In this document: positions 1-64,000 of the stretch, in pieces | Layout of the letters: every line of letters begins with the position of its first letter | How positions within the stretch are numbered: the stretch's first letter is position 1 | From: an uncultured Clostridia bacterium | GTDB lineage: Bacteria > Bacillota > Clostridia > Oscillospirales > Ruminococcaceae | Reading direction: 5' to 3' | DNA length: 64,000 bases | Assembly (NCBI GenBank): GCA_944382875.1 | Contig: CALWNQ010000004.1 | Location: forward strand, 102,927 to 166,926 | Position numbers and translations under genes: made by a program | Notes under the pieces: model-generated | What the model saw: only the letters and a program-made list of their open reading frames with translations | The model's database searches: none | What the model was told of the DNA's origin: nothing

Positions 1-225
1 AAGACCACTTGATTTTTTGTTCCCATTATGGTATCTTATATCTTGTATTTTACTTTGAGAGGAGGAACCGATTTCCGTGGGAGATTCTGCTGACCCGCGA
101 CGATCTGGTTTGACATATTGGGAATACCCGCATCATTTTCAGACAGGATAAAATCCTGTCTGTTAATGGCGCGGTTTTTTATGTCAATTTGATCGTAACG
201 TTTTTATAATAAAAGGAGTTTTTTT
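1..225 (+). promoter_or_regulatory. Unidentified leader upstream of the CNNM-like gene
   Basis: No coding frame is apparent here. The stretch contains a perfect 10-bp hairpin with an AAA loop at 140-162, GC-rich complementary islands (near 92-100 and 169-175), a T-run at 175-180 and a ribosome binding site AAAGGAG at 212-218. The region resembles a structured 5' leader. Metal-transport genes of this kind in Firmicutes are often controlled by metal riboswitches, but I could not match the conserved core of the M-box or of yybP-ykoY to it, so no class is assigned. Confidence 0.35.
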
Positions 226-1344
226 ATGAGCGCACTGCCCAGTATTCTATTGTTAATTGTCCTGATTGGCTCCAATGCCTTTTTTGCGATGAGTGAAATC
301 GCAATTCTTTCCGCAAATTCCAACAAAATGAAAAAACTTGCCGAAAACGGCAACAAACGCGCAGCACTGCTGCTGAAAATTACTGACGAACCCTCGGATT
401 TCCTTGCAACCATCCAGGTTGGCGTCACTCTTTCCGGTTTTCTGGCATCCGCTGTGGCTGCGGAAAACTTTGCCGGATATTTTGACCGCTGGCTTTCTTT
501 TCTCCCCATCAGCCCGGCGTTGCTGCACAGTATCGTATTGGTTCTGCTCACTATCCTGCTCTCTTATTTCACCTTAATTTTCGGTGAACTGACACCAAAG
601 CGAATTGCTATGAAATTCCCCGACGAAATGGCCTTAGGTTCTGTGGGAATTCTCTGGGCAATCTATAAATTCTGCCGGCCATTTATTCGACTACTTTCCG
701 CCAGTACCAACGGCTTACTCCGTCTGCTGCGCATCAAACCGGAAGATGATGAAGAAAAGGTAACGGAGGAGGAAATCCTTCTGATGGTCGAAGCCGGAGA
801 GGAAAAAGGCTCGATTGACCGCGAGGAAAAAGATTTTATCACAAACCTGTTCCAATTTCAGGATCAGCGGGTGAGCGCCTTGATGACCCACCGCACCGAA
901 ATCTGCGCGGTACCGGATGATACCCCGATTTCCGGACTGATCGAAGTCACCGAGCACGCACATTATTCTCGTATCCCCGTTTATGAAGACAGCATTGACA
1001 ATATCATCGGTGTTCTATATATCAAGGACCTGGTTCCGCTGCTCAAAGAGGAACCGTTTCAAAAACATACAGTCCGGGAATTTATCCGCCCAGTTCTCTA
1101 TGTTCCTCAAACGCTGCACAGTGCACAGCTTCTGCGGCAGTTCCGGGAACAGAAAATTCATATTGCAGTTGTGGTGGATGAATACGGCGGAACAGCCGGT
1201 ATCATCACAATGGAGGATCTTCTCGAATCCATTGTGGGTGAAATCGATGATGAGTATGACCGTCAGGACGATGAAACCACACAGGAATCCGCCCCTGAAT
1301 CGCCCCAAAAATTAGCCGCCCGTCAGATTCAAAAACAGGTATAA
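226..1344 (+). CDS. CNNM/CorC (HlyC-like) family membrane protein with CBS pair
   Basis: The protein has 372 residues. It starts with an N-terminal DUF21/CNNM transmembrane domain (about residues 1-165, several hydrophobic segments and the SEIAILSA motif), followed by a tandem CBS pair (about 200-335, with the MTHRTEI and [10 protein letters not shown] motifs). Relatives are implicated in magnesium or other divalent cation export and were historically called hemolysins. The usual C-terminal CorC_HlyC domain is missing: the protein ends about 40 residues after the second CBS motif in an acidic/polar tail, so it is shorter than the common 420-440 residue form. The start is supported by AAAGGAG upstream. 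It stands alone and converges on the next gene across a shared terminator. The family is certain; the transported ion is not. Confidence 0.92.
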
Positions 1345-1370
1345 ACTTCGGTGAATCCATCAAAAAAATA

Positions 1371-1414
1371 AAACCTTCCAGTTCTTCTTTCAGCAGAGAA
1401 CCGGAAGGTTTTTT
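1371..1414. terminator. Bidirectional terminator
   Basis: AACCTTCC pairs with GGAAGGTT in an extended stem with one mismatch. It is flanked by A-runs on the left and T-runs on the right, between two convergent genes. Confidence 0.9.
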
Positions 1415-1427
1415 GATTCATGATTTA

Positions 1428-2765
1428 TCAGGAACCTGTCACAACGTTGTAAACCGAGATCAATCCGCCGATAGACACAACCGCAATCAGCACAGGTGTT
1501 ACCAGACGAATGCACCAGATCCATGCTTTTTTCAGCTTGAATACCACACCTTCCTGCTCAATTTCCTCCACCAGAACAGAAGGTCCCCACACCCAGCCGA
1601 TAAAGATGCACATCAGCAGTCCACCGAGCGGGAGCAGCAGGTTATCGGTAATCATCCCAACAAATTGATAAAAGTTATACCCGACAATCTTGATATCTTT
1701 CATCACACCAAAGGAAAGGGAGCTTGGAATTCCAATCAGTGCAATCACAATGCCAAGGATGACTGTTGCCTTTTTCCGCTCCCAGTGGAAGTTGTCCATT
1801 GTAAAAGATACAACACACTCCAGCAACGCAATGGATGAAGTCACAGCCGCAAAAAACATCAAAATAAAGAAAAGTAGCGCGAATACCGAACCGCCGAAAA
1901 TCTGACTGAATACTTTGGGAAGCGTTTCAAAAATGAGTGCCGGCCCCTCTGTCGGCTCCAATCCGAATGAAAACACCGCCGGAAAGATCGCAACTCCCGC
2001 CATCACTGCCGCCATCGTATCGAGCCCGGCAACTTTGGCACAGTTTGCCGGAATATTTTCGTCCTTTTTCAGATAGCTGCCATAGGTCAGCGTAATCCCC
2101 ATTGCAAGGCTCAGCGAATAAAACACCTGTCCCAGCGCAGCAGTCACCGACTGGAACGAAAAGCTCCCGCCTGCACCCGGCACAAAGATAAACGCAAGCC
2201 CTTTTCCGGCATTGTCCAGTGTTACCGAACGGACAATCAGCACCACCAACAGGATAAACAGCGCCGGCATCATTACCTTGGAAACCTTTTCAATGCCTCG
2301 TGTTCCAATGTAACAAATCACGATTGTCACCAGCATGAAAACCATATGCCACAAGATCGGCTCCCCAACTTGTGCAGTGTACTGGTTAAAATTGGCCGGT
2401 GCCGCAAAAGTTGTCGCATACGAAACGATGTATTTCAGAATCCAACCGCCAATCACGCTGTAATAGGACAAAATCAGCCCCGCTGTCAATACGCCCATTA
2501 CCCCGATCACTGCGGCCTTCTTCCCGCCAAGCTTGCGGTAGGCTGCCACCGGGCTCTTCTGCGTTTTCCGGCCGATTGCCATCTCGGCGATCATCACCGG
2601 AAGCCCGAGGATCAGAATAAAGACCAGATAGGCGATTAAAAACATGAATCCGCCGTTCTCCCCCATCAGATACGGGAATTTCCAAAGATTTCCCAATCCG
2701 ATCGCGGCGCCGGCTGTTGCAAGCAGAAATCCAACGCTGCTTGCCCATTGTGTGCGCTTTCCCAT
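1428..2765 (-). CDS. Sodium-dependent transporter, NSS/SNF family
   Basis: This is a bacterial neurotransmitter:sodium symporter homologue (LeuT/MhsT/Tyt1 type) of about 445 residues with 11-12 transmembrane segments. The TM1 signature GAAIGLGNLWKFPY near the N-terminus carries the unwound sodium and substrate site. Such proteins import amino acids with Na+ across the cytoplasmic membrane. I chose the internal start MGKRTQW at 2765 because GGGGG lies 8 bases upstream; the longer frame to 2795 lacks a ribosome binding site. The substrate cannot be told from sequence alone. It has its own promoter just upstream, so it is probably a separate unit from the kinase gene behind it. Confidence 0.93.
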   Translation of the reverse strand: MGKRTQWASSVGFLLATAGAAIGLGNLWKFPYLMGENGGFMFLIAYLVFILILGLPVMIAEMAIGRKTQKSPVAAYRKLGGKKAAVIGVMGVLTAGLILSYYSVIGGWILKYIVSYATTFAAPANFNQYTAQVGEPILWHMVFMLVTIVICYIGTRGIEKVSKVMMPALFILLVVLIVRSVTLDNAGKGLAFIFVPGAGGSFSFQSVTAALGQVFYSLSLAMGITLTYGSYLKKDENIPANCAKVAGLDTMAAVMAGVAIFPAVFSFGLEPTEGPALIFETLPKVFSQIFGGSVFALLFFILMFFAAVTSSIALLECVVSFTMDNFHWERKKATVILGIVIALIGIPSSLSFGVMKDIKIVGYNFYQFVGMITDNLLLPLGGLLMCIFIGWVWGPSVLVEEIEQEGVVFKLKKAWIWCIRLVTPVLIAVVSIGGLISVYNVVTGS

Positions 2766-2801
2766 ACAGGATTCCCCCATTATATGTATATTCACTGCAT
2801 T

Positions 2802-2830
2802 AGTTTAGCACAGCACACAGCAAAAATCAA
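2802..2830 (-). promoter_or_regulatory. Promoter for the NSS transporter
   Basis: On the minus strand TTGATT and TAAACT are separated by 17 bp, about 40 bp upstream of the chosen start. The -35 box overlaps the last codons of the upstream gene. Confidence 0.5.
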
Positions 2831-3330
2831 GTAGATTTGTGGATTTCAAGCAAGAACTCTTGATTTTCGCCAATTTCAGGCGGCTCAAATGATAAGCTCC
2901 ACACATTCAAATCCTCTGCCGAGATGCGGAACGTTTTCCCATCGTTCATCCGGTTGCGTTGTTCCACCCGGCGAATCAGCTCTTCCAGCGGAGTTTCCAT
3001 ATAATGCACACGGCATTCCGCTCCCAGCGCATGGGCACGCCGGGCAAAATCCGTCCGCTCCTCCGCGGCCCACAGCCCAAAATCCAGCACAACATTCACA
3101 CCCATCTGAAGAAGCCGCTCGGCCTGTTTCCAGATGAGCGTTTCCACAAGGCTGTGCATCCGGTCGTGTTCGGAGCTTTTTCCGGCTCCGTGGAAATCAT
3201 CTCCCACCAAAAAGAGCTGCCACTCGTCCGGTGTAAAGACAATGGCATTCCACTCCTCCTGATGGGCGCGCGCAAAGGTGGTCTTGCCCGAACCGGGAAG
3301 CCCCACCATCAGGTGCAGTACCGGTTTCAT
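2827..3330 (-). CDS. P-loop ATP-binding protein (polynucleotide kinase/zeta-toxin-like fold)
   Basis: This is a 167-residue protein with Walker A GLPGSGKTT near the N-terminus and a VVLDFGLW strand near the middle, where such kinases carry the Walker B-like Asp. Arg-rich helices (LIRRVEQRNR) follow and could form a LID. The domain layout matches small AAA_33-type kinases that phosphorylate small molecules or nucleic acid ends; the substrate is unknown. The start at 3330 is preferred because GAGGAGGGG sits just upstream; five extra residues are possible. It lies 16 bp behind the ABC-F gene and probably shares its transcript. Confidence 0.82.
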   Translation of the reverse strand: MKPVLHLMVGLPGSGKTTFARAHQEEWNAIVFTPDEWQLFLVGDDFHGAGKSSEHDRMHSLVETLIWKQAERLLQMGVNVVLDFGLWAAEERTDFARRAHALGAECRVHYMETPLEELIRRVEQRNRMNDGKTFRISAEDLNVWSLSFEPPEIGENQEFLLEIHKST

Positions 3331-3346
3331 CGAACTCCTCCCCAAA

Positions 3347-5263
3347 CTATTCGCCGAGTTCCATCCATTCTTCCATTGCGGTGTTCAGCGAATTTTTCAG
3401 CTCTTCCAGCCGGGAACAGGCATCCTGCATCTTTTGATAATCGCCCGCAAAGGCGTCCGGAGCCGCCAGATCCGCCTCAATCTGTGCGGTTTCTGCCTCC
3501 ATCTGCTCGATCTGCTGTTCCAGCTCCCGCAGACGCGCCCGGCGTTTGGCCTCCTCCGCTTTCTGCTGTTTGCTGCGGTGATAGCCGATATTGGAGGCCG
3601 TCACCTGCTTTTCCGGCTTGGGCGGCGGAGTCTGACGGGCTGCCTTTTCGCGCTGCTTTTCAATATAATAGTCGTAGTTGCCGTTGAATACTTCCACATG
3701 ATCGGAAAAGATTTCCACAATCCGGTCGGGCACAGCCTTTAAGAGGTACCGGTCGTGCGAAACAAAGAGCAGCGTGCCCTTGTAGTCCCGCAGCGCATCC
3801 TCCAGAATTTCCTTGCTGCGGAGGTCGAGATGGTTGGTCGGTTCGTCGAGCATGAGAAAGTTGCCGCGTTCCATCATCAAAATGGCAAAAGCAAGCTTGG
3901 CGCGTTCGCCGCCGCTCAAAACCCCAACCTTTTTGTAAACGTCCTCCCCCTGGAGCAGCACCCGGCCCAGCATGGTGCGGATCTCGGTTTCGGTCCGGCG
4001 GGGCCAGCGGCTCCACAGCTCTTCGATCACGGTCAGTTCCGGATGGAGCTGGCGGTTTTCCTGGTCAAAATAACTGCTTTTGACTTCCTGTCCCCAACGG
4101 ATCTTGCCGGAGTCTGGTGCAAGCTCCCCGCGGAGCGCATGGAGGAAGGAGGACTTTCCAATTCCGTTTTCTCCGATGACCGCGATTTTTTCGCCGCGCT
4201 GGATGTGGAGATCCAGATGGTCAAAGAGCCGTTTGCGTTCCAGCCCCTCACCCACCGACAGCGAAAGATCTTGGACAATCAGCACATCCTTTACCGGGTC
4301 CCGGTCGAAATCAAACCGGAGCGAGATTTTTTTGTTGTATTCCCGCGGACGGTCGAGCCGTTCCATCGCTTCCAGCTTTTTGATCCGACCTTTAGCCATA
4401 TTGGAAGTGGAGGCGCGGGTGAGGTTTTTGGCGATAAAGTCCTCCATATCGGCAATCTGTTCCTGCTGGGCTTCGTATTCTTTCTCCCAGCGGGCCATCA
4501 GTTCGGCCTTGAGCTGTTTGTATTTGGTGTAATTTCCCGGGAAAACCCGCATTTCCCCGAATTCCATTTCCCAGATTTCCTGCACTGTTTTGTCAAGAAA
4601 ATACCGGTCATGGGATACCACGATCACGGCGCCGCGGTAGTGCTCCAGATGATCTTCCAGCCAGAGCAGTGTTTTGAAGTCGAGGTGGTTGGTCGGCTCA
4701 TCCAAGATGAGCAGTTCCGGCTCGCTCAACAGCAGCTTTGCCAGCGCAAGCCTTGTTTTTTCGCCGCCGGACAGGGTGGAAATCACCGTATCGGCGTCTT
4801 TGTCCTCAAAGCCCATACCATTCAGAACCGTCTGAATCTTGACATCAATCAGATAGCCCTCGTTGCTTTCAAAATAGGCCTGCAGCCGATCGTATTCCGC
4901 CGAAATCCGGCGATATTCTTCCGAATCCGGTTTGCATTCCGCCAGGTCCAGATGCAGCGCATCCATTTGCTCTCGCGCCTTTAAAACCGGCGCGAAAACC
5001 GACCGCATCTCTGCCTGAATGGTATTGGAACCGGTCAGGCCGCTGTTCTGACGGAGATACCCGATGTTCAGATCCTTTTTGCGGTCCAGCTCCCCGGTTT
5101 CATATTCCTGATCACCGCAGATGGTATTAAGCAGCGTGGACTTTCCGGCGCCGTTTGCGCCGATAAGACCGATCCGGGAATTTTCCTGCACCTCAGCCGT
5201 CACACCGCCGAAAATTACGGTGCTTCCAAATGATACTCCTATCTCTTGCAGGGATACCAGCAT
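3347..5263 (-). CDS. ABC-F family ATPase
   Basis: The 638-residue protein has two ABC cassettes and no membrane segment. Walker A motifs are GANGAGKST (residues 35-43) and GENGIGKSS (second half), and the signatures are LSGGEKTR and LSGGERAK. Between the cassettes is the charged alpha-helical linker typical of the family, which contacts tRNA and the ribosome, and a C-terminal coiled coil follows (about 540-635). ABC-F proteins act on ribosomes as translation factors, and some confer antibiotic resistance. The YdiF/Uup-like length and C-terminal coiled coil suggest a housekeeping member rather than a dedicated resistance factor, but this is inference. It lies 12 bp downstream of nadB and 16 bp upstream of the kinase gene. 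Confidence 0.93.
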   Translation of the reverse strand: MLVSLQEIGVSFGSTVIFGGVTAEVQENSRIGLIGANGAGKSTLLNTICGDQEYETGELDRKKDLNIGYLRQNSGLTGSNTIQAEMRSVFAPVLKAREQMDALHLDLAECKPDSEEYRRISAEYDRLQAYFESNEGYLIDVKIQTVLNGMGFEDKDADTVISTLSGGEKTRLALAKLLLSEPELLILDEPTNHLDFKTLLWLEDHLEHYRGAVIVVSHDRYFLDKTVQEIWEMEFGEMRVFPGNYTKYKQLKAELMARWEKEYEAQQEQIADMEDFIAKNLTRASTSNMAKGRIKKLEAMERLDRPREYNKKISLRFDFDRDPVKDVLIVQDLSLSVGEGLERKRLFDHLDLHIQRGEKIAVIGENGIGKSSFLHALRGELAPDSGKIRWGQEVKSSYFDQENRQLHPELTVIEELWSRWPRRTETEIRTMLGRVLLQGEDVYKKVGVLSGGERAKLAFAILMMERGNFLMLDEPTNHLDLRSKEILEDALRDYKGTLLFVSHDRYLLKAVPDRIVEIFSDHVEVFNGNYDYYIEKQREKAARQTPPPKPEKQVTASNIGYHRSKQQKAEEAKRRARLRELEQQIEQMEAETAQIEADLAAPDAFAGDYQKMQDACSRLEELKNSLNTAMEEWMELGE

Positions 5264-5275
5264 ACTGTCCTCCTG

Positions 5276-6718
5276 TTATAAAACTTCCTTTAAAATCGCA
5301 TAAGCCACATGGGCAAGCGCTCTCGCTTCGATCAGGGCGCGTGTACAGGCAAAATTCCCCTTATCAAGCTGAGAGCGGATATCCCGCACCCGTTCAAAAC
5401 CTTCTACAACGGCATGGGGATCCGGCTTGATAAAATACGCTTTCTGCATGATTTGACGGATCTCGGTGCGCAGTCCCACCGGCATCGGCTCTGTTCCGGA
5501 CGGCGGCACAAAGGTTCCAGCCTTCACCGGAGCTGAATATCCGCGCTCACTGATCTCCTCGGCAATCTGCCGGGCAAAAACCAGATCTTCGAGCATTGAG
5601 TTGCCGGCCAACCGATTGCTTCCGTGAACGCCAGTGTGCGCACATTCTCCCACCGCAAACAGTCCTTTAACCGAAGATTCCCCGTGAATGTCGGTATCGA
5701 TGCCGCCCATCAGATAGTGCTGACAAGGATAAACCGGAATCTTGTCCGCAGAAAGGTCGAATCCTTCCGCCGCAAGCTTGGCCTGAATGTTGGGGTAACG
5801 TTCTCGGATAAACGCGGGAGAAGCCGCGGTAAAATCCAGGAAAAAATGGTTGTCGCGGAGACGGATCCCTTCATCCAGCATTGCTTTGCAGACCACATCC
5901 CGGGGCGCCAGTTCGGCACGGGCATCATATGCAGAAAGAAATTCCTCCCCTTTTGCGTTTAAAAGCCGTGCACCGTCCCCTCGCATCGTTTCCGAAAGAA
6001 GGAAACATTCCCGCTGATGATCGGCAAAAGCAGTGGGGTGGAACTGGATCCAATCCATATGACGCAGCTTCGCGCCAAGCCGTTCGGCTAATAAAATGCC
6101 ATCTCCGGTTGCCGCCGACGAATTGGATGTGTACTCGTATACTCTTCCTACACCGCCGGTTGCCAAGACACAGCTTCCTGCTGTTACCGGCAGAAATTCC
6201 CCCCGATAAAGAACCGTCAGGCAAAATCCGTTTTTCGCCGGTTTGATATCCGCTGCCATTGCCTCTTCCCAGATGGTGATGTTCCGGCTGAGCGCAGCAG
6301 CTTCGCTCAGCTTACTAACAATGCTCCAGCCTGTCGCATCCTTACAGTGGAGGACGCGCGGATGGGAATGGCCGCCTTCCAGTGAAACCGCAAGGCTTCC
6401 ATCCGGATTGCAATCAAACTCCACCCCGTATTCCAAAAGGGATTTTACTGCCTTTGGTGCTTCTGAAACCAGAATTTTTAAAGCTTCGGTGTTATTTTTA
6501 AAGCCACCCGAAATCAGGCTGTCATTCATGTGGGAGTCCTGGCTATCCTCCTGGCTGTCCAGTACCGCAGCAAGCCCGCCCTGTGCCCGCGCCGAATTGC
6601 TGCCGCCCATTTCCCCTTTGGCCAGCAGCAAAATTCGCAGCGCCGGATCCAGATTTAGCGCGGTGTAAAGTCCCGCAATCCCGGCGCCGATTACCACGGC
6701 ATCAAACGATTCCTCCAC
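5276..6718 (-). CDS. nadB: L-aspartate oxidase
   Basis: It oxidises L-aspartate to iminoaspartate in de novo NAD synthesis and uses FAD. The N-terminal dinucleotide-binding motif is VVIGAGIAGL. The succinate dehydrogenase/fumarate reductase-like core includes the SARAQGGLAA, GGHSHPRVLHCKDATG and HPTAF segments, and a short helical C-terminal domain follows. A GTG start at 6718 (about 480 residues) fits the family because AAAGGTGG lies 7-8 bases upstream; the longer frame would add 37 unlikely residues. The partners nadA and nadC are not in the window, so quinolinate synthesis must be encoded elsewhere or the enzyme used singly. It heads the nadB/ABC-F/kinase run. Confidence 0.92.
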   Translation of the reverse strand: MEESFDAVVIGAGIAGLYTALNLDPALRILLLAKGEMGGSNSARAQGGLAAVLDSQEDSQDSHMNDSLISGGFKNNTEALKILVSEAPKAVKSLLEYGVEFDCNPDGSLAVSLEGGHSHPRVLHCKDATGWSIVSKLSEAAALSRNITIWEEAMAADIKPAKNGFCLTVLYRGEFLPVTAGSCVLATGGVGRVYEYTSNSSAATGDGILLAERLGAKLRHMDWIQFHPTAFADHQRECFLLSETMRGDGARLLNAKGEEFLSAYDARAELAPRDVVCKAMLDEGIRLRDNHFFLDFTAASPAFIRERYPNIQAKLAAEGFDLSADKIPVYPCQHYLMGGIDTDIHGESSVKGLFAVGECAHTGVHGSNRLAGNSMLEDLVFARQIAEEISERGYSAPVKAGTFVPPSGTEPMPVGLRTEIRQIMQKAYFIKPDPHAVVEGFERVRDIRSQLDKGNFACTRALIEARALAHVAYAILKEVL

Positions 6719-6751
6719 GATGATCCACCTTTCAATATATTCTAATTTATC

Positions 6752-6780
6752 AGTATACCATATTTTTCTCTTATTGAAAA
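6752..6780 (-). promoter_or_regulatory. Promoter for nadB
   Basis: On the minus strand TTTTCA and TATACT are separated by 17 bp, about 30 bp upstream of the GTG start. The same box pair occurs before the radC-like gene. Confidence 0.5.
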
Positions 6781-6938
6781 GCAAATCCGCTGGAAAAGCC
6801 GTAATTTTTATTATCACAAAAATATGCACAAAATTATAGCTTATTTATCGTCACTTTAACGGTGAAAGTTTTTTCAGTTTTTGCGGACTCTATGTGTGGA
6901 AGCAAAAATCCATATTCTAAATTAAAGGAGAACAAAAA

Positions 6939-7544
6939 ATGAAACATATCAAAAAGCTCGCTTGTCTGCTTGCTCTTGTAACCGCAATGGCTGCTTTCGC
7001 ATCCTGCGGCACCGACAACACCGGCTCTTCAGAGCAGAGCTCGGAAGCATCTGTGGAAGATTCTTTGGTGGAGTCTTCAGTAGAAGAATCCGTTGCGGAT
7101 GAATCCAACACCGAAACTTCTGACGAAACAGATGGTGAATCCTCCGAAACTGCCGTATCGAGCGAACTGGAAACCTTGGTGAACAGCCTTTATGAAGGAA
7201 TTAGCGAAGAGGATCTCCCCGCAACGATGGTAATCGCGCTGGATGAGGCAAACTCTGAATATAATGTTGGTGTTCCGTTCTCGGATTATAAAGAAGGCGT
7301 TGCATCCGACGCAATGATTAACGCCATCGCGCACTCTGTCTGCCTGGTTCGCGCAAACAGCGCCGACGAAGCTGCCGACCTGGCTGCAAAAATTGAAGAA
7401 AACGCGGATCCCCGCAAGTGGGTTTGCGTGGAAGCCGAGAAAAAGGCAGTGGCTTACCACGACGACCTGGTGCTTCTCGTTATGAGCAGCGAAGTTGTGG
7501 CGGATCAGGTTCTGGCCAACTTCGACGCAGCTTTTGCGGAATAA
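6939..7544 (+). CDS. Lipoprotein with Ser/Glu-rich linker and DUF4358-like domain
   Basis: The 201-residue protein has a type II signal peptide ending in the lipobox FASC, so it should be anchored by lipid on the outer face of the membrane. A very Ser/Glu-rich spacer (about residues 27-80) follows, then a folded domain of about 120 residues containing EAADLAAKIEENADPRKW, which resembles DUF4358 proteins. It overlaps the next gene by one base (TAATG), indicating translational coupling. AAAGGAG lies upstream. Its function is unknown; pairing with a DHHW-type protein suggests a joint envelope role. The family name is from memory of the pattern. Confidence 0.8.
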   Translation: MKHIKKLACLLALVTAMAAFASCGTDNTGSSEQSSEASVEDSLVESSVEESVADESNTETSDETDGESSETAVSSELETLVNSLYEGISEEDLPATMVIALDEANSEYNVGVPFSDYKEGVASDAMINAIAHSVCLVRANSADEAADLAAKIEENADPRKWVCVEAEKKAVAYHDDLVLLVMSSEVVADQVLANFDAAFAE

Positions 7545-8494
7545 TGCAGACAATCTGGAAACGCTTTACGGCAGCTGTCCTCTTCCTTGCGGCAGCTGCC
7601 GTCTGTGCATGGGCAGCATTTGGCCCAGTGCAGCAGTTTTACCGCCGGATTCATCGGCTGCCGGATGAAAACGGCTTGTATCAAATTGAAGAGCAATGGT
7701 ATGAAGTGATGCCGGAATTGAATGAGGCTTCGGTAAAATCTTTTGCACAAAAGCTCACCAATATCCAATCCCAGTATCTCACACCGGAAAACCGAATTTT
7801 CTACTCTATCATTCCCGATAAATCTTGGTTTGTCCGCAATGAGGGATATCAGACGGTCGACCAGATTCAACTGGAAGAAATTGTACGGGTGAATCTTCCT
7901 GAAACATTTACCGAAATTAACCTGCTTGATGTGCTTTCTCCCGACAGTTACTACCGCACCGACCGCCATTGGCGCCAAGAAATGCTTCAACCGGTAGTGG
8001 ACAAACTGGGAGATGCGATGGATTTTTCTGTAAAGCTTCCTGACTTTACGCAAGTGGAATATTGCCCGTTTATCGGTTCGTACCGTCAGTATCTGCCAAA
8101 AAACAACGGCGAAGAATCACTTTTCTACCTGGAAAGCGCTGACACAAAGGCCGCCGTTTCGGATAACTATCAGTATCCGGAAATTAAATCAGTTTACGAA
8201 CTGTCCCGGCTGGAAACCGACAATACCTATGATGTCTATCTTTCCGGTGTCAGCCCATATATCACAATCACCAATCCAAATGTTCAAAACGGACGTGATC
8301 TGGTAATCTTCCGAGATTCGTTCGGGAGCAGCCTTGCCCCGCTCCTCTGCAGCGAGTATGAAACCATCACTCTAATCGATCTGCGTTTCATGTTTTCGGC
8401 AGCACTGCCGGAATTTCTCACCTTTACCGATCAGGATGTTCTATTTTTGTACAGCACCTGGATTGTCAACAATAGCGCCATGCTCCGATCATAA
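7544..8494 (+). CDS. DHHW-like (AlgJ/AlgX-type) exported protein
   Basis: This is a 316-residue protein with an N-terminal signal/anchor (about 8-27). It contains the SGNH-like DHHW core: TDRHW at residues 139-143 (the second position is Arg rather than His) and FRDSFGSS in the C-terminal third with the expected Ser. Relatives work beside MBOAT O-acyltransferases in polysaccharide acetylation or are orphan envelope proteins. No MBOAT gene is next to it here. The start overlaps the stop of the lipoprotein gene, so the two are one unit, closed by a terminator. The family is fairly certain; substrate and catalytic competence are not. Confidence 0.82.
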   Translation: MQTIWKRFTAAVLFLAAAAVCAWAAFGPVQQFYRRIHRLPDENGLYQIEEQWYEVMPELNEASVKSFAQKLTNIQSQYLTPENRIFYSIIPDKSWFVRNEGYQTVDQIQLEEIVRVNLPETFTEINLLDVLSPDSYYRTDRHWRQEMLQPVVDKLGDAMDFSVKLPDFTQVEYCPFIGSYRQYLPKNNGEESLFYLESADTKAAVSDNYQYPEIKSVYELSRLETDNTYDVYLSGVSPYITITNPNVQNGRDLVIFRDSFGSSLAPLLCSEYETITLIDLRFMFSAALPEFLTFTDQDVLFLYSTWIVNNSAMLRS

Positions 8495-8522
8495 AAAACC
8501 ACCCAGCTTGGGTGGTTTTTCT
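8493..8522. terminator. Bidirectional terminator
   Basis: AAAACCACCCAG and TTGGGTGGTTTT form a tight hairpin between convergent genes, with an A-run and a T-run on its sides. Confidence 0.93.
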
Positions 8523-8527
8523 TTTCG

Positions 8528-9493
8528 TTATATCTGTTGCAAATCAGAAAAATTGGTTTCAATTCGCTTCCCACATCCCGGAACAGAATATACCCAATGA
8601 TCCAAATGACCACCACGAATAAAGTAGTGCAATGCTTCCGGCCGGGAATCATCTCGAAATGCATCGATCAGAATCAACTTTACTTTCATTTTATCCGGGA
8701 TAATATTCTTAATGTAAACACTGGCGCATTGACCCGGGAATACATCTTCCCGCTTTTCGGCCAAGCCGGTGAGATTTGGTGCAAGCTCTACAAAAATACC
8801 ATAGTCTTCCACCGAACGGATGATGCCGCTCACTGTTTCCCCCGGAGAAAAACAGGCGGCATTTTCTTCCCATGTCCCCAAAAGTTCGCGATGACTCAAG
8901 GTAATCCGCCCATCCTCCACCGAACGAACAACCGCCAGAATCTCCTGTCCAACCTGAAACCGGTCACGCGGATGAGAAATCCTAGAAACGGAAATTGCAT
9001 CTATCGGAATCAGCGACACCACGCCGCAGCCGACATCTACAAATGCACCAAACTGTTCCAAATGGGTCACTCTCGCCGGCAAAATGTCGCCCGGTTGAAG
9101 TTTGGACAAGTACTCCCGCCAGCAGCGAACTTGTGCGGATTTTCTGGAAAGAACCGGCCGCAGATTTCCCCTGGAATCCTCTGTAAAACTCGTCACAGTA
9201 AAGCAAACGGGCTTATTTACGCGGGAAAGGATTGCAATGTCCCGAACCGTTCCTTCCGCGATGCCTATTGCGCACTCTTCTCTTGGAATAACACCGGTCA
9301 TTCCTCCTAAATCAACCAGAAGATTATGACTGCTGTCACAAAGCACCGCCCTGGCTTCCAAGATTCTTCCGTTTTCCATTGCCTCTTTCAGCATTGTTAC
9401 AGAACCATTGCAGGTACGTCCCTCTCCTTTTTCCGCCAAAAATCCCTCCGGCCAATATGCCTGCTGGCCTGCTGCCCATACAAAATCCGGCAT
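8528..9493 (-). CDS. S1-domain RNA-binding protein (RpsA-like)
   Basis: The protein of about 321 residues has three recognisable S1 OB-fold repeats: roughly 45-115 (VDLGGMTGVIP), 135-205 (QFGAFVDVG) and 220-285 (DYGIFVELAP). It then ends in a diverged tail rich in charged and aromatic residues. Such proteins bind RNA and may act in translation initiation or RNA turnover. It is shorter than true ribosomal protein S1 and more like the low-GC S1-like proteins. The start at 9493 is favoured because AAGGAGG sits nine bases before it, whereas the ATG at 9502 directly abuts that site. Confidence 0.88.
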   Translation of the reverse strand: MPDFVWAAGQQAYWPEGFLAEKGEGRTCNGSVTMLKEAMENGRILEARAVLCDSSHNLLVDLGGMTGVIPREECAIGIAEGTVRDIAILSRVNKPVCFTVTSFTEDSRGNLRPVLSRKSAQVRCWREYLSKLQPGDILPARVTHLEQFGAFVDVGCGVVSLIPIDAISVSRISHPRDRFQVGQEILAVVRSVEDGRITLSHRELLGTWEENAACFSPGETVSGIIRSVEDYGIFVELAPNLTGLAEKREDVFPGQCASVYIKNIIPDKMKVKLILIDAFRDDSRPEALHYFIRGGHLDHWVYSVPGCGKRIETNFSDLQQI

Positions 9494-9643
9494 CTGGTTC
9501 ATCCTCCTTCTATCATTTCACTGCCCGCCGGGCAATGGTATATCTTATGAAAAGGATTTCGGGAATATGCAGCAAGGTTGAATGTGACGGTTATGTGAAT
9601 GTTTTTCTCATAAAACCATCACATAGATTTCACGGTGGAACGG

Positions 9644-9672
9644 TTGCGTTTTGTAATTTTTTGTGCTATAAT
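9644..9672 (+). promoter_or_regulatory. Promoter of the Gld-like ABC operon
   Basis: TTGCGT and TATAAT are separated by exactly 17 bp. The predicted transcript would start near 9679, only about 17 bases before the small ORF at 9696. The rest of the 9494-9859 gap holds that ORF; I see nothing else supportable in 9500-9640. Confidence 0.7.
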
Positions 9673-9695
9673 AAAAAAACAACAGAATCTATTCG

Positions 9696-9863
9696 ATGAA
9701 ACTTGATACTTTTGCCCAAACGGTACAACAGAATATCGGCAGAAATGCTGCCGTAACCAGTTGGATACCGCAGAAAGCTTTTTCTTCGGTATCTTTTTTT
9801 GAGCAAATAAAAGATGAACAGATTCTGGCAATTTTCTTAACAGGAATGGAGTTTTTGGAATGA
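9696..9863 (+). CDS. Hypothetical 55-residue protein coupled to the ABC ATPase
   Basis: An ATG-started frame of 55 codons ends in an ATGA overlap with the start of the ABC ATPase gene, and it begins right after a good promoter. It would encode a soluble protein starting MKLDTFAQTVQQNI. No Shine-Dalgarno precedes it, so initiation would be from a very short leader. The exact stop/start overlap argues for a real coupled gene or an upstream regulatory ORF. I recognise no family. It could also be a chance open frame within a leader. Confidence 0.5.
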   Translation: MKLDTFAQTVQQNIGRNAAVTSWIPQKAFSSVSFFEQIKDEQILAIFLTGMEFLE

Positions 9864-10825
9864 TCGAGGTAAAAAACCTCACCAAGAGCTACGGCAACAA
9901 GCAAGCGGTCAATGACATCAGCTTTACCGTAAATCAAGGTGAAATTCTTGGCTTTCTCGGGCCCAACGGCGCCGGAAAATCAACCACAATGAATATCCTG
10001 ACCGGATATATCTCTTCCACCTCCGGCACCGCCAAAATTGACGGACACGATATTCTCGACGAGCCGCAGGAAGCGAAAAAGCATATCGGCTATCTGCCGG
10101 AGCATCCACCGCTCTATCTGGACATGACTGTTCAGGAATATCTGGAATTTGTTTACCAGCTCAAAAAGGCTCGTCAGCCCATGAAAGCGCACATCGATGA
10201 TATCTGCCGCCGTGTAAAAATCACCAATGTGCAGAAACGCATCATCAAAAACCTCTCCAAAGGTTATCGTCAGCGTGTTGGACTTGCACAAGCGCTGATC
10301 GGTAATCCAGAAGTGCTGATTTTGGACGAGCCTACCGTTGGCTTGGACCCGAAACAGATCATCGAGATCCGCAATTTAATTAAAACGCTCGGCGAACGTC
10401 ATACCATCATCCTGTCCTCTCATATTCTGCCGGAGGTGCAGGCGGTATGTGACCGTGTCATTGTTATTAACAAAGGAAAAATTGTCGCAGATGATACTGC
10501 GGAAAACCTTTCCCGCAGCCTGACTGATGATTTCCGCTATATTGCCCGGATCGAAGGTCCGGAAGAGGAAGTGGAAAAACTGCTGAATGGAATTTCGGGA
10601 TTGAAAGAAGTTCAGCCGCTCGGTCAAAAAGAGCCCGGTGTGTACGAATTCTCACTGGAAGCAGATCCCGGTTCGGATATTCGACGCGATCTATTTAAGC
10701 GCCTCACCGAACGCAATTATCCGCTGCTCGGCCTGAAAACCACCGAACTTACCCTGGAGGATATCTTCCTGCAGCTTACACAGGACAGCTCCTCCGACAA
10801 ATCCAAAGACGGAGGTAATCAATAA
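9860..10825 (+). CDS. ABC transporter ATP-binding protein, GldA-like
   Basis: The 321-residue ABC ATPase has Walker A GPNGAGKST (about residues 34-42), a signature written NLSKGYRQRVGLAQAL and Walker B LILDEPTVGLDP. A C-terminal extension (about 225-321) matches the GldA/NatA class of ABC-2 exporters. It should drive the permease encoded directly downstream, whose start overlaps its stop (TAATG). GldA is named from Bacteroidetes gliding, but homologous operons are common in non-gliding Firmicutes and the cargo is unknown. Confidence 0.93.
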   Translation: MIEVKNLTKSYGNKQAVNDISFTVNQGEILGFLGPNGAGKSTTMNILTGYISSTSGTAKIDGHDILDEPQEAKKHIGYLPEHPPLYLDMTVQEYLEFVYQLKKARQPMKAHIDDICRRVKITNVQKRIIKNLSKGYRQRVGLAQALIGNPEVLILDEPTVGLDPKQIIEIRNLIKTLGERHTIILSSHILPEVQAVCDRVIVINKGKIVADDTAENLSRSLTDDFRYIARIEGPEEEVEKLLNGISGLKEVQPLGQKEPGVYEFSLEADPGSDIRRDLFKRLTERNYPLLGLKTTELTLEDIFLQLTQDSSSDKSKDGGNQ

Positions 10826-11526
10826 TGCTTGCCATTCTCAAAAGGGAGATGTCCAACTATTTCACTTCCCCGATCGGATACATCTTTCTTGCTGTATTCT
10901 ATTTCTTCTCCGGCATGTTCTTTACCAGCGTGCTGGCTGCTAACACAACTGATATTACTTATGTATTCAGTTCTTTGTTTACTGTTCTGGTCTTTATCAT
11001 CCCGCTTTTGACCATGCGCTCGATGAGTGAAGAGAAAAAGCAGAAAACTGACCAGCTCCTCCTCACCGCACCGATCAGCCTGGGCTCTCTGGTATTGGGA
11101 AAATTTCTCGCTGCTTTCTTAATGTATTGCATCGCGGTATCTGTCACCGTTGTCTATGCACTTATTCTGGCTGCTTTTGCTACACCAGAGTGGATGGTTG
11201 TCATCGGTAATATCCTGGGAGCGTTGCTGCTGGGCGCTGCATTGATTGCGATCGGTGTATTTATTTCCTCGCTGACAGAAAATCAGCTGATCGCCGCTGT
11301 CGGAAGCTTTGCCGTCATGATGTTTATTCTGATGATCGACGGATTTGCTTCTCTGATCTCCAACACCTTTATCGCAAGCATTGTCTCCACTCTTTCTTTT
11401 ATGACCCGTTACAACAACTTTGTAACCGGCATCCTGAATATTTCTGATCTTCTCTTTTTCCTCAGTTTTGCGGTTGTTTTTATTTATCTCACCGTTCGTG
11501 TGCTGGAAAAACGCCGTTGGGGTTAA
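10825..11526 (+). CDS. ABC-2 type permease, GldF-like
   Basis: The 233-residue integral membrane protein has six predicted transmembrane segments and an ABC-2 layout: TM1 near residues 15-35, the MRSMSEEKKQKT cytoplasmic loop, and TM6 at the C-terminus. The short loop with EEKK and QTDQLL-type residues is characteristic of GldF/NosY-like permeases. It is coupled to the ATPase upstream and followed after 32 bp by the GldG-like gene. Confidence 0.9.
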   Translation: MLAILKREMSNYFTSPIGYIFLAVFYFFSGMFFTSVLAANTTDITYVFSSLFTVLVFIIPLLTMRSMSEEKKQKTDQLLLTAPISLGSLVLGKFLAAFLMYCIAVSVTVVYALILAAFATPEWMVVIGNILGALLLGAALIAIGVFISSLTENQLIAAVGSFAVMMFILMIDGFASLISNTFIASIVSTLSFMTRYNNFVTGILNISDLLFFLSFAVVFIYLTVRVLEKRRWG

Positions 11527-11558
11527 TGCACAGTAATTAGTAGAAGGAGAAAGAGCAA

Positions 11559-13031
11559 ATGAAAAAAATTTCATTGAATAAACGCCGTTTAAAACACGGT
11601 TCTCTTGCAACAATTGTAACAATTGGGTTTGTTGCAGCCGTTGTGTTGGTTAATGTCATTGTGTCCATGCTGGTAGAACGATTCCCAATGGATATCGACC
11701 TGACCAGTGACAATATTTTTGAATTGACAGACGAATCCATCGATTATATCCAGAATCTGGATAAAGAGATTACAGTCAATGTACTTGCAACAGAAGAAAC
11801 ATTCTCTTCTCAGAACGATTATTATCGTCAGGCATATGAAGTCATTGAAAAATATGAAAAGTATTCCGACCATATTACCGTAAAGTACATCGATCTTTAC
11901 ACCAATCCTGAGTTGGAACAGAAATATCCGAAAGAAGATTTGGGCACCGGTTCCATTCTGGTGGAATGTGGAGAACGGTATCAAGTTCTTACAGCTTATG
12001 ATCTGTTTAATGTGCAGACCAACCAGCAAGGAACTTACATCACTTCTTCCAAAGCGGAACAGGCAATGACCAGCGCCATCATGAATGTCACCAATGCCAA
12101 TCCTCCCACCGTTGCGGTTCTGACCGGATTCGGTACGACTGACATCACCGCTTATACCGACCTGCTTGAGTCAAACGGCTATATTGTGGAAGAAGTAGAT
12201 CTGATGACACAGGATCTCTCCACCGATTATACGATGACTATTCTCGCCGCACCCACACTGGATCTGTCTGAAAATGAGCTTTCCAAGCTTGACACCTATT
12301 TGGACAATAACGGTGATTTCGGCAAAAAGCTGATGTATTTTGCTTCCTATCGGCAGGGCGAACTGCCAAACCTGGAAGAATTCTTGGAAGAATGGGGCAT
12401 TATTGTCGGAGAAGGCTATCTTTATGAAACGGATGCTTCCATTAGCTATTTTGATCCCAATTACACCATTCAGAATTACAATGACGAAACTTATACCGAA
12501 ACACTTTCCAATACTACAACTCCAGTTATGATGTATGCAGCACGTCCTCTCTCTTCTGCTTTTGGTGAGACTGCTGCTTCCTCCAACCGCAGCACCACCA
12601 TTCTGCTGGAAACTTATGAGAGTGCCGTGGTTGTTCCCCCGAGTGCACTGGGTGATTCCGAATCCGATTGGGATCCCAACACGGATGGAGAAAAAGGCGT
12701 ATATGCTACCGCTATGTCTGGCAGCCGCTCTCGTTATGAGGGCACTACACCGCTGATCTCCACAGTATTGGCATTTGGATCTGTTGATATGCTGGATGAA
12801 AGTTTCCTGACCTTTGCCGCAATGAATAACGGCGATTACATGGTAAACGCTGCCAATACTCTTTGCGACAAAGATGACGGCATTCAGATCGTTCCCAAAA
12901 CTCTCGGCACCGCTTCCCTTGGTATCAGTGAAAACCAGACCAATGTGATTGGCGGATTGGCAGAGTTCGCGCTTCCCATCATCATACTGGCAGCCGGCTC
13001 CTTTGTATGGCTGCGCCGGAGGAATAAGTAA
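11559..13031 (+). CDS. GldG-family ABC-associated extracellular protein
   Basis: The 490-residue protein has one membrane segment near residues 15-40, a large extracytoplasmic ABC_transp_aux (GldG-like) domain, and a second membrane segment at the very C-terminus ending in a basic RRRNK anchor. The motif SSKAEQAMTSAIMNVT and the folded region following it fit the family. The accessory subunit probably gates or presents cargo to the ATPase/permease pair. GGAGAAAG precedes the ATG. It is followed two bases later by the DUF4340 gene. Confidence 0.88.
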   Translation: MKKISLNKRRLKHGSLATIVTIGFVAAVVLVNVIVSMLVERFPMDIDLTSDNIFELTDESIDYIQNLDKEITVNVLATEETFSSQNDYYRQAYEVIEKYEKYSDHITVKYIDLYTNPELEQKYPKEDLGTGSILVECGERYQVLTAYDLFNVQTNQQGTYITSSKAEQAMTSAIMNVTNANPPTVAVLTGFGTTDITAYTDLLESNGYIVEEVDLMTQDLSTDYTMTILAAPTLDLSENELSKLDTYLDNNGDFGKKLMYFASYRQGELPNLEEFLEEWGIIVGEGYLYETDASISYFDPNYTIQNYNDETYTETLSNTTTPVMMYAARPLSSAFGETAASSNRSTTILLETYESAVVVPPSALGDSESDWDPNTDGEKGVYATAMSGSRSRYEGTTPLISTVLAFGSVDMLDESFLTFAAMNNGDYMVNAANTLCDKDDGIQIVPKTLGTASLGISENQTNVIGGLAEFALPIIILAAGSFVWLRRRNK

Positions 13032-13033
13032 CC

Positions 13034-14539
13034 GTGAACAAGAAAATCAGAAACTTAATTATCGGTGTCGTTGTATTGGTTTTGCTGATCGGTGCACTGC
13101 TGCTCTTAATGTTTCTTCCTAAAAATGAAACAACGGAAGAATCGAGCGAAACAGTTTCCATTGAATCCACATCGGTCAGTCTTTATTCTCAGGAAACAGA
13201 TACACTGGATTCCATCATCATCGAAAATGAAACTGGCAACGTTACACTTCATCGTGAAGCAGATGATGTTTACTCGGTAGATGGCTTGGATGGTATTGAT
13301 CTCAACACAACGCCAGCAACAGTTTTTAACAATCTCGCTTCTGTCTCCGCAACACAGCTTGTGGAAGAAAACCCGTCTGACCTTGCCAAATATGGGTTAG
13401 ATAATCCTCGTGCCACCATCACTGTTAAAAATCAGGATGGAACAGAGAACGTCCTCTATATGGGCAATACTCTTCCAACCGGTTCTGGCTGTTACGGAAT
13501 GGTTAATGATGACACATCCGTTTACGCATTGGGTTCCTCTATCGCACCTTATGCAGACTATAAAGTAACTGATTTCGTGGATCTGACTGTGATCAGCACT
13601 TGGGTGGCACCGGAAGTGGAAGAAGGAGAAACTGCACCCACAGAGGCAGAAATTCGCTCCATGTCAATCACTGGCGGTTCTCTCACCGAAGAATTGGGCG
13701 ATACTCCCTTCACCTTTGTCATGGATGAGTATAATGAAGAAATGGAAAGCTATGGAATGAGCGGTTCCACCTGGCTGATTACCAGCCCGGTTAATGCATC
13801 CCTCCATTCCACCAACTCTTCCACTATTATCCAGGCAGCAAGCGGATTAACCGCCGACAGTGTGGAGGCTGTTCATCCTACTGAGGAACAACTCACATCC
13901 TATGGTTTTGATGATCCTTATGCAACAGTGGAATTCAACCGGGATGGTGAAGATTTCCGTCTGGTTATCGGAAACAGCGATGATAACGGCAACCGCTATG
14001 TGATGGCTGACGGCAAAGACGTTATCTTTGTCTGTGCGGAAAGTAATCTTCCCTGGATCAGCATTGATCTTAACATGATGCTTTCTTCCCTGATCTATTT
14101 GCCATACATTGACGATGTTTCGCAGGTTGACCTGATGCTGAACGGCAAAACCTACTCCTTTATCATGGAACTCGGCGAGCCGGAAGAACCGGAAGACGGT
14201 GAGGAAGCAGAAGAGCCGGAGCTTGAAAAAGTGTATTACAACGGCGAATTGCTGAATATAGACAACTATCGTCTGATGTATCAATACTTCCTGTCCGCGC
14301 CGGCAGAAGAAATCAATCTCGATGGAGAAACCGGTGATCTTGTCTGCAGCATTACCTATCATTACCACAACGACCCGGATCACACCGACACGATCGATAT
14401 TTACCAAATTTCTGACCGCCGCATTGCGCTTGGCTTAAATGGCAATATTGATTTCACCGCCCGCTCTGCTTATCTCACTCGAATGGAACAGAATATTGAG
14501 AAATTGCTGAACGGCGAAGAACCCAGTCTTGACTACTAA
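13034..14539 (+). CDS. DUF4340 domain-containing membrane-anchored protein
   Basis: The 501-residue protein has one N-terminal membrane anchor (about 7-29), a Ser/Glu/Thr-rich linker, then duplicated DUF4340 modules. Each module includes a Y/KYGLDNPRATI- or SYGFDDPYATV-like motif (around residues 115 and 290). An acidic loop with EEPEDGEEAEEPE lies near 380. The start is GTG. DUF4340 proteins accompany Gld-type ABC exporters, where they probably form the outer part of the complex; their biochemical role is unknown. It is the last gene of the four-gene operon. Confidence 0.88.
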   Translation: MNKKIRNLIIGVVVLVLLIGALLLLMFLPKNETTEESSETVSIESTSVSLYSQETDTLDSIIIENETGNVTLHREADDVYSVDGLDGIDLNTTPATVFNNLASVSATQLVEENPSDLAKYGLDNPRATITVKNQDGTENVLYMGNTLPTGSGCYGMVNDDTSVYALGSSIAPYADYKVTDFVDLTVISTWVAPEVEEGETAPTEAEIRSMSITGGSLTEELGDTPFTFVMDEYNEEMESYGMSGSTWLITSPVNASLHSTNSSTIIQAASGLTADSVEAVHPTEEQLTSYGFDDPYATVEFNRDGEDFRLVIGNSDDNGNRYVMADGKDVIFVCAESNLPWISIDLNMMLSSLIYLPYIDDVSQVDLMLNGKTYSFIMELGEPEEPEDGEEAEEPELEKVYYNGELLNIDNYRLMYQYFLSAPAEEINLDGETGDLVCSITYHYHNDPDHTDTIDIYQISDRRIALGLNGNIDFTARSAYLTRMEQNIEKLLNGEEPSLDY

Positions 14540-14549
14540 TTCGTTTCCT

Positions 14550-14584
14550 GCGGGGTAAGGGGAACCTTATCCCGCTCTTTTTTT
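14550..14584 (+). terminator. Terminator of the Gld-like operon
   Basis: The stem GCGGGGTAAGG/CCTTATCCCGC has a GGAA loop and one wobble pair. The T-run TCTTTTTTT ends directly at the ribosome binding site of the next gene. Confidence 0.92.
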
Positions 14585-14610
14585 GAAAGGACGGATGCCT
14601 TATCAACATC

Positions 14611-16749
14611 ATGGAAAAGCTCGCAGGGGAATTGCAAATTTCCCTCAAACAGGTAGAAAGTGCCGTTGCTTTGCTTGACGAAGGAAATACTATTCCCTTT
14701 ATTGCCCGTTATCGGAAAGAAGCAACCGGATCGCTGGACGATCAGGTGCTTCGACAGCTTTCGGAACGACTGACTTATCTGCGAAATTTTGAAAAAAGGC
14801 AGGATGAAATCCGCACCGCTATCGCGGCACAGGAAAAGCTCACCCCAGAGCTGGAAAAAGCCTTGGAAAATGCCAAAACTCTCACCGAATTAGAGGATAT
14901 CTACCGTCCGTTTCGGCCCAAACGGAAAACGCGCGCTTCTGTCGCACGGGAAAAAGAGTTGGAACCACTGGCTGCCTGGATTCTTTCCCAGCAACAAGGC
15001 GATCCGGCACAACAAGCCGCCATCTATCTCTCGGAAGAAAAAGGTATCACCACCCCAGAACAGGCGCTTGCCGGTGCGCAGGATATTCTTGCAGAAGATA
15101 TCTCAGATAACGCGGAGATCCGAAAAGAACTGCGTTCGTTTGCATATCGCACGGGTTTGTTGGTGTCCAAGGCAACAAACCCGGATGAGAATTCGGTATA
15201 TGAAAATTACTACGACTTTTCCGAACCGCTTCACAAGGTTGCAGGCCACCGGATTTTGGCAATCGAACGCGGCGAACGGGAAGGATTCCTCCGCGCATCC
15301 ATTTCGGTCGACCAGAATCTGGCTATTTCCGCTTTACAGAAAAAATTCTGCAAAAATACCACGCCTGCTGCATCCCTTCTTGCCGAAGCCTGCGCTGACA
15401 GTTTTACCCGCCTGATCTTCCCGGCAATCGAACGGGATATCCGGGCACAGCTTTCGGAGGAGGCTTCCGAAGGAGCCATCCGGCTCTTTTCCGAAAATCT
15501 CCGGCAGCTTTTGCTGCAACCACCCGTAAAAAATGCTGTTACAATGGGGTTTGACCCGGCATTCCGTACCGGCTGCAAAATCGCGGTGGTGGATGGAACG
15601 GGAAAAGTTCTGGATACCACAGTGGTCTATCCCACTGTTCCACACAAGGACATCGCAGGCGCTAAAAAGACACTGGTCGCCCTGATTCGCAAGTATCATG
15701 TCGATGTTATCGCCATCGGAAACGGAACCGCATCACGGGAGAGCGAACAGTTTGTCGCAGAAATGCTGCGGGAAATCCCGGAAAAGGTTTCCTATGTGAT
15801 TGTATCCGAAGCCGGTGCTTCAGTTTACTCCGCCTCCAAACTGGGCGCAGAAGAGTTTCCGCAGTTTGATGTGTCGCTGCGGTCAGCGATATCGATTGCG
15901 CGCCGTTTACAGGATCCGCTCGCCGAACTGGTGAAAATTGATCCCAAAGCGATCGGGGTTGGGCAGTATCAGCACGATATGCCGCAGAAACAGCTCGGCG
16001 AAGCGCTGGACGGCGTAGTAGAAGCCTGTGTAAACGGTGTGGGAGTTGACCTCAACACCGCCTCCCAGCCTCTGCTCGCCCGCGTTTCCGGCATCAATTC
16101 GGCTGTCGCACAGAATATCGTTACCTATCGCGAAGAAAACGGTCGTTTCCTGGATCGCAAACAGCTGAAAAAGGTACCCAAGCTGGGCGCTAAAGCTTTT
16201 GAACAGTGTGCCGGCTTCCTGCGAATTACCGATGGAGATTCAATATTGGATTCCACAGGTGTCCATCCGGAATCATATAGCGCCGCAAAAGAACTGCTCG
16301 CAGCCTGTGGCTACACCATGCAGGATATCGGGCAGCAATCTCTTTCAGAACTCAGAGAACGGGCGGAAAAAGCCGGAATCCCTGCGTTGGCGGAAAAACT
16401 GGGAATTGGTGTACCAACACTGCGGGACATTATTGAGGAACTGATGAAACCGGGCCGTGATCCCCGTGATGAGCTGCCGCCTCCCCTTCTCCGCACCGAT
16501 GTAATGGAACTGAAAGATCTAAAACCTGGCATGGAGCTGAAAGGCACTGTTCGCAATGTTATCGACTTTGGCGCTTTTGTCGATATCGGCGTACATCAAG
16601 ACGGCCTTGTCCACATTTCTCAAATTAGCGACCGGTTCATCCGCCATCCATTGGATGCCGTTAAGGTCGGGGATGTTGTAACCGTGTGGGTTTTATCGGT
16701 TGATCCTGTCAAAAAACGCATCTCTCTTACCATGAAAAAGCCAAGATAA
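14611..16749 (+). CDS. tex: Tex-family S1 RNA-binding transcriptional accessory protein
   Basis: The 712-residue protein has full Tex architecture: an N-terminal helical domain (YRKEATGSLDD), a central YqgF/RNase H-like domain (about 310-440, GFDPAFRTGCKIAVVD), helix-hairpin-helix modules (about 475-560, GVDLNTASQPLL) and a C-terminal S1 domain (about 635-710). Tex proteins bind nucleic acid and RNA polymerase and affect transcription and stress or toxin expression. The only good ribosome binding site (GAAAGGA) is 20 bases upstream of the ATG, unusually far, so the true start may be a nearby non-ATG codon. The gene begins just after a terminator. Confidence 0.94.
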   Translation: MEKLAGELQISLKQVESAVALLDEGNTIPFIARYRKEATGSLDDQVLRQLSERLTYLRNFEKRQDEIRTAIAAQEKLTPELEKALENAKTLTELEDIYRPFRPKRKTRASVAREKELEPLAAWILSQQQGDPAQQAAIYLSEEKGITTPEQALAGAQDILAEDISDNAEIRKELRSFAYRTGLLVSKATNPDENSVYENYYDFSEPLHKVAGHRILAIERGEREGFLRASISVDQNLAISALQKKFCKNTTPAASLLAEACADSFTRLIFPAIERDIRAQLSEEASEGAIRLFSENLRQLLLQPPVKNAVTMGFDPAFRTGCKIAVVDGTGKVLDTTVVYPTVPHKDIAGAKKTLVALIRKYHVDVIAIGNGTASRESEQFVAEMLREIPEKVSYVIVSEAGASVYSASKLGAEEFPQFDVSLRSAISIARRLQDPLAELVKIDPKAIGVGQYQHDMPQKQLGEALDGVVEACVNGVGVDLNTASQPLLARVSGINSAVAQNIVTYREENGRFLDRKQLKKVPKLGAKAFEQCAGFLRITDGDSILDSTGVHPESYSAAKELLAACGYTMQDIGQQSLSELRERAEKAGIPALAEKLGIGVPTLRDIIEELMKPGRDPRDELPPPLLRTDVMELKDLKPGMELKGTVRNVIDFGAFVDIGVHQDGLVHISQISDRFIRHPLDAVKVGDVVTVWVLSVDPVKKRISLTMKKPR

Positions 16750-16756
16750 AATTTAG

Positions 16757-16795
16757 ATAAGAGCCGATTTGTGCGGCTCTTATTTTGTTTTTGTA
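16757..16795 (+). terminator. Terminator of tex
   Basis: ATAAGAGCCG and CGGCTCTTAT form a 10-bp stem followed by TTTGTTTTT. Confidence 0.92.
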
Positions 16796-16813
16796 AACAA
16801 TTAGCATTTTTCA

Positions 16814-16842
16814 TTCCAAAACGAAGCAAAATCGTGTATAAT
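16814..16842 (+). promoter_or_regulatory. Promoter of the antiporter/flippase pair
   Basis: A perfect TATAAT (16837-16842) lies 35 bases before the TTG start. The -35 region (TTCCAA) is poor. Confidence 0.5.
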
Positions 16843-16877
16843 AAGAATATAGGACATAATGGAAAGGTGGAAATATA

Positions 16878-18473
16878 TTGCCCCTCATACTGGTATTGAC
16901 TGCTGTCGTCATTCTGATTTGTATTCTCTGTACAAAGCTCTCCAATCGAATTGGAATTCCCGTTCTGCTTGGCTTTATTCTTCTGGGAATGATGTTCGGA
17001 TCGGATGGTATCCTCAAGATTCCGTTCGAGGACTTTCATTTTGCGGAGCAAGCCTGTTCTATTGCACTCATTTTTATTATTTTTTACGGAGGATACGGTA
17101 CAAACTGGCAAGAAGCCAAAAAAGTAGCGCCTGCCTCTGTACTACTCTCATCAGTCGGCGTTTTGCTCACCGCGCTACTGACCGGATTGTTCTGTCATCT
17201 GGTACTGCGTTTCAGCTGGCTGGAAGGACTTCTCATTGGCGCTGTTCTCAGCTCTACCGATGCCGCTTCAGTCTTTTCCATCCTGCGATCCAAAAAGCTG
17301 AACCTTCGTTTCGGAACTGCATCCATGCTCGAACTGGAAAGCGGCGCAAACGATCCCTGGGCATATATGCTCACTGTCATTATTTTAGGAATTATGGAAG
17401 GCTCCCGCTCTACTGCCTCCATCCTCTACTTGATATTCGCACAGATCTTTTTCGGGCTTTTGTTCGGAGTGCTGATCTCCTGGATATCTGTATGGTGCTT
17501 CCGACATATCAAGTTGGATAATTCTGGTTTTGGCGCTATTTTTACGGTGGCAATCGCGCTTCTTGCCTATGCTCTCCCCACTTTGTGCAGCGGAAACGGA
17601 TATCTCAGTACATATCTGGTCGGCATTGTACTAGGCAATACAAAAATCCGGGAAAAAGGAACAATGGTACATTTCTTTGACGGACTGACCAGCCTGATGC
17701 AGATCATGGTCTTTTTTCTGCTCGGACTGCTCTCCTTCCCGTCCCAACTCCCTTCGATTCTATTTCCTGCACTTTGCATCGCCCTGTTTTTAACGTTTAT
17801 CAGCCGTCCGGTTACAACCATCCTGCTTCTAACGCCCTTTCGCTGTAAACCACAGCAGCAGGCGCTGGTTGCTTGGTCCGGCCTGCGCGGCGCATCCTCG
17901 ATCATTTTTGCCATTATGGCAACTGTCAGCAGCGCCTACACGAAAAATGATGTTTTCCATATTGTCTTTTGTATTGTCCTGCTCTCCATTGGCATTCAAG
18001 GCACACTGCTTCCGTTAATATCCAAACGGCTTGGGATGATTGATGACAGCGAAAATGTCTTAAAAACCTTTAACGATTACCAGGAGGAAGAGGACATCAG
18101 CTTTTTTCAATTTGCCTTGCAATCCGATCATCAGTGGTGCGGTAAAAAAATTTCGGAAATCCCCTTTCCGCCAATGATGCGGGTGGCAATTATCCTTCGT
18201 AACCAACAAAAAATTCTGCCGCGCGGCAAAACAGTCCTTCTTCCGCAGGATATTTTAATCATCAGCGCGATCCAGTGCGAGTTAAGTGAAGATATTCGTC
18301 TGGAAGAGGTCACGGTGACGGCAAAACACAGTTGGGAAAAACGGAAAATTTCGCAAATTGACTGGAAAAACAGAATTGTTGTTATGATTTGGCGGAACGG
18401 CCGCGCCGTTATTCCAAACGGCAGTACCCACATCGAACAAGACGACCGTCTGGTGCTTGTTTCAGGTGAATAG
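16878..18473 (+). CDS. Potassium/proton antiporter, CPA1 NhaP2/CvrA-like
   Basis: The 531-residue protein has about 12-13 transmembrane segments forming a Na+/H+-exchanger fold. The motifs SSTDAASVFSIL and LESGANDPWAYMLT contain the ion-binding acidic residues typical of NhaP2. Its cytoplasmic C-terminus (about 390-531) has two TrkA-C-like regulatory modules. The likely role is K+ or Na+ efflux coupled to protons, giving pH and potassium homeostasis. The start is TTG, chosen because AAAGGTGG lies seven bases upstream. A flippase gene follows 54 bp after its stop. Confidence 0.92.
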   Translation: MPLILVLTAVVILICILCTKLSNRIGIPVLLGFILLGMMFGSDGILKIPFEDFHFAEQACSIALIFIIFYGGYGTNWQEAKKVAPASVLLSSVGVLLTALLTGLFCHLVLRFSWLEGLLIGAVLSSTDAASVFSILRSKKLNLRFGTASMLELESGANDPWAYMLTVIILGIMEGSRSTASILYLIFAQIFFGLLFGVLISWISVWCFRHIKLDNSGFGAIFTVAIALLAYALPTLCSGNGYLSTYLVGIVLGNTKIREKGTMVHFFDGLTSLMQIMVFFLLGLLSFPSQLPSILFPALCIALFLTFISRPVTTILLLTPFRCKPQQQALVAWSGLRGASSIIFAIMATVSSAYTKNDVFHIVFCIVLLSIGIQGTLLPLISKRLGMIDDSENVLKTFNDYQEEEDISFFQFALQSDHQWCGKKISEIPFPPMMRVAIILRNQQKILPRGKTVLLPQDILIISAIQCELSEDIRLEEVTVTAKHSWEKRKISQIDWKNRIVVMIWRNGRAVIPNGSTHIEQDDRLVLVSGE

Positions 18474-18527
18474 AATGTTTCTGTGAACGGATTCATATAC
18501 TTTCCCATAAGAACAGGGGGATTGGAT

Positions 18528-20081
18528 ATGAATCCGTATTTTTTTGGTAGAAAAAAGTCGAAACGCCGGTTGTTTTTTGAAAACGCCCTGATCCTGATTG
18601 CTGGTTCCTTTGCACTCCGTGGACTGGGCGTTGCTTTTGGCGCTTGGATGTCGGGGAAAATGGGTGCCGAGGGGATGGGGCTGTTTCAGCTCATCGCAAC
18701 GGTTTATATGTTGGCTGGCACTTTGGCAACCTCCGGCATCTACCTGACTGTAACCCGGCTAGTTTCGGAGGAGGTTGCAGCCAACAATTACGCAGGAGCC
18801 GACGATGCTATGCGCAAATGTATGCGGTACGGCTTGCTCGTTAGTATTTTAGCTGCTGTGTTGCTGTTTGTCCTCGCCCCGTGGATCGGAAACTGCCTTC
18901 TTGGCGACAATCGGACAATTCTCTCTCTGCGGATTCTGGCTTTTGCACTTCCCTTTATGGCGTTTTCTTCTAGTCTGCGCGGCTACTTTTTCGCCTTGCG
19001 CAAAGCCGGAAAATCTTCTTCCGGGCAAATTGTCGAGCAACTCTCCCACATGGCGGTATCGATTCTGCTGTTTCGGCTTCTGGTTCCGGCGGATGATCTG
19101 TCCCTCGCCTGCGCGGCGGCTGCCGCTGGATGCCTTGGCGGTGAGGCGATATCCTTTTTTTATTCTCTGATCCTATATCTGTACGACCGAAACCGCCGGA
19201 AATTCACGCGGGTTTCTTCCCCGGGAATCACCAGCCGAATGCTCCGTATTACAGTGCCAGTCGCGCTCAGCAGCTATCTGAAATCTACACTTCGTACCAT
19301 CGAAAACCTGTTAATCCCGTTAGGATTCCGAAAATACGGGGCTTCCGGTTCCAGTGCGCTAGCGCAGTATGGGATGACCGAAGCGATGGTAATGCCAATT
19401 CTTACCTTTCCGGCTGCACTGCTCACCTCTTTTGCAAGCCTTCTTGTCCCGGAAATGGCGGAATCCCGCGCAGTTGGCGATGAAAAACGCATCAGCCGAA
19501 TTGTGGAAAAAGCAGTTTCTTCTACATTGATTTTTTCCGCCGCTATGACCGGGATTTTTGTCTTTTTCCCGGAACAGCTCGGATTTGCAGTATACCAGCA
19601 ACCTGGTGTGGGCAGTATGTTGGGTGTTCTGGCGCCGCTCACACCACTGATGTATTTGGACAATGTGGCGGACAGCATTTTAAAAGGATTGGATGAACAG
19701 GTCAGTGTACTACGTTACAGCATTCTTGATTCTGCCATGAGTATCTGCCTGCTTTACTTCCTGCTGCCGCTTTATGGCGTAAACGGATACATTGTGGTGA
19801 TGTTCGCCAGTACCTTTTTAAACTCCACCCTGAGCGTTTCCCGTTTAGCAACTGTCACCCACCTGCGGATCCGTCCGCTGCAATGGATCCTTCTGCCGGC
19901 CGGTGGCATCTGCTTATCCGCGTTTGCGGGCAATACGGTGGCAAATGCGCTTGCTCTTTCATCCACGCCGGACGCTGTAGTCCGAATCGGGATCACTCTT
20001 TGTTGTTTTGCAGTGCTCTTATGCACTTCTCAACTTTTGAAAAAATTCCCTAAAAGATCCTTACATCCTATTGACAAATAA
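18528..20081 (+). CDS. SpoVB-like oligosaccharide/lipid flippase (MOP superfamily)
   Basis: The protein of about 517 residues has 14 transmembrane segments in the MurJ/MATE/Wzx superfamily. The N-terminal region (GAWMSGKMGAEGMGLFQL) and the RMLRITVPVALS segment match stage V sporulation protein B and related putative polysaccharide transporters. It would flip a lipid-linked saccharide or peptidoglycan precursor across the membrane, in the spore cortex if it is a true SpoVB. The ATG at 18528 follows AGGGGG at the right distance; the GTG at 18483 does not. It may share a transcript with the antiporter. Assignment as SpoVB itself rather than a paralogue is uncertain. Confidence 0.88.
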   Translation: MNPYFFGRKKSKRRLFFENALILIAGSFALRGLGVAFGAWMSGKMGAEGMGLFQLIATVYMLAGTLATSGIYLTVTRLVSEEVAANNYAGADDAMRKCMRYGLLVSILAAVLLFVLAPWIGNCLLGDNRTILSLRILAFALPFMAFSSSLRGYFFALRKAGKSSSGQIVEQLSHMAVSILLFRLLVPADDLSLACAAAAAGCLGGEAISFFYSLILYLYDRNRRKFTRVSSPGITSRMLRITVPVALSSYLKSTLRTIENLLIPLGFRKYGASGSSALAQYGMTEAMVMPILTFPAALLTSFASLLVPEMAESRAVGDEKRISRIVEKAVSSTLIFSAAMTGIFVFFPEQLGFAVYQQPGVGSMLGVLAPLTPLMYLDNVADSILKGLDEQVSVLRYSILDSAMSICLLYFLLPLYGVNGYIVVMFASTFLNSTLSVSRLATVTHLRIRPLQWILLPAGGICLSAFAGNTVANALALSSTPDAVVRIGITLCCFAVLLCTSQLLKKFPKRSLHPIDK

Positions 20082-20099
20082 TATTATACGATATATAAT
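20071..20099 (+). promoter_or_regulatory. Consensus promoter of the PadR operon
   Basis: TTGACA and TATAAT, both perfect, are separated by 17 bp. The -35 box lies in the last codons of the flippase gene. The bases between it and the GTG start are very AT-rich and contain repeated ATATAAT/ATTATAT words, plausible sites for the PadR protein encoded next. Confidence 0.85.
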
Positions 20100-20155
20100 A
20101 TACGTGTCATCAGATACTATATGAAATATAATATTGTTTGTCAAGGAGGGATATT

Positions 20156-20482
20156 GTGGCATTTCAAATCGGATCCTCCCTATTGGATGCCTGCGTCCTG
20201 TCCGTATTGGACAGCGGAGATGCTTATGGCTACCAACTGACACAGCAAATCCGAACTATTTTTGATATTTCCGAATCAACATTGTATCCGGTACTGCGGC
20301 GGCTGCAAAAAGACGGCGCACTGGAAACATATGATGAACCGTTCCAAGGCCGGAACCGGAGATATTATCGAATCACCGGAAAAGGCCGCGACCTGTCAAA
20401 AGCATACCGAACGGAATGGATGGAATTTCGTCAAAAAGTTGACAGGATTCTGATCAAGGAGGAGCAATATGACAAAGAATGA
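20156..20482 (+). CDS. PadR-family transcriptional regulator
   Basis: The 108-residue winged-helix protein shows the PadR core GDAYGYQLTQQI, SESTLYPVLRRLQKDG and RYYRITGKG. Small PadR proteins of this group repress their own operon and respond to membrane stress or ligands. The GTG at 20156 is used, with AAGGAGGG five bases upstream. It overlaps the DUF1700 gene by 14 bases. PadR, HAAS/DUF1700 and DUF4097 together are a known Firmicute arrangement. Confidence 0.93.
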   Translation: MAFQIGSSLLDACVLSVLDSGDAYGYQLTQQIRTIFDISESTLYPVLRRLQKDGALETYDEPFQGRNRRYYRITGKGRDLSKAYRTEWMEFRQKVDRILIKEEQYDKE

Positions 20483-21098
20483 ATATTTGGACGAGCTGAG
20501 AAAAGAATTGTCCTCCCTGCCGTTCAGTGAACAGGAGGACGCCGTTCGTTATTATGAGGAATATTTCGATGACGCGGGGGAAGAGAATGAACAGCATGTC
20601 ATCGAAGAACTCGGTTCGCCGGCAGATCTGGCCAGAAATATTATCGCAAATGCTGGATCGACTCTTCCCACTGTGCCGCATGCACCATTTCAAACCCAAT
20701 CTCCACAGACAGAAAAGAAAAAGTATTCTACTACATTCTGGTTGCTGGTAATCCTAACCTCATTTCTCTGGATCCCAGTTGCAGCTACAGTATTATCCAT
20801 AATTTTAAGCATTATAATCATTATTTTTTCCATCTTCATTACCGTTTCAATCATGGCAATCGCATTTCTGTTTTCTGGTATCTGCACATTGATTTTGGCA
20901 ATCCCGGTTCTTCCTTCCGCAGACGCCATGCTGCTGATTGGCTTATCCCTGCTCTACTTTGGCAGCGCTTTGCTGATGGGAATTCTCACCTATCTATTAA
21001 CCAAATATTTTTTCCCTTGGTGTTGGAAAAAGGCAAAGCATTTGGGTAAATCCATTCCAAATGCATGGAAAAAATATTCCGCCAAACAGAAAGGATGA
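20469..21098 (+). CDS. DUF1700 (HAAS domain) membrane protein
   Basis: The 209-residue protein has an N-terminal helical HAAS/DUF1700 domain (about 1-70, with YLDELRKELSSLP and EELGSPADLARNI) and a C-terminal half with four or so transmembrane segments rich in Ile/Leu. HAAS proteins are thought to relay membrane signals to the PadR regulator encoded upstream. The gene is embedded in the PadR operon with overlapping ends. Confidence 0.9.
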   Translation: MTKNEYLDELRKELSSLPFSEQEDAVRYYEEYFDDAGEENEQHVIEELGSPADLARNIIANAGSTLPTVPHAPFQTQSPQTEKKKYSTTFWLLVILTSFLWIPVAATVLSIILSIIIIIFSIFITVSIMAIAFLFSGICTLILAIPVLPSADAMLLIGLSLLYFGSALLMGILTYLLTKYFFPWCWKKAKHLGKSIPNAWKKYSAKQKG

Positions 21099-21103
21099 TG
21101 AAA

Positions 21104-22123
21104 ATGAAAAAAACATTGTTAATTTTAGCTGCGGCAGCCGTTGGTTTGCTCATACTGGGCGGAGCGTTATATGTTTCTGCTGCTGCATTGGGCGGAAATG
21201 GAACAATGGCACAAATTGGAAATGTCAGGCTGATTGCAGACCGCGAAGGATTCCGTATGGACACCGATCACAGCACAAATTCACAATCCAACTATGAACT
21301 TTCAAACCCATCTGAACCTTCCATTCACTCCGAAAATTCCCAAACACTAGACATCGAATCTTCTATTCCGTCTGATTCCGGCATATCGAACGAACTACAG
21401 ACAAACGGATGGACAACTCTGGAAGGGAATCGGGGCCGTCTTTCGATTGATACTTCCAAAATTACTGGAATAGATGCCTCCCTTTCTATTTCAGATTTGG
21501 AAATTTCAGCTGGACGTTCTACCTATATGGAATGGGAAGATAAAACTCACAGCACTGTTTCTTATCAGATTATTGATGGCATCCTAACCATCCGGGAAGA
21601 AAAGGACGAAGGCCTTTCCATCAATTTATTTGGTGATGATGACAGCAGTATCAAAATCTATCTTCCATCTGACACTGCCATTTCCTTAATAGTAAACTCC
21701 GATTTAGGCGATTTGGAATTGGAAAATCTCCCCATTACAGACCTGGAATACAATAGTGATTTGGGTGATATTGATATGGAAAATGTCTCGATAGACAGCA
21801 TCACAGCAACAGCTGGAACCGGCGATATTCAACTGGAAAACTGCAGCATTGGCAATGCTGTTCTAACCCCTGGAATGGGAGATATCGAAATTTCTGGAGC
21901 CTTAACCGGCAGTATGAGCGCAACCAGTGGTATGGGAGATATTAAACTGAAACTCAGCGGAGCTACGACTGATTATGCCTTTGATCTTTCCACCGATATG
22001 GGAGATATTCAAGTAAACAACAACTATGTGCAGGGCACTTTTGTTCAAAAAAACGACACCGCACCACAGATTACCGCTAAAACAGGGATGGGTGATGTAG
22101 AAGTGGAATTCAAAAATAAATAA
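21104..22123 (+). CDS. DUF4097-type beta-helix exported protein
   Basis: The protein of about 339 residues has an N-terminal membrane anchor or signal (about 1-27) and a polar Ser-rich spacer. A right-handed beta repeat region follows in which the motif GDIxLEN/GDIE recurs roughly every 20 residues (NSDLGDLELEN, GTGDIQLEN, GMGDIEISG). This is the DUF4097 pattern seen in operons with DUF1700 and PadR. It is probably displayed outside the membrane. The start at 21104 is preferred over two upstream ATGs because AAAGG is nine bases before it. The function is unknown. Confidence 0.86.
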   Translation: MKKTLLILAAAAVGLLILGGALYVSAAALGGNGTMAQIGNVRLIADREGFRMDTDHSTNSQSNYELSNPSEPSIHSENSQTLDIESSIPSDSGISNELQTNGWTTLEGNRGRLSIDTSKITGIDASLSISDLEISAGRSTYMEWEDKTHSTVSYQIIDGILTIREEKDEGLSINLFGDDDSSIKIYLPSDTAISLIVNSDLGDLELENLPITDLEYNSDLGDIDMENVSIDSITATAGTGDIQLENCSIGNAVLTPGMGDIEISGALTGSMSATSGMGDIKLKLSGATTDYAFDLSTDMGDIQVNNNYVQGTFVQKNDTAPQITAKTGMGDVEVEFKNK

Positions 22124-22131
22124 AAAAATCA

Positions 22132-22156
22132 CCCGCACCGATTTCGGTGCGGGTTT
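22132..22156. terminator. Terminator between convergent genes
   Basis: CCCGCACCGA/TCGGTGCGGG is a 10-bp stem followed by TTT. It is preceded by an A-run that serves the opposite strand. Confidence 0.9.
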
Positions 22157-22160
22157 GATA

Positions 22161-22943
22161 TTACCAGAACAAACCGGTTTTTTTCTGATAGAATGGATCA
22201 TTTTTGGACAAAACCTCTTCCGCAAATTTCCCATCCCGGCGGACGACATCCATTCCTTCGTCCTCTTTCAGATAAGACTTCGCTTCCTCAATGATTGCAG
22301 GAAACAGCTCTTTCGCATCTTCCGGTTCCCCTTCATAATCTACTACCAACATCAGGCGTGGCTTTTTGGTGCCTTCCCGAAGAGCCATCAGCATCCATGC
22401 TTCCTGCACTGCTTTTTGCTTTTTCTTAAAATACCGGCTTAAGGCTTCTTCCAGTTCTTCGGGCTCCTCTTTCGGTTTTCCCAAAAGGAAACGAGGCGGA
22501 AGAGCCTTTAAAAGCGCCTGTTGGCGTTTCGGCAGGTTCAACAGCATATCTTTGGTAAGAGTCAGGTTTTGAAGGAATGGATTGATTACAACTCCTTTAA
22601 TCTCCTCTTCTTTTGCGTGATTAATCAATGCCAGAAGCTCGGCCAAAGTCAGCAGTACAAAATCGCGCTTTTCTTCTTTGGCCCATTTTCCCATCGCTTC
22701 GGAATCAGTAAAAGCAAGGAAGAACCGCTCCCCATCTTTATTATTCAGCACATACTGTTGAATCTGCGCATTTTTCGGAATTTTACCATCGATCACAGGT
22801 TCAGAAAATATTACCGGTGACATAAACCGTGCACGAATCAAAGTATTGATCATATCCAGTTCATGCCGCGGAGTTTGCTCCTTAATAAAGGTGTTAACTG
22901 CTGCTACAACAGCGGGGTTTGCAGTTGCTTTGTTAATTTCCAT
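22161..22943 (-). CDS. SseB-family protein
   Basis: The 260-residue soluble protein has an N-terminal SseB domain (about 20-135, with RARFMSPVIF and RFFLAFTDSEAMGKW) and a C-terminal SseB_C-like domain (about 140-255). SseB homologues were named for serine sensitivity in E. coli and are found with secretion or envelope systems; their molecular role is unclear. A minus-strand TATAAT at 23014-23019 lies upstream and is likely its -10 box. Confidence 0.85.
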   Translation of the reverse strand: MEINKATANPAVVAAVNTFIKEQTPRHELDMINTLIRARFMSPVIFSEPVIDGKIPKNAQIQQYVLNNKDGERFFLAFTDSEAMGKWAKEEKRDFVLLTLAELLALINHAKEEEIKGVVINPFLQNLTLTKDMLLNLPKRQQALLKALPPRFLLGKPKEEPEELEEALSRYFKKKQKAVQEAWMLMALREGTKKPRLMLVVDYEGEPEDAKELFPAIIEEAKSYLKEDEGMDVVRRDGKFAEEVLSKNDPFYQKKTGLFW

Positions 22944-23109
22944 AAAACATTCGGGGAATCTCCCCTGCTCCTTTCATAATGGGGTTTTCTGTGCCAATCA
23001 AGACTTCCTATTTATTATACCACATTTTATGGCATTATGGAAGAGGTAATCCCGACATATTCTGCACATTTTGTAAATTGTTTACAATCTCCCATGCAGA
23101 ATCGATGAA

Positions 23110-23147
23110 CAAAGGACCTCTGTACCCAAACATACAGAGGTCCTTTT
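23110..23147. terminator. Terminator after the MacB-type operon
   Basis: AAAGGACCTCTGTA and TACAGAGGTCCTTT form a 14-bp perfect stem just past the stop of the permease gene, flanked by short T-runs on both sides. Confidence 0.88.
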
Positions 23148-23150
23148 GTA

Positions 23151-24491
23151 TTATTCCTGACGGATTGCAGTAAGCGCACTAATTTTTACGGCACGGTTAG
23201 CCGGGGAGAATCCGGACACCAATCCCACCATTGTGGCAAAAACAAGCGCTCCAAGCGCCAGCCACCAAGGAATGATGGAAACACCGCCGATTCCCATTCC
23301 GCCAATCGTATTGATATTGCCTCCACTTCCGCCCCCAAAAGTATTTATCAGGAACGATAATAAATAGCTAATGCCCAAGCCGATTACGCCACCGATAAAG
23401 CCAATTGTACCGGCTTCCATCAAAAACATGGTACGAATATCGCCAACTACACAGCCAAGCACCTTCATTACTCCAATTTCGCGTGTTCGTTCATAAATAG
23501 ACATAATCATGGTATTAGTAATGCCAAGTGCTGCAACAAATAAGGAGATCGCTCCCAATCCGCCGAAAATCATTTGCTGCTGACGGGACTGCTCTTCCAG
23601 CGGCTTGCGGATGGATTCCATCGAGTTGGTATTGGTATACCCCATCGCTTTGATTGCATCTTCCACTTCCGCAACATATTTCATATCGGTTACCTTGACG
23701 ATCACAGTCTGATAGGCAAATTTCTTATTCTGATCTTCTTTGATACCGTTGAGCTTTTTATATTCCTGCTCCAGCTTCCGCATATAATTGACATCCATAA
23801 AAACACTGTACGGACTTGGCTGTTTGCTCCAGTCTGTCATCAATATGCCGGGACAGGTCACTTTATAGGTCGGTTGCTTCTTGGAAGATTCTTCTGTTTT
23901 GTTGATGACAATCTCCAGCTTATCCTCCAATACATTAACAGGAGGTTCTTCTCCGCTACTGGATCCCATACCACCCATAAAAAAGCCATTATTCTTTTTG
24001 GGATTACGGAAATTATAGACAGATTCGGAAGAAAACAAGACGATTCCGTCATAGTTTCCCTGCTCATTTGGCTGGGGAAGTTCCCCTTCCTGCAACTCAT
24101 AACCGAGAGCAGCCAGTGCACTCATATCGACGCCCACGATTCCGCTATCGTATTGATATTTCCCGCTTTTAATGGTGCAGAACCCCCAGTTTTCCGGATC
24201 GTATGAAGGTGTAACCACTGCTACATGCTCCATTTCACGGATCTTCTTTAGAGCTTCATCATCCAGGGGAGCGGCATCCGGGTTTGCCTGATAGTTATAA
24301 ATGCTGATGATGGTCAAATCCCCCATCTGTGCCAGCGATTCCTGCATGGTTTTCTGCATTCCAAGGCCGAGAGAAATCATCACAACGATTGCGCAGGTTC
24401 CCACGACAACGCCTGTCACTGTTAATAAGGTCCGGACCTTCCGTTTCCAGAGGTTCGACAGGCTCACACGGACCATATCTCCAATTCTCAT
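23151..24491 (-). CDS. MacB/FtsX-type ABC transporter permease
   Basis: The 446-residue protein has one N-terminal membrane segment (RTLLTVTGVVVGTCAIVVMI), a large extracytoplasmic MacB-PCD domain (about 45-300) and three C-terminal membrane segments of the FtsX fold (about 310-446, with EIGVMKVLGC). Such permeases work as mechanotransducers or exporters with a LolD-like ATPase, here encoded two genes upstream. Its ATG overlaps the stop of the exported-protein gene (ATGA). The insert contains a Gly/Met-rich loop (GFFMGGMGSSSGEE). Confidence 0.92.
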   Translation of the reverse strand: MRIGDMVRVSLSNLWKRKVRTLLTVTGVVVGTCAIVVMISLGLGMQKTMQESLAQMGDLTIISIYNYQANPDAAPLDDEALKKIREMEHVAVVTPSYDPENWGFCTIKSGKYQYDSGIVGVDMSALAALGYELQEGELPQPNEQGNYDGIVLFSSESVYNFRNPKKNNGFFMGGMGSSSGEEPPVNVLEDKLEIVINKTEESSKKQPTYKVTCPGILMTDWSKQPSPYSVFMDVNYMRKLEQEYKKLNGIKEDQNKKFAYQTVIVKVTDMKYVAEVEDAIKAMGYTNTNSMESIRKPLEEQSRQQQMIFGGLGAISLFVAALGITNTMIMSIYERTREIGVMKVLGCVVGDIRTMFLMEAGTIGFIGGVIGLGISYLLSFLINTFGGGSGGNINTIGGMGIGGVSIIPWWLALGALVFATMVGLVSGFSPANRAVKISALTAIRQE

Positions 24492-26611
24492 TGCTGTGCT
24501 CCTGTATCATCATCGTCATAGTCATCTTCTGCGTCCAACGCAGCCTGTTTCTTCTTTTTGACAATTTTGGAAACCACAACGGCGGCAATTACGATCACAA
24601 CAACCGCACCGCCTGCGATGGCAATCCATCCCCAGATAGGCATTCCGCCTTCTGCGTCAACCGGCATATTGGGATCCATCATTCCGCCATCCGGAATTTC
24701 CGGTTCTACATACTCCATCACTTCGGATTGGAAATTCTTGACAATTTCTTTGGTGTCGCCATTGGAATCTTCATAGGTAAAGGTAATCGTACCGCTGATC
24801 GGACCAGCCTGTGTGGGATTGATCGCAATATCGTATCCGTCTGAACTGCCCGATTCCACATTACCGATGTAGGTTTCCGCTTCAGCCGTTGTAAAGCCTT
24901 CCCCTTCCACTTTCATAGAAAGGTTAAAAATCGTGGATTTTCCTTTATTGACATAGGAAACATATCCGTTTAATGTCTGACCAAAATCTACCGGGCCATA
25001 CATTGTGGGTTCCCCCACCTCAAAACGGTCAGGCTGTGTCAGCGGAATCGCAATCGTCTGCGTAAGGTCTTTGGTTACAAGTTCATCATTAACCAGTGCT
25101 TCATAGGAAAAAGCAAAATCAACCCCATAAGATTTTGGTTTTGCATCTGCTTTAGGCAGCAGGTCAATGCTCTGTGTAATCGAGCCTCCGGCAGGAATAC
25201 TTTCGATGTAGAAGGTATTCGAAGAATTTGCAGGAGAAAATGCTCCGCCGGTTTCAGCATCCGCTGTTGCGGAAACAGTGATCTTCACATTAGAAACTGC
25301 AATCTTGCCGGTATTCCGAATGACAGCAGAGAGGGTAAAGACTTCCCCGCCAACTACCGAAGTCACGCCTTCTTCCCCATAAGTATAGCTATCGATAATC
25401 AGTTGTGGGGTACTCTCATTTTTGGCTTCTTCACTGGCAGCTTCCGGATTTCCGGTAACGGGTACAAAAATCTTGGAAGTTGTACTGGTTTCCCCACTGC
25501 CGATCGCTGCCTCCAGAATATAGTTGCCGGAAGCCATCTTGGAATTGGAGCAAAGCGAGAAAGTCAGTGTAGTCGAAGCGCCTGCCGCCAACGAGCTGAT
25601 GGTTTGGGAATCTAATGTTCCGTTCATGGTAAACGCTTCCGTAGACATGGAGCTGCCGCCCATTGTCACCAACGCATTTTTGCAGGTTGCGTTGCCGTTG
25701 TTCTTTACAGTGACCGCAATTTTAAAATTAGCGCCAGCTTTGACATTGGAAGGATTCACCGTATAACCCGTCACAACCAGATCGCTCACGGCTTCTTCTG
25801 CAGCTGCTTTGCCATTTACTTTTACATAAGTGGTGATGGTTTCACTTTTCGCCTCACCGCTGTATTTATAATTCACGGTGAGCGTTACCGGATAGGTACC
25901 GGATTTCAGTTCCGAATCCGCCGACACTGTAAACGTGTATTTCTGTGCACCGCTGCGAATAAAACTCATGGTCTGGGTTGCCGAAGCAGTGGTAAAATAC
26001 AGTTGTTCGGGAAGCTGTGCGGTAATCTGCACATCGCCTGAAATTCGCTTACTGCTCTCAATCGGATAAGAAAGCTCCGCCTGTTTGCCGGCATCAATCG
26101 ACGGAATCGGCGCATCTTCCTGGATAGTAAAGATATTTCCCGCAATCGCTGGCGGAGTGACAGGAGTATTGTCCTGAGGGTCTTTGGTTACCGGAACAGT
26201 CGTTGTTGTACTGTAGCTGCCGCCCGCACCGCCTGTATATGTAACATTTAACGTAAGTCCAGCACTGCTCATACCGTCATAGGAAACATTGCTTTTGGGA
26301 ATTGTAATCTGGAAGGAAAGTGCTCCATCACTTCCTGACACAGAAGCCGTACCGGAATAGCTGCAGGAAAGACCGCCGCTTCCGTTTGCTGTGACCTTGG
26401 CTTCAGAAGGTGTAGCACCACTATAATCACTGTGAGTAAAATATACAATAATATCTGAAGAAGCGGTGCTTTCCAAACTACCTGATGCAACAGTAGCTCT
26501 TGCGGACAGCGAACCCGCAGCCGAAACCGGAATTGCAGAAAGAATCAGGCAAAGTGTCATCATCATTGCTGCGGCAAATCCAACCGCACGTTTTGTTGTA
26601 ATCTTTTTCAT
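24488..26611 (-). CDS. Large exported CARDB-like (COG1361) membrane-anchored protein
   Basis: The 707-residue protein has a Sec signal peptide (cleavage probably after VSA near residue 31) and several immunoglobulin-like CARDB/NEW3-type beta domains; motifs such as VKNNGNATCKNALVTM and IRNTGKIAVSNVKIT repeat about every 150 residues. A C-terminal membrane segment (about 660-685) and an acidic cytoplasmic tail (DAEDDYDDDD) follow. It sits between the ATPase and permease genes of a MacB-type ABC system and overlaps the permease start, so it probably forms the extracellular part of the same complex. The exact function is unknown. Confidence 0.85.
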   Translation of the reverse strand: MKKITTKRAVGFAAAMMMTLCLILSAIPVSAAGSLSARATVASGSLESTASSDIIVYFTHSDYSGATPSEAKVTANGSGGLSCSYSGTASVSGSDGALSFQITIPKSNVSYDGMSSAGLTLNVTYTGGAGGSYSTTTTVPVTKDPQDNTPVTPPAIAGNIFTIQEDAPIPSIDAGKQAELSYPIESSKRISGDVQITAQLPEQLYFTTASATQTMSFIRSGAQKYTFTVSADSELKSGTYPVTLTVNYKYSGEAKSETITTYVKVNGKAAAEEAVSDLVVTGYTVNPSNVKAGANFKIAVTVKNNGNATCKNALVTMGGSSMSTEAFTMNGTLDSQTISSLAAGASTTLTFSLCSNSKMASGNYILEAAIGSGETSTTSKIFVPVTGNPEAASEEAKNESTPQLIIDSYTYGEEGVTSVVGGEVFTLSAVIRNTGKIAVSNVKITVSATADAETGGAFSPANSSNTFYIESIPAGGSITQSIDLLPKADAKPKSYGVDFAFSYEALVNDELVTKDLTQTIAIPLTQPDRFEVGEPTMYGPVDFGQTLNGYVSYVNKGKSTIFNLSMKVEGEGFTTAEAETYIGNVESGSSDGYDIAINPTQAGPISGTITFTYEDSNGDTKEIVKNFQSEVMEYVEPEIPDGGMMDPNMPVDAEGGMPIWGWIAIAGGAVVVIVIAAVVVSKIVKKKKQAALDAEDDYDDDDTGAQQ

Positions 26612-26651
26612 AGTATTATTTTTCCGAAAACGGAAAAGCCTCCTTTTCCTG

Positions 26652-27416
26652 TCATTTGGCTACCTCGGCAGCCAGGTCAACATTTTTTTCCACAGCGGTT
26701 TTTTCCGTTTCGGGCTCCGCTGCAATGATAGACTGATTGGGTTTATCACTGACGATATTCCCGTCCACAAGATGAATAATCCGGTCCGCATACTGTGCAA
26801 TCTCCTGGTCATGAGTAACCAGGATCAGCGTTTCATGGTACCGCCTTGCCATTCGGACAATCATTTCCATCACTTCTGTCGTTGTTTTAGAATCCAGATT
26901 TCCAGTCGGTTCATCCGCAAAGACAATTTTGGGTTTTGCCACAAATGCACGCGCAATGCCAACCCGCTGCTGCTGTCCACCGGACATCTGGGTCGGCTTA
27001 TGGGAAAGCCGGCTGCCAAGATTTACCCGCTTCAGCATCTTTTTTGCTTCCTTATTCCGTTCTTTGCGAGCAATTCCTTTAAACATCAACGGCAACGCCA
27101 CATTTTCGACTGCTGTCATTGTTGGCATCAGATTATAGGACTGAAATATAAATCCGATATTCAGCTGTCGGAATAAGGCAAGCTGCTTTTCCGTCATCTG
27201 CGCAATATCCTGCTTCCCAATCAGAACAGAGCCCTTTGTCGGCTTTTCCAACCCGGCCATGATATTCAGCAGCGTGGACTTTCCTGAACCGGAGGTTCCT
27301 AAAATACAGCAGATTTCCCCCTGCTCAATTTCCAGGTTAATACGGTTCAGTGCTACAACACGTTCCTTGTCTACCCGATATACCTTTCGGATATCCTTTA
27401 CATGAATCAGGCTCAT
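26652..27416 (-). CDS. LolD/MacB-type ABC transporter ATPase
   Basis: The 254-residue ATPase has Walker [10 protein letters not shown] (about 39-47), signature [15 protein letters not shown], Walker [15 protein letters not shown] and the typical H-loop [10 protein letters not shown]-terminal tail (about 225-254) rich in Glu/Ala/Lys extends beyond the core. It is the first gene of the three-gene operon and powers the permease encoded at the far end. Confidence 0.94.
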
Positions 27417-27495
27417 TCTTTCGCTCCTAACGTCATAAACTTGTTAATTTGGATTTTCCCTCCCGTCTATTTTTGGATCAAATCAGGCCACCATC

Positions 27496-27525
27496 AGTAT
27501 AACATATTTGACAGAAAAATATCAA
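27496..27525 (-). promoter_or_regulatory. Promoter of the MacB-type operon
   Basis: On the minus strand TTGATA and TATACT are separated by 18 bp, about 80 bp upstream of the ATPase start. Confidence 0.6.
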
Positions 27526-27593
27526 TAGAATTCCGGTTACAAAGCTTAATAATACATTAAGATTTACCAACAAAAAAATACTGAATTTTGTGA

Positions 27594-28955
27594 TCAACGC
27601 ATCAACTTCTTAAGCTTCTCCAGCTTTTCCCCATAAGGTGCATACCGCATCCCAATATCCATTCGCACCGACCGCTCCAGCACAGACTTCACATGGGTAA
27701 AGGTATCAAATCCCGCTTTTCCGTGGCAGCTGCCCATTCCGGAATTACCGATCCCGCCAAATGGCAGGTTGGGGCTAGTCAGATGCACAATGGTATCGTT
27801 GAGGCATCCACCGCCAAACGATACACTCTGCATCCATTTTCGACCGCGGCGCAGATCTCCTGTAAACAGGTAGCAAGCAAGTGGTTTGGGACGAGCTGCA
27901 ATCCACTCTGCGGCTTTTTTTGCGTTTTCTATTGGGATCACTGGCAGGATCGGTCCAAAAATCTCCTCCTGCATCAGTGGACTTTCCGGATCCGGGTTAT
28001 CCGCCAAAGTGAGTTCCATCTTTCGGCAAGCCGCATCACATTTTCCGCCCAATAGGATTTTCTGCCCATCTAAAAGGGACTGTAAACGTGCAAAGTGTTT
28101 TTCATTTACAATCCGCGGATACTCCGGATTTTTCAGCATATCGTTTGAAAACTGACGCTTTGCTTCCTCACGGATGGCGGAAACAAGTGCATCCCGACAA
28201 CTTTGTTCCACCAGAATATAGTCTGGCGCCACACAGGTCTGTCCCGCATTCAGGCACTTTCCCCAGACAATCCGCCGAGCAACAAGCCGAATGTCAGCGT
28301 CCGCCAGAACCACACACGGGCTTTTTCCGCCAAGCTCCAGCGTTGCCGGCGTCAGATTTTCAGCAGCGGCAGCCAGCACAATCTTGCCGACGCGCGGGCT
28401 GCCGGTAAAAAAGATCTGATCAAAGGGCAGATGAAAAAGCTCTGTGTTGTTGGGAATCGTTCCCATCCGGGCCGCTAAATATTCCTCCGGAAAGTTCTCC
28501 TTTACCATCCGGGAAATGAGCGTGGAAGTCTGCGGCGCATCGGTTGGCAACGATAAAACAGCGCAGCATCCCGCCGCTACAGCGGAAATCAACGGCGCAA
28601 GGGTAAGCTGCAGCGGGTAATTCCAGGGCGAAACAATCAGCGCACAGCCTTTCGGCTCGGGATACCGCCATCCTTTGGATGGAAATTGAGTCATTGGACC
28701 AGAAACCTTGCGGGGAGCAACCCACTTTTTAAGCTGGTTCTTTGCCACTTTGATTTCCTCTAAAAGCAAGCCGACTTCGGTTGCATATCCTTCAAAATAT
28801 GATTTTCCCAAATCTTCCTGCAAAGCGAAAAGGATCTCTTTCTCATTTTTCCGAAGCATTCCTGCCAGTTTTTCCAGTTGCTGATATCGAAACGAAAGCG
28901 GTATTGTCTGTCCTGTTTGAAAAAACTCCTTTTGCATATTTAATAATTCTTTCAT
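27594..28955 (-). CDS. Aldehyde dehydrogenase
   Basis: The 453-residue NAD(P)-dependent aldehyde dehydrogenase has the catalytic Glu207 in LELGGKSP, the catalytic Cys241 in GQTCVAPDY and the cofactor loop FFTGSPRVG. The length and lack of N-terminal extension match the class 3-like/YwdH group that oxidises medium- or long-chain and aromatic aldehydes. AAGGAGAT precedes the ATG. It stands alone, divergent from the DUF368 gene. Confidence 0.93.
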   Translation of the reverse strand: MKELLNMQKEFFQTGQTIPLSFRYQQLEKLAGMLRKNEKEILFALQEDLGKSYFEGYATEVGLLLEEIKVAKNQLKKWVAPRKVSGPMTQFPSKGWRYPEPKGCALIVSPWNYPLQLTLAPLISAVAAGCCAVLSLPTDAPQTSTLISRMVKENFPEEYLAARMGTIPNNTELFHLPFDQIFFTGSPRVGKIVLAAAAENLTPATLELGGKSPCVVLADADIRLVARRIVWGKCLNAGQTCVAPDYILVEQSCRDALVSAIREEAKRQFSNDMLKNPEYPRIVNEKHFARLQSLLDGQKILLGGKCDAACRKMELTLADNPDPESPLMQEEIFGPILPVIPIENAKKAAEWIAARPKPLACYLFTGDLRRGRKWMQSVSFGGGCLNDTIVHLTSPNLPFGGIGNSGMGSCHGKAGFDTFTHVKSVLERSVRMDIGMRYAPYGEKLEKLKKLMR

Positions 28956-29008
28956 TTATATCTCCTTCCTAATAAATATAAGGATTCCCTTAAATTTTAT
29001 GTTATCCC

Positions 29009-29038
29009 TTGTCAAATCCCGGCAATGTGGTGTATAAT
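29009..29038 (+). promoter_or_regulatory. Promoter of the DUF368 gene
   Basis: TTGTCA and TATAAT are separated by 18 bp, about 36 bp before the ATG. Confidence 0.7.
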
Positions 29039-29073
29039 AAAAATGTTAAGCTTTAAACAGAAAGGAACATCCT

Positions 29074-29898
29074 ATGAAAACGCATCTGATCAACGGACTG
29101 AAAGGCCTGGTTATCGGCGCATCCATGCTGATCCCGGGTGTCAGCGGCGGTACAATGGCGATCATCCTCAACGTATATGATAAACTTTTATCCGCAGTCA
29201 GTCATTTTTTTAAAAATCCCAAAAAACATTTTATTTTTCTTGCAACCTTTGCCTGCGGCGGACTGTTAGGTGTCTTTCTCTTTTCCGGCATCATTTTAAA
29301 GCTCACCGAACAATATAAATTCCCCATGCTGTCTTTTTTTCTGGGAGCAATCTTAGGCGGCTTGCCCGCATTGATCCACCATTCCAAAATCAACGGCAAA
29401 CTCCGTTGGCATCAGCTGCTTTATGTGTTAGCCGGCGTTGCGATCGTATCGCTCATGTACCTCCGTCCGGACAATTTGTTTGAAATTAGCCCGGACAACC
29501 TTCCGGTTTATCTGATTACTTTGATTTTCGCCGGCGTTTTGTTGGCAGTCGCATTGATTTTACCTGGTATCAGCCTTTCTTACATGCTGCTGCTTTTTGA
29601 CCTTTATGAGCCGACCATGACTGCAATCTCCAATTTAGATCTGCTCTTCCTGGCTCCGATGGGGATTGGTATGCTGGGTGGTACCCTATTAATGATTAAA
29701 GCTCTGGAAAAAGCAATGGTACAGTTCCCACAGATCTCCTATCCGGTTATTATTGGTTTTCTTTTGGGATCTCTGCCGGAGGTGTTCCCCGGCATTCCCT
29801 CCGGGATCAACTGGCTCATCTGCCCGATCATGCTGGCTGCCGGATTTGCCGCAATCTGTGCGCTTTCCCATCTTTCTGGCGAAACAGCGGAATCATAA
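29074..29898 (+). CDS. DUF368 polyprenyl-phosphate transporter (PopT-like)
   Basis: The 274-residue membrane protein has about eight transmembrane segments with the two inverted DUF368 motifs: PGVSGGTMAIILNVYD near the N-terminus and PGISLSYMLLLFDLYE in the second half. DUF368 proteins have been shown to recycle undecaprenyl phosphate to the inner face of the membrane, as DedA proteins also do. The location is therefore the cytoplasmic membrane in cell wall lipid recycling. It is monocistronic, with its own promoter and terminator. Confidence 0.92.
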   Translation: MKTHLINGLKGLVIGASMLIPGVSGGTMAIILNVYDKLLSAVSHFFKNPKKHFIFLATFACGGLLGVFLFSGIILKLTEQYKFPMLSFFLGAILGGLPALIHHSKINGKLRWHQLLYVLAGVAIVSLMYLRPDNLFEISPDNLPVYLITLIFAGVLLAVALILPGISLSYMLLLFDLYEPTMTAISNLDLLFLAPMGIGMLGGTLLMIKALEKAMVQFPQISYPVIIGFLLGSLPEVFPGIPSGINWLICPIMLAAGFAAICALSHLSGETAES

Positions 29899-29908
29899 AT
29901 GAAAACAG

Positions 29909-29939
29909 CGGGGTTCCCGGAAATAACCGGGAACCCCCG
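29909..29939. terminator. Terminator between convergent genes
   Basis: CGGGGTTCCCGG and CCGGGAACCCCCG form a strong GC stem followed by TTCTTT, serving the DUF368 gene and possibly the opposing DUF1638 gene. Confidence 0.88.
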
Positions 29940-29943
29940 TTCT

Positions 29944-30684
29944 TTATATTTCCGCTCGAATCTTATCCGCAGCGCCGGTCGGCACAACCCGGTGTCCGGG
30001 CGGACAAACCAGAAACTCCTTTTCATCCCAATCACCGGCAAGCAGCTTTTCCAAAAGACGATTGGAGCCAGGCGTTTCAAAAAGCTCCCAACCATATGTA
30101 TTGGCAAATTCTTGAGCGAATTTCCGCCAGGAAGAGTGCTCAAATCCCGACGGCTTGATGTATCCACAGGCATGATAATTCTTTGTCCAACCCCAGCCAA
30201 TGCCGCTTTCCATCAGGAAATCGGCATTTTCTTCGCCGTAAAGCTCTACAAACTCCTGCCGCATCTGGCGGTACCCATCCGGAGAAGGCAATTTAGCCTC
30301 TTCAATCCAGCCGCCGTTTACCCAATAAGTGCCCGGATGCTGCTTGAACAAATCTAAATATTGTTTCTGAGAACCGAGAAATAAGGCGATACAGTCATCC
30401 GTCCGGGGAATAACCAGCGGGATGTTGCGTGCAACAAGACCAGCCACCCCATTGGAGCAAAGCCCATACCCCATCACAATAGCATCAGGGTTCTGCCGCA
30501 GTTCCCCATTCGCAGCGGCTTGTTCGATCCGGTCAATCTCCGCTTGGAGTGCTGCTGGCATCTGTTCAGGCTTTTCATGCAATCCCTGCGTCATCCAGCT
30601 TACCGTGGTCTGATTGGGAGAAAGAGCGGCTGCCATACTCAGTTCCCGGTAAAGGATTCGACAGGAAATAATATGAAGATGCAT
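29944..30684 (-). CDS. DUF1638 domain-containing protein
   Basis: The 246-residue soluble protein has the DUF1638 hallmarks GLHEKPEQMP, VMGYGLCSNG, IPRTDDCIALFLGS and GTYWVNGGW. The conserved Cys and His residues suggest metal or cofactor binding. Relatives often occur beside corrinoid or methylamine methyltransferase genes, but none are here. The start at 30684 follows AAAGGAG; the longer frame overlaps the upstream gene. It is the last gene of the four-gene minus operon. Confidence 0.85.
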   Translation of the reverse strand: MHLHIISCRILYRELSMAAALSPNQTTVSWMTQGLHEKPEQMPAALQAEIDRIEQAAANGELRQNPDAIVMGYGLCSNGVAGLVARNIPLVIPRTDDCIALFLGSQKQYLDLFKQHPGTYWVNGGWIEEAKLPSPDGYRQMRQEFVELYGEENADFLMESGIGWGWTKNYHACGYIKPSGFEHSSWRKFAQEFANTYGWELFETPGSNRLLEKLLAGDWDEKEFLVCPPGHRVVPTGAADKIRAEI

Positions 30685-30697
30685 TGTTCTGCTCCTT

Positions 30698-31510
30698 TCA
30701 AACTCCGTAAAACCGCGGCTGCCGTTTTTCATAGACCGCAATCTGCCGGAATCCGGCTGCTTTGGCAACCAATAGCGCTTCATCAAAACCGGCTCCTACA
30801 TCCTCTGGCCGATGGGCATCCGAACCGATGGTCAGAACCTCTCCACCAAGCTCCCGATAAAATTGCAATACCGCAACAGACGGCAGCGTTTCTCTTGCCG
30901 ACTGCCGCAGCCCGGAGGTATTGATTTCCAATCCCTTTCCCCGCCGGATCAAAGTCCGAAGGATTGGTTCCACCTCATCTTTCCAACCCATCAGGTCAAT
31001 TTGCTTTCCCTGATTGGCGGCATACCGTTTGATGATGTCCAAATGCCCCATACAGTCAAAATCCCCGGTTTCCGCCAGCACCTGCAACATTCCCAGATTC
31101 TGTTTCACAAGCGCCGGAATATTCTCATCCGTGTATTCGGTGAGTCCCAGATCCAGTCCGTTCATTTTGTGAACCGAACCGATTACATAATCAAAGGCAA
31201 CCTCCCGCATCAGTTCCGCCGCAGCGTCCGGGCTGCACTGAGGCTGGCCCACCTCAATCCCGTTCCGGATGACAAGTTTCCCCGCAAATTTTTCCCGACA
31301 GCGATCCAAAGCCCGCTGCTGTTCCCGCATGTTGGCAATCGTATACGGTTTGTCGGCAAATTTTCCGGGCGGAAAAAATTCAAAGTGATCGGTCAGGGCA
31401 ATCTCTGCAAGTCCCGCTTTCACCGCAGCGGCACACATTTCCTCCGGGGCACTGCGGGAATCGGGCGAAAAACGACAGTGCATGTGATAATCCGCAAGAA
31501 TCCTGCTCAT
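30698..31510 (-). CDS. PHP-family phosphatase (histidinol-phosphatase HisJ-like)
   Basis: The 270-residue PHP-domain metallohydrolase has metal ligands in ADYHMHCRFSPDS, in ALTDHFEF, in a YVIGSVHKMNG segment, and in GSDAHRPEDVG near the end. HisJ-type enzymes remove phosphate from histidinol phosphate. No other his gene is nearby, so it may act on another phosphoester. The ATG at 31510 overlaps the upstream stop by one base (TAATG). Confidence 0.88.
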   Translation of the reverse strand: MSRILADYHMHCRFSPDSRSAPEEMCAAAVKAGLAEIALTDHFEFFPPGKFADKPYTIANMREQQRALDRCREKFAGKLVIRNGIEVGQPQCSPDAAAELMREVAFDYVIGSVHKMNGLDLGLTEYTDENIPALVKQNLGMLQVLAETGDFDCMGHLDIIKRYAANQGKQIDLMGWKDEVEPILRTLIRRGKGLEINTSGLRQSARETLPSVAVLQFYRELGGEVLTIGSDAHRPEDVGAGFDEALLVAKAAGFRQIAVYEKRQPRFYGV

Positions 31511-32565
31511 TAGCAATCCTCTTCTCCCTTGCATCCCAGATAGAGCATCGCCAGCTTGATGGTATTTTCCAAACCTTCGGCGTGCGTGCGCTCCATTCCG
31601 TGAGAAGCATGAACGCCAGGGCCGATCAATCCTCCTTTGATATCGTGACCGGCAGACCGTGCTGCACCGACATCGGAACCATAGAATGGATAGATGTCTA
31701 CCGCATAGGAAATTCCATTTTCCTTGGCAAGCCGAACCAACCGGCTGGTCAGCTCGTAATCATACGGACCGCCGGAATCCTTGGCACAAATGGAAACATC
31801 ATATTCGGTACAGTTCAGATCGGCGCCTACACAGCCCATATCCACTGCGATCATCTCAGATACATCTTCTGGAATCCAGGATGCGCCGTGTCCGACCTCT
31901 TCATAAACGGAGAAGAAGAATTTTGTCCGGTAAGCTGGTACCAAATGCTCTTCCTTCATGATTTTCAGAATGGTCATCAGGCAGGCAGCACTTCCCTTAT
32001 CGTCGATGAAACGGGATTTTAAAAATCCGGACGGCGTCACCGTTGTTTTGGGATCAATAAAGATGTAATCTCCGGTATCGATACCAAGTGCGCGGACATC
32101 CTCCGCATTTTTGACCTTTTCATCAATCCGGACCACCATATTATCCGCGTCGCGCGGACGTGTTCTGCTGTCCTCAAACACATGGGCAGCCGGGCTCATG
32201 CTCAGAATCGTGCCGGTGTAAATCCTTCCTTCGCGAGTGCAGATTTTGCAATATTCCCCATCCAAGGTAGGAAGGATGGGACCGCCAACCGTTGTGAATC
32301 GCAGTTCTCCATCCGATGTAATCGAGCGTACCATGGCACCAAGCGTATCCGCATGAGCGGAAAGCATTACCGTTTTTTCGCTGCTGCGGCCTTCTACAGT
32401 CACAACACCGCAGCCTTTTACTGTTGTTTCAAAGGAATACCCCATCCCCTCGACAAGCTGGCGCAGCAATGCAATGACATTGCCTGTATACCCACTGGGG
32501 CTATCAGCCGCAAGAATTTTGCGGCAATAATCAAACAAATCCTCTCGATATTCGGTCATTTCCAT
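31510..32565 (-). CDS. M42-family metallopeptidase
   Basis: The protein of about 351 residues is a dinuclear-metal aminopeptidase of the M42 (TET/CelM/YsdC) family. It has metal and catalytic motifs AHADTLG, FIDDKGSA, EEVGHG and DMG, and a late GVHASHG segment. Family members cut N-terminal residues from peptides in the cytoplasm as large tetrahedral assemblies. The start is either 32574, overlapping the upstream stop as ATGA, or 32565, which lies at better distance from AAAGG; I chose the latter. Confidence 0.9.
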   Translation of the reverse strand: MEMTEYREDLFDYCRKILAADSPSGYTGNVIALLRQLVEGMGYSFETTVKGCGVVTVEGRSSEKTVMLSAHADTLGAMVRSITSDGELRFTTVGGPILPTLDGEYCKICTREGRIYTGTILSMSPAAHVFEDSRTRPRDADNMVVRIDEKVKNAEDVRALGIDTGDYIFIDPKTTVTPSGFLKSRFIDDKGSAACLMTILKIMKEEHLVPAYRTKFFFSVYEEVGHGASWIPEDVSEMIAVDMGCVGADLNCTEYDVSICAKDSGGPYDYELTSRLVRLAKENGISYAVDIYPFYGSDVGAARSAGHDIKGGLIGPGVHASHGMERTHAEGLENTIKLAMLYLGCKGEEDC

Positions 32566-32570
32566 AATTG

Positions 32571-33164
32571 TCATCCTTTCTGTGCCGGATCCTGTGTTTT
32601 CGGTTTATTTTCATCCAAATAGGTCGCCTGAATATCTGCAATATGCAGGCAGACGGCAAGCGGATACAGATTATAGGCTTGGTTAATAGCCATACTACCG
32701 CCTTTTACCGCCTCATCGTATCCTCCCATATGCCAGCGGATTGCAATCGCTTCCTCTGTGGTCAGCCGGACAAAACGTTCAATTAAAAAGACGCTCTTTT
32801 CCCCATGACCATATGGGAACTGATCTTCAATAGAAAAATATGGCCGTTCCTGCCAGCTTCCATTGATTTTCATGTTGCGCATTTCTTTTTTGTAAAAGCC
32901 CGCTTTGCACAAATCATGCAGCAGTCCGCAAAGCGCCACGCTTTCCTCCGAGACCTCCAGCCCCTCCGATTTCACCAGTGCATCCAGCCTCTTATAGACA
33001 TGGATACTGTGCCGGCAGAGCCCGCCATCTTCGGCAAGATGATAGCGAGTCGAAGCCGGCGCAGTAAAAAAATCCCCCTGTTCCAGCCAGGCCATCAGTT
33101 TATCGGCGCCTTTTCTGGCAATGCAGCGTGTAAAGATCGATTGAAATTCCGATTTATCGTCCAT
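32571..33164 (-). CDS. HD-domain phosphohydrolase
   Basis: The 197-residue protein has HD-superfamily ligands CRHSIHVYKRL, LLHDLCKAG and a later ADIQATYL. The substrate may be a nucleotide or phosphoester. It heads the HD/M42/PHP/DUF1638 operon, whose genes all overlap or nearly touch. Confidence 0.87.
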   Translation of the reverse strand: MDDKSEFQSIFTRCIARKGADKLMAWLEQGDFFTAPASTRYHLAEDGGLCRHSIHVYKRLDALVKSEGLEVSEESVALCGLLHDLCKAGFYKKEMRNMKINGSWQERPYFSIEDQFPYGHGEKSVFLIERFVRLTTEEAIAIRWHMGGYDEAVKGGSMAINQAYNLYPLAVCLHIADIQATYLDENKPKTQDPAQKG

Positions 33165-33196
33165 AACAGCCTCCTGTAAATCCTGTATTCCTTATC

Positions 33197-33226
33197 AGTA
33201 TAGCACATTTTGACCACCTCCCGCAA
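33197..33226 (-). promoter_or_regulatory. Promoter of the HD/M42/PHP/DUF1638 operon
   Basis: On the minus strand TTGCGG and TATACT are separated by 18 bp, about 30 bp before the start of the HD gene. Confidence 0.5.
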
Positions 33227-33345
33227 CTTTTTTAAAGCTTTTAAAAAACTTTAAGATTTCTTCCGTTTTCCTTTCGGGAATTTTCCTACAAACCTCTGCC
33301 GAATCTGCGATAATATATCCAGAAACTATGAAAGAAGGAATCTGA

Positions 33346-34053
33346 ATGCCCGAACCATATTTTAAGGTAAATCCGGAAAAGCAGGAGTTTGTCACTGTTG
33401 GAACAGAGCGTTTTGCTTGCTATGCCATCCCCACTCCGCTGGTAGAAGCGGGCTGTGATCTGGATAAACTGGTATTACAATATATCACCCCATTGCTGCG
33501 TCCCGGTGATATCGTCATTTTAAGCGAAAAGATGGTTGCCTGTGCACAAGGGCGCGCTTATCCTTTAGATTCGATTCAAGCGGGCTTTGCCGCGCGTTTT
33601 CTGTCCTCTTTTGTACAGAAAACGCCTACCGGGATCGGCCTCTCCATGCCCGAAACCATGCAATGCGCCATTTGGGAATGCGGCCTTCCCCGCATCCTAC
33701 TTGCGGCAGCAGCCGGCGCCTTGGGGAAACTTTTCCGACAGAAAGGCTGGTTTTACCGGGTAGCAGGAAGGAAAGCCGCCGCAGTTGACGGCCCTTGCTC
33801 CTTTACCATCGCGCCTTACAATCACTGCGTTGTTCCCGCTCCTTCTCAACCAAAGAAAGTCGCACGCCAACTATCACAGGTGTTGAATCATACGCCGGTC
33901 TGCATCATAGATTGCAACGACTTGGGCGGATGTATCCTTGCTTGCTCCCATCGAAATTTGGACATCAAAAAATTAATACAGATTCTGAAACAAAATCCGC
34001 TTGGCCAAGGCTGCGAACAAATGCCTATGGGGATTGTTCGTAAAATAGACTAA
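33346..34053 (+). CDS. Coenzyme F420-0:L-glutamate ligase-like protein
   Basis: The 235-residue protein has the CofE/FbiB-type fold shown by PLVEAGCDLDKLV, GDIVILSEKMVACAQGR and the later IIDCNDLGG. True CofE adds glutamates to F420-0. Clostridia rarely make F420, so this homologue probably ligates a glutamate or other amino acid to a different acceptor. Its 3' end overlaps the convergent DUF1622 gene by four bases. Confidence 0.82.
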   Translation: MPEPYFKVNPEKQEFVTVGTERFACYAIPTPLVEAGCDLDKLVLQYITPLLRPGDIVILSEKMVACAQGRAYPLDSIQAGFAARFLSSFVQKTPTGIGLSMPETMQCAIWECGLPRILLAAAAGALGKLFRQKGWFYRVAGRKAAAVDGPCSFTIAPYNHCVVPAPSQPKKVARQLSQVLNHTPVCIIDCNDLGGCILACSHRNLDIKKLIQILKQNPLGQGCEQMPMGIVRKID

Positions 34054-34412
34054 TCCTTTTTCTTCCAAGGAAAAAACGGGACAGATTCTCCCGTATCATG
34101 CTGCTCTTCGGTGCGAATTTCCCAGTGAATCAAAAAGGTAAGAGCTGCTCGCAAAAGGATTATACCACCCACCGTAAGAATCTCTGAAAAATCACGGACT
34201 ACCACTGTTCGGAGAATTTCACTTCCCAGTTTGAATTCCAACCCCATCGCCATTCCCTTTGCAAGGGTAAGCCGGGTTTTGGGGTCACGGCGAATAAAAT
34301 CATAAATTCCCCGAAATCCAGAAATCAGAATGATCAACACGCCCATCCATTCAAAAAATAAAATTGCCCAATCCGCCAAATGGACAAGCGCACTGTGCAA
34401 CAATTCTTCCAT
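34050..34412 (-). CDS. DUF1622 membrane protein
   Basis: The 120-residue protein has about three transmembrane segments, with the typical MGVLIILISGF, LAKGMAMGLEFKLGSEI and VGGIILLRAALTFLI segments of DUF1622. The role is unknown. It is monocistronic and overlaps the 3' end of the convergent ligase-like gene. Confidence 0.86.
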   Translation of the reverse strand: MEELLHSALVHLADWAILFFEWMGVLIILISGFRGIYDFIRRDPKTRLTLAKGMAMGLEFKLGSEILRTVVVRDFSEILTVGGIILLRAALTFLIHWEIRTEEQHDTGESVPFFPWKKKD

Positions 34413-34472
34413 TTTGTATCCCCCTTCCGTTTTTCAACCGTTATACCATACTGTTTGGAAAAACACCAGAAA

Positions 34473-34499
34473 AAACACCTGCTACAAAAGCAGGTGTTT
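34473..34499 (-). terminator. Terminator of sigG
   Basis: AAACACCTGCT and AGCAGGTGTTT form an 11-bp stem. On the minus strand it is followed by TTTTTT, about 4 bases after the sigG stop. Confidence 0.92.
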
Positions 34500-34502
34500 C
34501 CT

Positions 34503-35270
34503 TTATATACCGTTTTTCACCTTGCAAAGCGCTGCTTTTTCCAAACGGGAAACCTGTGCTTGGGATATTCCAATCTCTTCGGACACCTCCACCTGTGTCT
34601 TTCCTTGAAAAAAGCGAAGGGAGATAATCTTTTTTTCCCGATCACTTAATTTGCCAAGTGCGTCCCGAATGGAAAGCTCATCAATCCAGTTCTGATCGCT
34701 GGATTGATCTGAAACCTGATCCATCACATAGATCGTATCGCCGCCGTCCGAAAATACCGGTTCATAGAGCGAAACCGGATCTACAATCGATTCAAGCGCC
34801 AATACCACCTGTTCTTTCGGAAGCCCCACAACTTTTGTGATCTCCGTTATGGTGGGCTCTCTGCCAAATTCAGCTGTCAGCTTTTCGCGTGCCTGCATTG
34901 CTTTATAAGCAGTATCCTTTAGGGAACGGCTGACTCTGACCGGTGAAAAATCCCGAAGATGCCGCCGAATCTCCCCAATCACCATCGGAACAGCATAGGT
35001 GGAGAATTTTACATTTTGTGTCATATCAAAATGGTCGATCGCTTTAATCAATCCGACACATCCTACTTGAAACAGGTCGTCAGGATTTTCACCGCGATTG
35101 GAAAAACGCTGTACCACACTTAAAACAAGCCGAAGATTCCCGTTAATCAACTTTTTTCTGGCTTCCGCATCGCCTGCTCTACTTTTTTTCAGCAGTTCCA
35201 ACTTTTCCTTTTCTTTCAAAACAGGCAATTTTGAGGTGTCAATTCCGCAGATTTCTACCCTGTTCATCAT
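34503..35270 (-). CDS. sigG: RNA polymerase sporulation sigma factor SigG
   Basis: The 255-residue sigma-70 factor begins with NRVEICGIDTSKLPVL, the region that identifies sigma G and carries the Gin-interacting segment. Region 2 (NLRLVLSVVQRFSNRG, DLFQVGCVGLIKAIDHFD), region 3 and region 4 (LSDREKKIISLRFFQGKTQ, ISQAQVSRLEK) are intact. It directs late gene expression in the forespore. ATG at 35270 or 35267 follows GGGGGGAT; longer frames lack sigma homology. Unlike in Bacillus it is not beside sigE and spoIIGA in this window. Confidence 0.95.
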   Translation of the reverse strand: MMNRVEICGIDTSKLPVLKEKEKLELLKKSRAGDAEARKKLINGNLRLVLSVVQRFSNRGENPDDLFQVGCVGLIKAIDHFDMTQNVKFSTYAVPMVIGEIRRHLRDFSPVRVSRSLKDTAYKAMQAREKLTAEFGREPTITEITKVVGLPKEQVVLALESIVDPVSLYEPVFSDGGDTIYVMDQVSDQSSDQNWIDELSIRDALGKLSDREKKIISLRFFQGKTQVEVSEEIGISQAQVSRLEKAALCKVKNGI

Positions 35271-35447
35271 CCAAATCCCCCCTAACAGGCATTTCCTGCC
35301 AAAAGGAGTATGGACCGGGAAAAGAAATTTAAGCAGCCGGCATATTCTGGAAAATTCCATTCAAAGGAATAAAGCGCATAAATCGATGGAATCTTTTCGA
35401 AAAATATGCTATACTGGAAACAGATTTTGGATTGGTAAGGAGTTACT

Positions 35448-36599
35448 ATGAATAAAAAGGATATCAACGAAATCCGGCGGCATCTGGGCCCCGGTAAAAA
35501 TAACTTTCAAAAAATATACGGCTGTTTCGTCAACACCCAAAAACAGATTATCGCAAATCTGGAGGAATCATTTGTCCTGCTTCCGGAATTTGAAACAGAC
35601 GCTTACTGCGGACTGTTGAAAAAAACACTTTCCGGTACGCTTGGGAAAAACCTTTTGGACATCAGCTTTGCCACACAGGATGTGATGGAAGGAACCGAAT
35701 ACCGGCTTCTATCCAACCTGCGCAGCACCTCGCTGGCGGAACCGGAGCTACGGGATGAATTTTATCAGAAAGTGATCGAATCGGTGGATTTGCCGGAAAC
35801 CAACTTCCTGATTCTTCTGGTTTCGGATACATACGATGTCCCTGCACGCAATCAAAACGATGAAACAGATCCGGATAACTCAGATATCGTTTTTCATTAC
35901 TTCCTTTGCTGCATCTGCCCTGTTAAAGACAGCAAAACGGAGCTCGGCTATTTGGCGGGAGAAGGAAGCTTCCGCGGCTGCATTTCTCCGCAAATTGTAG
36001 GAAAACCGGAACTTGGCTTTCTGTTTCCGGCTTTTGAAGACCGCACGGCTAACATCTATCAGGCTCTGTTCTACACCCGCGATCCCGCACAGCTCCATAC
36101 AGATTTTTTGCAGACCATATTTCACACAGAAGCGCCAATGTCCTGTGTGGAACAGAAAGAAATTTTTGAAAATATCCTTTCCGAATCGCTGGAACAGGAC
36201 TGGAATCTGGAAACAGCCCAGTCTTTCCATGAACAGGTTCGGGAGCGGATGGAACAGTATGCCGAAACCAAAGATCCCGAACCATTGGAGCTTTCGCTGG
36301 GCGAAGTGGGAATGATTCTGACAAACTGCGGCATCAGCGAAGAGAAGACTGCGGAAGTCCAGGAAAAATGCAGGGAAAATTTTGGAGAAGCAGCCGTCCT
36401 CAACCCTGCGAACATGATCGACAGCAAACGCTTTGAACTCAAAACCCCCCAGGTAAAAATCATCATCGATCCGGAATTCAGCTACCTGGTGGAAACCAGG
36501 ATCATCGACGGCAGAAAATATATCCTGATTCCCTCAGATGATGGAATCGAACTGAATGGGCAAAAACTTTCTCAAATCTCGGAAGAGCCTCTGGAATAA
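35448..36599 (+). CDS. DUF4317 family protein
   Basis: The 383-residue soluble acidic protein starts MNKKDINEIRRHLGP, a signature of DUF4317, found mainly in Clostridia. Two alpha/beta halves are separated by an acidic helical region (about 250-310). No enzyme motif is apparent. A TATACT at 35410-35415 lies 33 bases upstream and is a likely -10. It is divergent from sigG, so their 177-bp spacer carries both control regions. Confidence 0.83.
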   Translation: MNKKDINEIRRHLGPGKNNFQKIYGCFVNTQKQIIANLEESFVLLPEFETDAYCGLLKKTLSGTLGKNLLDISFATQDVMEGTEYRLLSNLRSTSLAEPELRDEFYQKVIESVDLPETNFLILLVSDTYDVPARNQNDETDPDNSDIVFHYFLCCICPVKDSKTELGYLAGEGSFRGCISPQIVGKPELGFLFPAFEDRTANIYQALFYTRDPAQLHTDFLQTIFHTEAPMSCVEQKEIFENILSESLEQDWNLETAQSFHEQVRERMEQYAETKDPEPLELSLGEVGMILTNCGISEEKTAEVQEKCRENFGEAAVLNPANMIDSKRFELKTPQVKIIIDPEFSYLVETRIIDGRKYILIPSDDGIELNGQKLSQISEEPLE

Positions 36600-36602
36600 C
36601 CA

Positions 36603-36632
36603 AAAGACAGCCTGTACTAACAGGCTGTCTTT
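36603..36632. terminator. Terminator between convergent genes
   Basis: AAAGACAGCCTGT and ACAGGCTGTCTTT form a 13-bp stem adjacent to both stop codons. Confidence 0.92.
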
Positions 36633-37430
36633 CTATTTGATGTTCATATGTGTGCTGGCACTCCGATTTTTGAATTTCATTGGACTGATTCCTTCATAAT
36701 ATTTGAAAAAGCCGATAAAATGCTGCTCCGATGGGAAATGGAGCTGTGCTGCAACCTCCTTGATCGAATAGCCGGAAGAAATCAGCAGGCTTTTGGCAAA
36801 ATTGAGCCTTGTTTTGGCGATATATTCTTTGAGTCCCATCGAGGTTTTCGCCTTAAACAGTGCGGAAAGATAGTCCGGGTTATAGCCGTAATGAGCTGCC
36901 ACCGACCGCACTGTCGGGACTTCGGCAATGCCGGTGCGGATATATTCGGTAATTTCGTTGATTAGTCGGTCACTGCGGTCAATTCTTGTTTGCGCACAGA
37001 CATTTAGATAGGAAAGAATGAGCAGACTGAGTGCATCCGGGCTGCTCTGAGGATAGTATGGAGAGGTTGCTGTGTGCAGCAGCTGGGAAAAATAAAAGGT
37101 GATGTTGTCCGCCTGCACCGTATCGTCGATGTTAAGGTGCTGAAACCGGATAATATCAGGATCCGACACCCAAAAGTGCATCCAATAAAAGGTTGGCGCA
37201 GGATCCGAAAGTCGGGTACCCTCATGCAGCCTTTCCGGATGCAGCAGGAGGATATCTCCTTTGGCAAGAGAATACTCCGTCTCCTCTTCCCGGATAAACG
37301 CTTCGCCATCCAGCATAAAAATGATTTCATAACTGTCAATTACCCGCCGGTCGTGAATCCACGGCTTATTTCCCCTAAACACACCGGCAGAGACATATTG
37401 CAGTCTGATATTCTCTTCTGTTTGAATCAT
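36633..37430 (-). CDS. AraC-family transcriptional regulator
   Basis: The 265-residue protein has an N-terminal cupin sensor domain (about 10-130, with GDILLLHPERLHEG) and a C-terminal double helix-turn-helix (about 165-260, with RSVAAHYGYNPDYLSALFK and IKEVAAQLHFPSEQHFIGFFK). Such proteins activate carbohydrate genes on binding a sugar. It is divergent from the GH127 gene and very likely controls it. Confidence 0.92.
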   Translation of the reverse strand: MIQTEENIRLQYVSAGVFRGNKPWIHDRRVIDSYEIIFMLDGEAFIREEETEYSLAKGDILLLHPERLHEGTRLSDPAPTFYWMHFWVSDPDIIRFQHLNIDDTVQADNITFYFSQLLHTATSPYYPQSSPDALSLLILSYLNVCAQTRIDRSDRLINEITEYIRTGIAEVPTVRSVAAHYGYNPDYLSALFKAKTSMGLKEYIAKTRLNFAKSLLISSGYSIKEVAAQLHFPSEQHFIGFFKYYEGISPMKFKNRSASTHMNIK

Positions 37431-37466
37431 CTCGGATTTTCTTACCCTTTCTGTTCTTTTTCCCGC

Positions 37467-37494
37467 TTGTTTTCCTTTGGAAAACCATTATAAT
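37467..37494 (+). promoter_or_regulatory. GH127 promoter with internal palindrome
   Basis: TTGTTT and TATAAT are separated by 16 bp, about 50 bp before the GH127 start. The inverted repeat TTTTCC-TTT-GGAAAA (37470-37484) overlaps the spacer and is a candidate operator for the divergent AraC protein or another regulator. Confidence 0.5.
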
Positions 37495-37543
37495 AATAGC
37501 ATAGAAGATTACATAAAACAAGCACAGAAAGTGAGGATTTTCT

Positions 37544-39382
37544 ATGAAAAACACTTTTCTCTCTTTTGAACAGGTTTCCCTATCCGACGGATTTTGGAAA
37601 AAATGGCAGCAAATCAACGCCGCTGTTACCGTTCCTGCTATTTATGACCGTTTCGCAGAATCCGGCCGGTTCGATGCCCTCCGCCTCGACTGGAAAGAAG
37701 GTCAGCCGCATCCCCATATTTTCTGGGATTCGGATACCGCCAAATGGATCGAAGCCGCTGCCTATGTCATTGAAAAAAACGGAGACACTGCCCTGATCGA
37801 AAAAGTGGACGCCCTCATCGACCTGATTGCGGAACATCAGGAAGAGTGCGGCTATTTCAACTCCTACTACCAGCAATTCCAACCGGAAAAACGCTTTACC
37901 GACCGCACCGACCATGAACTCTATTGCGCCGGCCATTTGATGGAGGCAGCAGTTGCATACCATCGCGCCACCGGCAAAGACAAACTGCTCTCGGTTGTCT
38001 GCAAATATGCCGATTATATCGAAAAAATCTTCGTCAAAGAACAATCCGCTTCCTTTGTCACACCCGGTCATCCGGAAATCGAGCTTGCGCTCGTTCGGCT
38101 GTATGAAGAAACCGGAGAACTGCGTTATTTAAACCTCGCCCGTTTTTTTGTCAATCAGCGCGGACTCAAACCGGAACAGCAGTACGAATGGGCGGATCCC
38201 TCCTATTCTCAGAGCCACCTTCCGGTCCGGGAGCAGAAAACCGCCGAAGGTCACTCGGTACGAGCCTGTTATCTGTACAGCGGTATGGCAGACATTGCTC
38301 GGTATGACAGCGACAACGAGCTGCTGAATGCCTGCAAAGCCATCTTCGACAACATCATCAACCGCAGAATGTACATCACCGGCGGCATCGGGAGCGCCGC
38401 AAACGGCGAAGCTTTCACCATCGACTATGATCTCCCCAACCTGACCGCCTATTCCGAAAGCTGCGCCGCAATCGCGCTCATCTTTTTTGCCCATCGGATG
38501 CTGATGTCCGAACTGGACGGAAAATATTCGGATACGATTGAGCGAGTGCTATACAACGGGTTTTTAAGCTCCATTTCGCTGGATGGAAAATCTTTCTTTT
38601 ATGTCAATCCACTGGAAATCAATCCTACCCTGCTCAATCGGAACCGCAGCCTTCTCGACAAGAGTGAACATCTCCCCATCACCCAACGTCTGGAGCTGTT
38701 CGGCTGCTCCTGCTGTCCGCCCAACATTGCGCGGCTGATGGCAACGGTCGGCGGACTGTTGTATTCCCAAAATGGCAATACCCTGCATATCCACCAGTAT
38801 ATGGCAGGAACCGCAGAGTTTGATGGAACAAAAATTACCCAGCAAACTTCATATCCATCCGACGGTACTGTCCGCATTTTGGTAGAAAAATACCAGGGCA
38901 GCGAAATTGCCATCCGGATTCCTGGCTGGTGCAGAAATTGGCAGCTCCGGGTGAACGACCAGCCTATACAGCCCCGAATGGAGAAAGGGTATGCCTTCTT
39001 CCCCTGTTCCAGCAATGCGGAAATCCTTCTTCAAATGGAAATGGCAACGGAAATCATCGAAGCAAATCCTCTTGTAACCGAAAACGCCGGACGCGCCGCC
39101 ATCATGCGGGGACCTGTTGTATACTGTGCCGAAGGCGCTGACAACGGGGAAAACATACATAGTATCTGGATCACAGATGAACTGGATGCAGAAGAATGGG
39201 ATTCCGAACAATTTGGCTGTAAATGCCTTCGGATCGACGCCTGGCAGCCTGCACCGTCTCAATCGCTTTACTATCCTGCCAACAAACAACCGTCCGTTCA
39301 GAAACGACTGACATTGATCCCCTATTTCGGGTTTGCTAACCGCGGAGAATCCGAAATGCTGGTTTGGCTGTTGAAAAAATAA
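37544..39382 (+). CDS. Glycoside hydrolase family 127 (beta-L-arabinofuranosidase-like, DUF1680)
   Basis: The 612-residue cytoplasmic enzyme has no signal peptide. The (alpha/alpha)6 barrel contains GHLMEAAVAYHRATG and YITGGIGSAANGEAF, and the zinc-thiolate catalytic cluster appears as GCSCCPPN near residues 387-393. In characterised members the Cys is the nucleophile that removes beta-L-arabinofuranose from plant-derived oligosaccharides. The sequence starts right after GAGG. The pairing with an AraC regulator suggests induction by a plant sugar. No transporter is adjacent. Confidence 0.92.
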   Translation: MKNTFLSFEQVSLSDGFWKKWQQINAAVTVPAIYDRFAESGRFDALRLDWKEGQPHPHIFWDSDTAKWIEAAAYVIEKNGDTALIEKVDALIDLIAEHQEECGYFNSYYQQFQPEKRFTDRTDHELYCAGHLMEAAVAYHRATGKDKLLSVVCKYADYIEKIFVKEQSASFVTPGHPEIELALVRLYEETGELRYLNLARFFVNQRGLKPEQQYEWADPSYSQSHLPVREQKTAEGHSVRACYLYSGMADIARYDSDNELLNACKAIFDNIINRRMYITGGIGSAANGEAFTIDYDLPNLTAYSESCAAIALIFFAHRMLMSELDGKYSDTIERVLYNGFLSSISLDGKSFFYVNPLEINPTLLNRNRSLLDKSEHLPITQRLELFGCSCCPPNIARLMATVGGLLYSQNGNTLHIHQYMAGTAEFDGTKITQQTSYPSDGTVRILVEKYQGSEIAIRIPGWCRNWQLRVNDQPIQPRMEKGYAFFPCSSNAEILLQMEMATEIIEANPLVTENAGRAAIMRGPVVYCAEGADNGENIHSIWITDELDAEEWDSEQFGCKCLRIDAWQPAPSQSLYYPANKQPSVQKRLTLIPYFGFANRGESEMLVWLLKK

Positions 39383-39387
39383 ATAGC

Positions 39388-39420
39388 TAACCCCCGGGGC
39401 TATCTTAGTTCCGGGGGTTA
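39388..39420. terminator. Bidirectional terminator
   Basis: TAACCCCCGG and CCGGGGGTTA form a 10-bp stem between the GH127 gene and the convergent methyltransferase gene. Confidence 0.9.
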
Positions 39421-39443
39421 TATATCATCACAAATACTTCAAG

Positions 39444-40229
39444 TCATACTCGTTTTGTAAGACATAAAGAAATCCATTGTGGTAGAGCAGCATATGGATT
39501 GATGTTTATATCTGCTTTCTCATCCCATTCTGAGATATCCCACCATTTTGCACCAAGGATATCTTTTTCAGCAAACAATTCATCCATGGAAGAAATTGAA
39601 AATCCACTTTCTATAAGAAAATTAACTATATCCTGAACCCTCCAATAATAATGGGGAATACTATCCTCTTTTAAAATCCTTCCATATGGTCTTTCAATTT
39701 TCAACTCATTTGTGTTGTCGTTAAATGGTCTGATAAAGGGATGTGTATCAAAAAAAATATAATGACCATTATTTCTTAAAATACGATAGAAACCGCTATA
39801 CATCATTGTTAAATCTGAAATCCAAACATGTACGCCGTTTGAAGTATACACAAGGTCATAACTCCTGTCTTCAATGCGCGATAAATCCATCGAATCAATA
39901 ATCTGAAAATTTATATTCCAATTTTGTTCATCAGCAATCATTTTAGCATTTTCTATTTGTTTCTCAGATATATCGCACGATGTAACTTTGGCTCCAAGTA
40001 CATGAAAAGCGTAAACTGCTTTGTTATCACCACTTGACGGTACTAATACCTTCACTCCTTTAAAACTTGGATATATAGCCGTCATTCGTTCCCACACTTT
40101 TGTAGGAAACACTTTGTTGGGGCTGGACTTAATAAATTCAATTTCTGTTTTACGATCACTTTTATTAAAATAATTATCTGACCATTCGTTCCATGCGTTT
40201 TGAATAACTTTGTTATCTATTGTTTTCAT
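39444..40229 (-). CDS. Class I SAM-dependent methyltransferase, AT-rich and probably acquired
   Basis: The 261-residue methyltransferase has the Rossmann motifs VKVLVPSSGDNKAVYAF (motif I, atypical), ISEKQIENAKMIADE (motif II region) and YDLVYTSNGVHVW (motif IV). The acceptor is unknown. Base and codon use are far richer in A/T than the genes around it (many AAA, AAT, ATT, TTA codons), suggesting transfer. AAGGAG precedes the ATG. Its transcript begins some 180 bases upstream and carries a leader peptide and alternative hairpins, an arrangement seen with translation-inhibitor-induced genes. It lies between GH127 and tRNA-Pro. Confidence 0.85.
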   Translation of the reverse strand: MKTIDNKVIQNAWNEWSDNYFNKSDRKTEIEFIKSSPNKVFPTKVWERMTAIYPSFKGVKVLVPSSGDNKAVYAFHVLGAKVTSCDISEKQIENAKMIADEQNWNINFQIIDSMDLSRIEDRSYDLVYTSNGVHVWISDLTMMYSGFYRILRNNGHYIFFDTHPFIRPFNDNTNELKIERPYGRILKEDSIPHYYWRVQDIVNFLIESGFSISSMDELFAEKDILGAKWWDISEWDEKADININPYAALPQWISLCLTKRV

Positions 40230-40278
40230 ATCAGATTACTCCTTAATTATTAACATTAAAAGTGCTAACTCAATATGC

Positions 40279-40333
40279 AGGCGAAATTTATCTCTATGTA
40301 ACAGTCGCCTTTCACATGAGTTTTACATAGAGA
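40279..40333 (-). promoter_or_regulatory. Mutually exclusive leader hairpins (attenuator-like)
   Basis: An 11-bp perfect inverted repeat (arms 40323-40333 and 40291-40301, TCTCTATGTAA/TTACATAGAGA) begins inside the leader peptide codons. A second repeat (40305-40310 with 40279-40284, AGGCGA/TCGCCT) has the downstream arm of the first in its loop, while its own first arm lies in the loop of the first. The two hairpins therefore exclude each other. No U-run follows either, so a translational or mRNA-stability mechanism is likelier than transcription termination. Confidence 0.55.
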
Positions 40334-40365
40334 ACATCAATAAAGAAACCTATAATGCCTTTCAT
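40312..40365 (-). CDS. Leader peptide upstream of the methyltransferase gene
   Basis: The 17-codon frame MKGIIGFFIDVLYVKLM has an excellent AGGAGG (40373-40378) eight bases before its ATG, a far better site than most genes nearby. It ends before the second hairpin arm and its last third forms the first hairpin arm. The hydrophobic IIGFFIDVL core resembles ribosome-stalling leaders in general, without a specific match that I recognise. Confidence 0.6.
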   Translation of the reverse strand: MKGIIGFFIDVLYVKLM

Positions 40366-40384
40366 GGACTTTACCTCCTATTTA

Positions 40385-40433
40385 TGATATGATTTAATTT
40401 GGATTTTATATTTGAATAGATTATATCATATCA
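40385..40433. repeat. Inverted repeat flanking the methyltransferase promoter start region
   Basis: TGATATGAT at 40385-40393 and its exact reverse complement at 40425-40433 flank the predicted start of transcription; one arm overlaps the -10 box. This is a possible operator, or chance in very AT-rich DNA. Confidence 0.35.
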
Positions 40434-40448
40434 CTTAATTGTTTTCAA
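40420..40448 (-). promoter_or_regulatory. Promoter of the leader peptide/methyltransferase transcript
   Basis: On the minus strand TTGAAA and TATAAT are separated by 17 bp. The 5' leader of about 180 bases would hold the leader peptide and hairpins. The rest of the 40230-40503 gap holds only these elements. Confidence 0.75.
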
Positions 40449-40503
40449 CTCTATTATTTATCGCATTAAGGGGAAAATTTTGTCTTCCAGGATAATAAAA
40501 AAC

Positions 40504-40539
40504 AAAGACACATACTCATCGATGCGAGTATGTGTCTTT
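40504..40539 (-). terminator. Terminator of tRNA-Pro
   Basis: AAAGACACATACTC and GAGTATGTGTCTTT form a 14-bp stem followed on the minus strand by GTTTTTTATT. Confidence 0.92.
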
Positions 40540-40555
40540 TTGGCTTTTGGCCTTC

Positions 40556-40631
40556 TGGTCTGAGTGACTGGATTTGAACCAGCGGCCTCTACCACCCCAA
40601 GGTAGCGCGCTACCATCTGCGCCACACCCAG
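40556..40631 (-). tRNA. tRNA-Pro, anticodon GGG, CCA encoded
   Basis: The minus strand folds as a full cloverleaf: a 7-bp acceptor stem CTGGGTG/CACTCAG, a D stem GCGC/GCGC, an anticodon stem CTACC/GGTAG with the loop TTGGGGT, and a T arm GCTGG-TTCAAAT-CCAGT. Discriminator A and encoded CCA complete the 76 bases. The anticodon GGG reads CCC and CCU. It has its own terminator, and the acquired methyltransferase gene lies downstream of it. Confidence 0.95.
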
Positions 40632-40690
40632 ACGACTTGATTATTATAACACATTCATCGACAAAATGCAAGCTTTTTCTTAAAAATTAA

Positions 40691-40866
40691 TTATACTTTA
40701 TTTTTTTCAATCGATTCAGCACCTCCAGAATCTGCAATCATTGTAAGATTCTGTCCAACAGTCATAAAAAAGTTCCAATGAAATTAATTTCATCCACACT
40801 TTTCCCCATCGCTAATACTGCTGCTATTGCTGCCGCAGTTAACATCAACTCTGTTCCTTTCTCCAT
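40691..40866 (-). pseudogene. Small hydrophobic protein gene with a one-base frame change at a slippery heptamer
   Basis: With a strong GGAGGGGAG ribosome binding site, a frame from 40866 reads MEKGTELMLTAAAIAAVLAM and on to GTFL, then stops (TGA 40764-40762). The -1 frame continues as MTVGQNLTMIADSGGAES to a TAA at 40691. The joined 58-residue product looks like a normal small clostridial protein; I am reminded of DUF6774 but not sure. The break falls at T TTT TTA (40765-40771) in the correct register for -1 ribosomal slippage. It may be a simple one-base deletion, two overlapping ORFs (ATGA), or a programmed frameshift. It lies 32 bp behind a terminator with no clear promoter of its own. 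Confidence 0.6.
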
Positions 40867-40901
40867 TTTCTCCCCTCCTTTTTGCACCATATGCCGGAAA
40901 C

Positions 40902-40929
40902 AAAAAAACGGTGCGGATTACTCCGCACC
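40902..40929 (-). terminator. Terminator of the YitT gene
   Basis: GGTGCGGA and TCCGCACC form an 8-bp stem followed on the minus strand by GTTTTTTTG. Confidence 0.92.
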
Positions 40930-40933
40930 ATTT

Positions 40934-41845
40934 TTAATCGGATTCAACTGTTGCGCCGCCGTTCCAATCCTCCGCGGCACGTTCCGGCAGGTCACCAGGA
41001 CGGAAACCATTTCCGTGGATTTCACCGCAGTCTGACGCAATGATAAATGCGTGAGAATCTACTTCGGAAGCTATTGTTTTAATTTTAAAATAATCTCGGC
41101 TCCGCATCGCAACAATCAGCACATTGCTGGGAATACCTGAATAAGCCCCTTTTCCGTTCAAGATCGTAACTCCGCGATGGCATTCCAAAATAATCCGGCG
41201 CGCAATTTCCTGTCCATGCCGGGAAATTAGAAAAATTACTTTGCCGCTTCCTCGCCGGTACAAAACAAGGTCCGCAACCCGTGTATAAACAAAAATTGTA
41301 ATTCCCGCATAAAGCACCGACTCAATCTTTCCGTAAACAAAACCGGATAATGCCACAATGCAGACATCCACCATCATAATGATTTGCCCCATTTGAAAAT
41401 CCGGGCGCTTCACCTGAACAAGTTTTGCCACAATATCACTGCCGCCGGTTGTAAAATCGCGCATGAATACAATTCCAAGTCCGGTTCCCATCAAAGCGCC
41501 GCCAAATACAGCACCCAGAATCATATCCCCCTGGTAAACCGGAAAATGCACCAATACCAAATCCAAAAAAATGGTCATAAATGATATGGTAACCAATGTC
41601 TTTAATGCAAATCGTTTTCCTACAATAAAAAATGCAAGCAAGAGTAGCGGTACATTCAGTACAAAGGTTAGAATTCCCATCGGAATGTGGAAGAGCGCAT
41701 TCAACATGGTGGAAAGGCCGCTCACGCCGCCCGGCGCGATCTGATTCGGCGCAGTAAAACAGTATACGCCGGCTGTATACAGTAAGGATCCCACAATCAC
41801 ATGCAGAGCATCCAAACCCAGTTCTTTCCCCCGATTTTTCAACAC
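40934..41845 (-). CDS. YitT-family membrane protein
   Basis: The 303-residue protein has an N-terminal DUF161 membrane domain with about five segments (GGVSGLSTMLNALFHIPMG, DFTTGGSDIVAKL) and a C-terminal cytoplasmic DUF2179 domain (about 215-290, with GRGVT-like folds and VIVAMRSRDYFKIK). The role is unknown; it may be a transporter. GTG start with AAGGTGA upstream. It follows the mutase-like gene after 16 bp and probably shares its promoters. Confidence 0.9.
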   Translation of the reverse strand: MLKNRGKELGLDALHVIVGSLLYTAGVYCFTAPNQIAPGGVSGLSTMLNALFHIPMGILTFVLNVPLLLLAFFIVGKRFALKTLVTISFMTIFLDLVLVHFPVYQGDMILGAVFGGALMGTGLGIVFMRDFTTGGSDIVAKLVQVKRPDFQMGQIIMMVDVCIVALSGFVYGKIESVLYAGITIFVYTRVADLVLYRRGSGKVIFLISRHGQEIARRIILECHRGVTILNGKGAYSGIPSNVLIVAMRSRDYFKIKTIASEVDSHAFIIASDCGEIHGNGFRPGDLPERAAEDWNGGATVESD

Positions 41846-41861
41846 AAACGGTCACCTTTTC

Positions 41862-43064
41862 CTATTTTATTAGGATTTTCATCAGCTCGGAGGCATCATC
41901 CAGGTAATTGCCACAGGCAAAGGCAGAAGCTTCGGTAAAACTCACCACACCAGACTTCTGGTCGACACTGTCATAGATAAAAAACGGAACCGGCGCAGCT
42001 GAATGAGTCATTGTCGCAAGAGGTGTGGGATGGTCCGGCAAAACCATCACCCGAAACTCCCCCTGCCCTTTCAGCCATTCCAAAACTGGCCCCAGAATCT
42101 CTTCATCAATCAGCTCAATGGATCGAACTTTATTCTCTATCTCCCCACGATGTCCGCATTCATCCGGCGCTTCCACATGGACATAAACCAAATCGCTGCC
42201 ATTTTGAAAAGCACGGATAGTCGCTTCAGCTTTTCCAGCAAAATTGGTGTCGATATAACCAGTTGCACCAGGCACATCGACCACATCCATCCCAGCCAGA
42301 ACGCCAATACCCTTAATCAGGTCAACCGCTGATATGACAGAAGCCTTTACACCGAAACGTTCCTCAAAATTCTGCAAGGCAGCTTTTCTTCCCTGCCCCC
42401 AGAACCACGCAGAGTTTGCCGGCCGTTTTCCGACTGCTACTCGTGCCCGATTAATCGGATGGTCTCGCAGGAGCTCATGGCTTTTCCGCATCCATTCCAA
42501 AAGAGGGACAGCTTCGGCAGAATCTGGCAGATACGGTCCGACAACTTTGCCGGAAATATCGTGGGGAGGTGTCAATTCGCCGAGTTCCGACGCCGAATTC
42601 TTCCATACTAAGCAGTGCCGATAGCTGACGCCCGTATACAACCGCATCCCTTCCGGAAGCGCCTGGTCGATTGATTTGACCAGTTCGTCCGCCTCAGCAG
42701 TCGATATGTCTCCGCCGCAATAATCCACCATCCGCTTTTGCGCATAATCCGCCTCATCTGAAAGGGTGACCAGATTGCATCGAATCGCATATTCATCCGG
42801 TGCAAGATCGATCCCGATGCTGGCTGCTTCCAGCGGAGAACGCCCTGTATAACAACTCGCCGGTTGATATCCCAGAGCAGAAAGATTGGCAACATCGCTC
42901 CCGGGCTTCATCCCATCCGGAACTGTTTTCGCCGTTCCAACTAACGCATTTGCGGCAAGTGCATCCATATTGGGTTTATATGCCGCTTCCATTGGTGTTT
43001 TTCCGCGCAAATCCGCAACCGGTGTATCCGCCATGCCATCGCAGAGCAATACCAGATATTTCAT
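41862..43064 (-). CDS. Cofactor-independent phosphoglycerate mutase-like enzyme (ApgM type)
   Basis: The 400-residue alkaline-phosphatase-superfamily enzyme has metal motif LLCDGMAD at the N-terminus, PGSDVANLSALGY with the catalytic Ser, YVHVEAPDECGHRG and a late VLPDHPTPL ligand set. The archaeal-type iPGM class interconverts 3- and 2-phosphoglycerate, although some members are annotated as homoserine kinases. Clostridia use such proteins alongside GpmI, so the substrate is not certain. AGGTGG precedes the ATG. Confidence 0.88.
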   Translation of the reverse strand: MKYLVLLCDGMADTPVADLRGKTPMEAAYKPNMDALAANALVGTAKTVPDGMKPGSDVANLSALGYQPASCYTGRSPLEAASIGIDLAPDEYAIRCNLVTLSDEADYAQKRMVDYCGGDISTAEADELVKSIDQALPEGMRLYTGVSYRHCLVWKNSASELGELTPPHDISGKVVGPYLPDSAEAVPLLEWMRKSHELLRDHPINRARVAVGKRPANSAWFWGQGRKAALQNFEERFGVKASVISAVDLIKGIGVLAGMDVVDVPGATGYIDTNFAGKAEATIRAFQNGSDLVYVHVEAPDECGHRGEIENKVRSIELIDEEILGPVLEWLKGQGEFRVMVLPDHPTPLATMTHSAAPVPFFIYDSVDQKSGVVSFTEASAFACGNYLDDASELMKILIK

Positions 43065-43092
43065 GAATCCACCTCATTGAAAATCCGTTCTT

Positions 43093-43121
43093 ATTATAGC
43101 AGAATCCAGTCTGTCCGTCAA
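43093..43121 (-). promoter_or_regulatory. Proximal promoter of the mutase/YitT operon
   Basis: On the minus strand TTGACG and TATAAT are separated by 17 bp, 29 bases before the ATG. Confidence 0.65.
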
Positions 43122-43236
43122 TAAAAATCACAAATTCCGACAAATTCTTTCCACAAAATACACGTGTCTGAAATTATCGACTTATTCCGCTTTTTGTTTT
43201 CTTGATAAGAACAGATGTATTTATATGTGTACAGTT

Positions 43237-43265
43237 ATTTTAACACATTAAATAAACATTGTCAA
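43237..43265 (-). promoter_or_regulatory. Distal promoter of the mutase/YitT operon
   Basis: On the minus strand TTGACA and TAAAAT are separated by 17 bp. The two promoters account for the AT-rich gap 43065-43353; I see no small gene there. Confidence 0.5.
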
Positions 43266-43353
43266 CTGCTTATAACATTATTTCGTAAGGAAACTCCTTT
43301 CCACTTATCTATATTGCCTCTGAACAATCGGATTAAATTTGTTTACCGCGATA

Positions 43354-43392
43354 GAAAAAGAGGAAAACTCCATATGAGCTTTCCTCTTTTTC
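43354..43392 (-). terminator. Terminator of the CmpB-like gene
   Basis: GAAAAAGAGGAAA and TTTCCTCTTTTTC form a 13-bp stem that directly abuts the stop codon. Confidence 0.9.
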
Positions 43393-43393
43393 A

Positions 43394-44386
43394 TTATTCT
43401 TCATCCAAAAATTTCATATTGGGGAATATCTTCTGCATACGTTCATCCGGATACCGGTTATCCAGCCATTCTTCCCAACCGCTTTCCGCGGCATGTCCTT
43501 CCCGCCTTTCCATCCAACGGAGAACAGTGGCAGCCGTCATCACGGAATTAAAAATCATAAACACCAAAAGCACCCAAGTGAGCGGTTTTCCCACCTTATT
43601 CGGTATTTTGAGGATCCATTCTGCCATTCGCGGATAAAAATCCTTAATCCATAATACACCTAAAACGCCCCAGAAAAGCGAATATACCAAGCAGATCCGT
43701 CCATTGATATTAAACGGCATGTGACTGTAGTCCCAAGAAGTGGAACCAAAAACAGTTTCCTGAAACCAGGAGCAGAAATACTCAATAACGCTTCCCACCA
43801 CAAAGCCGCCAACAAACGACAGAATAGGACTCCGATTCCGAAAGCGGTATAAAGCAGCAGACAGTGCCCAGGTACCTACCCCATATACTAGATTGAAAGG
43901 CCCATAAATCAATCCAACCCGGCTTTCATAATGGCCACGTGTAAGAATACACCATAGGACCTCAACAACTACTCCTAAAAAGCTGCCAATAAAAAACACC
44001 CAGAACAGCTTGTAGAAAGTAATTCCCTGTGCAAAATGACGATTTTTCTTTTCCTGCAGATCGATCTGCGCGTTGGTCGGCGCTGGACGAATCAAATGCA
44101 GTTTTCGTTTCATACGAGCATTCCGCTGCCTTGTTTCCCGCAGTTGCGTTTCTATTTCATCCGCTTTTTCCAAAAATTTCCGGTGCAGTTTCTGATGGAG
44201 CTCCCCCGATTTTTTTAAGGTTTTCGCTTCACTCTCCAGCATTTGCCCCAGAGGAGAATTTTTCACATCTCCTTTAACCGAGCCAGATGCCAGCTCCTCC
44301 AGTTGGGAATCCACCAGAATTTCTGTTTCTTCCGCCAATTCTGCCAATTGTCCTTCCAACGAAGAAAAACGATCCCAAATTTCCAT
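43394..44386 (-). CDS. Putative ABC transporter permease, CmpB/type IV (PF06541-like) membrane protein
   Basis: The 330-residue protein has an N-terminal helical, charge-rich region likely to form a coiled coil (about 1-105, with LEGQLAELAEETE and LREtrQRNARM-like heptads), then six membrane segments with FFIGSFLGVVVEVLWC, GLIYGPFNLVYGVG and SFVGGFVVGSVIEYF of the CmpB-like family. The function is unknown. ATG at 44386 is preceded by GGAGG six bases away, better than the upstream ATGA overlap with the phosphodiesterase stop. Confidence 0.8.
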   Translation of the reverse strand: MEIWDRFSSLEGQLAELAEETEILVDSQLEELASGSVKGDVKNSPLGQMLESEAKTLKKSGELHQKLHRKFLEKADEIETQLRETRQRNARMKRKLHLIRPAPTNAQIDLQEKKNRHFAQGITFYKLFWVFFIGSFLGVVVEVLWCILTRGHYESRVGLIYGPFNLVYGVGTWALSAALYRFRNRSPILSFVGGFVVGSVIEYFCSWFQETVFGSTSWDYSHMPFNINGRICLVYSLFWGVLGVLWIKDFYPRMAEWILKIPNKVGKPLTWVLLVFMIFNSVMTAATVLRWMERREGHAAESGWEEWLDNRYPDERMQKIFPNMKFLDEE

Positions 44387-44403
44387 AATATCCTCCGGGT
44401 GAT

Positions 44404-44985
44404 TCATTTGCCAGGACAAAGCCGATCCAATTCTGGTGCTGTCACGGTTTTCCAGGTTTCGCCGTCCAAATTACGAAACTGTATCAGTTCCTCTTTTCCA
44501 TCATCCCAAATCAGATAGCCATGTGGACTTTTTTCTTTTGGAATCGAAACCGAACCAGGATTCAAGTATAAAAAGTGCCCTGCGTTTTCACATTTTGGAA
44601 TGTGCGTATGTCCGTTTAAGAGGATATCTCCCTGTTTCAGCGGAGGAGGAGTCTGCGGGTTCAAATGATGCCCATGTGAAGCGTAGATCATTCGACTGCC
44701 GGTCCACAAAACAGCATATTCCGCAAGAACAGGAAAATCCAACACCATTTGATCCACTTCACAATCACAATTTCCACGGACGCAAAGCAGATTATCTTTG
44801 TATTCGTTCAGCATCTGCAATACTTTTTTCGGTGCATATTCTGTTGGAAGATCATTACGCGGTCCGTGATACAAAAGATCCCCTAACAAAAGCAGACGTT
44901 CCACCTTCTCATTTTCAAACGCATCCAGCATTTTTCGGCAATAGAAAGCCGAACCGTGGATATCCGAAGCAATCATGATTCTCAT
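44404..44985 (-). CDS. YfcE/MJ0936-family metallophosphoesterase
   Basis: The 193-residue calcineurin-like phosphodiesterase has intact metal ligands ASDIHGS, LLGDLLYHG, VRGNCDCEVD, YASHGHHL and LLNGHTHIP. The substrate is probably a phosphodiester. It is translationally adjacent to the CmpB-like membrane protein gene, so the two are co-expressed. Confidence 0.93.
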   Translation of the reverse strand: MRIMIASDIHGSAFYCRKMLDAFENEKVERLLLLGDLLYHGPRNDLPTEYAPKKVLQMLNEYKDNLLCVRGNCDCEVDQMVLDFPVLAEYAVLWTGSRMIYASHGHHLNPQTPPPLKQGDILLNGHTHIPKCENAGHFLYLNPGSVSIPKEKSPHGYLIWDDGKEELIQFRNLDGETWKTVTAPELDRLCPGK

Positions 44986-45053
44986 TTCTGTTCAACCTTT
45001 CTTTCTGCGTGCTATCCTGATTATAGCGGTTTCAACTCAAGCTGTCAATGCAA

Positions 45054-46073
45054 TCAGAAGAATTCCGGTTCTGGTGGCAAATCCATTTCAATATCCGCTT
45101 GCGCGCCGAATAATCCCATTTCCATCATCGAAGCGTATTTCTCTCCCGCTATAATAAAATGATCCACCAATGTAATCCCCGAAGCTCCAAACAAATTATT
45201 GAGCATTTGTGTTGTGCGAATGTCCAGTGCAGAAGGTCTCGCCATACCGATCGGATGATTGTGTGCGATAATGACACCCCCCGCATTGCAGTCATATGCC
45301 CGCTGGACCATAATCCGCCCATCCATCTGCGCCCCATTGAGGCTCCCGGAAGCCACAATATCACACCACAAAAGTTGACAGGCATTATCCAGGCAAAGAA
45401 GCATCACCACTTCCTGATCTCTGCCGATAAACTTGGGAACTAAAAATTTACCCACCTTTTCACTGGTATCCAGCCGTCCATCTTTCGGAATGATTTCCTC
45501 GGCATACCTTCGGAACAAGGATGGAATCATCCGGAGCAGAACTGCCGCTTCCGGTGTTACCTCCGGATATTCCATAAACTGCTCATATTTTCCCAAGAAT
45601 ACACGAGAAAACAAGCCAAACCGTTTCATCAATGTATATGCAATCCGGGACGCATCCTTTTCGGAACCGGTCAAACAGAGGAGAAGCTCCAAAATTTCTG
45701 TATTTAACATTCCATCCAGACCATCATGCAGAAAACGCCTCATCAGCTCTTGTTTTCTCGTTTCCATTACAATCGGTCCGGATGCCGAGGGAAATTCCAG
45801 TTCTTCCATTCTTTTTTCATATTCAGCTGCTTCGTCGGAAAGCCAACTCTTTGCCGTTTTTGACTTCTTCTTTTTGGACCGAACTTTCGGCTGAATTTCC
45901 GGTTGAGGCTGTGGTTTGGGCTTCTGATTTTCCTGTAATGAATCCGGATTTTCCAAATTCTGTTCCGGGCCAAAAGAAAATTCACCCATAGAAAATCCGA
46001 TAAAATCATCGACATTCTCCTGGCGATACTTTTTCAAAAACGCATGCCGTGAATTCCCGTATGTCCTGCCCAC
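45054..46073 (-). CDS. radC: RadC-like JAB-domain protein with long N-terminal extension
   Basis: The 339-residue protein's C-terminal two-thirds is RadC: a helix-hairpin-helix-like region with MLNTEILELLLCLTGSEKDA and the JAMM metalloprotease motif IIAHNHPIGMARPSALD. The N-terminal about 115 residues are not usual; they are rich in Pro, Gln and basic clusters (KPKPQPQPEIQPK, RSKKKKSKT) and predicted disordered. RadC is linked to DNA repair or recombination, with unclear function. It starts at ATG 46073. Confidence 0.88.
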   Translation of the reverse strand: MGRTYGNSRHAFLKKYRQENVDDFIGFSMGEFSFGPEQNLENPDSLQENQKPKPQPQPEIQPKVRSKKKKSKTAKSWLSDEAAEYEKRMEELEFPSASGPIVMETRKQELMRRFLHDGLDGMLNTEILELLLCLTGSEKDASRIAYTLMKRFGLFSRVFLGKYEQFMEYPEVTPEAAVLLRMIPSLFRRYAEEIIPKDGRLDTSEKVGKFLVPKFIGRDQEVVMLLCLDNACQLLWCDIVASGSLNGAQMDGRIMVQRAYDCNAGGVIIAHNHPIGMARPSALDIRTTQMLNNLFGASGITLVDHFIIAGEKYASMMEMGLFGAQADIEMDLPPEPEFF

Positions 46074-46105
46074 ACCAATTCACCTCTTTTTGACTTCTTT
46101 CATAC

Positions 46106-46134
46106 AGTATACCACAAAATTTGTCGATTGAAAA
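46106..46134 (-). promoter_or_regulatory. Promoter of the radC-like gene
   Basis: On the minus strand TTTTCA and TATACT are separated by 17 bp, about 33 bp before the ATG. Confidence 0.5.
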
Positions 46135-46158
46135 CCATCAGTTTTTTCAGCGTGACGG

Positions 46159-46187
46159 TAGAAATTCCGCCGGATTTGTAGTATAAT
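46159..46187 (+). promoter_or_regulatory. Promoter of the cysteine desulfurase operon
   Basis: TAGAAA and TATAAT are separated by 17 bp, 60 bp before the TTG start. Confidence 0.55.
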
Positions 46188-46245
46188 AAGGAGAAATGGA
46201 TTTTTCTATTTTCATGAAAATCATATCTGCCAAAGGAGGATTTCA

Positions 46246-47388
46246 TTGGAAATCTATTTGGATAACTGCGCCACTACCCGTGTCTGCGATGAAGCGGTAC
46301 AAGCTTGTATCAAAGCAATGACACTGGATTATGGGAATCCTTCCTCTCTTCATAAAAAAGGAATGGAAGCTGAAGAGATTCTGCGGGAAACACGGCGCAC
46401 CGCTGCGGGGATTCTGGGCTGTGACGCCAATTTGCTGACAATTACCGGAAGTGCCACCGAAAGTAATAATTTAGCTATCTTAGGTGCTGCCGCTGCCTAT
46501 CCGCGTGCCGGAAAAACCATCGTTACCACCTCAGTAGAGCATGCTTCGGTCACAAATGCGGTACGGCATCTCGCGGAAAACGGCTACAACATCCGATTTG
46601 TGAATCCCCGTTCGGACGGCAATTTTCACCCGCAGGATTTCCTGGATGCGGTGGACGAGGATACCTTTCTGCTTTCCATGATGATGGTCAACAACGAAAT
46701 CGGCACCATTCTGCCGTGGCAGACCGTCATCCCTGCCTTGCGGAAAAAATACCCCAAACTGCTCATCCATATGGACGCTGTACAGGGTTTTGCCAAATAT
46801 CCGCTGAATGTCAAACGGCTTGATCTTGATCTGCTTTCTCTAAGCGGACACAAAATTTATGCTCCAAAAGGAGTGGGGATGCTCTATTGCAAAAAAGGCA
46901 TCCGTCTAAAACCCATCGTCTTTGGCGGCGGGCAGGAAAACGGTCTCCGTTCCGGAACGCAGGCGGTGCAGCTTGCCGCCGGCCTGACCGAAGCAATGCG
47001 TCTCTGTCAGCAGAACCGAGCTGCGTTTGAAACCCATTACCAAATGCTCAACGCGCGTCTGAGGGACAAGATTGCGGGCATGGACCGCATTTTCATTAAC
47101 TCTCCGGAAAACGGTGCGCCGCATCTGCTGAACATTTCGGTGATCGGGGTGCCATCTGAAATTATGCTGCATTTTCTCGAATCCAAAGGGATCTTTGTGT
47201 CGAGCGGTTCAGCCTGCTCTAAAGGGGCCAAAAGCGAAGTGCTCAAAGCTTATGGGTTCCCGGAGGAACGGATCCGTTCCGCACTCCGGATCAGCTTTTC
47301 CAAGGACAACACGCTGGAAGATATTGACCTTTTGTCTGAAGCGCTGATCGAAGGTGCTGCACGCTTCCGCCGGATGACCGGTGCATAA
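46246..47388 (+). CDS. Cysteine desulfurase (NifS/IscS-like)
   Basis: The 380-residue PLP enzyme has the PLP Lys in SLSGHKIYAPKG, the His of TSVEHASV and the catalytic Cys in SSGSACSKG on a short loop. It supplies persulfide sulfur for thiolation. The start is TTG, with AAAGGAGG at the proper spacing. It is directly upstream of thiI, the conserved pair for 4-thiouridine in tRNA. Confidence 0.94.
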   Translation: MEIYLDNCATTRVCDEAVQACIKAMTLDYGNPSSLHKKGMEAEEILRETRRTAAGILGCDANLLTITGSATESNNLAILGAAAAYPRAGKTIVTTSVEHASVTNAVRHLAENGYNIRFVNPRSDGNFHPQDFLDAVDEDTFLLSMMMVNNEIGTILPWQTVIPALRKKYPKLLIHMDAVQGFAKYPLNVKRLDLDLLSLSGHKIYAPKGVGMLYCKKGIRLKPIVFGGGQENGLRSGTQAVQLAAGLTEAMRLCQQNRAAFETHYQMLNARLRDKIAGMDRIFINSPENGAPHLLNISVIGVPSEIMLHFLESKGIFVSSGSACSKGAKSEVLKAYGFPEERIRSALRISFSKDNTLEDIDLLSEALIEGAARFRRMTGA

Positions 47389-47437
47389 TGCAACATCCTG
47401 CCTGAAAAATCGTACCATATATAGGAAAGGAACTGTT

Positions 47438-48613
47438 ATGAACGAACTGATTCTCATTAAATACGGCGAAATCGCCCTGAAAGGCTTAAACAAAGGCTCT
47501 TTTGAGGATATCCTGCTGCGCAACATCCGATGGCGAATGCGCGATATGGGCCATTTCAAGCTCCGCAAAGCACAATCCACCATTTATCTGGAGCCTTCCG
47601 ACTGTGACACCTTTGATTTTGAGGAAGCGATTGACCGTCTGACCAAAATCTTCGGAATTGCCTCCATCTCCCGCGCACTGGTGGTTGAGAAAACCCTGGC
47701 TGCTGTTTTGCGGGAAGTATGCGCCTATCTGGAACTGCAGCTTTCCATGGTGCGGACCTTTAAAGTGGAAACCCGTCGTTCCGATAAACAATTCCCGATG
47801 AAATCGCCCGAAATTTCGGCAGAAGTCGGCGGAGAAATTCTTTCTCACTTTCCCGGTATCAAAGTGGATGTTCACAACCCGGAGCTGATAGTCAATGTAG
47901 AAATCCGGGATTTCGGCGCTTACATCCATGCCGGCAGCATTGCCGGGGCAGGTGGTATGCCGGTTTCCTCCAGCGGAAAGGCGATGATCCTGATTTCCGG
48001 CGGTCTTGACAGTCCGGTGGCAGCTTATATGATGGCAAAACGCGGACTGGCACTCGAAGCGATCCATTTTGTCAGCCCACCGTACACCAGCGACCGCGCC
48101 CTCCAGAAAGTGGAAACCCTTTGCGAAAAGCTCGTTCCCTATACCGGCAGCATCAAATTCCATTGCGTTCCTTTCACCGAAATTCAGGAAGCAATCAAAG
48201 AACACTGTCCGGAAGAGCTGTTTACCGTCATTATGCGGCGGTTGATGATGAAAATCGCCACAACTATCTGCAAAGAATCAGATATCAAGGCGCTGGTTAC
48301 CGGCGAAAGCCTGGCGCAGGTTGCCAGTCAGACGCTGGATGCCCTGTACTGCACCGACAATTCCACCGATCTGGTCGTACTCCGTCCGCTCATCGGTATG
48401 GACAAAACTGAGATCATTAAAATTGCTTACCAAATTGACACCTATGAAACTTCCATCCTCCCTTATGAGGATTGCTGCACCGTCTTTACCCCCCGCCATC
48501 CCCGCACGAAACCGAAACTTTATTTTGTGGAAAAAGCGGAATCTGGATTTGATTTTGCTCCGCTTTTGGAACAGGCTGTCCGGGACACTGTCTGCAAAAC
48601 CATCACCTTATAA
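47438..48613 (+). CDS. thiI: tRNA 4-thiouridine synthase
   Basis: The 391-residue protein has a ferredoxin-like and THUMP domain (about 1-165, with IKYGEIALKG) and a PP-loop ATPase (SGGLDSPVAAYMM). The conserved EDCCTVFTPRHP segment lies near the end. The rhodanese domain found in enterobacteria is absent, as in Firmicutes where NifZ-type desulfurase delivers sulfur directly. ATG at 47438 follows AGGAAAGGA. Confidence 0.95.
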   Translation: MNELILIKYGEIALKGLNKGSFEDILLRNIRWRMRDMGHFKLRKAQSTIYLEPSDCDTFDFEEAIDRLTKIFGIASISRALVVEKTLAAVLREVCAYLELQLSMVRTFKVETRRSDKQFPMKSPEISAEVGGEILSHFPGIKVDVHNPELIVNVEIRDFGAYIHAGSIAGAGGMPVSSSGKAMILISGGLDSPVAAYMMAKRGLALEAIHFVSPPYTSDRALQKVETLCEKLVPYTGSIKFHCVPFTEIQEAIKEHCPEELFTVIMRRLMMKIATTICKESDIKALVTGESLAQVASQTLDALYCTDNSTDLVVLRPLIGMDKTEIIKIAYQIDTYETSILPYEDCCTVFTPRHPRTKPKLYFVEKAESGFDFAPLLEQAVRDTVCKTITL

Positions 48614-48637
48614 TTTTCCGATAGGACGGCTTTTTAC

Positions 48638-49015
48638 ATGAAAATTTTATTACAAATCGGCATCATTTTTGGAGTTTGTTTTGTGGGAGAAGGGCTTGCC
48701 ATGCTGCTCCCACTTCCGGGAAGCATCATCAGCATGATTCTGCTTTTCCTGCTTTTGCTTTTCAGGCTGCTGAAACCGGATCATATTGCGGAAAAATCGG
48801 ATTTTCTGTTAAAAAACATGGCATTTTTTTTCATTCCTGCCGGTGTAGCGATCATGGAGAGCGCTGGAATCTTATTCGAAAACCTTATCCCTTTTCTTGT
48901 AATCTGTGTAGCCACCATGGTGATTACCTTTGCTGTTACCGCTTTCACGGTGCGGCTGACTGTTTCTCTTCAAAACCGGATTGCCAACCGCAAAGGAGGA
49001 AAACATCATGAATGA
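48638..49015 (+). CDS. lrgA: CidA/LrgA-family protein
   Basis: The 125-residue protein has four membrane segments with the LrgA signature MLLPLPGSIISMILLFLLL and KSDFLLKNMAFFFIPAGVAIM. It is a holin-like partner of LrgB, proposed to control autolysis or metabolite export. The end overlaps lrgB by eight bases. Confidence 0.92.
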   Translation: MKILLQIGIIFGVCFVGEGLAMLLPLPGSIISMILLFLLLLFRLLKPDHIAEKSDFLLKNMAFFFIPAGVAIMESAGILFENLIPFLVICVATMVITFAVTAFTVRLTVSLQNRIANRKGGKHHE

Positions 49016-49685
49016 ATGGATATCTTCCCCACTTTTCGGCATCACACTGAGTATCCTCGCTTATGCAGCTGGTGTATGGATCCAGAAAAAGCTGCGTTCC
49101 CCGATTGCAAATCCGCTGCTGATCGCGATTGTGCTGGTTATTGCATTTTTAAAACTGACCGGTATTTCGCTGGAAACCTATGACAAAGGCGGCGATTTTA
49201 TCAGCATGTTCCTTGCGCCGGCAACTGCATGCCTTGCCCTTTCGATTTACCGCCAGCTCCCGGTGTTAAAAAAGAACCTGATTCCTGTCATTGTGGGAAC
49301 CACTGTCGGCTCCGCTGCTTCGATGGGAAGTGTCTGGCTGCTCTGTAAAGCGTTTGGCCTTACCGATGAGATGACAGTCTCATTGCTGCCGAAATCGGTC
49401 ACTACCCCTATTGCAATGGGTGTAGCAGAACAACATGGCGGCATTGTTCCGATCACAGTGGCAGCCGTTGTTCTCACTGGTATTTTAGGCGCAATCTTCG
49501 CACCGCTTCTCATCCGGATCTTCCGGGTAAAGAATCCCATTGCTGCTGGGCTTGCCATTGGAACCTGCAGCCATGCTGTGGGAACTTCCAAAGCCATTGA
49601 GCTGGGAGAAGTAGAAGGGGCTATGAGCGGTATCGCGATTGGTACCGCCGGACTTGTTACTGTTTTGATCGCAACTTTGATCTGA
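49008..49685 (+). CDS. lrgB: LrgB-family protein
   Basis: The 225-residue protein has about six to eight membrane segments and LrgB motifs FLAPATACLALSIYRQLP, LLPKSVTTPIAMGVAE and CSHAVGTSKAIELGE. It probably acts with LrgA at the membrane. ATG at 49008 follows GGAGG and overlaps lrgA; a longer frame is not needed. Confidence 0.92.
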   Translation: MNEWISSPLFGITLSILAYAAGVWIQKKLRSPIANPLLIAIVLVIAFLKLTGISLETYDKGGDFISMFLAPATACLALSIYRQLPVLKKNLIPVIVGTTVGSAASMGSVWLLCKAFGLTDEMTVSLLPKSVTTPIAMGVAEQHGGIVPITVAAVVLTGILGAIFAPLLIRIFRVKNPIAAGLAIGTCSHAVGTSKAIELGEVEGAMSGIAIGTAGLVTVLIATLI

Positions 49686-49712
49686 TGTTGTGAGAGGAGG
49701 CAACGATTCACC

Positions 49713-51131
49713 GTGAACCTAAAACGGGAAGAACAAATTCTCAGTTTGATTCGCTCCCTTTCCGCTAAAAACATGCGGCTTGCCGCTGCCGAAATCGGAA
49801 CCGGCGGTTTGTTTGCTCAGGAACTCTCCTCCGCCCCGGGTGGCGCATCCAAAATATTCCGGTGCGGACTGGTACTCTTTGATGAAAAAGGAATGTCCCG
49901 GCTTGCGGGAGTGCGTCCCGCTATCTGCCGCCGTGTAGGCCTAACATCAGCTGAAACCGCCGCCGCCCTCGCACTCGGCGTTATGAAAAAAGACAACGCC
50001 GCCGTCGGCATTGGTGTTTCTGCTCCGCAGGCAAACAGAACAGCACTCTGGATTGCCGCTGCTGTCCGGGAAAAGAAGAAAACATGGATCGCAGTCCGGG
50101 AAATCTGTTTCCAACCGGAAAAAGATCCCAATCAACTCCGGGAAGACGCAGTTTCATCGCTGATTGACTTGCTCGATGGATATTTTTCCAACCAGCAAGA
50201 CGCATTAAGCTTATTCGAACCGGCAAAACGATGGAAAAAATGCTATCAAACTCCTTTCCTGCTGCGGCTTGTGCAGTTTTTCATTCCTTGGCCGGGTGAT
50301 ACTGTTTCGGATATCGCAGTCAAAGTTCTGCTAATCGGTGCAATTTGTATCGGTGGATGGGCTGCCGGCCAACTATCCGGCGATATGATTCAAACTTATC
50401 AGAGCACCCAGGTTTTGGAGCGCGCAGTAGAAACAATGGAACAGCAGCCAACAGAAGAACAGGTCAGCAGCCTGCCGGATGGGTATCTGGACAAATTCGC
50501 CGCTGCTTATGAGGTAAATCCGGAAATTGTCGGATGGCTCACCATCCCCAATACGAATATTAACCTTCCTGTCCTCCAGCACGAAGATAATGATTTCTAT
50601 CTCAATCATAATTTTGAGGGAGAATATGACCCGAACGGTGTCCCTTTTATGGATTTTCGCAACAAGGTGGATGAATTGGACAACAACACTTTGATTTACG
50701 GCCACAACTGGGAATCCGGTCAGATGTTCCATAGTCTCCTCTTATATAAAGACGTAGAATTTTATAAGCAAAGCCCGGTTATCACTTTTGACACAGTGTA
50801 TGAAGAAAGTCAATGGAAGGTTATTTCCTGCTTTGAGGCAATTACGGATGCCAACATCGGAGAAGTATTTAATTATTTCAATTTTGTCCGCACAAGCGAT
50901 ACAGAGCGAATCCAACAGTATATTGACGATGTAATCGCCCGCAGCTATTTTACAACGACTGTTGATGTTAACACTGACGATAAGCTGCTTACCATTCAAA
51001 CCTGTGCAAATGACCGCTACAATCGAAAAATATGTATTGTCGCCCGAAAACTTCGCCCCGGCGAAAGCGCAGAAGTGGATGTGGAAGGGGCCGCTGCCAA
51101 TCCTGACCGAATAAAACCGGTAATTTATTGA
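49713..51131 (+). CDS. CinA/PncC-like domain fused to class B sortase
   Basis: This 472-residue fusion has an N-terminal cytoplasmic domain (about 18-140) that matches the CinA C-terminal/PncC amidohydrolase fold: AAAEIGTGG at 24-32, APGGASKIFRCG at 41-52, then a Val/Ala-rich beta core. The usual ESCTGG is EIGTGG, so the catalytic Ser is gone. A membrane segment (about 203-221) leads to an extracytoplasmic class B sortase (about 265-450) with His331 in YGHNW, Cys431 in TIQTC and Arg438. It has a GTG start and sits between lrgB and a Ser-rich membrane protein. The sortase would join a cell-wall substrate, none of which is evident here. The architecture is unusual. Confidence 0.88.
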   Translation: MNLKREEQILSLIRSLSAKNMRLAAAEIGTGGLFAQELSSAPGGASKIFRCGLVLFDEKGMSRLAGVRPAICRRVGLTSAETAAALALGVMKKDNAAVGIGVSAPQANRTALWIAAAVREKKKTWIAVREICFQPEKDPNQLREDAVSSLIDLLDGYFSNQQDALSLFEPAKRWKKCYQTPFLLRLVQFFIPWPGDTVSDIAVKVLLIGAICIGGWAAGQLSGDMIQTYQSTQVLERAVETMEQQPTEEQVSSLPDGYLDKFAAAYEVNPEIVGWLTIPNTNINLPVLQHEDNDFYLNHNFEGEYDPNGVPFMDFRNKVDELDNNTLIYGHNWESGQMFHSLLLYKDVEFYKQSPVITFDTVYEESQWKVISCFEAITDANIGEVFNYFNFVRTSDTERIQQYIDDVIARSYFTTTVDVNTDDKLLTIQTCANDRYNRKICIVARKLRPGESAEVDVEGAAANPDRIKPVIY

Positions 51132-51150
51132 GAAAGGATGCTGGAATCCC

Positions 51151-51765
51151 ATGAATCTGAAAAAATTTATTGACAAATTTACGCACACCATCTGGATTCA
51201 GGTAATCATTTTGGTTGCAGCAATGTGGGGAGTCGTATCCTTAACAGGCGCTTCATTTGAATCTGTTGAAAACTCCTCTAAAATCCGGATTGCATCCGAT
51301 GAAAGCAGCAATACAGGCGATGAGCTTTCAACAGATGGTTCCAATCCGCTTGACGACTTGTTTAGCGAGGAAAGCGGCGCTTTTGGCAACTGGGATGAGT
51401 TTTCCGAGCTCCCGAAAACCAGTCAGGTAACACCCAATCAGTCATCCAAACCCTCTGCTTCTTCCCAGCAAGCTTCCTCACAACCAACTGAATCTGCAGA
51501 ACCTACAGAGGAATCATCTTTACCGGAAGATACATCTATCCCCGATAATCCAGAGAGCTCTTCTGAACCTAGCGGTACTTCTCCCGGTGATGCAATTGTC
51601 ATTGATCCAGACGCCGACCATGGACAGGGACCAGGGGATGAAATCTCCTCTGAACCCACAGAATCCTCTGTTGCAACTGAACAGCCGGTTTCTTCGGAAC
51701 CGACCGCACCGGATGAAGGCGGAGACTCTCCGATAGATGCCCCTTCGGAAAGCACCCAAGGGTAA
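51151..51765 (+). CDS. Membrane-anchored Ser/Pro/Glu-rich protein
   Basis: The 204-residue protein has an N-terminal uncleaved anchor (about 13-32) then a long extracellular low-complexity region made mostly of Ser, Pro, Glu, Thr and Asp; no folded domain, LPXTG or repeat unit is visible. It lies 19 bp after the sortase fusion and 9 bp before the SpoIID-like gene, which suggests a spacer or scaffold for the sortase or the LytB protein. I recognise no family. Confidence 0.78.
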   Translation: MNLKKFIDKFTHTIWIQVIILVAAMWGVVSLTGASFESVENSSKIRIASDESSNTGDELSTDGSNPLDDLFSEESGAFGNWDEFSELPKTSQVTPNQSSKPSASSQQASSQPTESAEPTEESSLPEDTSIPDNPESSSEPSGTSPGDAIVIDPDADHGQGPGDEISSEPTESSVATEQPVSSEPTAPDEGGDSPIDAPSESTQG

Positions 51766-51774
51766 GGTGAGAGA

Positions 51775-53079
51775 ATGCGCAAAAATTACTTGCTCGCCAT
51801 TTGTGCCATTGTCCTATTGGCAGCATTTACCTCTGTAACAGCTTTAAGCAGCAGCTTTATTGCACCTTCCAATGACCTAACCGTACAAGCGATGGCATAC
51901 CCCGATGATGTTCCTTCCTTCGGAACTGGCGGCGCTCCGCTGGATGTTGATGACGTCTCTTCATTGTTGGATTCTTCCCAACAAGATTCCTCATTGGATG
52001 AATCTTCAGAACAACAGAGTGAAACAGAATCAGACAGTTCTGAAACAGGCATAGATCCATCTTCCGGATTGGCTGAATCCTCTGTCACATCGAATTCAGA
52101 TATTGTTCTAACTGGACCGCCTCCAACCGAAGGTTCTTATACGACCGAAGAAAGCTCTTCTAAGTCAGAAAGCTCCTCTAAACCGGAAAGCTCTTCCAAA
52201 CCGGAGAGTTCTTCCAAACCGGAAAGTTCCTCCAAACCGGAGAGTTCTTCCAAACCGGAAAGTTCCTCCAAACCGGAAAGTTTCGACGCAACGTCCTCTT
52301 CGTCGGGAGAAACCCTCCGGGTTTCACTAAATGGCACAGTAATGGAAGGGGATGCCTATGACATGCTATGTCAAATTGTGGAAGCGGAAATCGGCGGAAG
52401 TTATCATACAGAAGCTTTAAAAGCACAAGCTGTGGCTGTCTATTCTTACATCAAATACGAAAATAATTTGGGCCGTACTCCCTCCCTTCCCGGACGCTCC
52501 CCTACCCAAAAAACCAAAGATGCCGTATCAGCGGTGTTTGGACAAGCTTTGTACTATGGCGGAAAGATTGCTTTTACACCATACCATGCCAGCTCTACCG
52601 GAACCACCAATTCCTCAGCGGATGTATGGGGTGGCAGCTATCCCTATCTGATAGCAGTAACAAGCAAATATGATCCTGCATCCTCCTATAAAAACCAGAC
52701 TGTTACCTATGAAGCTTCCACACTCGGTCCCAAGCTGGAAAATTATCTTGGTATCACTCTATCGGATGATCCTTCCGGATGGTTTTCCAATATTGTCACA
52801 AATGGAAGCGGCTATGTAAGTAAATTGACTGTCACCGACTCAAATGGCACTGCCCATACCTTAACCGGACGGCAGATGCGCGAAAATGTATTGGCGTATG
52901 GCATTCGCAGCCACGCCTTTACCATTACGGTATCGGGCAGCAGCATCACCTTTACCACAAATGGATACGGTCACGGAGTTGGTATGAGTCAAACTGGCGC
53001 CAATGCATATGCAGTCAACGACGGATGGACTTATGCTCAAATTCTAAGCCATTATTATCCCGGCACCACACTTTCTTGA
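51775..53079 (+). CDS. SpoIID/LytB-domain protein with hexapeptide repeats
   Basis: The 434-residue protein has an N-terminal signal or anchor (about 5-27) and a Ser/Glu/Asp-rich stalk (about 50-175) that includes seven ESSSKP-type units. A SpoIID/LytB domain follows (about 185-430) with the expected catalytic-region Glu in VEAEIGG, then ALKAQAVAVYSYI and a C-terminal GYGHGVGMSQTGA. SpoIID-type domains cleave denuded glycan strands (lytic transglycosylase) or enhance amidases. It is the last gene of the operon. The sporulation protein itself lacks this stalk, so this is probably a vegetative or envelope-remodelling paralogue. Confidence 0.88.
   Translation: MRKNYLLAICAIVLLAAFTSVTALSSSFIAPSNDLTVQAMAYPDDVPSFGTGGAPLDVDDVSSLLDSSQQDSSLDESSEQQSETESDSSETGIDPSSGLAESSVTSNSDIVLTGPPPTEGSYTTEESSSKSESSSKPESSSKPESSSKPESSSKPESSSKPESSSKPESFDATSSSSGETLRVSLNGTVMEGDAYDMLCQIVEAEIGGSYHTEALKAQAVAVYSYIKYENNLGRTPSLPGRSPTQKTKDAVSAVFGQALYYGGKIAFTPYHASSTGTTNSSADVWGGSYPYLIAVTSKYDPASSYKNQTVTYEASTLGPKLENYLGITLSDDPSGWFSNIVTNGSGYVSKLTVTDSNGTAHTLTGRQMRENVLAYGIRSHAFTITVSGSSITFTTNGYGHGVGMSQTGANAYAVNDGWTYAQILSHYYPGTTLS
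52150..52275 (+). repeat. Seven 18-bp tandem repeats in the SpoIID-like gene
   Basis: Seven in-frame units encode ESSSKS then six ESSSKP. Units 4-5 (52204-52239) and 6-7 (52240-52275) are identical 36-bp copies, evidence of recent duplication. Replication slippage could make the stalk length variable. Confidence 0.95.
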
Positions 53080-53085
53080 CAAAAA

Positions 53086-53114
53086 AACAGAGCCTTTTCA
53101 GGCTCTGTTTTTTT
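53086..53114. terminator. Bidirectional terminator
   Basis: AACAGAGCC and GGCTCTGTT form the stem, with A-run and T-run flanks. It closes the long plus operon and pcrA. Confidence 0.93.
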
Positions 53115-53116
53115 GA

Positions 53117-55480
53117 TTACATTTTCTGAAGCTTTGCAAAATTCGCCATAATTTTTTTCGTTCCCACCCGGTCAAAAGCTGTTTCCACCAGATTGTCGTT
53201 TCCCATCGGTGTGATGGAAAGCACGGTTCCTTCTCCAAATACCCGGTGTTTCACCCGATCACCTACCGCAAAAGTAACGGCTGTATGGGCAGCTTTCGGC
53301 GTAATGCCGGCCAATGGTGTGGTGTGCTGCGGCGGCGGTTCCGGTGCACGGCGCTGCGGTTTACTAAACGGATGGAAATCATTCAGGGTGTCATCTTTCC
53401 GATCCAGCTTATCTGCGGGAATTTCTTCCACAAAGCGGGACAGACGATTTCGGTTTGTGGAACCAAATACCATCCGGGCAGCCGCATGGGTGAGATACAG
53501 CTTTTTCTTCGCCCGTGTAATCGCCACATAGGCAAGACGGCGCTCCTCTTCCAGCTCGGAAGAATCGTACATTACCCGAGCAGACGGAAAAATCCCGTCT
53601 TCCATCCCCGGCAGGAATACGACCGGGAATTCCAGCCCCTTGGAACTGTGCATGGTCATCAGAACCACACAATCTTCCGCATCGTTCATGCTGTCCAAGT
53701 CCGTGTAGAGCGCGATTTCTTCCAAAAAACCAGACAAGGAACCTTCTGGATTTTGCTGTTCGTATTTGATGAGGGTGGATTTCAACTCTCCGATATTTTC
53801 CATCCGGTTTTTGCCCTCTTCCCCCTGCGATTGCAGCATGGCGCGATAACCGGTTTTGTCGAGGATATCCTCGAGAAGGATATCGAGCGGCTGTTCGAGC
53901 GCCTCCTCCCGGAGTTCCTCAATCATAGCGGCAAAGCCTTGGAGCACGGGTGCTTTGCGGGAAAGAGCAGCAAAATCTCCCGCACGGCGGAAAACCTCAA
54001 AAACGGGCATTCCGCTCTGAGCCGCAATGTCTACCACATTCTGGATGGTCGCTTCCCCGATGGAACGCTTGGGTTCGTTGATGATACGGCGAAGCCGGAT
54101 GGTGTCACTGGGGTTGTTCAAAATGCTCAGATAGGCAACCAGATCCTTGATTTCCTTGCGTTCAAAGAATTTGGTACCGCCGAACAGACGGTACGGGATA
54201 CCAGCTTTGATGAAATACTGCTCCAAAACACCGGACTGGGCATTCATCCGATAAAGCACCGCATGGTCGCTGTACTTCATCCCTTTGGATACATCTTCCT
54301 CGATGGTATCCGCAATAAACTGCGCTTCCGCCCGCTCATCACTGAGCTTGCGCAGCTCAATTTTCTCCCCTTCGCCGTTGTTAGTCCAAAGATTCTTTCC
54401 CTTCCGTTCCGTGTTGTTCTGAATCACCTGGTTGGCAGCATCCAGAATATTCTGAGTAGAGCGGTAATTCTGCTCCAAACGGACAACTTTTGCACCCGCA
54501 AACTGCTTTTCAAAGCCGAGGATGTTCTCGATCGTCGCGCCGCGGAATTTATAAATACTCTGGTCGTCGTCGCCGACTACACAGAGATTCTGATATTTTC
54601 GGGCAAGCAGGCTGACCAGCCGGAACTGCGCGTGATTGGTATCCTGATACTCGTCCACCAGTATGTAGCACCATCGGTTCTGGTAGTATTCCAACACATC
54701 GGGGAACTGTTCAAACAGCTCCACCGTTTTGCAGATGATGTCGTCGAAATCCAGCGCGTTGGATTGCAACAGGCGGGACTGGTAGCGCTGATAGACCTTG
54801 GCAACTTCCTGACGGCGAAAATCGTTGCCCACTGAAAGCAGGTAATCCTTCGGTCCAATCATGTTGTCCTTGGCATGGCTGATTTCTCCCAACACCGATT
54901 TGGGCTTGAAGAGCTTGTCGTTGATGTTCAGCTCATTCATACAATCGCGAATCAGCCGTTGGCTGTCATCGGCATCATAAATGGTAAAGCTTTTTCCGTA
55001 TCCCAGCCGCTCAATATCCCGGCGAAGAATCCGGACGCAGCAGGAATGAAAGGTAGAAGCCGCTACATCCTGCGCTTCTTCTCCCAGCATAAGCTGCAAA
55101 CGGTCTTTCATTTCATTGGCGGCCTTGTTGGTAAAGGTAATTGCCAGGATGTTCCACGGACGCACCGGACGGCCGCCCACAATTTCACTCAGCACTTCAT
55201 CGGGAATATCTTCGCCGTTTAAGTAAGCCTGCATGATATCGAGGTGATCCTGTGTGATCCCTTCCGGCATCCAGTCGGAGGCTTTCGCATTGCCAAACCG
55301 GATCATATAGGCGATCCGGTTGATGATCACGGTGGTTTTTCCGCTGCCGGCACCGGCAAGGATTAAAAGTGGCCCTTCGGTCTGGAAGACCGCTTCCCGC
55401 TGCATGGGATTCATTTTTGAAAAACGTTTATCCAGCACCTGATTTTTTAAAGCCAGATACTGCGGTTTGAGTTCGAGCAT
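53117..55480 (-). CDS. pcrA: ATP-dependent DNA helicase PcrA/UvrD
   Basis: The superfamily 1A helicase of about 787 residues has Walker A AGAGSGKTT near the N-terminus, DEYQDTNHAQ (motif II), GDDDQSIYKFRGA (motif III), LEQNYRST (motif IV), MTMHSSKGLEFPVVF (motif V) and VAITRAKKKLYLT (motif VI). A flexible linker leads to a C-terminal Tudor-like domain (VGDRVKHRVFGEGTVL) that binds RNA polymerase. The functions are repair and conflict removal. The ATG at 55480 is placed better after AAAAGGA than that at 55486. Confidence 0.95.
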   Translation of the reverse strand: MLELKPQYLALKNQVLDKRFSKMNPMQREAVFQTEGPLLILAGAGSGKTTVIINRIAYMIRFGNAKASDWMPEGITQDHLDIMQAYLNGEDIPDEVLSEIVGGRPVRPWNILAITFTNKAANEMKDRLQLMLGEEAQDVAASTFHSCCVRILRRDIERLGYGKSFTIYDADDSQRLIRDCMNELNINDKLFKPKSVLGEISHAKDNMIGPKDYLLSVGNDFRRQEVAKVYQRYQSRLLQSNALDFDDIICKTVELFEQFPDVLEYYQNRWCYILVDEYQDTNHAQFRLVSLLARKYQNLCVVGDDDQSIYKFRGATIENILGFEKQFAGAKVVRLEQNYRSTQNILDAANQVIQNNTERKGKNLWTNNGEGEKIELRKLSDERAEAQFIADTIEEDVSKGMKYSDHAVLYRMNAQSGVLEQYFIKAGIPYRLFGGTKFFERKEIKDLVAYLSILNNPSDTIRLRRIINEPKRSIGEATIQNVVDIAAQSGMPVFEVFRRAGDFAALSRKAPVLQGFAAMIEELREEALEQPLDILLEDILDKTGYRAMLQSQGEEGKNRMENIGELKSTLIKYEQQNPEGSLSGFLEEIALYTDLDSMNDAEDCVVLMTMHSSKGLEFPVVFLPGMEDGIFPSARVMYDSSELEEERRLAYVAITRAKKKLYLTHAAARMVFGSTNRNRLSRFVEEIPADKLDRKDDTLNDFHPFSKPQRRAPEPPPQHTTPLAGITPKAAHTAVTFAVGDRVKHRVFGEGTVLSITPMGNDNLVETAFDRVGTKKIMANFAKLQKM

Positions 55481-55557
55481 ATTCATTTCCTTTTCATCTT
55501 AATTTCAGTAATTCTATTATACACCCATACAGCGGGAATTTCAATCGAAAATCCCGG

Positions 55558-56856
55558 TCATTCCCGGATGGTTCCAAAAATGATCGGCCGCACTTTGGGC
55601 GGTGTTTCGGAAAAAGTGAGTGCTGCGCGATACCGCTCTACCGCCGGTTCGAGCATGGATTCACGAGCAGCAAAAAGCTCACACAAAAGCGCTCCCTTTT
55701 CCACATAATCGCCGGTTTTGACGTGGATGCGGATTCCAGCACCAAGGTCAATGGCATCCTCTTTGCGGCTTCTGCCGGCTCCGAGCAGCACCGCTGTATT
55801 CCCAATTTCTTCGGTCTGCATCCGGTTCAGATACCCGGATACCGGCGCACGAAGCTCCATCCGGCAAGGGGAAAGCGGGAACGGTTTTTCCAGCGCCGCA
55901 GGGTCGCCGCCCTGCAGCTCCACCATTTTTTGAAATGTTTCAAACGCACGCCCCGAATCGAGCGCTTCTTCTGCCTGTTTGCGGCAGGAGGCAACCTCCA
56001 ATCCGCTGGAAAGAGCGATCATCTCGGCTGCCAATGCGAGAGAAAGCTCCCGCAGGTCAGCCGGGCCGCTGCCCCGTAGCGTCAGCATGGCTTCCTCCAC
56101 CTCAATGGCATTGCCCACCGTCAGGCCGAGCGGCTTGTCCATATCGGTAATCAAGGCGGACACACGGATCCGAGCCAGATGCCCAATGCGAACCATCTGC
56201 CGGGCAAGCGCTTCTGCTTCCGCAAAGTCCTTCATAAATGCACCGCTGCCTGCTTTGACATCCAGCACAACCCCGTCGCAGCCGGATGCCAGCTTTTTAC
56301 TCATTACCGACGATGCAATCAACGGCAGCGAATCCACCGTTGCTGTCACATCCCGGAGAGCGTATAGCTTTTTGTCCGCCGGCGCAATGTTGCCGGTCTG
56401 GGTCATCAAACTCATGCCGCACTTCTGCACAACCGAGAAAAATTCCTCCCGGCTCAAACTGGTGCGAAAGCCGGGCACCGCTTCCAGCTTATCCGCTGTC
56501 CCACCGGTGTGCCCCAGTCCGCGCCCCGACATTTTGGGGCAGAGAACACCGCAGGCTGCCGCAACCGGCACTGCAACCAAGGTGGTTTTATCACCCACCC
56601 CACCGGTTGAGTGCTTGTCAATCTTGTGTCCCGGCAGCGCGGAAAGGTCGTTTCTGTCACCAGAATCCGCCATTGCCAGAGTAAGGGCTGTTGTTTCCGC
56701 GTCGGTCATTCCCCGGAACCAGACCGCCATCAGCCAGGCGGACAGCTGGTAATCGGGCACTTCCCCCGAAATCGCTCCTTTCACAAAAAAACGCAGTTCC
56801 TCTTCCGAAAGCTCGTCACCGTTTCGTTTTTTTATCAGAATATCATACGCACGCAT
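55558..56856 (-). CDS. pdp: Pyrimidine-nucleoside phosphorylase
   Basis: The 432-residue enzyme of the thymidine phosphorylase/anthranilate phosphoribosyltransferase fold has the nucleoside-binding motif DKHSTGGVGDKTT, the MSGRGLGHTGGT loop and a C-terminal alpha/beta domain that closes over the site. It cleaves uridine and thymidine with phosphate. It is the last gene of the deoD-cdd-pdp operon; its start is 3 bp after cdd. Confidence 0.94.
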   Translation of the reverse strand: MRAYDILIKKRNGDELSEEELRFFVKGAISGEVPDYQLSAWLMAVWFRGMTDAETTALTLAMADSGDRNDLSALPGHKIDKHSTGGVGDKTTLVAVPVAAACGVLCPKMSGRGLGHTGGTADKLEAVPGFRTSLSREEFFSVVQKCGMSLMTQTGNIAPADKKLYALRDVTATVDSLPLIASSVMSKKLASGCDGVVLDVKAGSGAFMKDFAEAEALARQMVRIGHLARIRVSALITDMDKPLGLTVGNAIEVEEAMLTLRGSGPADLRELSLALAAEMIALSSGLEVASCRKQAEEALDSGRAFETFQKMVELQGGDPAALEKPFPLSPCRMELRAPVSGYLNRMQTEEIGNTAVLLGAGRSRKEDAIDLGAGIRIHVKTGDYVEKGALLCELFAARESMLEPAVERYRAALTFSETPPKVRPIIFGTIRE

Positions 56857-56859
56857 GGT

Positions 56860-57264
56860 TCACCCCTCCGATACCGAAAAAGCCAGCGGGAACAGCTCCC
56901 CCAATGTATGCCGTTCAATTCCGTTTTGGGAAACCAGAATAACCTCCAAAGAAGGCACGCAAAACTCCGCCAGCGCCTGACGGCAGACGCCGCAGGGCGG
57001 ACAGAACTGTTCCGGCGGAAAACCCGCTTTTCCTCCCGCAACCGCAATCGCCATAAAATCACGCACACCTTCCGAAACCGCCTTATAGAGTGCCGTCCGT
57101 TCTGCGCAGACACCCGGTCCCTGCGTAGCGTTTTCGATGTTGCAGCCGGTAAAGATCCTGCCGTCTGCCGCAAGCAGCGCCGCCCCCACTGCAAAGCTAG
57201 AATAGGGGCAGTACGCCCGTTCCCGCGCCTCCAGCGCAGCGGACACAAGTGCTTCTACCTGCAT
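56860..57264 (-). CDS. cdd: Cytidine deaminase
   Basis: The 134-residue homotetrameric type has zinc ligands in VCAERTA and PPCGVCRQ, with the catalytic Glu following the first Cys. It converts (deoxy)cytidine to (deoxy)uridine for the phosphorylase encoded next. Its start overlaps the end of deoD by about ten bases. Confidence 0.95.
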   Translation of the reverse strand: MQVEALVSAALEARERAYCPYSSFAVGAALLAADGRIFTGCNIENATQGPGVCAERTALYKAVSEGVRDFMAIAVAGGKAGFPPEQFCPPCGVCRQALAEFCVPSLEVILVSQNGIERHTLGELFPLAFSVSEG

Positions 57265-57971
57265 ACCGCTGCCTCCAATGCCAGCTCAATCATGTCAGTG
57301 AGCGATTTCTGCCGGTATTCAGCGGTGGTCGCTGTCCCTTTGAACGGACAGTCGGATATGGTAAGCAGGCCAAGTGCCTTTTTCCCCAGCTGCGCCGCGT
57401 TGGAATAAAGGGCAGCACACTCCATTTCCACCGCCAGCACCCCCATTTTCCGCCATTTCGCGAGCGCTTCATTGTCTTCCACATAAAAACAGTCGCTGGT
57501 CAGCACATTGCCGGCCATGCAGTGCAGCCCTTTCGCCTGCGCACGCTGATAAAGTTCACAGGCCAGCGCAAAGTCCCCGATCGGAGCAAAAGCCCCCGGC
57601 AGTCCATACTGCTCCGGATAACGGGAATCAGTGCAGGCTGCCTGCGCAATCACTAGATCACCGATATCCAGGGCATCGGACAGCGCACCCGCCGAACCGA
57701 TTCGGAGGATGGTTTCCACCCCATAAAAGGCGTAAAGTTCATAGGAATAGATGCCGATGGAAGGGCAGCCCATTCCGCTTCCCTGTACCGAAACCGGCTT
57801 ACCGCGGTAAAGGCCGGTATACCCCAGCATCCCACGCACTTCGTTATAGCAAACTGGGTTTTCCAGATAGGTTTCCGCAATCATTTTCGCCCGCAGCGGG
57901 TCTCCCGGCATCAGCACGAATGGTGCGATATCGCCTGGCTTTGCGGCATTGTGTGGAGTTGGTGTATTCAT
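57255..57971 (-). CDS. deoD: Purine-nucleoside phosphorylase, DeoD type
   Basis: The 238-residue hexameric class has VLMPGDPLRAKMIAET at the phosphate site, SGMGCPSIGIYSYEL and the AVEMECAALY motif for ribose binding, with the conserved ISDCP Asp. It splits purine (deoxy)nucleosides. The ATG at 57971 follows AAAGGATG at about nine bases and gives the usual length. It heads the salvage operon. Confidence 0.94.
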   Translation of the reverse strand: MNTPTPHNAAKPGDIAPFVLMPGDPLRAKMIAETYLENPVCYNEVRGMLGYTGLYRGKPVSVQGSGMGCPSIGIYSYELYAFYGVETILRIGSAGALSDALDIGDLVIAQAACTDSRYPEQYGLPGAFAPIGDFALACELYQRAQAKGLHCMAGNVLTSDCFYVEDNEALAKWRKMGVLAVEMECAALYSNAAQLGKKALGLLTISDCPFKGTATTAEYRQKSLTDMIELALEAAVCR

Positions 57972-58057
57972 CCAGATCATCCTTTCCTGTTTGATACCAT
58001 TATTGTACCACATTTTCTACCAAAAGAACAGGCGTTTTTTATCGGATAAATAAAAAA

Positions 58058-58080
58058 CGCTCCGGATTTTCTCCGGAGCG
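58058..58080 (-). terminator. Terminator of the amidohydrolase gene
   Basis: CGCTCCGGA and TCCGGAGCG form a 9-bp stem. On the minus strand a TTTTTT run follows. Confidence 0.92.
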
Positions 58081-58088
58081 CTGTATAG

Positions 58089-59249
58089 TCAGCCTAAAAC
58101 TTTTTCACCGTTGATAAAGACCATCACCGGCCGGTCATACGGCCCACAGGGATCCGCATCCTCATCATAAATAACCAGGTCGGCATCTTTGCCAGGCACG
58201 ATCGAACCGACTCTATCCTCAATGCCTGCCGCCTCGGCTGCATAGATCGTGATGGATTTGAGCGCTTCCTCCCGTTCCAGACCGGCACCCACTGTTAAGC
58301 CCGCGCAGAGCGGCAGATACTGAATCGGGATCACAGGATGATCGGTGCAGAGCGCCGCGTGAATCCCCGCATCATGGAGCAAAGCGGGCCCCTCAATATT
58401 GAGGTTTCGCATCTCCGGCTTGGAGCGGTCACAAAGAACCGGCCCGGAAATCACACGCAGATTTTCCCCCGCCAGCAGATCGCGGATCATATACCCTTCG
58501 GTTGCGTGAACCAGCACCAGATCCAACTTAAATTCCTTGGCAATCCGGATGGCAGTGAAAATATCGTCAGCGCGGTGGCAATGGAAAAATGCTTTCTGCT
58601 TGCGCTCCAGAACCGGAATCAGCGCTTCGCATTTGGCGTCGTATTCGGGCTCATCAAAATCCTCATCTTCATCGGCACGCTCTTTGTCGTCAAGATAGCG
58701 TTCCGCCTTGCGAAGCTGATCACGGATCAAGGAAGCGGTCGCCATCCGGGTGATTGGGGTGACATTCTTTTCGTTGTATACATTTTTTGGATTTTCACCG
58801 AGCGCAAACTTCATGCCGATCGCCGCATCGATAATCATATCGTCAATCCGTCGTCCTTTGGTTTTGATGGCAGCCCACTGCCCTGCAATCGGGTTGGCGC
58901 TGCCTGGACCGGTTAAAACAGTGGTAATACCGCCTTTCCATGCTTCCTCAAAGGTGCGGTCCAGCGGATTCAATGCGTCAATCGCTCGGAGCTGCGGCGT
59001 TACCGGATCGGTGCTTTCGTTGCCGTCGTCGCCCTCAAAGCCAAGGCCATCCTCCCACATGCCCAGATGGCAGTGCGCATCGATAAATCCGGGCAGCACT
59101 GTTTTCCCGTCCAAGTCAATTACCGTTTCATCGGCCGGGACTTCACTCATCGGGCCGATTTCCCGGATCTCGCTCCCCTCAATCCGGATATACCCGTCCG
59201 GATAGTTCATGTCCTCCATTGTGAGAATATTGCCGTGTACCAGTAACAT
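58089..59249 (-). CDS. Metal-dependent amidohydrolase (imidazolonepropionase-like)
   Basis: The 386-residue enzyme has a composite beta and TIM-barrel fold. Metal ligands are FIDAHCHLGM, FHCHRADD, VHATEGY and LCTDHPV, and the C-terminal PGKDADLVIYDE closes the fold. The substrate is not known; relatives hydrolyse cyclic amides or peptides. A charged insert (DKERADEDEDFDEPEYD) lies near residue 190. It directly follows asnB after 3 bp, which hints at amide or asparagine-related metabolism. Confidence 0.88.
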   Translation of the reverse strand: MLLVHGNILTMEDMNYPDGYIRIEGSEIREIGPMSEVPADETVIDLDGKTVLPGFIDAHCHLGMWEDGLGFEGDDGNESTDPVTPQLRAIDALNPLDRTFEEAWKGGITTVLTGPGSANPIAGQWAAIKTKGRRIDDMIIDAAIGMKFALGENPKNVYNEKNVTPITRMATASLIRDQLRKAERYLDDKERADEDEDFDEPEYDAKCEALIPVLERKQKAFFHCHRADDIFTAIRIAKEFKLDLVLVHATEGYMIRDLLAGENLRVISGPVLCDRSKPEMRNLNIEGPALLHDAGIHAALCTDHPVIPIQYLPLCAGLTVGAGLEREEALKSITIYAAEAAGIEDRVGSIVPGKDADLVIYDEDADPCGPYDRPVMVFINGEKVLG

Positions 59250-59252
59250 CTG

Positions 59253-61190
59253 TCAATTCCTTTCCTGTTGTTTTTTTTGATCGAACCAGGCATTCCGTTC
59301 GGTATAAGCAAGCTCACCGCGCAGAATCCGCTCCCGCGTCTTGTCCGCTTCAGCAATATACAAACGGTGCCAGGTAATAAAGACCAGAATCGACCACAGT
59401 TTGCGGTAGTTGTCCGCCTTGCCGCTGCGGTGATCCTCCAGCATCTGCAAAGCCGCGTTTTTGTCAATCCATTCGTCAGCGGTGGAATTTTGGATAATGT
59501 CCCGTGCCCATTCGTACAGCTCATTTCTAAGCCAGACACGCACCGGGACCGGATACCCGAGTTTCGGACGCATAAAGGTAGCAGAATCCACGTAATCCTT
59601 GAACGCATACCGCAGCACGTATTTGGTGGTGCCTTCCCGCAGCTTGTCGCTGTTTTTCAGAGTGGATGCAAAGGCAAACATCTCTTTATCGAGGAACGGC
59701 ACCCGGACTTCGAGTGAATTTCCCATGCTCAGCCGGTCGCCTTTGACTAAGATATCCCCTTTGAGCCAGGTGGAAATGTCTATATGCTGCATTTTGATGA
59801 GCGGATCGCGGTCAGCTACTTCGGCGTAGTACGGCGCAGTCAGCTCCGTATAGGACTGTTTGGGGTTATAGCATTTTAAAAAGGCCGCTTTCTGCTTTTC
59901 CTGGAACAGGAACGCATTGCCCACATACCGCTCTTCCAGCGGATAACCGGCGCGAAGCAGGAAATTGTGCCCTTTTACACCGTCCGGAATCAGGTGGGAA
60001 AGACCGCGGCAGGCTGCCTTGACAAATTCAGGAGCGGATTCAAAACGCCCGGCGCCAAGCGAATCGCGATAGGTTTTATAGCCGGCAAACAGCTCGTCGG
60101 AACCTTCGCCAGAAAGCATAACCTTGACATGGCGGGAAGCTTCCTCCGCGATCATATAAATTGCTACCGTAGAGGGATCCGCCACCGGTGAATCGAGGTG
60201 AAATACCACCTTTTCAAAAGCATCCCGAAACTGGTCGCAATTCCCGCGCAGGACAATATGGTCCACATTCAGATGCTTGGCAATTTCGTGCGCATCATCC
60301 ACTTCGCTGTAGGACGCTACATCGAATCCAACTGTCAGCGCCTTGATGCCGGGATTCAGACGGCTCGCCACCGCCGTGATAATCGCAGAATCGATGCCGC
60401 TCGACAGAAAAGTGCCGACTTCCACATCGGAAATCATGTGGTACTCAACCGACTCGGTAATCACCTTGCGGAGTTTTTCCGCTTTCTGTTCCAAGCTCTC
60501 CTCCGACGGCTTGCCGAACACCGGCGCAAAATACCGCGCGATCTTCATCCCATTCTGATCGGCGACAAGATAATGCCCGGCTCCCAACACCTCAATTCCG
60601 GGGGTGATGGTGTGCGGTTCCGGCACATACTGGAAGGTAAAATAATGCTGGAGCATAGAGGGATCCACCTTGAATTCCCCAAACTCCTCATCAAACAGGA
60701 ATGCTTTCATTTCAGAAGAAAACAGCAAGCCATCCTTTGTTTCTCGGTAGTACAGCGGTTTGATGCCAAAATAGTCCCTGCCGGCAAAAACGGTCTTCTG
60801 CTCAGTATCATAGATCAAGATGGCAAACATTCCTCGTAGCATCCCAATAAATTCCGGACCATGCTTGCGGTAAAGAGCCACAATAACCTCTATTTCGGAA
60901 TTGGTCCGGAAAGTAATCCCTTCCTCCATTAATGGAGCACGTAAATCCCGGTAATTATAAATTTCACCGTTAAAAACCGCAATATAGCGCCCATCTTCCG
61001 AAATAAATGGCTGCGCGCCGGTATCAAGATCAATAATTGAAAGACGGCGAAACGCAATATGAAAGCCGTCTTTCCGAAGGTACTGACTATCGTCTGGACC
61101 GCGGTGTCGAATGGCTGCCGACATACCAGTCATCATCTGCTCAGCATCGGCTTCACTATTTCGATTGAACATCCCCACAAATCCGCACAA
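59253..61190 (-). CDS. asnB: Asparagine synthase (glutamine-hydrolyzing)
   Basis: The protein of about 645 residues has an N-terminal class II glutaminase (start TTG at 61190 gives MCGFVGMF, with Cys2 as the nucleophile after Met removal) and a C-terminal ATP-dependent synthetase domain with SSGIDSAI and FLSSGI, and the GEGSDELFAGY loop. It makes asparagine from aspartate and glutamine. A longer frame (MCYPEKGKDV...) would bury the Cys and lacks a ribosome binding site, whereas AAAGGATG precedes the TTG. It has no T-box leader. It is larger than the E. coli enzyme, as in Bacillus AsnB. Confidence 0.94.
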   Translation of the reverse strand: MCGFVGMFNRNSEADAEQMMTGMSAAIRHRGPDDSQYLRKDGFHIAFRRLSIIDLDTGAQPFISEDGRYIAVFNGEIYNYRDLRAPLMEEGITFRTNSEIEVIVALYRKHGPEFIGMLRGMFAILIYDTEQKTVFAGRDYFGIKPLYYRETKDGLLFSSEMKAFLFDEEFGEFKVDPSMLQHYFTFQYVPEPHTITPGIEVLGAGHYLVADQNGMKIARYFAPVFGKPSEESLEQKAEKLRKVITESVEYHMISDVEVGTFLSSGIDSAIITAVASRLNPGIKALTVGFDVASYSEVDDAHEIAKHLNVDHIVLRGNCDQFRDAFEKVVFHLDSPVADPSTVAIYMIAEEASRHVKVMLSGEGSDELFAGYKTYRDSLGAGRFESAPEFVKAACRGLSHLIPDGVKGHNFLLRAGYPLEERYVGNAFLFQEKQKAAFLKCYNPKQSYTELTAPYYAEVADRDPLIKMQHIDISTWLKGDILVKGDRLSMGNSLEVRVPFLDKEMFAFASTLKNSDKLREGTTKYVLRYAFKDYVDSATFMRPKLGYPVPVRVWLRNELYEWARDIIQNSTADEWIDKNAALQMLEDHRSGKADNYRKLWSILVFITWHRLYIAEADKTRERILRGELAYTERNAWFDQKKQQERN

Positions 61191-61227
61191 AATTACAACA
61201 TCCTTTCCTTTCTCAGGATAACACAAA

Positions 61228-61258
61228 TATCCTCCCTCGATCTGGACAAGGGAGGATA
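61228..61258 (-). terminator. Hairpin after ftsZ
   Basis: TATCCTCCCT and AGGGAGGATA form a 10-bp stem with a weak T-run on the minus strand. It may be a partial terminator between ftsZ and asnB. Confidence 0.6.
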
Positions 61259-61272
61259 CCTGTCAAAAGTGA

Positions 61273-62382
61273 TTATTTGGAACCAAACAGCTTGGCAATA
61301 TCACCAAACCCGAAATCTTTGTCAAAATCAAATGTATCCTTCTGATCAGAAGGCTGGGCAGTCTGCGGCTCGTCCTTGGAACCCGTAACACGGGCTTTGG
61401 TTTTATCTTCCAGTCCGGAAGAGTAGTCTTCGTCAAACCCGGTTGCAATTACGGTTACCCGAATCTCATCGCTCATATTGTCATCGAAAACAAGGCCCCA
61501 GTAAATTGCCGCATCCGGATGCGCTGCTTTTTCGATCATCGTAGAAACAAATTCCGCATCCTCGTAAAGCAGGTCATTGGAAGCACAGATATTGATAATA
61601 ACCGCTTTGGCGCCGGTAATCGAGGTTTCGAGCAGCGGGCTGGAAATCGCCATATCGGCAGCAGCTTCCGCTTTGTCTTTACCGCTCGCATATCCAACAC
61701 CCATATGAGCGATACCGGCGTTGCGCATAACTGAGCAAAGGTCAGCAAAGTCCAAGTTTACAAAACCATCGGTGTTAATCAGATCGGAAATACTCTGGAT
61801 ACCTTGTTTGAGGACGCCATCGACAACCTTAAACGCATCTTTGAACGAAGTTTTCTGGTCAATTACTTGACGAATGCGATCATTTGGAATCACAACCAGA
61901 GAATCGACAACCTCGCTCAATGCCTTCAGACCTTCTTCCGCGTACATCATGCGGCGTTTGCCTTCATAGCTAAACGGTTTGGTCACCACACCAATGGTAA
62001 GAATTCCCATTTCACGGGCAATATCCGCCACAACAGGAGCAGCACCAGTTCCGGTTCCGCCACCCATACCGGCAGTGATAAAGACCATTTGCGCGCCTTT
62101 GAGCGCCGCGGCAATTTCTTCTCGGTTTTCTTCAGCTGCCTGTGCACCTTTTTCAGGCAAGCCACCTGCGCCCCGGCCGTTAGAAGTCTTTAAGCCAATC
62201 TGGATTTTATACTCCGCTTTGGAAATATCCAATACCTGCCGGTCGGTGTTGATGGCGATAAAGTCCACATCCTTAACACCATCCTCTACCATACGGTTAA
62301 CAGCGTTGCCACCTGCACCGCCGACACCGATTACTTTGATAACTACCGTTCTCTGCATATCATTTTCCAATGTAAAAGGCAT
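61273..62382 (-). CDS. ftsZ: Cell division protein FtsZ
   Basis: The 369-residue tubulin homologue has the nucleotide-binding signature GGGTGTGAA, the T7 loop NLDFADLC, and the short acidic C-terminal tail. It polymerises into the division ring. The final peptide ([13 protein letters not shown]) differs from the basic DIPxFLR type of Bacillus. GGAGG precedes the ATG. It has a likely promoter (TTGAAT-17-TACCAT) in the 147-bp gap after ftsQ. Confidence 0.97.
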
Positions 62383-62488
62383 TTTGAAACGTCCTCCTGT
62401 TTATCACAAAGCGATCCACTCGCCCCGTATTCATTTTCGTTCACATTTGTGAAAAATGTGTGCTCTATTTAATATGGTATCAGATTCC

Positions 62489-62515
62489 GCGCAAAAATTC
62501 AATAGAATTTTGCGA
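62489..62515. repeat. Inverted repeat between ftsQ and ftsZ
   Basis: CGCAAAAATTC and GAATTTTGCG pair with a one-base bulge, overlapping the possible -35 box of the ftsZ promoter. No T-run follows, so an operator or mRNA structure is likelier than a terminator. Confidence 0.4.
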
Positions 62516-62529
62516 ATTATTTTTAAATT

Positions 62530-63765
62530 TCACGGATTTTCCGCACTGGAATCTATCGGATCGGAACTGCTATTTTCTTCGGATTGTGGAGAAGGTTCCG
62601 GGATGGATTCCAATACAGACTCTTCTATTGAACTTTCCCCAAGCTCTTCTTCCGGCATCGCAGTATCAGAAAGGTTGTCATCCCAGTTCCACACGCCTGC
62701 CCCTCCGCCTGGTACCGTAATAGCATCCTGTGGTTGGAACGGCATCACCGAGGAAGCTGCCTGCGCATCCAGGATCCCACAGGCATCAACTGGAATAATC
62801 TGTGCATACGCTTCATCGGTTAAAACCTCTTTTACAAATTGAAGCTTATAGTCAAGCTCTGAAAAAGAACCCAACTTAATTTCAATTCGATTTTGCCAGT
62901 ATATAATCACATTAATCTCGTCGCTGACATCCACCGCATTAATTTCGGAAAACTGTGCTTTCTCCAAAGCAGAAAAAAGAATTTCCAGGTTTTCGATTGC
63001 CATGCTTTTCTCTGGCGGATCTTCCTCCTGCTCCTCAGCCAGTGCCGAAGCTTCCTGCCAGTTCCGTTCCAACACATCCTGCACATAATCCCCAACTATT
63101 GCTTTTTCGAGTGGAACGCCTACAATTACAACACCGTTTCCACTCTGAGCGTGGTCATTCTGTTCCAAAATCCGTCCGCTTTGGCTGATGGTATAATATT
63201 TGCCGTCCGATTCGATCTGCGCACTTGGGTTCCCGTCTGCAATGTTTACCACCAAACCTGACGGAAACTCCCGATTGATCTCTACCCGGTCTGCCTGAGG
63301 AAGCATCTGCAAAAGCTCTTCCTCCATTTTACCAGTGCGAATGCGAAGAAGATTATCGCCTTCTTTCACACCTAAAACCGGAAGAACATCCGCAGATGTA
63401 TAAATTTTACTGCCCTGTACTGTAATTGTTTCGATATTAAAAAAAACTGTCAGGGAAAGTACTGTTCCGGTAATAATCAGAAATAAAAATAATAGAATGT
63501 AGTAGAGAGTGTAGTTTCGTTTGTGCTTTTTTCGCCTGCGCCTTTGTAGGTTGGAAATTTCCTGTGTCCGGGAAGGCGGTTTCCTCTGCCCCGGCTTCCC
63601 GGCTGACGGCCGACGCGACGGAGGGCGGGTTGCAGCCGGATGACCACCCGGCTGGGTTGCAGGCGGTATTGTCCTGCCGGTTGATTTCCGCTGTACAGAC
63701 GACCGCTTTATTTGGCTTCCTGATGGACGTTGTCCGTTGGGACGCACCGGCTTCTTCTTCTGCAT
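62530..63765 (-). CDS. ftsQ: Cell division protein DivIB/FtsQ
   Basis: The 411-residue protein has a long cytoplasmic N-terminus rich in Pro, Arg, Lys and Gln (1-83, basic RRRRKKHKR just before the membrane), one membrane segment (about 84-109), a POTRA domain (about 110-180), a beta domain, and a Ser/Glu-rich extracellular tail (about 365-411). DivIB assembles the septal synthase with DivIC and FtsL. The tail and basic N-terminus are longer than usual. Confidence 0.92.
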   Translation of the reverse strand: MQKKKPVRPNGQRPSGSQIKRSSVQRKSTGRTIPPATQPGGHPAATRPPSRRPSAGKPGQRKPPSRTQEISNLQRRRRKKHKRNYTLYYILLFLFLIITGTVLSLTVFFNIETITVQGSKIYTSADVLPVLGVKEGDNLLRIRTGKMEEELLQMLPQADRVEINREFPSGLVVNIADGNPSAQIESDGKYYTISQSGRILEQNDHAQSGNGVVIVGVPLEKAIVGDYVQDVLERNWQEASALAEEQEEDPPEKSMAIENLEILFSALEKAQFSEINAVDVSDEINVIIYWQNRIEIKLGSFSELDYKLQFVKEVLTDEAYAQIIPVDACGILDAQAASSVMPFQPQDAITVPGGGAGVWNWDDNLSDTAMPEEELGESSIEESVLESIPEPSPQSEENSSSDPIDSSAENP

Positions 63766-63783
63766 CTCCGCTCTCCTTTCTGA

Positions 63784-64000
<217 letters not shown>

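Follow-up and report, generated by a model that had tools for sequence, protein, structure and literature searches.

A sortase related to class B joined to a decayed CinA/PncC domain in an uncultured Ruminococcaceae bacterium

The C-terminal domain of CinA (PncC) is an NMN deamidase, exemplified by AtCinA (2A9S) and TtCinA (4CT8). According to the accessible text of PMC5384747, AtCinA, a PncC enzyme, forms a homodimer, its S31A, K63A, Y58A and R145A variants have zero activity, and Y58F lowers its efficiency about 460-fold. In the accessible text of PMC3855486, CinA is described as occasionally fused to other domains and the word 'sortase' does not occur; the same text presents YdeJ and YfaY of E. 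coli as non-functional PncC-fold proteins existing beside a functional copy in the genome, and describes no membrane or sortase domain joined to them. Among class B sortases, the single SrtB of C. difficile cleaves (S/P)PXTG, with PPKTG and SPQTG as the best sequences, in the portion of PMC4155245 available.

Here we describe a gene in a 64,000 nt stretch (the window) of contig CALWNQ010000004.1, from an uncultured Clostridia bacterium of the Ruminococcaceae, whose product differs from both systems: a PncC domain is fused to a sortase via a predicted membrane segment, so that the sortase carries a PncC-derived domain of about 165 residues ahead of that segment. No account of a CinA-sortase fusion was found in the open-access literature, subscription papers lying mostly outside the search, in agreement with the first-pass annotation, which knew of no described function for it. 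The PncC-SrtB architecture is apparently undescribed; both parts are known families.

Architecture, gene neighbourhood and distribution of the fusion

The features of the locus are as follows, all on the + strand.

46246..47388, +, IscS/NifS-type cysteine desulfurase, which starts the conserved gene order (tblastn match upstream of thiI in 22 of 25 loci)
47381..48613, +, thiI, a conserved gene 5' of cinA/srtB (24 of 25 loci)
48638..49685, +, lrgA and lrgB (PF03788, PF04172), between thiI and the fusion in the window's clade
49692..49700, +, likely ribosome-binding site GAGAGGAGG, 12 nt 5' of the GTG start, as read from the sequence
49713..51131, +, PncC::SrtB fusion ORF, 472 aa (both Pfam domains in 19 of 36 database matches)
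49746..50174, +, CinA/PncC domain (PF02464), residues 12-154, without its catalytic residues
49791..49808, +, EIGTGG loop, residues 27-32, with Ile28 at the position of the nucleophile Ser31 of AtCinA (alignments A2 and A3)
49878..49880, +, Phe56, aligned with the phosphate-binding Tyr58 of AtCinA
49893..49895, +, Met61, aligned with the catalytic Lys63 of AtCinA
50280..50300, +, conserved juxtamembrane motif FIPWPGD, residues 190-196 (alignment A3, 23 rows)
50316..50372, +, predicted membrane segment, about residues 202-220, a hydrophobic stretch within model helix 198-243
50538..51047, +, class B sortase domain (PF04203), residues 276-445
50703..50705, +, catalytic His331 (109 of 109 aligned sortases)
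51003..51005, +, catalytic Cys431 (109 of 109 aligned sortases)
51027..51029, +, Lys439 at the catalytic-Arg position (Arg in 77 and Lys in 32 of 109)
51151..51765, +, protein of 204 aa, rich in Ser, Glu and Pro, with a single hydrophobic segment at the N terminus
51775..53079, +, SpoIID/LytB-type protein with a Ser-rich linker (PF08486, TIGR02669)
53080..53115, +, terminator-like hairpin 3' of the SpoIID-type gene, a 16-pair stem followed by a T-rich tail (consensus match only)

Profile searches bore out the architecture proposed in the first-pass annotation, i.e., a CinA/PncC domain, a membrane segment (here predicted) and a class B sortase: residues 12-154 match PF02464 (E 1.3e-16), and the protein scores 164.6 bits against the class B sortase equivalog TIGR03064, above its cut-off of 153.75. 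A Pfam search revealed no match to the MoCF or KH domains in the fusion protein. Within the FIPWPGD motif, F190, P192, W193, G195 and D196 are invariant across the 23 rows of alignment A3, and several tandem and full-length relatives contain an FPWKGD-like motif.

The gene order is conserved, the one locus without an upstream thiI (L009) beginning near the fusion gene. The lrgAB pair separates thiI from the fusion in four of 25 loci (L004-L007). Thirteen of the 25 loci, the window not counted, have a SpoIID-type match downstream or within the frame itself; such a match follows the fusion in L004, L007 and the window, and none was seen downstream in L005 and L006. The 204-aa protein has no Pfam match above cut-off, and the window copy shares the sequence SGAFG(N/D)W(D/E)EFS with its counterparts in L004-L007. 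One of the loci compared, that of G296, contains thiI, srtB and spoIID, with no CinA match in its genome.

An assembly error or a missed frameshift could mimic a fusion, the more so as cinA and srtB are separate adjacent genes in many relatives, and a join at about 50250 had been named as the point to check. The joint contains neither a stop nor a change of frame, and the same architecture recurs elsewhere, so that the fusion is real and no assembly join, an artefact being scarcely credible. Both Pfam domains occur in 19 of the 36 database proteins retrieved at E up to 1e-10 (7997 candidates scored), including the window's own; the count of homologues that had been suggested thus favoured a genuine fusion. 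A scan of genome contigs found the fusion encoded in nine (L004-L011 and L016) of the best 80 of 215 loci. Likewise, an uninterrupted match over both domains is present in at least 13 of 394 genomes sampled from the order (G000, G031, G338, G061, G379, G046, G248, G179, G056, G037, G012, G074 and G023), and a check of reading frames added G166 and G275, which brings the fused genomes to at least 15 of 394, from six families (f1, f4, f9, f15, f23 and f24). The PncC part of G248 and G179 is under Pfam's cut-off and only a MoCF remnant is left of the CinA part in G275. Genome G113, which seemed fused on the strength of its reported open frame, was left out of the count, its DNA having two separate frames. 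One database protein, P0017 (343 aa), starts inside the PncC domain.

The sortase half and its candidate substrates

An alignment of 109 sortases (P0002, P0033 and L004-L009 excluded) showed that His331 and Cys431 are invariant and that the catalytic Arg aligns with residue 439, occupied by Lys in the window protein, whereas residue 438 is variable. The complete triad that had been read from this protein therefore stands for His331 and Cys431, but not for Arg438. Sortases with Lys in this column comprise the PncC-SrtB clade and its standalone relatives (L012-L015 and P0022-P0028), and require a single change on the tree (clade support 100/98). We thus call the window sortase a Lys variant whose score and fold relate it to class B: it resembles the C. 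difficile enzyme in its TIGR03064 score, its fold and its His and Cys residues, and differs from class B sortases by having Lys439 in place of the catalytic Arg. In the full-length fusions L011 and L016, the sortase half reaches 144.3 and 147.8 bits, respectively, slightly under the TIGR03064 cut-off. A literature search on R197K found no paper.

As an observation apart, L151 (positions 718-3414, also within L205) encodes a CinA-SrtB ORF of 899 aa with the sortase motifs YGSN, LATPT and GYFVV, in which the catalytic His, Cys and Arg all seem to be lost, the dead sortase being still in frame; a further sortase match lies downstream of it (L205, 15110-15817).

A PF04203 search found one sortase in the window's genome (completeness estimated at 98%), a situation comparable to the single SrtB of C. 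difficile (PMC4155245). Candidate substrates occur in the same genome, as would be looked for with a class B sortase: four proteins have a C-terminal SAPQTG followed by a hydrophobic stretch and a basic tail. These signals came to light by reading weak PF00746 loci; no match to either sorting-signal profile, TIGR03063 or PF00746, passed its curated cut-off in this genome. None of the four genes lies beside the sortase gene. Three of the products have a long acidic C-terminal module in common, and two of their genes adjoin each other:

L182, 2309-4192, SAPQTG protein with acidic module
L183, 4826-6217, SAPQTG protein with acidic module
L183, 6384-8609, SAPQTG protein with acidic module

A signal-module profile built from these three proteins matched six of 16 genomes, one of them the window's own, where a match follows from how the profile was made, and had no match in the other ten (including G003, G004, G007 and G009). 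The tails in the other five matched genomes are EAPQTG, APPQTG, PPKTG, APKTG, APPETG, APETG and LPQTG. The [AP]P[QK]TG-type signals of the window's genome are close to the (S/P)PXTG reported for C. difficile SrtB in the accessible text of PMC4155245. From these proteins and that preference, the window sortase is probably active on SAPQTG proteins; Lys at the position of the catalytic Arg lowers this claim, leaving activity unproven and not assured. The 204-aa neighbour was also considered as a sorting-signal protein, which is unlikely, since its LPKTS is replaced by LPRVS, MPKVS and FYVES in the counterparts.

Decay of the CinA/PncC half

The window protein has the PF02464 domain and the fold of PncC, the latter retained in the structure model that had been proposed as a check, but lacks its catalytic apparatus. 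By alignment with AtCinA, the Ser/Lys dyad is replaced (Ser31 by Ile28 and Lys63 by Met61), only Arg143 remains of the phosphate-binding pair (Tyr58 is replaced by Phe56, and Arg145 is kept), Ser103 substitutes for Thr105, and about 8 residues are missing from the TGIAGPGGG loop (alignment A2). Judged from these residues, the PncC half is enzymatically dead, which upholds the first-pass view that it is no normal deamidase. The proposed binding of a pyridine nucleotide, in turn, found no support: Ser, Lys, Tyr and the TGIAGPGGG loop are lost, though the EXGTGG loop is retained.

The same decay is seen across the 17 decayed rows of the alignment. The Ser31 position has Ile in 11, Ala in 5 and Met in 1; the Lys63 position has Met in 10, Ala in 6 and Val in 1; and the Tyr58 position has Leu in 8, Phe in 6, Ser in 2 and Ala in 1. 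Glu27 and Gly32 are invariant, Thr30 is present in 16 rows and Arg143 in 12; the EXGTGG loop, whose conservation had been singled out for checking, and the Ser at the Thr105 position are retained in 15 to 17 of the 17. Altogether, 14 positions of the domain are invariant, and the pocket positions are more conserved than the domain mean (0.778 vs. 0.618; resampling P 0.005). Six other fused rows of this alignment vary in the extent of decay: P0018 has an intact ESCTGG motif with the Tyr and the Lys; P0019, P0020, L008 and L009 lost the Ser and retain the Tyr and the Lys; and P0021 lost all three residues.

As with YdeJ and YfaY (accessible text of PMC3855486), the degenerate copy is accompanied by another in the genome, a separate CinA-length gene of 424 aa located elsewhere. 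Two sets of genomes, 10 and 25 in number, were searched with PF02464, and we compared the 12 whose fused CinA has the intact motif AESCT[GA]G (G008, G009, G046, G061, G056, G037, G012, G074, G379, G166, G023 and G031) with the 12 that have a decayed fusion (G000-G007, G338, G248, G179 and G275); the genome of P0018, motif-intact and of the same clade as the window, is excluded from this contrast. A separate PF02464 match was found in 11 of 12 genomes with a decayed fusion (in G007, a 184-aa frame; G005 is the exception), whereas none of the 12 with a motif-intact fusion had another match (Fisher P 1e-5, uncorrected for kinship), an absence that is provisional because several assemblies are incomplete. 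If only genomes with a known completeness of 90% or more are counted, the contrast is 7 of 7 vs. 0 of 5 (P 0.001). The tree offers too few independent changes, one pair on starred branches and three on all branches, for a tree-corrected test to have power.

Origin and possible role of the fused domain

Relatives at the same genomic place contain forms of cinA and srtB ranging from neighbouring genes to fusions. The cinA gene of L112 ends in TAA, followed by AAAGGAG and the ATG of srtB in the same frame, and that of L113 ends in TGA, followed by AAAGGAGG and the ATG of srtB, also in frame. Programmed read-through of this stop was considered and is not favoured, because srtB has a ribosome-binding-site-like stretch and an ATG of its own in both loci. 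MoCF, KH, PncC and the sortase form one protein in L011 (929 aa; its CinA half scores 503.9 bits, vs. a cut-off of 379 for the NCBI CinA equivalog) and L016 (952 aa), and a complete CinA is likewise fused to SrtB in L110 and L111; compared with these whole enzymes, the window protein retains the PncC part only, in dead form. The fusions of L143 and L160 retain PncC without Pfam-detectable MoCF or KH. In L120, MoCF, KH, PncC, Sortase and SpoIID share one frame of 1121 aa with a complete but decayed CinA, and L162 (913 aa) combines a MoCF remnant (hhalign E 6.8e-6), SrtB and a SpoIID-like part that is under the Pfam cut-off (E 0.001) and 42% identical to the window's by tblastn.

Other arrangements were seen as well. 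A 1153-aa frame in L154 (742-4200) contains a decayed CinA, SrtB and a Big_2 Ig-like domain, so that the region after the sortase varies too. In L146, L152 and L153, which belong to a single genus within the window's family, a standalone PncC of 172-183 aa (with AESCTGG) precedes two class B sortases, the first of them one stop codon away and in the same frame. The SrtB proteins P0030 and P0032 have long N-terminal domains (residues 1-215 and 1-185) that are weakly MoCF-like (hhalign probability 7.8, P 0.0044 against the MoCF domain of CinA).

In the tree built from 54 sortase domains, P0018, which is motif-intact, groups as sister to the decayed clade of the window (support 98/82), with the Ser-less group as sister to the pair; barring a regain, the Ser was thus lost at least twice. 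The fused state changes 10 times on the best tree, with most forks among full-length fusions open. The conserved gene order locates the window's PncC domain at the place of cinA in the cluster, with lrgAB intervening in the window's clade. From these comparisons, the domain is likely to have begun as the cinA next to srtB of an iscS-thiI-cinA-srtB cluster, which became joined to srtB and later decayed; the gene order and the relatives make the cluster's own cinA a better explanation for the domain than metabolite gating.

The explanation that we favour, with a probability of about 0.6, is that of a membrane sortase held by a folded, dead cytoplasmic CinA module, derived from a cinA-srtB fusion via stop loss. 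The cinA gene of the cluster would have lost its stop codon to form a single frame with srtB, and decay of the CinA part would have followed redundancy with a second cinA. The sortase would anchor [AP]P[QK]TG proteins to peptidoglycan, in the same way that C. difficile SrtB cleaves (S/P)PXTG (accessible text of PMC4155245). The dead domain is most likely a structural cytoplasmic module, kept for dimerisation or positioning of the sortase, as suggested by the homodimer described in the accessible text of PMC5384747, the predicted retention of the fold and the loss of the catalytic residues.

Pseudoenzyme domains often turn into binding domains, and the main rival to this structural role is that the dead PncC binds a nucleotide or other metabolite and gates the sortase through the membrane helix. 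The conserved EXGTGG loop and Ser at the Thr105 position, the pocket conservation, which is also compatible with ligand binding, and purifying selection on the domain would all suit such a sensor. The pocket, however, has lost Tyr58 (to Leu, Phe, Ser or Ala) and Lys63 (to Met, Ala or Val) in 17 of 17 rows as well as part of the TGIAGPGGG loop, and the Y58F change is by itself enough for the drop in AtCinA efficiency cited above (PMC5384747, accessible text). Nothing pointed to a coupling with the sortase, which leaves the gating proposed in the first-pass annotation without direct support, and we regard a sensor as unlikely. Overall, then, that annotation was partly confirmed in its observations and partly supported in its interpretation.

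It is likewise improbable that the N-terminal domain is a slowly decaying relic whose sole function would be not to block the sortase. Repeated loss of the Ser within the Lys-type clade, where MoCF and KH are absent, agrees with such a fate, as does the existence of standalone Lys-type sortases without a PncC domain (L012-L015), and PncC evolves faster than the sortase (36-56% vs. 76-87% identity between the window and L004-L007). But dN/dS between L005 and L006 (dS about 0.4), the one unsaturated pair, the others being saturated or nearly so, is 0.17 in PncC, well under 1, and 0.05 in the sortase, which indicates that the domain is constrained as a protein, less so than the sortase. The invariant positions and the predicted intact fold also argue against a relic; intact frames among the database proteins weigh little here, because these sequences are called ORFs.

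We also entertain, as a quite doubtful idea, that CinA-SrtB fusions are membrane-spanning devices that link the salvage of pyridine nucleotides within the cell to the anchoring of surface proteins outside it, the CinA part having become, in the window's lineage, a purely cytoplasmic sortase controller. If this were true, some lineages would have the cell's only CinA tethered to a sortase. In five sampled families of one order (f4, f9, f15, f23 and f24), a single polypeptide does combine a NAD-salvage enzyme of intact motif with a transpeptidase predicted to act outside the membrane, and a motif-intact fusion also occurs in two more named MAG loci; being the sole detectable CinA in 12 genomes, such fusions make a role of CinA at the membrane or envelope directly testable. 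The series from neighbouring genes through complete and shortened fusions to a dead domain offers a readable case of a pseudoenzyme module, and the Lys-for-Arg sortase clade, with its [AP]P[QK]TG candidate substrates, is a testable exception to the His-Cys-Arg rule.
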